Shown here: in pieces, positions 1-35,627 of the stretch
Numbering within the stretch: the first letter of the stretch is position 1
Layout: the number at the start of each line of letters is the position of its first letter
Program-made: the position numbers and the translations under genes
DNA from: Pseudobdellovibrionaceae bacterium
GTDB taxonomy: Bacteria; Bdellovibrionota; Bdellovibrionia; Bdellovibrionales; Bdellovibrionaceae
Direction of reading: 5' to 3'
Length of the DNA: 35,627 nucleotides
NCBI GenBank assembly: GCA_016785955.1
Contig: JAEUWH010000031.1
Location: 1-35,627, forward strand
The notes under the pieces: model-generated
What the model was told of the DNA's origin: nothing
What the model saw: the letters and a program-made list of their open reading frames with translations, nothing else
Database searches by the model: none

Positions 1-162
1 GGGCGGTGCCTTGAGCGGGACACATCCGGGTGTTGGGCTTAGGGGCTGACTTCTGGGGCTTAGGCTCTGGTGGGGACAGGCTCTGCTCAGGGTGAGATGA
101 CCTACTAAATATTCACATATTCACATATTCTTGAATAGCTATTTGAGAATTGGGAGCTTTAT
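1..162. repeat. Downstream flank with short direct repeats
   Basis: No gene is seen here. The first 100 bases are G-rich, unlike the AT-rich genes around them, and carry GGGCTTAGG twice (35-43 and 56-64, period 21). An 8-base unit ATTCACAT is repeated 2.5 times at 111-130. The segment lies just past the stop codon of the minus-strand ABC transporter gene. No clear hairpin plus T-run terminator is visible for that operon. The left edge of the window cuts the region, so its full extent is unknown. Confidence 0.5.
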
Positions 163-3100
163 TTAGCCGAGACCTAAATGGGACACATAGAACCGGTAGT
201 ATCTTTGTCTGTAGGTGATTAACTCGTGATGACTACCACCTTCTTTCAAGGAACCGTTTTCTAAGTAGAATACTTTATCCACTTTGGTGGCTAAGTGCGT
301 ACGATGAGTGATGAAAACAATTGTTTTTTCACGATACAATCGTAGCACTCGCTCTACGATTCGTTTTTCTAAGCTTGGGTCTAAATAGCTTGTGGCTTCG
401 TCAAATAATAAAATGGAGGGATCTTTATACAATGCACGTGCAATGAGTAAACGTTGTTTTTGCCCCTCACTGACACCCAACCCACCTGGTTGCAAAACAA
501 AATCGTAACCGCCAGGTTTAGCTAAAATTTCTTCATCCATCTCGACGATTTCAGTCACACGCTGAACTTTTTCAAAATCTGGAGTCAGTTCCCCCAAAGC
601 AATATTTTCGATAATTGTACCACCAAACAATGACCCCTCTTGTGAAACAAGTCCAAATGAAGATCGAATAAATGCCAATGGCCATTGGTCCGAACGATAT
701 CCATCCAATACCACCTGCCCCAAGCTTGGCTCATAAAGTCCCGCCATCAAGTTGGCAATGGCCGATTTTCCAGAACCTGTGGGACCAACAATGACAATTT
801 TTTCACCCGGATTAATTCTAAAACTGACACCTTTTAACGTCGGATTTAAATCATAGCTAAAGTACACATCTTGAAACTCAATCCCACCCATCAGCTTTTC
901 CTGATTGGTATTGACCTCCGTTTCGTCCAAAAGCTCGACGGGAGAATAAATGAAATCATTAATCATCGATAACGTCGGTCGGATCGATAAATATTGGAAA
1001 AAATTCGTCGTTAACATTTGCAACGGAGAAAATATTTTTGGAATCAAGAATGATGTACCAATCACCTGCCCCAATGACAAACTACCCTCCGTATAAAACT
1101 TCAATGCAATCAACAGACAGAAAATTTTCACGCCTTCCGCAACAACAAAATGCATCACTTGAAATAACGCATTGATGATTCCCAACTGTTTTAAATTTTT
1201 TGCGGCCGATGTAGCCAACAACTCCCAACGCCAACGCGTCGTCAATTGACCTTTTAATGACTTCATATCCTCTGCCGAAGTAAAATGCTCCATCAACATC
1301 CTGTTTTCTTGCGCTCGCACACGAGCCTCGTCTATTTTTACACGCTCGATGCGCGTACGAAACAGAAATGAAAATAACATCTCGATCGGAACCGCCGCCA
1401 AAACCACGTAAACCAATGTGTGATGATACAACCAAAGAACACTCAACGATCCAAAAATCAGAAATAAACTTAAGACACTGTTAAACACACCCGAGGTCAG
1501 CACTAACCCCATTTGGTCTAACTCATTCAACCGACTCACAATACCCGAGGTTCCAAAACCACGGAAGGTCTCAATCGGTAAAATTGAAACACGTTTTAAA
1601 ATTCTATTTTTTACATTCAATACAAAATACGAGGCAATATCGCTGGTCAACTTTTGATTGAAACTGGCTAGCCAACTGCTCGTCAGGGAAAAGAAAATAT
1701 ACACAGCAATCGTCGGCGCCAGCAAGTGCGTCTCCTTGGACATGATCACACTGTCAAATAAATACTGTATCAAAACAGGCAGAATCAGTTCAAACAAGTA
1801 CCCCAAAGAACCCGCCGCAAAAAATAACGCCACCCATTTTTTTTTGCCAAATAGCAGTTCTAAAAATGACTCCGTTGGCACATCAGGATCTGGACGTTTC
1901 TTAATACTACTGCCAGGAACTAAATTGATCGCTCGTTTGTCTACACGCCTCGACTGAAATTCCTTTAAGTTTACAAGGTTAACCTGCCCCGTATCAGGAT
2001 CACCAACAATCGCATCCTCTTTAAACGTTGCAAAAATAATTTTTAGCCCCGTGTCCATATGCACAATCAATGGCCAAATAGTTTCATTCTCGGGAATATT
2101 CTCAAAATTAAAAAAATGACACTCAAAACCCAAAGCAATACTCAACTTTTCTAAACTATCCAATGAAGGTACACTGATAAGTCCTTTAACCTTGGCATCC
2201 GCACGCCTCTGCCCCATCGGGTACCCTAAATAAGAAGATAATGTCGCCACAATCGCCACCACACTGCGATCATCTCCGTAACTGACTTCCATGAATGGAG
2301 GAAACACTTTCCACAAATGAAACCTCAGCTTGGCTTGCCAACTCAATTCTTGAGATTCAACCTCATAGAACACTCGCTCGACGGCCTGCTCCTCTACGGG
2401 CAAGACCGGGATCTCGTCCTTACTTACCCCATTAGCAACGTTACTAAATACGTCCAAATATTTTCTAAACTCATTCGTTAAACCTGATTCCACCCAGTCG
2501 GACTCCACCAAATACCAAAGCCGATTATTCTCACCGCCCTGATACTGCACCGTTCTCTGCATCAAATCCAAAAGCAAAGCATCGCCCGCTTGGTAAGTCA
2601 CCACCTTACGCCGCTGAGAATTTAACTCGACCGAACCATGCACCTCACCTGTTTGGATAATACAGAACACACGCATCTTAGCCTTGCTGACTATGTTCTC
2701 GATCGTATCAAATTTCAATTTAGAGATAATTTTTACGACGGCTTCATAGGTCATACCAATTCCACGCATATCACGCTTGGTCTTTTGCAAGATTACCGAA
2801 CTCGCCATACGCCCTAGATAACTGTAGGCCTCCGCATTTTTCTTTAAACCTTCAGCGCACGGTCCCCACGGAACACGAATGTACACACAAGCGGCCTCGG
2901 CGACCCAGTCAAACTGCCATGCTTTCTCACCCAACATCAGTGGTCGCAGTTCCAAACTGCGCCCCGTCTTCAGACGATCCATCTCAAGACCAGCTTTGGA
3001 CCGAATAGACACTTCCCCTTCCAGAACAAGGTACAAATGCGCCGGAATCTCTTCGCGAGGAATTTTTTGTCCTCGCTCAATTTTTTGAACTTGTAGATCG

Positions 3101-3189
3101 TGCATAAGCCTTACCAGATCCCCCTCGGGAATGAAGTTTAGCAACGAACCTTTTATAATCCTCATGTACGAGTTTACACCGTATAACAT
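163..3189 (-). CDS. Type I secretion ABC exporter subunit with cNMP-binding-like and C39-like domains
   Basis: Inner-membrane ABC exporter, 1008 residues from the chosen start. Order: two cNMP-binding-like beta-barrel regions (about 20-240), a C39-peptidase-like domain (about 290-420), a transmembrane domain (about 455-740), then the ATPase. The ATPase has Walker A GPTGSGKSA, a Q-loop (VSQEGSLFGG), signature GVSEGQ, Walker B ILLFDEATS and H-loop ITHR, all consistent with an active ATP site. The C39-like part lacks the catalytic Cys (SVVAIVATLSSYLGYP region) and His (GLKIIF where HFVVL is usual), so leader cleavage is unlikely, as in HlyB. The frame stays open to 3237, but the ATG at 3189 lies one base past the upstream stop with GGGG ahead of it; the ATG at 3165 is also possible. 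Last gene of a three-gene operon; probable heterodimer partner of the next subunit. Cargo unknown. Confidence 0.85.
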   Translation of the reverse strand: MLYGVNSYMRIIKGSLLNFIPEGDLVRLMHDLQVQKIERGQKIPREEIPAHLYLVLEGEVSIRSKAGLEMDRLKTGRSLELRPLMLGEKAWQFDWVAEAACVYIRVPWGPCAEGLKKNAEAYSYLGRMASSVILQKTKRDMRGIGMTYEAVVKIISKLKFDTIENIVSKAKMRVFCIIQTGEVHGSVELNSQRRKVVTYQAGDALLLDLMQRTVQYQGGENNRLWYLVESDWVESGLTNEFRKYLDVFSNVANGVSKDEIPVLPVEEQAVERVFYEVESQELSWQAKLRFHLWKVFPPFMEVSYGDDRSVVAIVATLSSYLGYPMGQRRADAKVKGLISVPSLDSLEKLSIALGFECHFFNFENIPENETIWPLIVHMDTGLKIIFATFKEDAIVGDPDTGQVNLVNLKEFQSRRVDKRAINLVPGSSIKKRPDPDVPTESFLELLFGKKKWVALFFAAGSLGYLFELILPVLIQYLFDSVIMSKETHLLAPTIAVYIFFSLTSSWLASFNQKLTSDIASYFVLNVKNRILKRVSILPIETFRGFGTSGIVSRLNELDQMGLVLTSGVFNSVLSLFLIFGSLSVLWLYHHTLVYVVLAAVPIEMLFSFLFRTRIERVKIDEARVRAQENRMLMEHFTSAEDMKSLKGQLTTRWRWELLATSAAKNLKQLGIINALFQVMHFVVAEGVKIFCLLIALKFYTEGSLSLGQVIGTSFLIPKIFSPLQMLTTNFFQYLSIRPTLSMINDFIYSPVELLDETEVNTNQEKLMGGIEFQDVYFSYDLNPTLKGVSFRINPGEKIVIVGPTGSGKSAIANLMAGLYEPSLGQVVLDGYRSDQWPLAFIRSSFGLVSQEGSLFGGTIIENIALGELTPDFEKVQRVTEIVEMDEEILAKPGGYDFVLQPGGLGVSEGQKQRLLIARALYKDPSILLFDEATSYLDPSLEKRIVERVLRLYREKTIVFITHRTHLATKVDKVFYLENGSLKEGGSHHELITYRQRYYRFYVSHLGLG

Positions 3190-3190
3190 A

Positions 3191-6100
3191 CTAGTTAAAC
3201 CCCACTTGATTCCGATACAATTCGGCGTATTCGCCATTTAAAGACAAGAGATAATTATGATTACCCATTTCAATGACCCGACCTTGTTTGACAACCAATA
3301 TACGATCGGCTTTTTTTGCAATTGAAATATTTTGAACCACGTACACCACAGTTTTCTGACGAGTCGTCTTTGCCAGACTATTCGACACATCATTTTCGGT
3401 AATTTTATCCAAATACGCCGTGGCCTCATCCAACACGATAATACTTGGATCCGTGTAGAACATCCGTGCCATCGCGATAAGTTGCCGCTCGCCACCAGAC
3501 AGTCCTCGCCCACCTTCTTTAAGTTTGTATGAATAGCCCCCCGGCAATTTTTCGATAAAGCCACTGGCGCCGCATACACGTGCCGCGTTCAATATAGACT
3601 CTGCATTGATCACGTCATCACTCAGAGCGATATTCTGAGCAATCGTTCCCGAAAACAACGTTGGCGTTTGCGCAACAAATCCAATTTGAGATTGAAATGA
3701 TACTGGATTGATCATCCGCGAATCCACTTCATCAAAAAATATTTTGCCTCCCGACGGTTCATTCATTTTCGCAATCAACCGTGCTAATGTGGATTTTCCG
3801 GAACCACTCGGACCCACAATCGCTACGGTCTCGCCGGGACTTATCGTAAAGCTGACATCATTCAACACAAAAGGCATCTTCTCTGAATATCGATAGCTCA
3901 CTCGCTCAAATCGAATGCCACCATCCAACGACAAGACTTTCAAAGTCTTCACCTGCTCGGAGTTATCTAAACGCATGAACTGTCCTGTCATATTGTACAG
4001 CCCTTGCATTTGAAAATTGAAAAACACCGTTAAAAGACCCAAAAATGGCCCCAATGAATAATTGAAAAACATCGTTAAGACCATTGCACTCTGCGCAGAC
4101 ACATGAGCTTTTAGACTTTCATCGATAGCAACAAACAACGACAAAGCGATACCAGTCTGAAAAATCGCGCGGCCAACAAACGTATACGTGGCCAAGGCCT
4201 TAGTGTAACTCAAACTCGCCCGGCTCACCGAAATGTATTTACTTTTAATTTTATCCTGCATCCAATTTTCAGCACGACTGACCTTGATACTTTCAAAACC
4301 CTTTATCAAATCCGTCATTAAATCATTCAATTCTTGGCGCAATTGTGATGAATTCAGTTCTTCCGAATCACCATTTCGACGTAAATAAGCAACCGCCGTC
4401 ACCCCCACTAACGCGAATATCAATAACACGACCGCCGACTGCCAAACATAAAATCCTATCGATAAAAGACAGACAATCAACGTCAGCAAGTATTGTTTTA
4501 TATCCACCTGATTCACGCGTAGGCCCGACAACACAAACTCGACAATTTGCATTCTGGATCTAATTAACCCCGACTTGATTGCAGTCATTTGCGTCGATGG
4601 TGACTGCATCAAAAATAACCGAAAAAAGAAAGGATGCACTTTCGTTTTCATGGATGCCGACACCGAATTTGAGAAGTAGTTAAACGCCAAAATTGCCGTC
4701 ACCTGAAAAATAATAAAAATGCCTAGTCCCGTAATATAGGTACTCAAGTGATCAATTTTATTTAAGCCCACGGTTTGATTGATCAGCCCCAATAGATACG
4801 CCGGTACCGCTAAAATACCGACAGCCTGAAACAACTTGAAAATGTAGACATTCCTATAGTCATTTCTATTTAAACTAAAAAAATGTTTCAAAAGCAGCTT
4901 ACCCGCTGCTTCGGGCTTCATTTGAGATATTTTTGCCGATGACCGCGTAACCGCCTTAATGTGAGATTCACTGACCTCTAAAAAGTAATGCATTCCCACC
5001 GCTTCAAAGTAACCACGCGGAACACGCACCACTCCCGTTTCGGGATCCAAACACAATGCATATTTTTTGTTAATCTCTAGAACCAAAAGCGGGCGCCCCA
5101 AAGCATAGTGAACTAACGGAAAATTTGGCTTATAGTGAGCCTGCGCAGAGATACGAACAATACTACAGATAAAACCCATATCCTCCAGAATTTGAGCCGT
5201 TGATCCCAAATTCATAAAAGATTTTGCATTGGCTAGTGCCAAAATCTGCTTTTCATTCACATTATGTTCTAGAAACACCAAAAGATTCCATAAATTCGTA
5301 AATGCAAACGATCCTGGCTCACTAGTTTTACGTAATTTCGCCTCGTCCATTCGCCAACCAACAGAAGCCATCGAACGTCCATCTGGAACATGCTCAATCT
5401 CGGTCACTTCGATGGTGGTATCATATTTATTTACAAGACTCATGATCACAGGTTCCGAAATCATTCGCCCTAAAACCACCTGAGGAATGTACGTCATCAA
5501 AATCTGCACATCTAGCAATAGCAAAGTCGCCGATTCCTCAACCCGCAACTCGAACCGTTTTTGTGCATTCTCTGGAAAGTACGAGCCTCCCAACCAATGC
5601 CCTCGATGTAATTTTACCTTTATGCTGTCCTGTAAATCATTTCGCTCTGCCGAGATCACGCCCTCTTCAATCAAGATCAAAGATTTTTTCTTCAACTGAA
5701 TAGGGGAGTTTTTCTCGACCGTGATGCGCTCGATCGAGCTTCTCATCAAACTATGAATATTTTCCAGCGGAGTACCGTGGTCTAACAACCAATTAAAAAA
5801 ATGAAATAATGATTTAGACGCCGTTAAAAGCGCAATCTTTTTTAAATCGTTTGGATCTGAAAAAAAATTCAGAAAGTCCGATCGTTTAATTGAAAAAACA
5901 GAGGCGGAGCTGTACACAGACTGAACCACAAATGGATAATCTGTCCCCTCCAGCACTTCGCGAAAACCAATCAGTTCATTTGGTGCCACAGTTTCAATAA
6001 TTTTATCCAGACCAATACTCTCTCCGAATACTTTAATCTGCAAAGAAACATTCAGGGGAATCAGCAAAGCATCCGAACCCGACCGACCCGAAAAAATATC

Positions 6101-6277
6101 AGTTCCCTTTGCAAAATTTAAAATTTCACCACGCTCAATAACGGCCTCGGCCTTATCGGGAAAAAACCGCAGAAAACTTTCTGTTTGCAATTTGTTCAAC
6201 CACATCATGTCGATGGTTTTGGTCTCGAAAAAATTAGGCTGAATCAATGTGGCTTGGTCGTCAAAATCCGAACTCAT
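3191..6277 (-). CDS. Second type I secretion ABC exporter subunit, H-loop His replaced
   Basis: Paralogous partner of the neighbouring exporter, 1028 residues, with the same order: two cNMP-binding-like regions (about 30-270), a degenerate C39-like domain (about 335-430), membrane domain (about 470-770) and ATPase. Walker A is GPSGSGKST (about 823), signature LSGGERQ, Walker B IIVLDEATA. The switch His of the H-loop is Gln (VYVVQN, codon CAA at 3332-3334, residue 982). The C39-like part has no Cys/His pair in the expected places but keeps the DPETG turn. The ATG overlaps the stop of the upstream HlyD-like gene by four bases, with GAAGG ahead. In heterodimeric ABC exporters one of the two ATP sites is often degenerate; the Gln suggests that this subunit supplies that site. 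Confidence 0.85.
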   Translation of the reverse strand: MSSDFDDQATLIQPNFFETKTIDMMWLNKLQTESFLRFFPDKAEAVIERGEILNFAKGTDIFSGRSGSDALLIPLNVSLQIKVFGESIGLDKIIETVAPNELIGFREVLEGTDYPFVVQSVYSSASVFSIKRSDFLNFFSDPNDLKKIALLTASKSLFHFFNWLLDHGTPLENIHSLMRSSIERITVEKNSPIQLKKKSLILIEEGVISAERNDLQDSIKVKLHRGHWLGGSYFPENAQKRFELRVEESATLLLLDVQILMTYIPQVVLGRMISEPVIMSLVNKYDTTIEVTEIEHVPDGRSMASVGWRMDEAKLRKTSEPGSFAFTNLWNLLVFLEHNVNEKQILALANAKSFMNLGSTAQILEDMGFICSIVRISAQAHYKPNFPLVHYALGRPLLVLEINKKYALCLDPETGVVRVPRGYFEAVGMHYFLEVSESHIKAVTRSSAKISQMKPEAAGKLLLKHFFSLNRNDYRNVYIFKLFQAVGILAVPAYLLGLINQTVGLNKIDHLSTYITGLGIFIIFQVTAILAFNYFSNSVSASMKTKVHPFFFRLFLMQSPSTQMTAIKSGLIRSRMQIVEFVLSGLRVNQVDIKQYLLTLIVCLLSIGFYVWQSAVVLLIFALVGVTAVAYLRRNGDSEELNSSQLRQELNDLMTDLIKGFESIKVSRAENWMQDKIKSKYISVSRASLSYTKALATYTFVGRAIFQTGIALSLFVAIDESLKAHVSAQSAMVLTMFFNYSLGPFLGLLTVFFNFQMQGLYNMTGQFMRLDNSEQVKTLKVLSLDGGIRFERVSYRYSEKMPFVLNDVSFTISPGETVAIVGPSGSGKSTLARLIAKMNEPSGGKIFFDEVDSRMINPVSFQSQIGFVAQTPTLFSGTIAQNIALSDDVINAESILNAARVCGASGFIEKLPGGYSYKLKEGGRGLSGGERQLIAMARMFYTDPSIIVLDEATAYLDKITENDVSNSLAKTTRQKTVVYVVQNISIAKKADRILVVKQGRVIEMGNHNYLLSLNGEYAELYRNQVGFN

Positions 6278-7539
6278 TGCTTAACCTTCACATTGTCTTT
6301 AACTCGGAATAGAACACGATAAAGAGATTTAGCCAAAGATTCAAACCGAGTGACGATTCGTCCTTTTAATGTCATACCAAGTAAGATCGGCCGCTCCCCC
6401 GCGACTCCTGCTAAGGAATTTTGTGGTAAAGACACTTTAATTTTGAAGTTTGTACTTAACGGTCCGCCTCGTTGTGATTCCTCAGGATCCACATTCACGA
6501 TGTCTAGTATTTTTCCTTTTAAAGTTCCAAAATCCATCTCCGGCATTGAATCGATCGAAATAATGACGTCTTCACCAATTTTAATATTTGCGATATCTTT
6601 GTTCAAAACCTCTACCAGCGCAATAAGTTCGCTGTTGGATGGAATTAACTCCATGACCTCTTGTCCTGCCGTTACAAGCTCGCCCGTACCCTTGATTTTC
6701 AAGTTTGTCACTTTGCCGTCAATCGGTGCGGCCACGGCATAAATTTTTCCAATTTGCTCGGTACGATCAACAAGTTCCTTCGTTCGCGCCTTCAATGTTC
6801 GCCGAACATCTTTGATCAGTGCTCCGCCTTGACGAAAACGATCCTCAATACTGTTGCTCTCGCGAAAAATCATCGCCTCAAGATCTTCGACATCTTTTGC
6901 CATTGCAGTTTGAGCACGACGACGGCGGATATCAGTTAACTTGCGTTGAGCTTTTTTGATTTGCAAACGATTCGTGGTCACGCTCTTTTCGATATCGTTG
7001 TAACTATCAATAACCGAGGTCAAATGGCGAATCTGATCATTGATACTACTTAACAACGTAAGCATCTCGCCCTGAGCCTTAATCCCCAAATACAATTGCG
7101 ACAGTGTTTGCAAAAGTGTTCGGCAGTTTAAACACAAGCTTGCATCCGGAAGCGCATTAATTTTCTGAAGCCCTTTAATCATCGCACGCAAAATTTCCAT
7201 ACTTTCGGGAGACAAGCTTTCTTTCGAAGTCACCAACACTTGGCCTCGACGAACCACTTCATTTTCCCGAACATTAACCTGCGCAACGGTAAAGTTACTT
7301 TGTGATCGCAAGGGAACCGAAGGCATTGACGCCACGACACGGCCAGGGCCTTCAATCACTACTGGCACTGTAGCTTTTGAAGCATAGATGAAAAAACTGA
7401 CCGCAAATAGAAACAAAAACAAAACACCCAATTGGCCCACAAACGAAGGCCCCTCGGACACAGCTTCAATCGCGGCCCAAGAAATCTGATTGTCTTGAAA
7501 AAATTGTTTCTGACTTTGAATTTTACGATGATTTCCCAT
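6274..7539 (-). CDS. HlyD-family membrane fusion (periplasmic adaptor) protein
   Basis: Adaptor that would link the two downstream ABC subunits to an outer-membrane TolC-type channel. 421 residues: cytoplasmic N-terminus, one membrane helix (about 35-53), a first lipoyl half (VVASMPSVPLRSQSNFTVAQV, then NEVVRRGQVLV), a helical hairpin (about 105-250) and the second lipoyl half with beta-barrel (AAPIDGKVTNLKIKGTGELV). The NHLM-type secretion adaptors have this shape. A CLNC pair sits in the helical hairpin (about 135-138), which is unusual for a periplasmic helix and might form a disulfide. First gene of the operon; the ATG has only a weak ribosome site. No TolC gene lies in the window. Confidence 0.85.
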   Translation of the reverse strand: MGNHRKIQSQKQFFQDNQISWAAIEAVSEGPSFVGQLGVLFLFLFAVSFFIYASKATVPVVIEGPGRVVASMPSVPLRSQSNFTVAQVNVRENEVVRRGQVLVTSKESLSPESMEILRAMIKGLQKINALPDASLCLNCRTLLQTLSQLYLGIKAQGEMLTLLSSINDQIRHLTSVIDSYNDIEKSVTTNRLQIKKAQRKLTDIRRRRAQTAMAKDVEDLEAMIFRESNSIEDRFRQGGALIKDVRRTLKARTKELVDRTEQIGKIYAVAAPIDGKVTNLKIKGTGELVTAGQEVMELIPSNSELIALVEVLNKDIANIKIGEDVIISIDSMPEMDFGTLKGKILDIVNVDPEESQRGGPLSTNFKIKVSLPQNSLAGVAGERPILLGMTLKGRIVTRFESLAKSLYRVLFRVKDNVKVKQ

Positions 7540-7592
7540 CAGTTAGCTCATCGGCGCAGTGTGTGCTTTCTTTACAGCTCAACCTGCGTGTT

Positions 7593-7609
7593 TGGCCTTT
7601 TGATTAGGC
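7593..7609. other. Short inverted repeat upstream of the secretion operon
   Basis: GGCCT at 7593-7597 pairs with AGGCC at 7605-7609 around a 7-base loop. It lies in the 145-base gap between the thioesterase stop and the HlyD-like start, so on the minus strand it could end the thioesterase transcript or sit in the operon leader. No T-run follows it. A separate perfect 10-base palindrome, ATATCGATAT, is at 7658-7667 and could be an operator. Confidence 0.3.
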
Positions 7610-7684
7610 CGGATTTTCTTGACAGTTCAGCGTCATCGCATAGGCCTTGGTCTTGTGATATCGATATAGGGTGAAATGGAATTT

Positions 7685-8152
7685 TTATTTCCGACTCGCC
7701 AAACGCAGTTGTCGTCGAATTTTGCCCGCTTCAAATCGTCGTATATCTGCGTCTGTTTCCAAAATAAGTTCAGGAACAGTTGTCGGTTTTCCATGAGAAT
7801 CCAGCGCTACAAAAGTAAGATAAGCCGACGATGTATGAAAAAGCTCGTTGGTACGGGGATTTTCCGCCGTAACTTGGACGCCCACTTCCATTGACGTCTT
7901 AGAGACAAAATTCACCTTCGACTTTAGGTTAACAACCCAGCCCTTTTTGACGGGAGCATAAAATGACAATTGATCAATACTGGCCGTAACGACTTCGCGA
8001 TTACAATGTCGTTGAGCCGAAATAGCTGCGGCGATATCTATCCAGGACATGATAGTACCGCCGAAAATAGTATCCAAAGAATTTATATGAATAGGTAAAA
8101 CAAGCTGGGTCATTATCACTTCGGAAGCCGAGACCGGTTTAGGATGAAGCAT
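7685..8152 (-). CDS. Acyl-CoA thioesterase, hotdog fold (YciA/BFIT type)
   Basis: Predicted cytosolic hydrolase of acyl-CoA thioesters, 155 residues, close to the usual size for a single-hotdog YciA-like enzyme. The family motif is clear: N-x-L-D-T-I-F-G-G followed by MSWIDIAAAISAQRH (about 25-50), where the Asp of WID is the expected catalytic residue. A second strand block, VTASIDQLSFYAPVKKG, matches the rest of the fold. The C-terminus is basic (GKIRRQLRLASRK). The gene follows the LuxR-type regulator by 16 bases on the same strand, so co-transcription is likely. The ATG at 8152 has AGGG about 8 bases ahead; a later Met (residue 14) is less likely. Substrate chain length cannot be read from sequence. 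Confidence 0.85.
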   Translation of the reverse strand: MLHPKPVSASEVIMTQLVLPIHINSLDTIFGGTIMSWIDIAAAISAQRHCNREVVTASIDQLSFYAPVKKGWVVNLKSKVNFVSKTSMEVGVQVTAENPRTNELFHTSSAYLTFVALDSHGKPTTVPELILETDADIRRFEAGKIRRQLRLASRK

Positions 8153-8168
8153 GTAATGACCCTACTGA

Positions 8169-8573
8169 CTACATGCCCATTGCGCCGATATCAGAATTAC
8201 CTGAACCACGATTCAATTGACTTGCTGATGCAGGAAGAGTTGGCGCCGCTACTGTTGAGCTTCCAGCTGGAATTGTTTGTGCTTGCTGCCCACCAAACTG
8301 ACTAGAAATATTTTGAGTTTGGATTGCCGCATTGTTCTCGATTCTGTTGTCATCAGCTGAGAATCCAAGATGAGGAAGACACCACACAATGAGTTGTGCT
8401 CTAGATTTAACATTCATCTTTTTGTAGATGTTAGTTAAGTGAAATTTTACTGTCTTTTCAGTCACAAAAAGCTGATTTGCAACTTCTTTATTTGAAAGAC
8501 CTTTTGAAACTAACTCCGCTACTTCCGACTCTCTATTTGAAAGCCCTTTCTGTATTAATGTATCTCTGAGCAT
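8169..8573 (-). CDS. LuxR-type HTH regulator without a receiver domain
   Basis: DNA-binding protein of 134 residues. The N-terminal half (about 8-65) is a complete LuxR/GerE helix-turn-helix: LSNRESEVAELVSKGLSNKE, then VTEKTVKFHLTNIYKKM. There is no phospho-acceptor or ligand domain in front; translation starts almost directly at the HTH, behind a strong GGGAGGGAG ribosome site. The C-terminal half (about 80-134) is low complexity, rich in Ser, Ala, Gln and Gly, and likely disordered. It may pair with another signalling protein, or be controlled by abundance alone. Divergent from the cheY gene across a 332-base gap. Confidence 0.8.
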   Translation of the reverse strand: MLRDTLIQKGLSNRESEVAELVSKGLSNKEVANQLFVTEKTVKFHLTNIYKKMNVKSRAQLIVWCLPHLGFSADDNRIENNAAIQTQNISSQFGGQQAQTIPAGSSTVAAPTLPASASQLNRGSGNSDIGAMGM

Positions 8574-8905
8574 CCTTGCTCCCTCCCGCTAAATTGTTGT
8601 TAAACTTAAGACCTTTGTTCCCCAACTTTCGGTTAATCTTACCTTTTTCCCTTTAAATAACTTTAGTCCGTTTTTCTTGATCTGGCCCTAACCATCCTGG
8701 CGAAGACTCGACTTAGACTGAACTTTCCTCCATTATCTCCGTGAAAAAACGACTTTTGACCCCCCAATGAAAGTTGTGGAAACACACCACCTGAGTCTAA
8801 GTCTGCCTAATAATTTTTTTTGAAGCAAGCTTCCCAGACTCTAGTTTTTAAAAACTAGACCGATCGTATCATAGATTCCCAAAAGAGATTTACACAGGAG
8901 ATACT
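8574..8905. promoter_or_regulatory. Divergent control region between LuxR-type gene and cheY
   Basis: This 332-base gap has no credible reading frame. It must hold the promoters of both flanking genes. Visible structure: a perfect 18-base palindrome CTAGTTTTTAAAAACTAG at 8841-8858, preceded by an inverted repeat GAAGC-AA-GCTTC at 8822-8833, and the cheY ribosome site AGGAG at 8896-8900. The palindrome is about 48 bases from the cheY start and could be an operator. I could not assign confident -35/-10 boxes. Confidence 0.45.
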
Positions 8906-9322
8906 ATGTTCCCAGCGAATACAAAATTTCTAATCATCGACGATTTCGCTACCATGCGAAAAATCATTAGAAAAATATTAACCGAACTTGGCTATAGTCA
9001 AGTAGATGAAGCCGATGATGGTGCAACAGCCTTGCCCATGATCCAGTCTGCCCACGAAATTGGACAACCCTATCAGTTTATTATATCCGATTGGAATATG
9101 CCTAAAATGCTTGGAATCGATTTATTGCGTTCATGCAAAGCCGATCCTCGATTCGCTAAAATTCCCTTTATGCTGGTAACCGCAGAAAGCGAGCAAAAAC
9201 AAATTTTGGAAGCCGCCAAAGCGGGGGTATCAGATTATATCGTTAAACCATTTAATGCCGCTACCTTGAAAGCGAAACTTGAACGCGTCTATAGCAAAAC
9301 CCACCCGGCTCAAGTAGCTTAA
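8906..9322 (+). CDS. cheY: CheY-like single-domain response regulator
   Basis: Stand-alone receiver domain, 138 residues, with all expected residues: acidic pair in LIIDDF (12-13), phospho-acceptor Asp in FIISDWNMP (about 61), Thr in LVTAES (about 92) and Lys in IVKPF (about 114). No output domain, so it should act by protein contact, as CheY does at the flagellar switch. Strong ribosome site AGGAG five bases before the ATG. The next gene, 15 bases on, is a CheX-type phosphatase, which fits a two-gene phosphorylation and reset module. Whether it serves flagella, pili or gliding is not shown here. Confidence 0.85.
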   Translation: MFPANTKFLIIDDFATMRKIIRKILTELGYSQVDEADDGATALPMIQSAHEIGQPYQFIISDWNMPKMLGIDLLRSCKADPRFAKIPFMLVTAESEQKQILEAAKAGVSDYIVKPFNAATLKAKLERVYSKTHPAQVA

Positions 9323-9337
9323 CTAAAGGACAATTTT

Positions 9338-9832
9338 ATGACTGCAGCTCCGAAACTCCAAAATCCTCTTTTGGATAAAACCCTTATCAATTCGTTCATT
9401 GATGGTGTCTCTAAGACATTAAAAACCATGGCCAACACAGATTTGACGTATGGAAAACCCTACGTCGAACAAAAATTTGCTGCCCGAGGCGAAATTGCCG
9501 GCGTGGTGGGGATGGTTTCAAACCAATACAAAGCCACATTGACCCTCAGCTTTCCTAAACCCGCTATTTTACTTATTCTAGAAAATATGTTGGGCGAAAA
9601 GCATACAGACATTTCCGCCGAAGTTTTCGATGCCGTTGGCGAACTGACGAATATGATATATGGAAGCGCTAAAGCAACCTTGAATGACCTTGGCTACAAT
9701 TTTGAGATGGCCATTCCCACAGTCATACAAGGTCAATTCATTATGCTACAACACTCCAAATCAGCAACATTAGTGATTCCATTTAAATTAACAAACCAAG
9801 CGGAATTTTTTATCGAAATTTCAGTATATTAA
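9338..9832 (+). CDS. cheX: CheX-like CheY-P phosphatase
   Basis: 164 residues, the size and fold pattern of the CheC/CheX/FliY phosphatase family. The single active helix is recognisable as VGELTNMIYGSAKATL (about 107-122), carrying the ExxN catalytic pair (Glu and Asn). CheX enzymes remove phosphate from CheY-P. Ribosome site AAGGA lies in the short gap after cheY, so the two are almost certainly one transcript. It has one ExxN helix (CheC has two), which favours CheX. Its partner is probably the adjacent CheY. Confidence 0.8.
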   Translation: MTAAPKLQNPLLDKTLINSFIDGVSKTLKTMANTDLTYGKPYVEQKFAARGEIAGVVGMVSNQYKATLTLSFPKPAILLILENMLGEKHTDISAEVFDAVGELTNMIYGSAKATLNDLGYNFEMAIPTVIQGQFIMLQHSKSATLVIPFKLTNQAEFFIEISVY

Positions 9833-9913
9833 ATATAGATTTGCCAATGTGTGACTCAAAATGACACAACATAGGCCCTCAAGTAACTAGACGATTTTTC
9901 CGATAGGTCATCT

Positions 9914-10642
9914 GTGGGGCTTAAAATCAAAAATTACTCGACTACTCAATCTCTCATGGTTAATGAACGCGGATTTTCCCTTATCGAAGTTATTGTCGCC
10001 ATCGGCATTTCGGCCATGGTGGTTCTTGGCACCTCCTCACTTTTTATAGACTCCGCAAAAGTAGAATCCGAACAAGAACGACAGTTTTGGATTGCCGCAC
10101 GAAGAATCGAATTTCAAGGTATCCTGCGCTCGCCTGTGGGTTGGACCTCCCTCCTGGCAAATAATCCCGCTATGGCATGTCTGACGAATGGCACCTCATG
10201 CTCTGGCGTCTCGACTTTGCAAACACTAAAGTTTCCGATCGATTCCATCGTACTTGATGGCGCATCGAATACCATTGGAATGAATAACAAAGGCGGTTTT
10301 TGTAATGCCTTCGATTCAATTAACGGCAACTCCTCGTGTCCAGTGGGAATTCAACTCTACTGGGTCGCGCTGTGTGACGATGCCAATTGCCTTCATGCGC
10401 AGCCTAAATTTACGATCAAATTCCGCGTCAAAGAACCCAGTGGAAGCCTAAAGCCACTGAATTCCTATGACCTTGTCATGTTCAAAGATCCAAAACTTGA
10501 GTCTTTAAATGAAGTCTGTACCGCGATGGGCGGCACATTGACGGGAAATACCTGCACCATCGCGTCTTTATCAACGGCATGCGATCCCTCGAATTCACTG
10601 GGTGCAGGAGCCACATACCCATTAGGTTTCGACAGCACCTGA
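9914..10642 (+). CDS. Prepilin-like protein, interrupted by an in-frame TGA
   Basis: Type IV pilin or pseudopilin precursor. The cleavage motif RG-FSLIEVIVAIGISAMVV is near the N-terminus, with Glu at +5, followed by a hydrophobic helix and a Cys-rich exported domain. Either the GTG at 9914 (AGG ahead) or the ATG at 9956 (leader MVNERG) may be the start. The frame stops at TGA 10640-10642 after YPLGFDST. Reading on in frame gives AVNCGKPNPGTCSNSDVAIG and onward to TAA at 10745-10747, copying the GxxxxGxxxC style of the neighbouring pilins' tails. GGA to TGA would explain it, so this is probably a truncated allele, a readthrough site or a base error. First of three overlapping pilin genes. Confidence 0.75.
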   Translation: MGLKIKNYSTTQSLMVNERGFSLIEVIVAIGISAMVVLGTSSLFIDSAKVESEQERQFWIAARRIEFQGILRSPVGWTSLLANNPAMACLTNGTSCSGVSTLQTLKFPIDSIVLDGASNTIGMNNKGGFCNAFDSINGNSSCPVGIQLYWVALCDDANCLHAQPKFTIKFRVKEPSGSLKPLNSYDLVMFKDPKLESLNEVCTAMGGTLTGNTCTIASLSTACDPSNSLGAGATYPLGFDST

Positions 10643-10725
10643 GCGGTGAATTGCGGAAAACCAAATCCCGGCACATGTTCAAATTCTGATGTCGCGATCG
10701 GTTTTGATACCAGTGGAGGCATCTT

Positions 10726-11520
10726 ATGCGCACCCGCATGCCTCTAAATCAAAGTGGAATGAGCCTTGTGCTCATTCTCGTCATAACAGGGATTATCGGT
10801 CTTTCTGCCGTATCCATCATGTCGATGGGTGATCGGAAAAGAAAAATCTCCCAGCAAATGAACATCTCTGTTTCAGCAAGCCTTGTGAAACAAAAATTGG
10901 TGGGTATGGTTTTGTCGCCCCAATCGTGGCAAGCCACCCAGGCTCATAATAGTTCTGCCTTCGCAAGTTTTAACCCGGCCTCTCCGCCCACTCTTGATAT
11001 TTATACCCCAGACTCCAGCACGCCATTTTATCAACCGTCAAACAGTCACGCCGGTTTTGATCTCAAAGGAAATCCTTGCTCAAATTTTGACCTCAGCGGA
11101 AATGACAACTGCCCGTTACGGTACGATATCACTCTCAAAAGCCGGGTTTTTCAAAATTCAAATTGGATCGATACCCTTCACTTTGAACTCACTTTTAAAC
11201 CGGCCTCCACGGGTCTTATTTTGAATACCACCGCCAGCCAATTTACATTTGATCTTGTCAGAAATTTAAATGATCAGAGTGTAGAATCCGCATGCATCTC
11301 GATAAATGGACTCTATGATACGAACTCGAATTCATGTTCAGTTAAAATCACAAAGACTGCGTCCACCTGCGGATCCGGCCAAACGTATCGAGGCCCAGCT
11401 TCAAATAATGGCGCTAATAACTGTGATAGCAAAACAATCGCACCAGCGGCATGCACGGGAAGCCAAGTCATAAAGGGCTTCAGCCAAACTGGTAATCCAA
11501 TTTGTGGGTCTCCGATATGA
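10726..11520 (+). CDS. Minor pseudopilin-like protein lacking Glu+5
   Basis: 264 residues. The prepilin cleavage site is NQSG-MSLVLILVITGIIG (Gly at about 11), then a hydrophobic helix, then an exported domain with Cys pairs (CSNFDLSGNDNC; CISINGLYDTNSNSC) and a tail ending GFSQTGNPICGSPI. Residue +5 is Leu, not Glu; loss of Glu5 is typical of GspK-type tip pseudopilins, so a tip or initiating subunit is a fair inference. The ATG at 10726 has GGAGG seven bases ahead and overlaps the readthrough frame of the first pilin gene. Its TGA overlaps the ATG of the next gene (ATGA), indicating translational coupling. Confidence 0.8.
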   Translation: MRTRMPLNQSGMSLVLILVITGIIGLSAVSIMSMGDRKRKISQQMNISVSASLVKQKLVGMVLSPQSWQATQAHNSSAFASFNPASPPTLDIYTPDSSTPFYQPSNSHAGFDLKGNPCSNFDLSGNDNCPLRYDITLKSRVFQNSNWIDTLHFELTFKPASTGLILNTTASQFTFDLVRNLNDQSVESACISINGLYDTNSNSCSVKITKTASTCGSGQTYRGPASNNGANNCDSKTIAPAACTGSQVIKGFSQTGNPICGSPI

Positions 11521-13124
11521 TTTCATTTTTTTCACGCCTTAAAAAACAAAAAGGGTTCAGTCTTATTGAGGTCATGATCGCAACAGCGATGCTATCGATT
11601 GCAGGCTTGTCTATGGTGGGCTTGTTACAACTTGCCAACCAAGACTCACTACAGCTTCGCGCCACCCGAGTCGCACTCACGGCCAGAGTACAAATCGAAG
11701 CCGCATTAAAAAACCCGGCGTCGTGGCGACAGACCGTCGCTCAAAATACATCCTTTGCCTGTGTCAACACGCCTCCGGGTTGCAGTCTCGGAGTTGTAAA
11801 TGGTGGCTATCATAATTTTGTTCTCTATGGTATCGGCGTCGGAGAAAAAGTGACTTTTGATGCTTCTGATACAACCACTCGTTATAATATTCAGGGAGGT
11901 GCCTGTCCCACAGGAACGCCAAACCCTGATCCACAATGCCCAATTAAGTTCATGGCTCGCTGGAAACCACTTTGCCAAACCTACCCCTGTCTCAATCCAA
12001 CACTTGATGTTAAAATTTCGCTGGTACCCGAGTTTGGTACGAATGCGCCGCTGTTTAATCCACAAAAATATGAATACGCCACGGTACGTGGAATTGATGA
12101 TGGGTCACTGCAATCGGCTTGTCAGATTTTAAATGGCACCTACAATGTCATCACGGGAACGTGTTATCCAAAAAATGCGGGCCGATCCTGCGCCGCTCTT
12201 GGAAGACCGGCACAAATTATTACCAGTGTCGCGGCCGATGGAAGCATCACTTGTGCTCCGCTGTATAGTGGACAGTGCAACGCCGCTACTCAAGTCATGA
12301 ATGGAATTAATACTTCTGGCGTCGCCCAATGTACCACAAAAGTGCAGCCCACAAATTGTCCAACCCCTTGCGTAGGCGGTTGGGGCAGTTGTTCTAAAAC
12401 ATGCGGAGGCGGTACTCAAACCTATGCCGTCATTACCCCTGCGACCAATGGAGGACCCGCGTGTACATCTCCGGCACCGGGAGCGACTCAAGCATGCAAT
12501 TCAAATCCTTGCGCCGTGAATTGCGTAGGCAGCTGGAGCGCCTGCTCAGAACCTTGTGGTGGTGGCTATATGACCTATTCAATTGTAACCCCCGCATCTA
12601 ATGGCGGAGCCAGTTGCTCGAACAATACGGGCGACACACAGACATGTAATTCCCAAGCCTGCGCCGTTGCCGTCAACTGCGATGGCTCCTGGAGCGGATG
12701 CAATCAAGTCACTGGAACCAGAACATACACTGTCACGCAAGTCCCCCAAAATGGTGGCGTGGCGTGCCCCTCCCCCCTTACACAAAATTGTGCTGTCGAT
12801 TGCGTCGGAAGCTGGGGCGCCTGCTCGGGAGGGCCTCCCCAATTTAAGACCTACACCTGGACAACACCACCACTGAATGGAGGCTCCACGGCAACCTGTG
12901 CGTATCCGAATGGGCAAACGGACTCGGCAACATGCCTAACACAGTGTATTCGCTATGGTACGGATCCCATCGGTACTTACATCGATGATACTGGTACCTA
13001 TAGCGCAACAGGAGGTATTGGAGACCCATCTGATTTTGCAATGATCACTCCGTACACAAGCCGTGCGGCCTGCGAATCCCCTCCAAATGGTTTTGATTTC
13101 GGAGAATGGTGTGTCTGCAAATAG
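11517..13124 (+). CDS. Pilin-like protein fused to thrombospondin type-1-like repeats
   Basis: 535 residues from the ATG at 11517, which overlaps the previous TGA and has GGG ahead; an in-frame TTG at 11502 is less likely. The N-terminus is a prepilin: KKQKG-FSLIEVMIATAMLS with Glu+5. A pilin-like globular domain follows (about 40-235), then a Cys-rich linker with GINTSGVAQC-style motifs, then four thrombospondin type-1-like repeats (about 285-475) starting GGWGSCSKTCGGG, GSWSACSEPCGGG, GSWSGCNQ and GSWGACSGG. The first two keep the WxxC and CGGGxxxY cores; the last two are degenerate. A 55-residue Cys-containing tail closes the protein. Most likely a pilus-tip adhesin: pilin end in the fibre, repeats outward. 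Adhesion is inference; the architecture is visible. Confidence 0.8.
   Translation: MISFFSRLKKQKGFSLIEVMIATAMLSIAGLSMVGLLQLANQDSLQLRATRVALTARVQIEAALKNPASWRQTVAQNTSFACVNTPPGCSLGVVNGGYHNFVLYGIGVGEKVTFDASDTTTRYNIQGGACPTGTPNPDPQCPIKFMARWKPLCQTYPCLNPTLDVKISLVPEFGTNAPLFNPQKYEYATVRGIDDGSLQSACQILNGTYNVITGTCYPKNAGRSCAALGRPAQIITSVAADGSITCAPLYSGQCNAATQVMNGINTSGVAQCTTKVQPTNCPTPCVGGWGSCSKTCGGGTQTYAVITPATNGGPACTSPAPGATQACNSNPCAVNCVGSWSACSEPCGGGYMTYSIVTPASNGGASCSNNTGDTQTCNSQACAVAVNCDGSWSGCNQVTGTRTYTVTQVPQNGGVACPSPLTQNCAVDCVGSWGACSGGPPQFKTYTWTTPPLNGGSTATCAYPNGQTDSATCLTQCIRYGTDPIGTYIDDTGTYSATGGIGDPSDFAMITPYTSRAACESPPNGFDFGEWCVCK
12369..12940 (+). repeat. Four TSP1-like protein repeats in the pilin-fusion gene
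   Basis: The coding repeats start near 12369, 12525, 12678 and 12807, each about 130-150 bases. Each opens with C, about two residues, then G-W or S-W, x, x, C, followed by a Thr/Tyr-rich strand (QTYAVITPATNGG, MTYSIVTPASNGG, RTYTVTQVPQNGG, KTYTWTTPPLNGG) and closing Cys residues. Conservation is at protein level; the DNA copies differ clearly, so this is an old duplication. Repeats 1 and 2 are closest to the eukaryotic TSP1 pattern. Confidence 0.75.
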
Positions 13125-13147
13125 TTAACGCGCTCTTTTAAGATCTT

Positions 13148-13171
13148 GTTGGTAAGAACATGGTAAGGACA
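13148..13171 (-). repeat. TTACCA-type intergenic repeat, copy A
   Basis: Read on the minus strand this 72-base convergent gap holds TGTCCTTACCA directly followed by TGTTCTTACCAAC. It is between the pilin-fusion gene and the CoA-transferase gene, whose 3' ends face each other. The same core recurs in tandem at 23220-23262 and 35205-35268, both also in gaps between convergent frames. Confidence 0.45.
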
Positions 13172-13196
13172 ACGTACACAAATTCGAGTGGAAATC

Positions 13197-14471
13197 CTAA
13201 CGTCTTAGATATTCTTCCGTAAACGATCGCTCCAACTTTTCTCTATCATCCGGGTGCGCAATATCAATTAAAGCACGACTACGCTGACGAATTGTTTTTC
13301 CATGCAAATTTGCGACACCATATTCGGTCACTATATAATGAACATGAGCCCTTGTGGTGACCACACCCGCGCCGGCGTTCAACGTAGATACAATTCTGGA
13401 CTTCCCTTTTGATGTTCTCGATGTGAACGCAATGATGGGTTTTCCGCCCTTGGATAGAGCCGCCCCTCTTAAAAAATCTATCTGACCACCCACTCCCGAA
13501 ATAATTCGATGACCAATCGAATCCGCGCACACTTGCCCCGTTAAGTCTATTTCTACGGCGGAATTGATTGCTGTTACATTTTCATTTTTAGCAATCACCG
13601 TGGGATTGTTTACATAGTCAGCTTCCATCAATATCACACTTGGATTATCATTGACGAAATCTAAAACTCGCTGCGTTCCCATAATGAAGGTGGAGACAGA
13701 TTTACCTCTATGAGTTTTTTTTAACCTATTGTTAATCGCACCAGACTGAATCAAATCCAACGCCCCATCGGACCACATCTCTGAATGAATCCCCAAATTT
13801 TTATGATTTTTAAGCTGTGCAAGTATCGCATCGGGAATACTGCCTATCCCGGTTTGTAAAGTCGCACCATCTTCAACCAAGCTGGCAGCAAGCCGAGCAA
13901 TTTTCTGTTCTGCCTCTTGTGGCGGTTTAAGTGTCGTCACCGCCAAAGGTTCTTCTTTTTCAACCAAGAAATCGATAGAGTCTACGGGAATCAAGGCATC
14001 TCCAAATGTCCGAGGCACATTCGGGTTCACCTGGGCAATCACGATTTTCGCCGACTCAACCGCGGCTTTGGCGACGTCAACACCCAGTCCAAGTGAACAA
14101 TACCCATGTTTATCTGGCCGCGACACCTGAACAATAGCCACATCCAAAGATATTTTCCCTGATCTAAAAAGCCCGGGCATTTCCGACAGAAAACAAGGCA
14201 CGTAATCAATAGCATCGAAATCAACATAGGGGCGAACATTAGCCCCTACGAATAAGTTCATGACTTTAAAATGTCGATGATATTTAGGTTCGGCGTAAGA
14301 CGCTGTTCCGTGAGTATGCAGATGAACCAATGTCACATCTTGCAATCGCGAATGTTGCGCCACAAGTTCTTGAATCAATGAAATCGGAGTCATCGTCCCA
14401 CCATGAACAAATACTCGCATACCTGATTGAATTTTTTCTATCGCTACGTTCGCACTTACCTTTTCAGCCAC
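13197..14471 (-). CDS. Acetyl-CoA hydrolase/transferase family (4-hydroxybutyrate CoA-transferase-like)
   Basis: Cytosolic enzyme moving CoA between carboxylic acids, 424 residues from the chosen start, the normal length for the Cat2/AbfT type. Motifs: FVHGGTMTPISLI near the N-terminus, TGIGSIPDAIL, catalytic Glu in GIHSEMWSDGALDL (the Glu forms the CoA thioester in this family), GVGGQIDFLRGA, and VTEYGVANLHGKTIRQR near the C-terminus. The GTG at 14471 has GGGAG six bases ahead and is preferred; a TTG at 14486 would put its ribosome site too close. The exact acyl substrate (acetate, butyrate, 4-hydroxybutyrate) cannot be told from sequence. Confidence 0.85.
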   Translation of the reverse strand: MAEKVSANVAIEKIQSGMRVFVHGGTMTPISLIQELVAQHSRLQDVTLVHLHTHGTASYAEPKYHRHFKVMNLFVGANVRPYVDFDAIDYVPCFLSEMPGLFRSGKISLDVAIVQVSRPDKHGYCSLGLGVDVAKAAVESAKIVIAQVNPNVPRTFGDALIPVDSIDFLVEKEEPLAVTTLKPPQEAEQKIARLAASLVEDGATLQTGIGSIPDAILAQLKNHKNLGIHSEMWSDGALDLIQSGAINNRLKKTHRGKSVSTFIMGTQRVLDFVNDNPSVILMEADYVNNPTVIAKNENVTAINSAVEIDLTGQVCADSIGHRIISGVGGQIDFLRGAALSKGGKPIIAFTSRTSKGKSRIVSTLNAGAGVVTTRAHVHYIVTEYGVANLHGKTIRQRSRALIDIAHPDDREKLERSFTEEYLRR

Positions 14472-14508
14472 AAATGTCTCCCACAAATCCTACTATTTTT
14501 TTGAAAGT

Positions 14509-15204
14509 TTAACGTATATTGTACAAATTATTCACTGAGTTTCCATTCAGCGAGCGAATATGCAATAGATATCGTCCTGGACGAACACCATTAATAATCA
14601 CCGTTTTCTCAAATGGAACAAGTACGTTCGCACACGCAGAGGCCTCTTTATTATAATGAGCTAACGGCTGAACCACGATGACATTGCCTTGAACTCGAGT
14701 TAATACTTGAGCCATACTCATGCAAGAATTCGAAAAAGATCCAGACAAAGTCACAGAGACCTGAGCACCCGAATTTTTAAGATAAACTTGGCTGACTGGA
14801 GCATAGAGATAGTCATCTGCGGTGGCTCTAAGTGCCTGCTGCACAACAAGAGACCCAAGTTGACGACCATTTTTTTGCATCACTCGATATGTACCTTGTC
14901 CTAATACTCCCAAATTAACTACAGTGTCATGGGGAACCAGCACATCAAGGCAGGGCCCTGCGTAGCGATATTCCGTGGTCAAGACTTCAACCGTTTTAGT
15001 CGCTTGATTGACCGCGAATTGTGCCGGACCAGGTTTAGAACACGTATCTTTAAAGACACCTTCGACAACCATCTGCACATTGTCATTCGAATCAAATCCT
15101 TGAGGAATATAACTTCCTTCAATACCTGATACTTTCAATTGCGGATTGACTTGCCCAAATACCATCCCATAAAAAAGAACAAAGAAAAAAAATAACTTAC
15201 TCAT
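14509..15204 (-). CDS. Secreted protein of unknown role with an internal duplication
   Basis: 231 residues; not a family I recognise. The N-terminus is a clear signal peptide (MSKLFFFFVLFYGMVFG, cleavage about 17/18), so it is exported to periplasm or beyond. The rest is two copies of one domain (about 42-115 and 146-222). Each has strand-rich sequence, a Cys pair (DTC...GPC and NSC...SAC), an LVPxxxxVxxxGV block and a closing GxYxxxxxxxNG. This suggests two small beta-sandwich domains, each with a disulfide. A very strong ribosome site AGGAGG precedes the ATG. It is divergent from ldhA. It precedes the CoA-transferase on the same strand by about 40 bases, but functional linkage is doubtful. 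Confidence 0.75.
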   Translation of the reverse strand: MSKLFFFFVLFYGMVFGQVNPQLKVSGIEGSYIPQGFDSNDNVQMVVEGVFKDTCSKPGPAQFAVNQATKTVEVLTTEYRYAGPCLDVLVPHDTVVNLGVLGQGTYRVMQKNGRQLGSLVVQQALRATADDYLYAPVSQVYLKNSGAQVSVTLSGSFSNSCMSMAQVLTRVQGNVIVVQPLAHYNKEASACANVLVPFEKTVIINGVRPGRYLLHIRSLNGNSVNNLYNIR

Positions 15205-15287
15205 GTTTCCTCCTAGAAGCGGTATAGTTCAGAATTCCATTTGAAAACATGATGACGATCATTAACGCAGATCTAAAAGGAAAAAAA

Positions 15288-16259
15288 ATGAACCCCAAAT
15301 CTGTTTTATTCTTTGATACCCACTCTTTTGAGAAACCGTACTATAAAAATACGCCCTTCCCCATTCAATTTTTTGATTTTCATCTGAATCCCACCACAGT
15401 GGCCGCGGCTCCCCCCGCCATGGCGATTGTATGCTTTGTCAATGACGTCTTAAATGATGAGGTCTTAGAGATTCTTTTTAAAAAAGGAGTTCGCATCATT
15501 GCCCTCCGATGTGCCGGTTTTAACAATGTCAGTATAAAAAGGGCCCAAGAGCTTGGCATTAAAGTGGTGCGTGTACCCGAGTACTCGCCTCACGCAGTGG
15601 CCGAACACGCTGTGGGTCTGATGTTGAATCTAGCCAGAAAAATCCACAAATCTTATCATCGTATTCATGATTTTAACTTTTCTTTGGACGGCTTGGTTGG
15701 ATTTAATATTTTCCAAAAGCAAATTGGAGTTATCGGCACAGGTCGCATTGGAAAAGTCTTTTGCCAAATTTTGAAAGGTTTTGGATCCCATGTATCTGCC
15801 TATGATATTTCACCAGACCTAGCATGGGCTCAAAGCGTTGGTGTTCACTATACTGATTTGGAAACCATCTGGAAAAATTCCGATATTATTTCTCTACACT
15901 GTCCATTAACTCCGGAATCCCGTCATCTTGTGGATGAAAAAATTTTTGAACAACTCAAGCCGAGCTGTATTTTAGTAAACACCTCAAGAGGAGCTTTGAT
16001 CAACACCCAATCTTTAATCACCGCGCTTAAACATAAAAAAATTGCGGGCGCAGGATTAGATGTTTACGAAGAAGAAGAGAATTTTTTCTTTCGTGATCTA
16101 TCTAATGAAATCTTGGACGACGACACCCTAACACGTTTGATTTCTTTCCCAAATGTGTTAGTTACCTCGCATCAGGGGTTTCTGACCCATGAAGCGTTAC
16201 AAAAAATAGCGTCTACAACAATAAATCATCTCAATGATTTTTTTTCCGAGCGAAAATAG
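15288..16259 (+). CDS. ldhA: D-lactate dehydrogenase (NAD-dependent 2-hydroxyacid dehydrogenase)
   Basis: Reduces pyruvate to D-lactate with NADH in fermentation. 323 residues, family length about 330. Features: NAD-binding GTGRIGKVFCQILKGFG, Arg in NTSRGALINT, Glu in GLDVYEEE, and catalytic His in VTSHQGFLTHEA. The segment EEENFFFRDLSNEILDDDTL is the LdhA hallmark that separates it from other 2-hydroxyacid dehydrogenases. The frame opens earlier (15249), but the ATG at 15288 has AAAAGG at 15275-15280 and matches the family N-terminus. Monocistronic; convergent with the small secreted protein gene. Confidence 0.9.
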   Translation: MNPKSVLFFDTHSFEKPYYKNTPFPIQFFDFHLNPTTVAAAPPAMAIVCFVNDVLNDEVLEILFKKGVRIIALRCAGFNNVSIKRAQELGIKVVRVPEYSPHAVAEHAVGLMLNLARKIHKSYHRIHDFNFSLDGLVGFNIFQKQIGVIGTGRIGKVFCQILKGFGSHVSAYDISPDLAWAQSVGVHYTDLETIWKNSDIISLHCPLTPESRHLVDEKIFEQLKPSCILVNTSRGALINTQSLITALKHKKIAGAGLDVYEEEENFFFRDLSNEILDDDTLTRLISFPNVLVTSHQGFLTHEALQKIASTTINHLNDFFSERK

Positions 16260-16301
16260 CACGGTTACCAAGACAACTGTTTTTTCCAAGCGTTCTGGGT
16301 T

Positions 16302-16670
16302 TTATTTTGCCATTCGGTATGGTGACAACACGGATGTTGTATACTCTGGAATTCCCATCGTATTTTGCCATAGCATTGGATTGCTTAAAGAATAGTTTAA
16401 TGACGTATCCATCGAATTCATATTGCCACGTAAAGAGTTCATTAACATATAAATATCCGAGAAGGGATCTCCCTGCTGCGAGCGATATTCCAAACCACTC
16501 AATCCTGATCCAGAGTAGACCTGACCAAAACAGACATCAGACATTAACATCGGCGAAGATGGATAGCAATTCGACATCAAATCACTTTGACTCACTGGTA
16601 ACATAGTAGCGTAAGCATTTGGCAAAAGAGCCAAGATCGTCATGACGAACAGAACTTTGAATTTATACAT
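16302..16670 (-). CDS. Small secreted Met/Ser-rich protein
   Basis: 122 residues, not recognised. Signal peptide MYKFKVLFVMTILALLPNAYA with a good AYA cleavage site, then a mature part of about 100 residues rich in Ser, Met, Leu and Tyr, with Cys only in the first third (SNCYP, SDVCFG). It ends TTSVLSPYRMAK. The ATG at 16670 has AGGAG six bases ahead and is preferred to an earlier in-frame ATG at 16697. Upstream on the minus strand is a TATAGG box and a 6-base inverted repeat. It could be a periplasmic or surface structural protein; nothing supports a specific role. Confidence 0.65.
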   Translation of the reverse strand: MYKFKVLFVMTILALLPNAYATMLPVSQSDLMSNCYPSSPMLMSDVCFGQVYSGSGLSGLEYRSQQGDPFSDIYMLMNSLRGNMNSMDTSLNYSLSNPMLWQNTMGIPEYTTSVLSPYRMAK

Positions 16671-17039
16671 ATACTCTCCTAAAAAAGAGTGTTGCAAAAT
16701 GAAATCCTATACCAAACTGAGACAGTTTCCCGTAAAGCCTTAAATTTTTTATCTTTTTTTTAATTTTTTTTTTGCTGTTTCCATTTTTTGCTGTGACGAC
16801 GGCCATTTATTGTCTGTTCTCATTTTGAGAATGTTATACTTGCCAAGATTTCTTTATCGACTGTGTATCAATCTCCAAAATTTTTCACAAAATTCCGACA
16901 AAATATTACCACTTTAGCGTTGAACCCGATCATTTTGAATCAGTTTTGCTATGTCATAAGAAAAGACAAAATCTGAAAACCAACAGTGCGAGTCAGAAAA
17001 TGATAATCTTTAAGAAGGTCCATGATATAGGAAAAAACG
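16671..17039. promoter_or_regulatory. Divergent AT-rich control region
   Basis: 369 bases between the small secreted protein and the kinase gene, with no believable reading frame. It contains long T runs at about 16745-16790 (A tracts on the minus strand, possibly an UP-like element). An inverted repeat AAACTG-AGA-CAGTTT at 16714-16728 lies just upstream of a minus-strand TATAGG at 16705-16710. The kinase ribosome site AGGAA is near 17029. The inverted repeat would sit between -35 and -10 of the secreted-protein promoter, a place where a repressor could act. Confidence 0.4.
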
Positions 17040-18722
17040 ATGAGTCAAAATCACAAATTGAAACTGGAACCTAAATTTGAAATTTTTGGTAGCTACATTC
17101 TGTTAAAAAAAATAGCCGAAGGCGGCATGGCTGAAGTTTTTTTAGCCAGACCAAGTTCTTACATGGGAAATGGTCGCCTACTAGTGGTGAAACGCCTTCT
17201 TCCACATTTTTCAAATCAACCTATGTTTCTAAATATGTTTCAAAATGAAATCCAAGTGTTAATGGGCTTTTGTCATCCCAACACTGTGCAGCTTCATGAT
17301 TTTGGTAAAGTCGAAGATCAGCCATTTATTGCCATGGAATTTCTTAATGGTAAAAATCTACGTGATTTGTCAAATAAAATGCTCCTGAAAAAGGGCGAGA
17401 TGATTCCAGTTCCTGTCGTGTTAAGTTTGATTATTCAAGCGGCGGCTGGTTTGGATTATGCTCACACCTTTATGAACAGCGTAACGGGCGAGACCGCCAA
17501 TACGATTCATCGTGATGTTTCGCCGCAAAACCTGATTGTCTCTTACGAAGGAAACTTAAAAGTAATCGATTTTGGTATTGCTAAGGCCAATACCAATCTA
17601 GACGAAAAAACTCGCATTGGTACGATCAAAGGCAAGGCCGCTTATTTGTCGCCGGAACAAACACGCGGGGAAGTCGTTGATGCGCGTTCGGATATTTTCT
17701 CTTTAGGCATCGTGGCTTGGGAGCTTTTAACTCTTATCCGTTACTATAATCAAAAAGATTCTGATCGGAAAAAGTCTGGACACAATGTCATCGGCATTCG
17801 AGATAACACGGTTTCACCATCTATATACAATGATAAAGTCCCTGTGGATTTAGACATAGCGATTGCTAAAGCACTTCGTATCAATGCAAATGATCGTTAT
17901 CAAACAGCAAAAGAATTTCAATCAGCTCTACGCCAAATCATGCTTAAGTATTTTCCCAATCACACCTATGCGGATACAGGAACCTTTGTTCGCGATTTAT
18001 TCACGGATGAAATCGAAAAAGAAAAAACAGAAGTCTTTGAATTAAATCGCGAGGCACAACAAGCCCTGTTCAAACAGGACACAACGGTGATTGTTCCCGC
18101 CCCCTCTCAATTGACACCCACTGAAGGCATCGTCGAAAAAGACGATAAAGATGAATTCATTCATACGCGAATTGCCGTACTGGAAGGCATGATTAAAATG
18201 ATGGAAACGACAACACGTGTGGCCTCGAGGCTGCCCAAAGGCGAAGTCGACGGTGCGTCGTTTGATCCAAGTTCAGAGACTTGGTTGGCACAAGAGCATT
18301 TCAACAGCCTGCTGGCAGACAATTTGGACATCGATACGACACAGATTTTAAAAATACGCGATAACACAAAAGTGCGGGTCATGGTCGAAGGCCGCATCAA
18401 CATCTATGATATTAACGGCAAAATTATCACCAAAGCCAAATTGCGCAATTGTTGCCTTAGCGGAATTGGTTTCGAAACAGCACCCAGTACCCTGGCCCCA
18501 CAAACGCCAGTGCTGGTAGAGTTCAATGCCGAAGGCTTTGGACCAAAAATGGGTCTTGTCAAATGTGAAGTCCGATGGGTGGCGCCGATTGAAGGTCACT
18601 ATTGGGGGCACCATGTCGGTGGTTTGCAATTTACCAAACTGACTCCCGAGAGCACTAAAAAACTTTCCGACTATCTCAAAAACTATAAACGTTCGGATGG
18701 TTTCGGTATCGACGACCGCTAG
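17040..18722 (+). CDS. Ser/Thr protein kinase fused to a PilZ-like domain
   Basis: 560 residues. Kinase domain (about 18-300): glycine loop IAEGGMAEV, Lys in VVKRLL, catalytic loop HRDVSPQNL (the delta-type variant), DFG, and SPEQ in the activation segment. A linker of about 120 residues follows, then a PilZ-like domain (about 430-545: VRVMVEGRINIYDINGK, NCCLSGIGFE, VRWV...GHHVGGLQF). Known PilZ domains bind c-di-GMP through RxxxR and D/NxSxxG. Here the spacing is RxxxxxR and the second motif begins with Cys (CLSGIG), so c-di-GMP binding is uncertain. No membrane segment, so probably cytosolic. Ribosome site AGGAA before the ATG. The 3' end overlaps the convergent RDD gene by four bases. Confidence 0.85.
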   Translation: MSQNHKLKLEPKFEIFGSYILLKKIAEGGMAEVFLARPSSYMGNGRLLVVKRLLPHFSNQPMFLNMFQNEIQVLMGFCHPNTVQLHDFGKVEDQPFIAMEFLNGKNLRDLSNKMLLKKGEMIPVPVVLSLIIQAAAGLDYAHTFMNSVTGETANTIHRDVSPQNLIVSYEGNLKVIDFGIAKANTNLDEKTRIGTIKGKAAYLSPEQTRGEVVDARSDIFSLGIVAWELLTLIRYYNQKDSDRKKSGHNVIGIRDNTVSPSIYNDKVPVDLDIAIAKALRINANDRYQTAKEFQSALRQIMLKYFPNHTYADTGTFVRDLFTDEIEKEKTEVFELNREAQQALFKQDTTVIVPAPSQLTPTEGIVEKDDKDEFIHTRIAVLEGMIKMMETTTRVASRLPKGEVDGASFDPSSETWLAQEHFNSLLADNLDIDTTQILKIRDNTKVRVMVEGRINIYDINGKIITKAKLRNCCLSGIGFETAPSTLAPQTPVLVEFNAEGFGPKMGLVKCEVRWVAPIEGHYWGHHVGGLQFTKLTPESTKKLSDYLKNYKRSDGFGIDDR

Positions 18723-19333
18723 TCCTCGGCATCCATACTGGCTTCAATTTCTTTCAGCATTTGCATGACATCCTGATTCTGAAAGTAAAAATAAGGTTGG
18801 CGCCAACGAGCCGAATACAATGTCATGGACGCAGTTCTTAAGGACTCTCCACAAAATAGCAAAATAAATCCCAACCCCAAGATCCACCGAATCTCGGGGA
18901 CAGATGGACGTTTATTCGTACTCACCACTTGCGTATTCGCCACCCAGTCGGCCAAATGCGTGCGATTCACTTTAAAAAATGCCAACGCAAATATCGACCA
19001 ACCGAAAAAAAAGCTGAGTCTTGACACCAACACACGCGTGATGGCCTCTTCAAAATTCAAATTTCTTTTTTCCAACCCACCTTCACGACTGATAATCCGT
19101 AGTCCCCATTGCCATTTCCCAAGCGTGGTAGAATAAAAATACAGAGATAACGTTTCATAGAGCACGCTGACTAATACCATATACAACAGATGCGACCAGT
19201 GAATTCTTAACACCTCAGACTTTAAAAAATCTATACAGACACTGATTAAAACCGGCGACTGCAAAAGCATAATATAAGCTTTATCAAGAAAATGTGCGAA
19301 TAATCGGCGCCAGGTTGAAGGGAAATAATACAT
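18719..19333 (-). CDS. RDD-family membrane protein
   Basis: 204 residues. It has the RDD signature: WRRLFAHFLDK near the N-terminus, TTLGKWQWGLRI in the middle and THLADWVANTQVV after the second half. About four membrane helices are visible (around 20-35, 48-70, 105-125, 150-170). The C-terminal 25 residues are acidic and soluble. RDD proteins are of uncertain function; some have been linked to ion transport. The gene starts two bases after the cca stop codon with AAGGATAGG ahead, so it is translated from the cca mRNA. A functional tie to CCA addition is not implied. Confidence 0.8.
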   Translation of the reverse strand: MYYFPSTWRRLFAHFLDKAYIMLLQSPVLISVCIDFLKSEVLRIHWSHLLYMVLVSVLYETLSLYFYSTTLGKWQWGLRIISREGGLEKRNLNFEEAITRVLVSRLSFFFGWSIFALAFFKVNRTHLADWVANTQVVSTNKRPSVPEIRWILGLGFILLFCGESLRTASMTLYSARWRQPYFYFQNQDVMQMLKEIEASMDAED

Positions 19334-19335
19334 GC

Positions 19336-20586
19336 CTATCCTTTTCTAACGGCTTGGGTATCTAGCCAACGTAAGGCGTCTTCTTTTCGGGTCCATTGAA
19401 AAACGAGCTGCTTACGGAACAACAAATCCAAAACTCGACCAAGCTCCACCCCTTGAAAACGCATTTTCAAATCGTCTCCGTTGACGATCGGTTTAATATC
19501 TTTACCTGCATATAGTCGCATAAGCTCGCTCAGTCGATCCAATTTTTGATTGATCTGGCTTTGTTGGTGATGAACCTTATAAAATGGATTGGCTATTTCC
19601 GTTTTTAAAATATTTATGAGCCACCGTAAATCACTTTTATAACTCAACATATGCATATCTTCATCAGACCAATTCAATATCGATAAAATATTATTTTTAA
19701 AATCAAGCGCCTGCACGACCTGTTGGCGGACCTCTGTCGAGCACTTAAATTCTTTAAGCCAAGATTTTATATTTATTCGCGCCGACAGAGACCAAAGTAG
19801 GCATGTCAGCAATTCTGTTTCATTATCGATCGCCGCAGAAAAAAGATAGTCGTGATAATCTAAAATTTCGTTCGGCAATCCATAGTACATCCACAACTTA
19901 TGCGTTGAATAGACGCACACCATCTGCCAAGGGTATTTCAAATTCAAAGACGTTTTTAGCAGTTCTTCTCGTTTTCGCTCCTGCGAAACTTGCCTCAATC
20001 CCTCGCGGTAACGAAGCGCTGATTGTAACGTTGCCTCTTCAATTTTTAACCCAAGCACTAAACCGAATCGAAAACAGCGCAGTATTCTGAGATAGTCTTC
20101 ACTGAATCTTTTATCTGCATTCCCCACGCAACGAAGAATTTTGTTTTCAATATCGGATATGCCATTTTGAAAATCGATGACACTTTTCTTAACTGGATCA
20201 TAAAACAAAGCATTCATCGTGAAATCACGACGAATGGAATCTTCTTCTGGGCCAGAATATTCGATATGCTCTGGGCGACGTCCATCACGATAATCACTTT
20301 CTTTTCGAAACGTGGCCACTTCGATACTGTGTCGTCCTTGAATGACAACAATGATACCAAATTTTTTTCCCACCGCCACCGTATGGGAAAAATGCCGTTC
20401 GACCTCGTCAGGATGAGCTGTCGTTGCAATATCGATATCTTTAGGAACCTTGCCCAGCAAAGCGTCCCGAACACAGCCTCCCGCAAAATAGGATGTATGC
20501 CCGACGGCATTTAATTTCTGAATAATTTCTAGGGCTAATGGGTAGCTGTCTACCAGAGGCAGCTGCAAATCTATCTCGCGACTCAT
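19336..20586 (-). CDS. cca: CCA-adding tRNA nucleotidyltransferase / poly(A) polymerase family
   Basis: Class II nucleotidyltransferase that adds or repairs the 3' CCA of tRNA; 416 residues. Head domain motifs: YFAGGCVRDALLG, DIDIATTAHPDEV (the two metal-binding Asp), SIEVATFRKESDYRDGRRP, EEDSIRRDFTMNALFYDP, and RCVGNADKRFSEDYLRILR. The C-terminal half is helical and poorly conserved, as usual. The poly(A) polymerase of this family is similar, so the activity is not certain. There is no ribosome site; a promoter sits 8 bases ahead of the ATG, suggesting a leaderless mRNA. Divergent from queG and co-transcribed with the RDD gene. Confidence 0.85.
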   Translation of the reverse strand: MSREIDLQLPLVDSYPLALEIIQKLNAVGHTSYFAGGCVRDALLGKVPKDIDIATTAHPDEVERHFSHTVAVGKKFGIIVVIQGRHSIEVATFRKESDYRDGRRPEHIEYSGPEEDSIRRDFTMNALFYDPVKKSVIDFQNGISDIENKILRCVGNADKRFSEDYLRILRCFRFGLVLGLKIEEATLQSALRYREGLRQVSQERKREELLKTSLNLKYPWQMVCVYSTHKLWMYYGLPNEILDYHDYLFSAAIDNETELLTCLLWSLSARINIKSWLKEFKCSTEVRQQVVQALDFKNNILSILNWSDEDMHMLSYKSDLRWLINILKTEIANPFYKVHHQQSQINQKLDRLSELMRLYAGKDIKPIVNGDDLKMRFQGVELGRVLDLLFRKQLVFQWTRKEDALRWLDTQAVRKG

Positions 20587-20591
20587 TTGGA

Positions 20592-20624
20592 TTGATTATA
20601 CGGCGTGAAAGTCCTAATATTCAA
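20592..20624. promoter_or_regulatory. Interlocked divergent promoters of cca and queG
   Basis: Minus strand (cca): TTGAAT at 20619-20624, an 18-base spacer, and a perfect TATAAT at 20595-20600; only 8 bases separate the -10 box from the ATG at 20586. Plus strand (queG): TTGATT at 20592-20597, a 17-base spacer and TAATAT at 20615-20620; 10 bases separate it from the ATG at 20631. The boxes of the two promoters overlap, so polymerase binding should be mutually exclusive. Neither gene has a Shine-Dalgarno site. Confidence 0.55.
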
Positions 20625-20630
20625 CCTCGA

Positions 20631-21671
20631 ATGAAGCCAAATCTGCCTATCGAGGAATTAATTTTAAGCCTGGGGTTTTCCCACTATGGTTATAGCGCGA
20701 TAACCAGCCCCTTAAGCTGGGATCATTATGTACGCTGGATCGAAAACAACTATCATGGCGAGATGGATTATCTGCGACGACATTTGGAAATCAAGCGAGA
20801 CCTTAAACATATCCATGCTACAGCCGCCTCGATTATCAGTCTCGCCCACCCTTATCGCAGCTTAACCGAAAATCATGAATTTCCATTTTCAAATTTAAAA
20901 GTCGCTTTGTACGCTCAAGATAAAGATTATCATCACTGGTTAAAAGAAAAACTGGAAAAAATTGTTGGTCATTTAAAATCCCAGTACCCAAACGATTTTT
21001 TCATGTCCTCTACTGATTCCTTTCCTATTTTAGAACGCGACTTTTCTTACCAAAACAGGCTGGGCTGGATCGGCAAAAATTCGTGCCTTATTCACCCCAA
21101 AAAGGGCTCTTTGTTTTTACTTGGAAATATCGTGACTTCGGTTACGTGGCCATCCGAGAAATCTGATCCACTGCCTGATTTTTGCGGCACATGCACACGT
21201 TGCATTGATCAGTGCCCAACTTCTGCAATTCATGACAATAAAACCATCGATTCAAAAAAATGCATCTCTTATTGGACAATCGAGTCCAAAACAAATCCTC
21301 CCTTAGAGCTAGCGGCTCAATTTAGAGGACATTTCTTTGGATGTGATATTTGCCAAACGGTCTGCCCATGGAACCAAAAGGTTTTTAAAAACTCGAGCCT
21401 ATTCCAAAAAGCACACGCCCCCACGGCTGTTGATGAAAACTTGATTTCAGAGCTACGATTCATTCTGACTAGTTCAGGCAAACAAATACTGAAAACTCTG
21501 AAAGATACGGCCTTGATTCGTTCGGGCGCTCGTGGCTTAAAACGCAATGCTTTGATTGTGATTGCCAATCTGAATATTTACCCTCTGACTAACGAAGTGC
21601 GGGCCTATTTGGAACACCCAGAACTAAAAGACATAGCTCAGTGGTGCTTAGCAAATTTACATCAATCCTAG
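20631..21671 (+). CDS. queG: Epoxyqueuosine reductase
   Basis: Last step of queuosine synthesis: reduces epoxyqueuosine to queuosine at tRNA position 34 using cobalamin and two [4Fe-4S] clusters. 346 residues from the ATG at 20631; the frame also opens earlier, but that part overlaps cca. Motifs: YHGEMDYLRRH, DSFPILERDF with the likely catalytic Asp, RLGWIGKNSCLI, cluster motif CGTCTRCIDQCP, and the second cluster from CISYW plus FGCDICQTVCPWN. It lacks the C-terminal HEAT extension of some homologues, consistent with the length. The 3' end overlaps the convergent HPt-like gene by 15 bases. No other queuosine gene lies in the window. Confidence 0.9.
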   Translation: MKPNLPIEELILSLGFSHYGYSAITSPLSWDHYVRWIENNYHGEMDYLRRHLEIKRDLKHIHATAASIISLAHPYRSLTENHEFPFSNLKVALYAQDKDYHHWLKEKLEKIVGHLKSQYPNDFFMSSTDSFPILERDFSYQNRLGWIGKNSCLIHPKKGSLFLLGNIVTSVTWPSEKSDPLPDFCGTCTRCIDQCPTSAIHDNKTIDSKKCISYWTIESKTNPPLELAAQFRGHFFGCDICQTVCPWNQKVFKNSSLFQKAHAPTAVDENLISELRFILTSSGKQILKTLKDTALIRSGARGLKRNALIVIANLNIYPLTNEVRAYLEHPELKDIAQWCLANLHQS

Positions 21672-22178
21672 TTTTTTCATTAGATCTTCGATCTCGTTAG
21701 GTTTTTGCTTACTGTCCTCTATACTTTTTTCGCCCACTGTATCGCGAATATTTTTGCCAAATTGACCGGATACCCACTGCAAGCGATCCAGAAACGTATG
21801 GCTCAGCTGAGTTCGCTCGATATTTTTCCCACTTTCCAATTTGTTTACCATATCTTGCAGGCTTTCGGTGGCATCCAACAAAAGCGCCACGCAAATCATC
21901 ACAAAGTCAGGGCTACCCAAGATCTGTGATGACTTGTAACCAACCGCTTTACAAAGAGCACAGTAATCACCAACAAAATGCAGCGAGTGTGTTTCATCGA
22001 CCATCATGGCTAGACTCTTTGAACCGCCCATAATTCGATCGACATTGTTGCCATATTCTTCAAGGCGTTTCAGTTTATGGGGATCCGATTCGACCTCTTC
22101 TAGAATTTCTAGACTTTGTGAAATTAAAGATTTGGATTCTTGGATGAATTCTTTTAAAATTGAAGGATCTAAAGTCAT
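21657..22178 (-). CDS. HPt-like helical protein lacking the phospho-histidine
   Basis: 173 residues, mostly helical. The first half resembles an HPt domain of the CheA N-terminal type: LKEFIQESKSLISQSLEILE, then KRLEEYGNNVDRIMGGSKSL. The usual motif is xxHTLKGSA; here it reads VDRIMGGSKS, so the His is Asp and the Lys is Met. It therefore cannot be a normal phosphotransfer protein and may be a binding or decoy partner. A second helical block carries Cys residues (GDYCALCKAVGYKS). The tail is charged and ends DLMKKLGLM. No ribosome site; promoter-like boxes end 6 bases before the ATG. Divergent from the HD-GYP gene, 39 bases apart, so the two may act together. Confidence 0.65.
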   Translation of the reverse strand: MTLDPSILKEFIQESKSLISQSLEILEEVESDPHKLKRLEEYGNNVDRIMGGSKSLAMMVDETHSLHFVGDYCALCKAVGYKSSQILGSPDFVMICVALLLDATESLQDMVNKLESGKNIERTQLSHTFLDRLQWVSGQFGKNIRDTVGEKSIEDSKQKPNEIEDLMKKLGLM

Positions 22179-22206
22179 GAGTTCAGTCTAACAAAATTGA
22201 TTTTAA
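22179..22206 (-). promoter_or_regulatory. Promoter for the HPt-like gene, leaderless spacing
   Basis: Minus strand: TTGTCC, 16-base spacer, TAGACT, then six bases to the ATG at 22178. There is no Shine-Dalgarno site. Both boxes match the sigma-70 consensus at four of six positions. The opposite strand holds the AAGGA ribosome site of the divergent HD-GYP gene. Confidence 0.4.
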
Positions 22207-22217
22207 GGACAACTGAA

Positions 22218-23147
22218 ATGAATCATACTTCAATCCGTGTCAGTACCTTGCGAGGTGATTCCAAAATCAATTTTGACGTCTTCGTAAAGATAAACGAAAA
22301 AATGATCCATTACCTTCGTCGAGGTGACAGTTTCGAAGGCACTCGATTGAAACGGCTCAAGGAAAAAAAACTCAAAAATCTCTACATTCTTGTCGAGGAT
22401 GAACCCCACTACCGTACCTACTTAAAAACCAATATCGATTCAGCGTATGATCCTAATTCCAAAAAGGACGTACAAACTCGCGCCGAGATTATTCAAGGGG
22501 ATCAGCAGTCTCGGGTCGAAGACGTTTTTGAAAATCCCGAAAACAAAGAGTTTTATCTTGGTACAAAAACAGCCTCGCACAAGTTCGTCGAGTTTCTAAC
22601 AAAAAACTCCCTGGCCGCTGCGGCCGTATTAAAAATTGAGAATTCTGATAAAAATCTCGCTCACCATGGCGTAACGGTGGCGACACTGGCCGTGGCTTTA
22701 AGCCATAAGATGAAACAAGAAGACCAAAAGGTTATCCAATGGCTCACGTTTGGTTCACTGTTACATGATATTGGATTACACGAAACGCCGGTGGTTTACA
22801 CGCAGCCACTTAATTTGCTATCTCCCGAAGATCTGAAACTGTATAGAGGCCATCCCCACGTGGGCATTGAGAAACTCAAAAATACGGAACATTTTGATCC
22901 CCAGGTTTTAAAAATTATTAACGAACATGAAGAGTGTTTAGATGGCTCTGGTTACCCAAAAGGAATGCTTGAAAAACAATTGGATCCCCTTTCCATTATC
23001 GTTGCCACGTGCAATGCGATGGATCGTCTACTCACTTTTGAAGCAATATCAAAAACCGATGCTCCGAAGCGATTGATGATTGATCAGGTCGGCAAACATC
23101 CGTTGGACCAAATCAAACTTTTAAGTGAAATCATCAAATCACTCTAG
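22218..23147 (+). CDS. HD-GYP domain protein, probable c-di-GMP phosphodiesterase
   Basis: 309 residues from the ATG at 22218 (AAGGA eight bases ahead; a TTG at 22197 is less likely). The N-terminal domain (about 10-75: INFDVFVKINEKMIHYLRRG, then TRLKRLKEKKLKNLYI) resembles a module often fused to HD-GYP domains in delta-type bacteria. The HD-GYP domain (about 145-305) has an initial His (AHHGVTVATLAVALSH), LLHDIG, RGHPHVG, NEHEECLDGSGYP and DPLSIIVATCNAMDR, so the metal ligands and GYP tripeptide are present. Likely hydrolyses c-di-GMP in the cytoplasm, opposing the diguanylate cyclase at 30507-31598. Convergent with the glycerophosphodiesterase gene. Confidence 0.85.
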   Translation: MNHTSIRVSTLRGDSKINFDVFVKINEKMIHYLRRGDSFEGTRLKRLKEKKLKNLYILVEDEPHYRTYLKTNIDSAYDPNSKKDVQTRAEIIQGDQQSRVEDVFENPENKEFYLGTKTASHKFVEFLTKNSLAAAAVLKIENSDKNLAHHGVTVATLAVALSHKMKQEDQKVIQWLTFGSLLHDIGLHETPVVYTQPLNLLSPEDLKLYRGHPHVGIEKLKNTEHFDPQVLKIINEHEECLDGSGYPKGMLEKQLDPLSIIVATCNAMDRLLTFEAISKTDAPKRLMIDQVGKHPLDQIKLLSEIIKSL

Positions 23148-23219
23148 GGCCTGTTTTTACAATGCGGCTTTACAAGCTAACTTTACAATCTATTTTTACA
23201 AATCCATGCCCATACCAAC

Positions 23220-23262
23220 TGTCTTTACACAGCCCATCTGTGTCTTTACCAACCCATCTGTA
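23220..23262 (+). repeat. TTACCA-type intergenic tandem repeat, copy B
   Basis: Two 21-base units: TGTCTTTACACAGCCCATCTG at 23220 and TGTCTTTACCAACCCATCTG at 23241. The second unit matches the 22-base units near 35225 at 17 of its first 19 positions. Upstream, 23155-23205 carries further CTTTACAA or TTTTACAA words at irregular spacing. The whole sits in the 226-base convergent gap. Confidence 0.5.
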
Positions 23263-23275
23263 TTTCTGGTCTTAG

Positions 23276-23305
23276 AAAGACAGTTGTCTTTTCCATAAAG
23301 ACAAC
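23276..23305. terminator. Nested inverted repeat, possible bidirectional terminator
   Basis: GTTGTCTTT (23283-23291) pairs with AAAGACAAC (23297-23305) around TCCAT, a 9-base stem. The same middle arm, TGTCTTT (23285-23291), also pairs with AAAGACA at 23276-23282 with a 2-base loop. The structures exclude each other. Being in a convergent gap, it may end transcripts from both sides; no clean T-run follows, so this is uncertain. Confidence 0.4.
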
Positions 23306-23373
23306 CACGCCAATATAACGGGATTTCTCTGTTAAAACTGCACAATTTGTATGATTTTCAGTAAAAAAAATGC

Positions 23374-24477
23374 TCAATTCAGGACGCTCTCTACTGCTTT
23401 AAGGGCCTTGACTGCCGTATCTGGGAAATCGCTAAATACCCCATCTACACCTAACTTATAAAAAAACTCGTACTCCTTCATCGGGTCTGTCAAAGGTTTC
23501 AAAATAAAAAAAGACTCGTTCCTAAATGTATAGGGAAAAATACGAAAATCTAACAAACGTGCATTTTTCAAAACATCATTGGCAACCAAAGAATCGTCTT
23601 TAGCGTTATTTTCCACAACAAGATATTTTTTATAAGGACCCAGCGCCATCGCGTACTTGCGAATTTCACGTAAACCCTCGTTAGTCACCATATCCCGGTA
23701 AGTGATTTTTTTTGATTTCAAATCATAAGGAGATTCTTTTGGATCGCCAAGCAATTGCACTAGACTGTATTTGGTAGTAGCCGCTAGCTCGCGCAAGTTA
23801 CCCACCTCAAACGATTGAATATAGACTTGATCCAGTTTCTGACTCCACGTCTTTTCAGCCAAAACTCGTAAAAGTTCTTTTTCTATATTCAACCCCACAC
23901 TACGAAAGTACGTCGAATGTTTGATTTCAGGAATGATGCCAATTTTTTTCCCGTGCTTGGTGTTGTACTGATCTACGGCATCGATGATTTCCGCCAGCGT
24001 GGGCACCAAAAATGCCTGCTGATCCATTTGCGGTCGAAACGCTAACCGTTGCTTTGCTTTTAGTTTCTTTACTTCGGCCAAAGTAAAGTCTTCGACAAAC
24101 CAACCTGTGACTTTTGCATCTTCGATCACTTTGGTCGTCTTGCGATCTGGAAACACACTGGCTACATTGGTGGTATCTGAAATTTCATTCTCGTGCCGGG
24201 CCACCAACACACCATCTTTGGTCATCACCAAATCCGGCTCCACAAAATCAGCTCCCATTTCCATGCCGCGAATATAGGCTTCCAATGTATGCTCTGGCAA
24301 ATAACCACTGGCTCCTCGATGGGCAATCACCAATGGACGGCGAGGTGATTGAGTCTGCACCTCTTCGGTCGCCCGAGAAGACTCTGTGGTCGAGACACAC
24401 CCGGCAACAGTCAGCACACCGACCAAGCCCAATAATGCCCCTACATTTCTACTTTTGAACCATTTCGCAATTATCAT
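23374..24477 (-). CDS. glpQ: Glycerophosphodiester phosphodiesterase, lipoprotein (GlpQ-like)
   Basis: Hydrolyses glycerophosphodiesters to glycerol-3-phosphate and an alcohol. 367 residues. The N-terminus is a lipoprotein signal with lipobox LTVAGC (Cys about 27), so the enzyme is membrane-anchored, facing the periplasm or surface. Catalytic motifs: IAHRGASGYLPEHT, the ExD pair in FVEPDLVMTKDG, and His in VARHENE; later Glu in IIPEIKHS and the closing GVDGVFSDFPD. These match the periplasmic GlpQ subtype rather than cytosolic UgpQ. The ATG has AGAGG about five bases ahead and overlaps the upstream small membrane protein gene by 29 bases. Confidence 0.9.
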   Translation of the reverse strand: MIIAKWFKSRNVGALLGLVGVLTVAGCVSTTESSRATEEVQTQSPRRPLVIAHRGASGYLPEHTLEAYIRGMEMGADFVEPDLVMTKDGVLVARHENEISDTTNVASVFPDRKTTKVIEDAKVTGWFVEDFTLAEVKKLKAKQRLAFRPQMDQQAFLVPTLAEIIDAVDQYNTKHGKKIGIIPEIKHSTYFRSVGLNIEKELLRVLAEKTWSQKLDQVYIQSFEVGNLRELAATTKYSLVQLLGDPKESPYDLKSKKITYRDMVTNEGLREIRKYAMALGPYKKYLVVENNAKDDSLVANDVLKNARLLDFRIFPYTFRNESFFILKPLTDPMKEYEFFYKLGVDGVFSDFPDTAVKALKAVESVLN

Positions 24478-24847
24478 AAAGCCTCTTTACCCGAACGTTA
24501 TAGTATGTTCCTGACTTCTGAAGATTCCACGGTGGATACGGATAAAAAACAGCTTCTACGCATTGCCCTTCTCGGACGACGCCCCACTGACGATCTTCTG
24601 AAGACCCGGTTACAATCTCTTGAGTCGCATGCTCTTTCACACCGACGGCAAATGAGTATATTTTATTTGTAGGATCCGCAGAACCCGCAATAAATGCCGT
24701 ATTCTCTAGCAGTTGTTTTACACCATTCACTTCGCCCATAACAGTTCGTGCGTGGATATAGGGATAAAACAAAACATACGCAATTCCAAGACCGGCAAGT
24801 ATAATCACAATGCCGACCGACATTAACAACTTCTTAAGACTTTTCAT
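24449..24847 (-). CDS. Small single-span membrane protein, unknown
   Basis: 132 residues, not recognised. One N-terminal membrane helix (about 8-28: LMSVGIVIILAGLGIAYVLF), then an exported domain of about 100 residues with a Cys pair (GQCVEAVFYPYPPW and DNCEMVQK) that could form a disulfide. Pro/Tyr-rich segment in between. AAGGG precedes the ATG. It overlaps the start of glpQ by 29 bases on the same strand, so the two are translationally close and probably one operon. It is divergent from the MFS gene. Confidence 0.65.
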   Translation of the reverse strand: MKSLKKLLMSVGIVIILAGLGIAYVLFYPYIHARTVMGEVNGVKQLLENTAFIAGSADPTNKIYSFAVGVKEHATQEIVTGSSEDRQWGVVREGQCVEAVFYPYPPWNLQKSGTYYNVRVKRLYDNCEMVQK

Positions 24848-24848
24848 A

Positions 24849-24877
24849 ATGACAGCCCTTTCATTTCTGCATACAAT
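24849..24877 (+). promoter_or_regulatory. Promoter of the MFS gene, near-leaderless
   Basis: ATGACA at 24849-24854 and TACAAT at 24872-24877, with a 17-base spacer; each box matches the sigma-70 consensus at five of six positions. The ATG is 12 bases after the -10 box, giving a predicted leader of roughly five bases. No Shine-Dalgarno sequence is present. Confidence 0.5.
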
Positions 24878-24889
24878 GATATTTCTTAT

Positions 24890-26092
24890 ATGTTTTCACG
24901 ACAAGAAAAATTCCTCTTATTCGTTATTGCCGCTATTCAGTTCGCCCACATTGTCGATTTTATGATCATGATGCCATTGGGGCCGCAATTGATTCGAATC
25001 TTTTCCATTTCCGCTCAAGAATTTAGCTTCCTGGTGGCCTCATATACTTTATTTGCAGGAATCTCGGGTTTTGTGAGTTCATTTTTTATGGATCGTTTTG
25101 AGCGCAAGCGTTTACTCCTATTTTTCTTTACGGGATTTGCGCTCAGCACGCTGGTCTGTGCCTTTTCGCCAAATTTTTACTTCCTACTGATTGCCCGGTC
25201 TCTTGCCGGTACATTTGGCGGAGTTTTAAACTCAATTACATTGTCTATTGTTTCCGATAATTTCCCTTATGAAAAACGCGGCACAGCCATGGGATGGACG
25301 TCCACTTCTTTTTCACTAGCCAGCATCCTGGGTGTGCCTTTTTCTATCTACTTGGCAATGAAGTTTAATTGGCATGCACCATTCGTGTTTTTAGGCGCCA
25401 CTTGTTTTGCGCTGTTTATTTTTATTTTCAAATTCGTGCCTCCACGCACCGTTTTAAGCCGTGGCAAGAACACGCCACTGCTGGATCCGTTGATCGAAGT
25501 GATGGGGAACCGTAATTTGATGATGGGATTATGGTTTATGGTTTTTATTTTCTTAGGGCAGTTTGCGGTGATTCCATTCATTAGCCCTACATTAGTAGCC
25601 AATGCCGGTCTCGCCGAAGACCAATTACCTTTAATGTATTTATGTGGTGGTTTGACTTCGATCATCGGCTCGCCACTGATTGGACGTTTTTCTGATCGTA
25701 TTGGAAAGCATAAAATTTTTATTTTCGGGGCCACGCTTTCCATGATCCCAATATACCTTTTGACTCATTTGGGAGCTTCGCCCACGCCTCTTATTTTAGC
25801 TATCTCTAGCGTGTTTTTTGTTTCGATGACAATGCGTATGGTTCCCGCGATGGCCCTAGTTTCAGCAGCACCAGCCCCCGAACGACGTGGTTCCTACATG
25901 AGCTTGGTTAGCTCGGTACAATCACTCAGTTCGGCACTGGCTTCATCTCTTGCGGGTTATATTGTCGTTAAAAATCAGACCACCGGACGATTGGATAACT
26001 ATCAAGCCGTAGGCTATATTGCAATTTTCTTTACGATCTTAGCAATTCTGATTTCCCATAAAGTGCAACACACAACCCCTGCAAAAAAATAG
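24890..26092 (+). CDS. Major facilitator superfamily transporter, drug/sugar efflux type
   Basis: Inner-membrane transporter of 400 residues with about 12 hydrophobic helices and a short central loop (about 185-205). The loop between helices 2 and 3 carries FMDRFERKRLLL, the equivalent of motif A, and helix 4 onward has RSLAGTFGGVLNS. The second half repeats this with GRFSDRIGKHK. This is the AraJ/Bcr-like efflux type; substrate unknown. There is no ribosome site before the ATG, fitting the near-leaderless promoter described. Convergent with the ArfB-like gene, 18 bases apart, with no obvious terminator between them. Confidence 0.85.
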   Translation: MFSRQEKFLLFVIAAIQFAHIVDFMIMMPLGPQLIRIFSISAQEFSFLVASYTLFAGISGFVSSFFMDRFERKRLLLFFFTGFALSTLVCAFSPNFYFLLIARSLAGTFGGVLNSITLSIVSDNFPYEKRGTAMGWTSTSFSLASILGVPFSIYLAMKFNWHAPFVFLGATCFALFIFIFKFVPPRTVLSRGKNTPLLDPLIEVMGNRNLMMGLWFMVFIFLGQFAVIPFISPTLVANAGLAEDQLPLMYLCGGLTSIIGSPLIGRFSDRIGKHKIFIFGATLSMIPIYLLTHLGASPTPLILAISSVFFVSMTMRMVPAMALVSAAPAPERRGSYMSLVSSVQSLSSALASSLAGYIVVKNQTTGRLDNYQAVGYIAIFFTILAILISHKVQHTTPAKK

Positions 26093-26110
26093 GCATACAC
26101 AGAGCCGCGC

Positions 26111-26527
26111 TCACCACTCTGAAATCTTATTGGACCGGCGCGAGGACTTTAGATCTTTGTGCTCTCGTTTGTCTGTTAAGCGTTTTCTGACCGAAGACCG
26201 TGTTGGCTTGGTGGCTTTCCTGATCTTGGGTACAAACAACGCCGCCTCAAAAAGCTTCATCAATTTGTTAATCGCATTTTTTTTATTCATATCCAACGAA
26301 CGCTCGGTTTGAGATTTGAATTGAACCAGCTCGGCCTCTTTCGTCGACCGATTGACTCGGCGTATTTTGTTTTTCAAATCTTCGCTTAAAGACGAGGCAC
26401 CAATATCCCAAAACAGTTGCACACCTGTCTTGTTTTTCTGCAGGTTCTGTCCGCCAGGTCCACTGGCTGTAAAGTATTTAAATGTCACCTCATGAACAAT
26501 CAGGGAGAGCAACGTTTTGGCATTCAT
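26111..26527 (-). CDS. arfB: ArfB/YaeJ-like peptidyl-tRNA hydrolase, ribosome rescue factor
   Basis: Releases peptides from ribosomes stalled without a stop codon. 138 residues from the ATG at 26527, close to the 140 of E. coli ArfB. The catalytic GGQ is in SGPGGQNLQKNKTG (residues 25-27). The C-terminal third is a basic tail (RKATKPTRSSVRKRLTDKRE then LKSSRRSNK), which in this family enters the empty mRNA channel. An in-frame ATG at 26602 would overlap the RNase Y gene; 26527 fits the family length and a promoter ends six bases ahead of it. No ribosome site. Class I release factors are excluded by the size and the missing codon-recognition domain. Confidence 0.85.
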   Translation of the reverse strand: MNAKTLLSLIVHEVTFKYFTASGPGGQNLQKNKTGVQLFWDIGASSLSEDLKNKIRRVNRSTKEAELVQFKSQTERSLDMNKKNAINKLMKLFEAALFVPKIRKATKPTRSSVRKRLTDKREHKDLKSSRRSNKISEW

Positions 26528-26533
26528 GTCATT

Positions 26534-26585
26534 AGTGTACCGCAGTTTAAATTGCTGGACAATCCAAGTATTTGGCGAATAAATT
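26534..26585. promoter_or_regulatory. Interlocked divergent promoters of arfB and the RNase Y gene
   Basis: Minus strand (arfB): TTGTCC at 26557-26562, a 17-base spacer and TACACT at 26534-26539, then six bases to the ATG at 26527. Plus strand (RNase Y gene): TGGACA at 26556-26561, an 18-base spacer and TAAATT at 26580-26585, then six bases to the ATG at 26592. The two -35 boxes are almost the same bases read from opposite strands. Both mRNAs are predicted leaderless, and neither gene shows a Shine-Dalgarno site. Confidence 0.5.
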
Positions 26586-26591
26586 AATGAT

Positions 26592-28199
26592 ATGTTACTC
26601 AATATACTGATATACAGCGGAGTTGGTCTTTTTATCGGCGCGATCGTGGGTTTTGCTTTCTACAAATGGGGCAGTCGTATTTATTTAAAACAGGCTGAAA
26701 CCGAAGCCGCCGAAATGATCGATGAAGCCAAAGAACTTGCAGAAATCAAAGAAATCGAACGCAACGAAATTCAAACTGAAATTGAAATGGAGCTCTGGAC
26801 TAAGTCCGAGCCGGACATGTTAAAACTAGAGCTTCAGGTCTCTGATCTCGAAGCCGAGTTTCAAGAAAAAAAGACAGCCACTGATAGCTATTTTTCTTCC
26901 AATAAAAGCACTCAAGACAAAAAGCATAATGAAATTCGCCAAAAAGAATTAGAAATCAAAAAGAAACAATTGTTCCACCAAGATTTTAAAAAAATGATCA
27001 AAGCGGAACAAAAGAAAATGGTCCAAGAGCTTTCGTCCAAATTGAACGTCAGTCCAGAGGACACAAAACGTGCGATCGCAGATGAATTTATTCACGATAT
27101 AAAACGCCTGATTGTTCGGGATGCTGAAAACTATGAGTTAGACGTAAAGGAGCAGCAGGAAGTCATTGCAAAGCGATTACTTGATATTGCCCTTGATCGA
27201 TTTGCACGCAGCTATTGTCCAGAACGTGGTATTGCGCCCGTTTACTTCCCCGAAAATTACCATCGCCCGTGGCTGGTTGATGCTCATAAAAAAAATCTGG
27301 CCAAGATTCAAGATCTAACTGGTTGTGATGTCATTGTAGAACCAGAAAATGACATGATCGGTGTGGCGGGGTTTGATCCTGTACGGCGTGAACTCACTCG
27401 TCGAGTTTTAGAGCGACTCTTGAAAGAAAAGAAAACCATCACTACTGAATATATCGACCGCACATACAACAACCAAAAGAACGAGCTATTCAAACAAATT
27501 AAACATGATGGTGATGCCATCGCCAAAGAGTTGAAACTGGATAATATGCATCCAGAAGTGAAACAAATGATGGGTAGTTTGCGATTTCGTTATTCATTCA
27601 CTCAAAATCAATACTTCCATTGCGGCGAGGTGGGCTGGTTATGCGGCTTGCTTTCAGGTGAGCTTGGACTTGATGTTAAGATTGGTAAACGTAGTGGACT
27701 TTTACATGACATCGGAAAATCGATGGATCACGCAATTGATGGTGGTCACGCGGTCATTGGTGCTAACTTTATTGCCAAACGTGGCGAGACTCCCGAGATT
27801 GTTCACAACGTGCGCGCCCATCACTATGATGAAACACCCAATACGCCCCATGCATTCTTGGTGATAGCGGCTGATGCGATGAGCGGTGGTCGCCCTGGCG
27901 CTCGTCGTTCGACTCTAGAAACCTACGCCCAAAAAATTACGGAGCTTCAAGAAATTGCCCGCAGCTTTGAAGGGGTCACCGACTGTTTCGTTCTTTCTGG
28001 TGGTCGGGAATGCCGAGTTTATGTAAATAACAAAAAAATTACAGACCGCGATGCCCTTGATCTGAGTATGAAAATTGCGGCGCAGATCGAAAAAGAATGC
28101 AACTACCCAGGCCACATCAAAGTTGTCGTGGTGCGGGAAACGATCATTCAAGAACACACAATGGGTAAACAAAAATACAAAGAAGAAGAATCTGTCTAA
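26592..28199 (+). CDS. rny: RNase Y-family endoribonuclease with an altered KH domain
   Basis: Membrane-tethered mRNA decay nuclease family, 535 residues (usual about 520). Order: N-terminal helix (about 4-25), long charged coiled coil (about 30-200), KH region (about 210-280) and HD domain (about 335-430). HD motifs are present: FHCGEV, RSGLLHDIGKSMDH, VRAHHYDETP, IAADAMSGGRPGARR. The end matches too (SFEGVTDCFVLSGGRECRV). The KH domain is odd: the RNA-gripping loop that normally reads GRIIGREGRNI is replaced by HRPWLVDAHKKNLAKI, so GxxG is gone, although the following GFDPVRRELTR is kept. It may be a divergent second copy with changed RNA choice. Confidence 0.8.
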   Translation: MLLNILIYSGVGLFIGAIVGFAFYKWGSRIYLKQAETEAAEMIDEAKELAEIKEIERNEIQTEIEMELWTKSEPDMLKLELQVSDLEAEFQEKKTATDSYFSSNKSTQDKKHNEIRQKELEIKKKQLFHQDFKKMIKAEQKKMVQELSSKLNVSPEDTKRAIADEFIHDIKRLIVRDAENYELDVKEQQEVIAKRLLDIALDRFARSYCPERGIAPVYFPENYHRPWLVDAHKKNLAKIQDLTGCDVIVEPENDMIGVAGFDPVRRELTRRVLERLLKEKKTITTEYIDRTYNNQKNELFKQIKHDGDAIAKELKLDNMHPEVKQMMGSLRFRYSFTQNQYFHCGEVGWLCGLLSGELGLDVKIGKRSGLLHDIGKSMDHAIDGGHAVIGANFIAKRGETPEIVHNVRAHHYDETPNTPHAFLVIAADAMSGGRPGARRSTLETYAQKITELQEIARSFEGVTDCFVLSGGRECRVYVNNKKITDRDALDLSMKIAAQIEKECNYPGHIKVVVVRETIIQEHTMGKQKYKEEESV

Positions 28200-28226
28200 C
28201 GATTGCTTTTGAGCGCATGTCAGATC

Positions 28227-28253
28227 CTAAGATTTCGGAAATGCCTATCTTAG
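28227..28253 (+). terminator. Weak hairpin after the RNase Y gene
   Basis: CTAAGAT at 28227-28233 pairs with ATCTTAG at 28247-28253 across a 13-base loop, 28 bases past the stop. No T-run follows, so intrinsic termination is doubtful. The rest of the 243-base gap to the next gene shows no other structure beyond GGGGG at 28432-28436, the ribosome site of the next gene. Confidence 0.3.
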
Positions 28254-28442
28254 TTGGCAATGCTCCTCTGTTTCTTGGCGATTGCCCAGAACAAAGACTC
28301 AGAAGTTAGATTTCAGATCAAACAGACCCCCTATGGATAAAACGGAATCTATCAAGCACACCAAACATACTATGAACCTTTATAAATTTGATTCTATTTT
28401 GAGTTTAACTTAGGTAGAACAGGCTGATCTTGGGGGCTTTCT

Positions 28443-29753
28443 ATGTGGATTTTTGTTCTCACTATGCTGACGTTATCAATTACAACTTTTGCCGAGGTTT
28501 GGACCGTCACGAAATCTTGGGACACGGATGCGGAAAAACAATACTCGATATGGGTTCAAAAAAATTGGAGCATTGATTTTTTTTCACGTAAGGAAAATCA
28601 AGACGGCACACCGAATATTTTTCAAGGCTTGCGGGTCGATTGTGCCGATACAGTTTATTCCACGCGTGTAATTTTCGCCTACCTTCACTCTCTGCCGTTC
28701 GTAATGAACGATGCCAGTGGCGGTAAGAACTTAATTTCTAACTCTATGACCCGTTGGGACTCATTGCCTGAAAAAGATCGTGTTCGTAAGTTTTTAGTCT
28801 TTATATACAACATCGTAAGCACAAAATCTCTACCGTATGATACTTATCCAGTTAAAGTCTCGCCGAGCACAATTGTCCCAGGTGCATTGATTTTAACAGT
28901 CGGAAAAAATCATCACTCATGGGTGATTCGAAATATTTTCTCAACAGGAATTCCACATTTGATTTTCAATTCAACAGTCAATGCCTACTCTAGCTTGATT
29001 CTTCAAGAGCGAAAATCATGGCCGAATGGAGACTGGGTATTTGAGGATGACATAACCCCCAAAGGACATGCTGGAATTCGTTATTGGCGTAAAGAATCAG
29101 AACTCAAACTGCCCGTATGGCAAGTCACTGGCTACAGCGAAGATCAATACACAATGAAAGCAGGCAAATGGAAATATGAACTGCAAAAAATCTTGCAGAC
29201 GGCTGAAGAATCCAACCAGCAGAAAGTCACTCGACTAATCGAAAATATCTGCGCCGATATCCGGCAACGCGCTGAAGCCGTCAGAGAATCCGAGGCATTC
29301 TTAAAATCTAATAATTATGCCTGTCTTTCTGAAGCTGATTTTGATTCGTTTTCAACCCCAAGCCGCGACAAGCGTTTAGCAGATGAAATCATCTATCTGC
29401 GTAATTTTTTAAAAATGTTAGTATCAGAAAAAACTGAGATTTCTTTGGACGCGAAAACATGGCAACAATTAAACAACGTATTTCCGAATTTAGATGTTTC
29501 TATTGATGAAGAGTCTCGTCATCAAAAAATTATTTCTGTTTCAGCCAACTCGTTTTGTAAAACGAAATACTTTTCTCGCAGTCAAAACACCGAACACACC
29601 ACGGACTTTGCCGAGATCAAACGTCGCTTATTTTTACATCGTCTATCTAGCAATCCCAATCATCCTCCTGAAGTTCGCTTTGGTGACGGTATGGGTAAAG
29701 TCACCGATTCGTGCCCAACATGGGGCAACCTGAAACTGAACTATGCCGAATAG
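28443..29753 (+). CDS. Exported protein with a Cys-His pair, possible NlpC/P60-like fold
   Basis: 436 residues, not recognised with confidence. Short signal peptide (cleavage about TFA/EV, residue 17). An early block has LRVDCADTVYSTRVIFAYLH (Cys 67) and a later one PGALILTVGKNHHSWVIRN (His 157/158). A Cys in D-C-A-D at the start of a helix, then PGxLI and H-S-W-V on strands, is the layout of papain-like NlpC/P60 and related peptidases. The C-terminal half (about 230-430) is helical, with Cys at about 263, 297 and 380 and a Cys near the end. A cell-wall or protein hydrolase is a plausible guess only. GGGGG ribosome site; overlaps the next gene by 11 bases. Confidence 0.65.
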   Translation: MWIFVLTMLTLSITTFAEVWTVTKSWDTDAEKQYSIWVQKNWSIDFFSRKENQDGTPNIFQGLRVDCADTVYSTRVIFAYLHSLPFVMNDASGGKNLISNSMTRWDSLPEKDRVRKFLVFIYNIVSTKSLPYDTYPVKVSPSTIVPGALILTVGKNHHSWVIRNIFSTGIPHLIFNSTVNAYSSLILQERKSWPNGDWVFEDDITPKGHAGIRYWRKESELKLPVWQVTGYSEDQYTMKAGKWKYELQKILQTAEESNQQKVTRLIENICADIRQRAEAVRESEAFLKSNNYACLSEADFDSFSTPSRDKRLADEIIYLRNFLKMLVSEKTEISLDAKTWQQLNNVFPNLDVSIDEESRHQKIISVSANSFCKTKYFSRSQNTEHTTDFAEIKRRLFLHRLSSNPNHPPEVRFGDGMGKVTDSCPTWGNLKLNYAE

Positions 29754-30510
29754 TCATAAAAATAAATTTATCTTTGTCCTTATGTTAATCGCCATAGGCG
29801 TATTTTGGTTTCTTTTAAAACCGATCTCAAGTTTATCTTCCGCCCGCATAACAAGCGTTGTTATCAACCCATCTTCATCCTCATCTCACGAACAACGAAA
29901 AGATGACATATCGGCGACCGTGGTCTCGGCGACAAAAGCCGCGACGTCAAACAATTCGACGTTGAAGGCCCCTATCCCCCCGTTGCCTAAAGCTGTAAAT
30001 CACCCGACGACCACGACGAAGCAAAAACATAATACGTTTGAACACAGTTTAAACAATTGCTTTCCCCACCTCCGCAGCCAGATTGGTTCACCAACCGAGT
30101 ACGTAAGATATTGGCGGTCTATGCATCCACACGCGGCACTTGATATAGATTTTATTCGTTATTTCTTTATAGATAAAAAAGGAAATGAAATTCGCGCACA
30201 TGTTTTATATACCCTCAAAAATGATCGCCGACTGCGTGAATTCAAAATTTTTAAAGTTCTTGAGGATGGCCTACCGGACCTTGTCAGCATAGACCCCGCC
30301 GACCGCTATAATCCCAGCGATACGACTTTGGCAAAATACATTAACTTCACGACTGTCTTTGAAACGCAAAAAAAATGGTCAGCCGGCGACAAAGATTTTT
30401 TCATCGAGGTCGAAGAGTCCAATGCGCGCGTGATCGAATTTCAATCATTAGAGCGCAGGCATACTTTCCGCTGTCATGAAACTGATTGCGAATGTCTGAA
30501 AAAGAATTAA
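29743..30510 (+). CDS. Membrane-anchored protein of unknown role
   Basis: 255 residues, not recognised. One membrane helix near the N-terminus (about 9-27: FIFVLMLIAIGVFWFLL), then a low-complexity Ser/Thr/Pro/Lys linker (about 35-95), then a compact exported domain (about 100-255) with strands such as IDFIRYFFIDKKGNEIRAHV and a Cys cluster at the end (RCHETDCECLKK). The ATG lies inside the 3' end of the preceding exported-protein gene (11-base overlap), so the pair is co-translated and may form a complex in the envelope. The 3' end overlaps the convergent GGDEF gene by four bases. Confidence 0.65.
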   Translation: MPNSHKNKFIFVLMLIAIGVFWFLLKPISSLSSARITSVVINPSSSSSHEQRKDDISATVVSATKAATSNNSTLKAPIPPLPKAVNHPTTTTKQKHNTFEHSLNNCFPHLRSQIGSPTEYVRYWRSMHPHAALDIDFIRYFFIDKKGNEIRAHVLYTLKNDRRLREFKIFKVLEDGLPDLVSIDPADRYNPSDTTLAKYINFTTVFETQKKWSAGDKDFFIEVEESNARVIEFQSLERRHTFRCHETDCECLKKN

Positions 30511-31598
30511 GCAACGGCTTTTAGTTTATCTGCAACGACACAACGATTACGTCCACTCATTTTAGCTTCATAAAGCGCTTGATCACAGCGTTTGTAGATT
30601 GTTTCCAGTTGATCTGTCGATCGCCAATCAGATAGTCCGATAGATACCGTAAAATTAATTTGATGAGAACCGTGTACAAAAACTTGTTTACGAATGGTTT
30701 CCAGGACCTCGTCGGCTTTTTTGACGGCATTTTCTAATGTGTAGTCAGGCAGGAAAATAGAGAATTCTTCTCCACCTAGTCGAGCGACAGTGTCGCTCTC
30801 TCGAGGAAATAGCTTTTTAATCGTAGCCACACATTCTTTTAAGACAAAGTCGCCAACGTCATGCCCATAGCTGTCATTAATTTTTTTAAAATGATCAATA
30901 TCTAAAATCATCATCACCGATTTCGCATCACCCAAATCGGCTATAGTGGAAAACTCTTTCACCTGTTCTTCAAAATAACGACGGTTAAATGCACCCGTCA
31001 GAAAATCATGATTCATTGTGTGCTGAGCCTCTGAAAGTTTCTTTTTGAAAGTATTCAAGTTTTTTTTAATCGAGTTCATTCTTTTTTGCTTACTAGTTTC
31101 ACGTCGGTTTTGAACTTCAACGTACTTTGCAATAAATTCTTTCGATTTTTCGCGTAGCTTTTCAAGCGAATTCGACTCGACGGCATCACGAAGCTCTTTA
31201 AAATGTCCGTCTATATATTGATCATTATTTTTTTGGTCTTTAACCTCTTCTTTTAACTGATCAGCAAAACCCCAAATAATATTTTTAAAATCCTCGAATG
31301 CTTGCAAGAAATAGGTTGTCTCGTCAATACGATGAGAGTTGAAGAACTGGCGAAGATGAAAAAACAGCTCTTCTTTATCTTCAGTTTGAGTCTCGGTTTG
31401 GATCAATTTTTTGGAAAATTGATCCAACTCTTCGCGGGCCTGTCTAACAGAAAATTTTGGTGTATCCCATAGATTTTTATTGTACACGTCGATTAAAAAT
31501 AGAATTGTTGCCAGCTCTTCCGAAATTTTTTCTGACGCATCGGTTTTTTTGCTGTCGACTTCGAACTGCTGAACTATTTTTCTAATCCAATCTTTCAA
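30507..31598 (-). CDS. Diguanylate cyclase (GGDEF) with N-terminal helical region
   Basis: Makes c-di-GMP from two GTP. 363 residues from a TTG at 31598, chosen because GGAGGTG lies six bases ahead; the frame continues open to 31928, but that part is not protein-like and crosses the divergent DUF4442 gene. About 195 N-terminal residues are helical and charged with coiled-coil character and no membrane span, so a cytosolic sensor or dimer module. GGDEF domain (about 200-360): NHDFLTGAFNRRYFEE, DIDHFKKINDSYGHDVGD, active-site GGEEF, and the inhibitory RxxD five residues before it (RESD), so product feedback is expected. Confidence 0.85.
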   Translation of the reverse strand: MKDWIRKIVQQFEVDSKKTDASEKISEELATILFLIDVYNKNLWDTPKFSVRQAREELDQFSKKLIQTETQTEDKEELFFHLRQFFNSHRIDETTYFLQAFEDFKNIIWGFADQLKEEVKDQKNNDQYIDGHFKELRDAVESNSLEKLREKSKEFIAKYVEVQNRRETSKQKRMNSIKKNLNTFKKKLSEAQHTMNHDFLTGAFNRRYFEEQVKEFSTIADLGDAKSVMMILDIDHFKKINDSYGHDVGDFVLKECVATIKKLFPRESDTVARLGGEEFSIFLPDYTLENAVKKADEVLETIRKQVFVHGSHQINFTVSIGLSDWRSTDQLETIYKRCDQALYEAKMSGRNRCVVADKLKAVA

Positions 31599-31697
31599 TG
31601 AACACCTCCAGATAGTTTTCGGAAAACAAGAGCAATTATAAAGAGCCAGCTCCGCACGAACTCGACCAACGACAAGGACAGATCTAACGTCTTTGGA

Positions 31698-31742
31698 GCC
31701 TGTCCTCATTTGCCTAGCCGTCGCGAGAAAATGAGGACAGGC
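31698..31742. other. Perfect 14-base inverted repeat in the GGDEF/DUF4442 divergent gap
   Basis: GCCTGTCCTCATTT (31698-31711) pairs perfectly with AAATGAGGACAGGC (31729-31742), with a 17-base loop. It is in the 196-base gap between the diguanylate cyclase start and the DUF4442 start. On the minus strand it lies about 100 bases ahead of the GGDEF start codon, either as a dyad operator or as a leader hairpin. No T-run follows on either strand, so a simple terminator is less likely. Confidence 0.55.
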
Positions 31743-31759
31743 CCTAGTCCCATGTACCA

Positions 31760-31787
31760 TTGCAATATCCGCAAATTCTCTTAAACT
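31760..31787 (+). promoter_or_regulatory. Promoter of the DUF4442 gene, leaderless spacing
   Basis: TTGCAA at 31760-31765, 16-base spacer, TAAACT at 31782-31787, then seven bases to the ATG at 31795. Both boxes match consensus at four of six positions, and no Shine-Dalgarno site is present. Confidence is modest because AT-rich gaps give such matches by chance. Confidence 0.35.
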
Positions 31788-31794
31788 AGACAGC

Positions 31795-32259
31795 ATGAGT
31801 ATAACGAAATTAAACTGGCTAATTAAGGGTACAAGTCTTTTACGGGTCCCCCTACTTTCGTTCTGCAATCCTAAACTTTTATCCCTGGAACCCACCTCCA
31901 AAGTTTTAATCCCACTTAATTTCGTCACGAAAAATCACGTACGCACGATGTATTTCGGCGCCCTGGCGATGGGAGCCGAACTGTCCATCGCCGTCCCAAT
32001 TTTAAATGCGATGTTTTTAGAAAAAAAACCGCTCTCATTTATTTTCAAAGATGTAAAATGCGAGTTCTTAAAACGCGCCGACACAGACGTAATTTTTGAA
32101 TTTGCCGACGTCAAGACCAGTCAACAAATTATCGAGCAGGCCCTAAAAACCACCGAGCGCGTGAATCACACGTTCAAAGGCATTGCCTATGGCAAAGACG
32201 CCCCCGACACTGTCTTTATGAACTACGAAATTACGATCTCGCTCAAAAAAACCAGATAG
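31795..32259 (+). CDS. DUF4442 hotdog-fold protein (PaaI-like thioesterase relative)
   Basis: 154 residues. The central motif KNHVRTMYFGALAMGAELS (about 46-64) matches the DUF4442/YiiD-C hotdog family, in which the Asn and the start of the long helix form the thioester pocket. The second half (FKDVKCEFLKRADTDVIFEF, then MNYEITISLKKT) supplies the remaining strands. The family is predicted to act on acyl-CoA or acyl-carrier thioesters, with few characterised members. Start ATG 31795 without ribosome site. Divergent from the GGDEF gene and followed by a 450-base gap before glutamine synthetase. Confidence 0.75.
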   Translation: MSITKLNWLIKGTSLLRVPLLSFCNPKLLSLEPTSKVLIPLNFVTKNHVRTMYFGALAMGAELSIAVPILNAMFLEKKPLSFIFKDVKCEFLKRADTDVIFEFADVKTSQQIIEQALKTTERVNHTFKGIAYGKDAPDTVFMNYEITISLKKTR

Positions 32260-32709
32260 ATGCCTCTCGTTTCCATTTAACAAATATCTTTTTCGCGTTC
32301 CAAGACATGACCATACATCAATACCTCAATACACTCTATTTGAGTGCCCGCCATGTTCCCTGAAAATTTTGTTACCCATAGTGGGCCGATCACCCAGATT
32401 TTTTCAAACTCAAGTTCGAATATTTTGATTCACTTCGATACAAGAACTTGGCCATTGAAACCCCTTAAAAAACCAAGACGATGCCGAGTTTTGGCTCTAG
32501 ATATCGGCTCTTCTTTTTTTCCCCAACTTTTGAATTGATTTTAAAGGAATCTGCAATAACCTCAATACACGCCCTTAATTAAGTCTTTCGTCTTGCGTGG
32601 AAATCAGGTAAGATAGAAAAATCAATCCTTAAAGTAGGCTTATTTTAAGGGTTACAAACATAATCAATTTGTAAGAGATGTTATTTCTTGCAGATAAAAA
32701 GGAGTTCCC
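32260..32709 (+). promoter_or_regulatory. Leader and control region of glutamine synthetase III
   Basis: 450 bases with no credible gene; a 64-codon frame at 32344 has no ribosome site or recognisable content. Structure seen: the 11-base word CCTCAATACAC occurs directly repeated at 32324-32334 and 32560-32570, and an inverted repeat CCTTAAA (32627-32633) / TTTAAGG (32644-32650) lies about 60 bases ahead of the start codon. A strong ribosome site AAGGAG precedes the ATG. No clear sigma-54 (-24/-12) site is visible, although glutamine synthetase genes are often nitrogen-controlled. Confidence 0.4.
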
Positions 32710-34932
32710 ATGTCTGTTGATTCAAACGGAATCAATTCTCGTACGCACGCGCTTAATGCCGCTATTCACCCGCCCACAGTCAAAGTTGAAAGACCTAACG
32801 GAGATAACGCTCCCGTTTCAGATTTTTTTGGTTGTAACACATTTGGCTTGGCACAAATGCGTGAAAAATTACCTAAAGATGCCTATCACAGTCTTCTTAA
32901 AACGTTGGACCACGGTAAGAAATTACCTAAAGAAACGGCCGAGGCGATTGCATCGGCTGTTAAAGAATGGTCGGTCGCTAAAGGCGTTACGCATTTTTGT
33001 CACTGGTTTCAACCTATGACGGGCTTAACCGCCGAAAAACATGATGCTTTCATTACTATTCAATCGTCTCATCATTCAGAACTCCGAGTGATCGAGCGTT
33101 TTACAGGTTCACAATTAATTCAAGGCGAGCCGGATGCGTCTAGCTTTCCCTCGGGTGGAACACGCTCGACATTTGAAGCACGTGGTTACACAACGTGGGA
33201 TCCATCGTCCCCGCTGTTCATCATTGAAGATGAATCTGGAAAAACTCTATGCATCCCAACAGTGTTTTTCGGCTATCACGGACAAGCCTTAGATTGTAAA
33301 ACCCCGCTTCTTCGTTCAGTGGAAGTACTAAACACGAACGCGTGTGAATTTTTAAAATTAATTGGCGATGTCGATGTCAAACATGTCGCGGCCACCTTAG
33401 GTGCTGAACAAGAGTACTTTTTAATTGATAAAAACTTTGTAGCTCTGCGACCAGACCTTATCATGACCGGCCGGTCATTGTTGGGCTCATCGTCTCCTCG
33501 TGGGCAGCAATTAGAAGATCACTATTTTGGTTCCATCCCGACACGCGTAAAAAACTACATGCAAGAAGTGGAATACGAGTTATTCAAACTAGGAATCCCG
33601 GCGAAAACGCGTCATAACGAAGTGGCTCCGGGACAATATGAACTTGCACCCATTTTTGAAGATGTGAATATTGCAGCGGACCACAACACGCTGTCGATGG
33701 AAGTTTTAAAACGTGTGGCTCTTAAACATAACTTTGTATGTTTGCTGCATGAAAAACCGTTCGCGGGAATTAACGGCAGCGGAAAGCATAACAACTGGTC
33801 ACTCTCTAACGACAAAGGCGAAAATCTTTTAGAGCCAGGAACGACACCACACCAGAACCTGCGTTTCCTTGCGGTTCTTTCCGTAGTGGTAAAAGCTGTT
33901 TACGACAACTCGGCCATCTTGCGGGCTGCGATTGCTGCCCCAGGAAATGATCACAGATTGGGTGCGAACGAAGCGCCTCCTGCGATCATCTCAGTATTCT
34001 TAGGTTCTATGCTTGAAAAAATTTGCAATGACATTGAAGAAGGAAAATCAGCGAAAGCGACCGAACAACAAATCATCGACTTGGGTGTAGGCAAAATTCC
34101 AAATATTTCCAAAGACTATACGGATCGTAACAGAACATCTCCGTTTGCGTTCACAGGAAATAAATTTGAATTCCGTGCCGTAGGTTCGTCAGCGATTGTT
34201 TCGATACCCATGACTTATTTGAACGCGGCCGTTGCATACACGTTCCAACATGCGGCAACCGTTTTGAAAGACATTATGAAAACTAAGCCTAACCGTGACG
34301 AAGCAATTATGGAAATGACTCGAATGTTCTTGAAAGAATCCAAGACCGTTCGTTTCGATGGCAACGGCTATTCGCAAGAGTGGCGCGACGAAGCGGCTCG
34401 GCGCGGTTTACCTATTTTGAAATCTACGGCGGATGCTTTAGAAGTTTATAGAGATAAAAAACTAACGGCGTTCTTATCGGAAACGAGGGTTTTATCGACC
34501 GAAGAGGTCATGTCTCGTTATCACATCAGTGTCGAGCGTTACGTGAAAACGATTGATATTGAAATCATGACTTTGCTAGAGATGACACAAACATTGGTTA
34601 TACCTGCGGTTGAAAAACAGTTAACGGCACTGGCCACGACACAATCAACGATGTCGTCTTCGACCTTGAAGAAACATCACATGTCTCGTTCACAAAAACT
34701 GGAAACAACATTCGAAGCAATTCTCAGTCTACATGACGAACTAACGCGTTTGTCGGATACAACAGCCAATATCCACGACGAAAGCGCGCGCATGAAGAAA
34801 CTAGCTGCCGAAGTTCAACCCTTAAGTGTCCGCCTAAGAGAAGCTTGCGACCAAGCCGAGCGCCTAGTAGCCGACGAACTTTGGCCACTACCAAAATACC
34901 GCGAAATGCTATTCGCAACGTCTCTTTGCTAA
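32710..34932 (+). CDS. glnN: Glutamine synthetase type III
   Basis: Assimilates ammonia: glutamate plus NH3 plus ATP to glutamine. 740 residues, the length of GSIII (about 700-730) and far longer than GSI. The N-terminal part has FFGCNTFGLAQMREKLPKDA, then THFCHWFQPMTGLTAEKHDAF. Core motifs: FPSGGTRSTFEARGYTTWDP, ATLGAEQEYFLID, RHNEVAPGQYELAP, catalytic loop FAGINGSGKHNNWS, and NRTSPFAFTGNKFEFRAVGS. The C-terminal 150 residues are helical. Strong ribosome site AAGGAG. Monocistronic, with a hairpin after the stop. No PII or NtrC gene is nearby. Confidence 0.95.
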   Translation: MSVDSNGINSRTHALNAAIHPPTVKVERPNGDNAPVSDFFGCNTFGLAQMREKLPKDAYHSLLKTLDHGKKLPKETAEAIASAVKEWSVAKGVTHFCHWFQPMTGLTAEKHDAFITIQSSHHSELRVIERFTGSQLIQGEPDASSFPSGGTRSTFEARGYTTWDPSSPLFIIEDESGKTLCIPTVFFGYHGQALDCKTPLLRSVEVLNTNACEFLKLIGDVDVKHVAATLGAEQEYFLIDKNFVALRPDLIMTGRSLLGSSSPRGQQLEDHYFGSIPTRVKNYMQEVEYELFKLGIPAKTRHNEVAPGQYELAPIFEDVNIAADHNTLSMEVLKRVALKHNFVCLLHEKPFAGINGSGKHNNWSLSNDKGENLLEPGTTPHQNLRFLAVLSVVVKAVYDNSAILRAAIAAPGNDHRLGANEAPPAIISVFLGSMLEKICNDIEEGKSAKATEQQIIDLGVGKIPNISKDYTDRNRTSPFAFTGNKFEFRAVGSSAIVSIPMTYLNAAVAYTFQHAATVLKDIMKTKPNRDEAIMEMTRMFLKESKTVRFDGNGYSQEWRDEAARRGLPILKSTADALEVYRDKKLTAFLSETRVLSTEEVMSRYHISVERYVKTIDIEIMTLLEMTQTLVIPAVEKQLTALATTQSTMSSSTLKKHHMSRSQKLETTFEAILSLHDELTRLSDTTANIHDESARMKKLAAEVQPLSVRLREACDQAERLVADELWPLPKYREMLFATSLC

Positions 34933-34968
34933 ATAAAAAGAGATTATAAGCAAATCAAAAGGAAACAC

Positions 34969-34993
34969 GCTAAAAGCTTTAGCTTTAGTTTTA
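34969..34993 (+). terminator. Probable terminator of glnN
   Basis: GCTAAA (34969-34974), loop AGC, TTTAGC (34978-34983), followed by a T-rich tail TTTAGTTTTA. The stem is short (6 bases), but position 37 bases after the stop and the T-rich tail fit an intrinsic terminator. Confidence 0.4.
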
Positions 34994-34994
34994 C

Positions 34995-35027
34995 CCTTCC
35001 CCACAATTCTAACCAGTGTGGGGAAGG
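34995..35027. terminator. Strong GC-rich hairpin, possible bidirectional terminator
   Basis: CCTTCCCCACA (34995-35005) pairs perfectly with TGTGGGGAAGG (35017-35027) around an 11-base loop. On the minus strand it is followed by GGTAAAACTAAAG, on the plus strand by ACACGC, so neither side has a T-run. It stands between glnN and the convergent frame at the right edge and may back up the weak hairpin just before it. Confidence 0.45.
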
Positions 35028-35313
35028 ACACGCACTAGCGAGATCCACAACCATTCACACACCTGCACATAAACTCCTGCCCCCACACACACCATCCTGC
35101 CTGATCCCGAGAACGCCACAGAGACAGAGATCGCATAGGCCCATGATCTCCATGCATCCTGGAAACTCCAAAAACTCCATGCCATCCGGAAACGCCATGA
35201 ACTCTGTCATTTGTCATTACCAACTGTCATTACCAACCTATCTAGGTGTCATTACCAAACAATCTAGGTCGATTTAATTACTACCGTAATTCGATATGCT
35301 CTATCTAGCAGTA
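35028..35313. repeat. Repeat-rich gap: 27-base and TTACCA-type tandem repeats
   Basis: No credible gene (a 62-codon minus frame is a reading of the repeats). Two imperfect 27-base units start at 35148 (CTCCATGCATCCTGGAAACT) and 35175 (CTCCATGCCATCCGGAAACG). Then TGTCATT units start at 35205, 35212, 35225 and 35247; the last two are 22 bases each (TGTCATTACCAACCTATCTA and TGTCATTACCAAACAATCTA, each followed by GG). These last units are copy C of the family seen at 23220-23262. Confidence 0.55.
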
Positions 35314-35627
35314 TCATGAGCTGTTGCCTTTCCCTCCAGAAAATCCCGAAACACCATCAGCTACTCTCGCTCTCCGACCAGGAACACCACCTCCAGCAGC
35401 GGTAGCCCTCTGGGGGCTCACACCCGCAAGCCGGCGGATACTATCGCCCCCCTTCGTACTAGCTTTGCCCAAGCGTCCAGCAACATGCTGAGGTGATCTG
35501 TGAGTATAAGCTATCACCCCCAGAGCCTCTAACATGTTCTGAATAATGTAGAGCTTCACCAGACGATACTCCCTCCCCCAGGTTAACACCCGCGAGTAAA
35601 CCAAATACCCCCAAAACCGCCGCTGAT
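35314..35627 (-). CDS. Partial reading frame at the window edge, unknown
   Basis: Open from the window edge to a TGA at 35314-35316, at least 103 codons, so the true start lies outside. Nothing is recognised. The visible part begins QRRFWGYLVYSRVLTWGREY, continues YIIQNMLEALGVIAYTHRSP, and ends in a Gly/Arg/Ser-rich, probably disordered tail (VPGRRARVADGVSGFSGGKG). Base composition is clearly more GC-rich than the other genes, and the flank carries tandem repeats, which may mean acquired DNA. It could also be a chance frame in GC-rich sequence. Confidence 0.4.
   Translation of the reverse strand, partial: QRRFWGYLVYSRVLTWGREYRLVKLYIIQNMLEALGVIAYTHRSPQHVAGRLGKASTKGGDSIRRLAGVSPQRATAAGGGVPGRRARVADGVSGFSGGKGNSS

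Follow-up and report, generated by a model that had tools for sequence, protein, structure and literature searches.

In a Pseudobdellovibrionaceae bacterium, the gene pil3 encodes a modular pilin. Its testable features qualify it as such, and its C-terminal module is of the thrombospondin type 1 (TSP1) class by both sequence and fold. We consider it reasonably probable that pil3 is a minor type IV pilin of the modular kind which belongs to a three-pilin tip complex and uses its TSP1 repeats as an adhesive arm. The gene lies within the window, i.e., the whole stretch of 35,627 nucleotides that was analyzed, and the positions of the relevant features are compiled in Table 1.

Table 1 Features of the pilin operon and its surroundings (positions refer to the window)
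Feature	Position	Strand	Description
cheY-cheX	8906..9832	+	Upstream genes forming the conserved left boundary of the accessory block; not regarded as belonging to the tip
Genome-specific segment	9833..17039	.	Bounded by cheX and, at 17040, by a kinase-like gene; synteny with L127-L131
pil1	9914..10642	+	Glu5 prepilin (MVNERG/FSLIEV); likely start ATG 9956; PF07963 29 bits
pil2	10726..11520	+	Prepilin-like, without Glu5 (NQSG/MSLVLILV); pilin family E 3e-43
pil3	11517..13124	+	Modular prepilin with TSP1 repeats; ORF, 535 aa, ATG start
pil3 leader peptide	11517..11555	+	MISFFSRLKKQKG; predicted prepilin peptidase site after G13; PF07963, TIGR02532
pil3 pilin unit	11556..12347	+	Residues 14-277; long alpha-1 helix, then the cysteine-rich body common to the pilin family
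TSP1 repeat 1	12369..12512	+	Residues 285-332 (profile match 285-335); six Cys; 46.6 bits
TSP1 repeat 2	12522..12662	+	Residues 336-382 (profile match 337-388); six Cys; 49.5 bits
TSP1 repeat 3, degenerate	12678..12803	+	Residues 388-429 (profile match 388-426); without the CGGG cysteine; 9.6 bits, i-E 5e-5
TSP1 repeat 4, degenerate	12804..12944	+	Residues 430-476; 4.4 bits, i-E 0.002
pil3 C-terminal tail	12945..13121	+	Residues 477-535; four Cys; without family match; pLDDT < 50

The N-terminus of pil3, MISFFSRLKKQKG followed by FSLIEV, is recognized by PF07963 with 29.1 bits (cut-off 21.2) and as a prepilin signal by TIGR02532 with 23.1 bits (cut-off 16.3). It has the elements of the class III signal of type IV pilins, namely a leader ending in Gly, a hydrophobic helix, and Glu5 (KG/FSLIEV). 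The chain also has the layout of a modular pilin, in which the pilin unit is followed, after residue 283, by a TSP1 domain that is not specific for pili. In the full-length AlphaFold model, which is poor (pLDDT 52), residues 14-65 form a helix, and strands follow. The better parts of this low-confidence model are the repeats and the long helix at its start, and its PDB matches cover the TSP1 part only.

The C-terminal half exceeds the cut-offs of three TSP1 models in Pfam: PF19028 with 47.5 bits (cut-off 41), PF00090 with 31.9 bits (21.6), and PF19030 with 25.2 bits (23.8). A profile built from 46 repeats, all taken from other genomes, gave 86.7 bits for pil3 and the values for the single repeats in Table 1. 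Shuffled pil3 sequences reached a maximum of -15.3 bits (1000 composition shuffles) or -14.7 bits (1000 shuffles with cysteines fixed), and both controls rule out chance or an artefact of cysteine composition. For repeats 1 and 2, AlphaFold predicts three strands per repeat at a pLDDT of 87.6. The best matches of this model in a Foldseek comparison against the PDB are TSP-1 repeats (1lsl with an E of 7e-7, 7yyk, and 3r6b), followed by complement C6 and properdin. With VIA-align 2, the best Z was only 4.8 (1lsl), which is middling for a pair of small domains joined by a linker. A sequence-only reading had proposed that one chain joins a prepilin N-terminus to four TSP1-like repeats, two good and two degenerate, and had left their three-stranded fold to be checked. 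The joint occurrence is borne out by Pfam and TIGR02532, the split into two and two was recovered with the profile from other genomes, and the fold agrees with the model, whose closest PDB structure is thrombospondin-1.

The most familiar carriers of TSP1 are matrix proteins of animals and adhesins of the malaria parasite. Like the eukaryotic repeats of thrombospondin-1, properdin, F-spondin, and TRAP, the repeats of pil3 have six cysteines, three strands, a W-x-x-C motif, and a CGGG turn. They differ in that WxxW and the Arg ladder are missing and basic residues are very few: the repeat region of 194 residues contains 2 Lys and 1 Arg and has a pI of 4.4. Each repeat has a single Trp, and Thr or Tyr replaces Arg. 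A stack of Trp and Arg (WxxW with R-x-R) is typical of heparin-binding TSP1 repeats and is not required for the fold. Because the repeats are acidic, poor in basic residues, and without the Arg ladder, heparin-type glycan binding is unsupported, and the earlier suggestion that they bind glycans as in eukaryotes is weakened. This argues against heparin-type binding and not against the binding of proteins or neutral glycans. The most likely ligand would be a protein or a neutral or LPS-type surface structure of another cell, and a sulphated glycan is less likely.

All three genes of the operon are on one strand, with pil1 (Glu5) followed by pil2 (no Glu5) and, as the last gene, pil3 (Glu5). The ATG of pil3 overlaps the stop codon of pil2 (ATGA), which suggests translational coupling. 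Membership of pil1 in the pilin family described below is clear (E 5e-52). Its frame is interrupted by an in-frame TGA at 10640-10642 and then stays open to a TAA at 10744-10746. The stretch beyond the TGA resembles the usual C-terminal Cys unit of the family, and the homology spans the stop. The TGA could stem from a mutation or from faulty assembly, or it could be a real truncation. Since it deletes the usual C-terminal unit of pil1, the operon is perhaps partly decayed. No Pfam match was obtained for pil2, and the Glu5-less gene of L101 is among its close positional matches. The G + C content of the operon is 0.45-0.50 versus about 0.42 for most of the window, and unusual amino acid composition may explain the difference.

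To define the pilin family, an iterated profile was seeded with the three pilins of the window and run over the fetched loci. It collected 95 members of 177-1099 aa, 63 of them with Glu5. The relatives come largely from draft genomes, and gene starts were assigned mechanically. In Pfam, the family is covered by the N-methylation motif only. C82, C89, C130, and C141 (pil3 numbering) are near-invariant across 93 members and mark a common body. A search with the N-terminal 285 residues of pil3, i.e., without TSP1, detects relatives in 61 of the 144 class genomes. The genes mostly form clusters of two or three, many of which include a member without Glu5, and the order Glu5, no Glu5, Glu5 recurs in the window, L077, L080, L101, and L111. 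C-terminal modules comprise TSP1 in six members, collagen in five, S74 in three, and Big_9 in three, with RCC1, Calx-beta, LamG, cadherin-like, and fibrinogen-C modules seen once each; these counts are not frequencies because TSP1 loci were fetched on purpose.

The best match of pil3 is the third gene of L077 (residues 9-277 of a 540-aa reading). Where pil3 is compared with the equivalent gene of other trios, homology ends near residue 277, shortly ahead of repeat 1, which starts at 285. L111 has a trio of the same layout, and its third gene carries Calx-beta domains. Compared in this way, pil3 and its counterparts have the look of different modules grafted on one carrier. As the same pilin unit carries many C-terminal modules, the operon in the window would be one of a set of tips that can be exchanged. 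The C-termini in the trios of L077, L080, and L101 are rich in Gly and Cys or in Pro. Next to these three trios lies a multi-pass membrane protein (conserved, 381-457 aa, HTTM-like by eye), which is a possible partner; the operon in the window has no such neighbor.

TSP1 itself is more widely distributed. PF19028 has matches in 24 of 369 genomes of the phylum (E ≤ 1e-4), and the carriers include lipoproteins, VWA-like DxSxS proteins, a fibre-like protein (L007), and prepilins. Given its presence in lipoproteins and other exported proteins, TSP1 is a general exported module in Bdellovibrionota. A prepilin with TSP1 occurs in G000, G045 (three genes), G138, and G128, and the last three answer the call of the sequence-only reading to look for this pairing elsewhere in the phylum. 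Six TSP1-bearing members of the pilin family, from four genera, were counted. L041 and L133, which have pilin-like N-termini and TSP1, were left out, L041 having failed the family profile. The repeats are of two styles: one with WxxW and Arg, common in lipoproteins, and one like that of pil3, with a leading Cys, one Trp, and Tyr or Thr for Arg. No close orthologue of full-length pil3 was found in the genome contigs with a single-protein search; an alignment-based search of the contigs returned three loci from Bdellovibrionales and a weak one from Bacilli. L148, from a MAG of an uncultured member of the Bacilli, is a weak TSP1-like match outside the phylum with 37% over residues 292-402.

Several of these loci have features of their own. 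At L035 (6440-13509) of G045, three prepilin-TSP1 genes lie within about 7 kb on both strands and have Gln instead of Glu at position 5; this trio is a local family expansion. At L043/L146 of G128, the TSP1 prepilin is divergent from two pilin genes, and masked stretches cover its end. An overlapping downstream frame encodes many delta-60/beta-propeller-like repeats, and the real protein may be longer. L007/L037 of G021 encodes the fibre-like protein, with VGIG...ARLDV repeats (phage-tail/MAT-like) and TSP1 near the C-terminus, which suggests that more than one scaffold uses TSP1 as its tip. In seven loci (L016, L017, L019, L025, L136, L141, and L142), lipoprotein-like products combine TSP1 with a VWA/MIDAS-like DxSxS stretch. 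The pairing of TSP1 with VWA is known from the TRAP adhesins of apicomplexans; in L016 and L141, the two tested, Pfam gave no VWA match at E ≤ 0.001. The genome of the window has a second TSP1 protein (L034 5591-7537, contig C40) with DUF4832, a GH42-like region, and one C-terminal repeat of the Arg-containing pattern.

The genome-specific segment (Table 1) holds the pilin operon, a CoA-transferase-like gene, a small exported protein, and a dehydrogenase. In five congeners, cheY-cheX are 80-90% identical; the luxR/cheY/cheX block is kept in all five and the thioesterase in four. There, cheX is followed by a gene for a receiver-like protein (about 460 aa; truncated at a contig end in one genome), and in G060 the next conserved gene after it corresponds to the gene at 17040 of the window. 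The pilin operon was not found at the cheX slot in any of these five genomes. Since no pilin gene lies between the syntenic borders in the congeners, we place the operon in a genome-specific segment. As a part of an accessory block that is missing from this slot in the congeners, it does not belong to the predation core, and a core predation locus is rejected for the cheX slot. Contamination or misassembly is unlikely because the operon is inside one contig and its flanks are syntenic with the congeners. Phage, plasmid, and viral collections gave no match that would indicate a phage or plasmid origin.

The genome also encodes PilB (732.6 bits, above the cut-off), PilT (480.4 bits), and one prepilin peptidase. 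Hence, a machine that can assemble such subunits is present. PilY1 of Pseudomonas and Myxococcus is an adhesin at the minor-pilin tip and is itself not a pilin. By analogy, the likeness to pil3 would lie in this function. PF05567 (PilY1) is not among the Pfam matches of pil3, and the profile is silent across 143 genomes of the class, as it is in the control genomes, so that this silence is no evidence of absence.

In the proposed mechanism, prepilin peptidase would cut the N-terminal leader of pil3. The alpha-1 helix would then pack with pil1 and the Glu5-less pil2 into a small heteromeric complex, which would cap a filament made by the type IV pilus machine of the genome. The four TSP1 repeats, placed after a complete pilin unit, would extend outward and form an elongated adhesive arm rich in disulfides. 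We infer the assembly of the three pilins, their tip position, adhesion, and prey specificity; that pil3 sits at the pilus tip as an accessory adhesin is plausible. Indirect support comes from the trio of prepilins with its Glu5-less member, the placement of the module behind a whole pilin unit, the pilus genes of the genome, and published precedents.

The repeats may instead be a rigid, disulfide-rich stalk, assembly element, or spacer that keeps the minor pilins together or sets a distal part at a distance and binds no target, and such a role would look the same as an adhesin in sequence. The nearly uncharged, acidic character of the repeats, the degeneration of two of the four, and the 59-residue Cys-containing tail beyond them are consistent with it. 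However, the occurrence of TSP1 on unrelated exported scaffolds (the fibre-like end of L007 and lipoproteins) fits a binding module better, and relatives carry lectin-like and other modules at the same position. We rate a stalk as rather unlikely. It is improbable that the trio are periplasmic pseudopilins of a type II secretion system, in which TSP1 would recruit a secreted substrate. The genome does contain a second GspE/PilB-type ATPase (C59, 600 bits), and a minor pseudopilin without Glu5, GspK, is known from type II systems as well. Yet pil1 and pil3 score 12.5-14.3 bits on the NCBIfam models of GspH/I/J against cut-offs of 44-80 and are not such pseudopilins by this measure, the accessory operon has no adjoining secretion genes, and the diversity of modules is unlike that of conserved pseudopilins.

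The in-frame TGA in pil1 and the absence of the operon from the cheX slot of the congeners could also point to a decaying gene set without current function. We consider this very improbable, as pil2 and pil3 are intact and both six-cysteine repeats and the pil2/pil3 overlap are kept. Within the tip adhesin reading, the target need not be prey; particles, biofilm matrix, or kin cells could be bound instead. The modular pilins of Streptococcus sanguinis bind host proteins (PMC8179133), whereas the tip-swapping fibres described for Bdellovibrio act on prey (PMC10769870). A non-prey target is possible at somewhat below even likelihood.

Several known systems bear comparison with pil3 as a candidate tip adhesin. 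A survey of modular pilins describes PilB (vWA) and PilC (lectin) of S. sanguinis as adhesive modular pilins, with the vWA module of PilB binding host proteins; it counts 264 architectures and holds that tip exposure is probable for such subunits (PMC8179133). Pil3 resembles them in having a class III signal, a pilin unit with a known extra domain C-terminal to it, and several minor pilins alongside. It differs in its diderm host, its distinct Cys-conserved pilin body, and a module that varies between related clusters. A TSP1 module is not named in the main text of the survey (PMC8179133). The Kil pilus of Myxococcus has interchangeable tips of three minor pilins, with variable domains directed at different prey, and the paper predicts a Tip in Bdellovibrio without mentioning thrombospondin (PMC12075869). 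The Kil Tips (KilL/M/N) share with the window family three co-encoded minor pilins, several paralogous sets per genome, a large variable C-terminal domain on one subunit, and many disulfides. They are of the TadE/F/G type, whereas the window family has an N_methyl-type signal; no Tad-family Pfam match was obtained for pil1-pil3 at E ≤ 1, and by Pfam pil3 is not a minor pilin of the Kil (Tad) type. The mosaic adhesive trimer (MAT) fibres of Bdellovibrio have swapped C-terminal tips, some with animal-like folds (PMC10769870). MATs are not pilins. The S74 domain, which MATs use too, is found on three members of the pilin family. In the open-access literature searched, no paper combined thrombospondin with a prepilin or reported thrombospondin in Bdellovibrio.

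We regard it as an evenly balanced proposition that Bdellovibrionota possess a phylum-scale, polymorphic set of exchangeable minor-pilin tip operons, each with two or three prepilins, one Cys-conserved unit, and variable C-termini (TSP1, Calx-beta, collagen, S74, and lectin-like). This set would be a third adhesive system beside MAT fibres and Kil Tips, with TSP1 common to pilins and other surface scaffolds. Pil3 provides a defined example, outside eukaryotes, of TSP1 attached to a subunit of a pilus. The broader and more interesting point is the class-wide set of swapped minor-pilin modules: an unnamed pilin family in which each cluster is a compact, testable unit. From the sequences, relatives with other binding modules on the same kind of subunit suggest exchangeable "grips" at the pilus tip, which bears on how Bdellovibrio-like bacteria recognize diverse targets.
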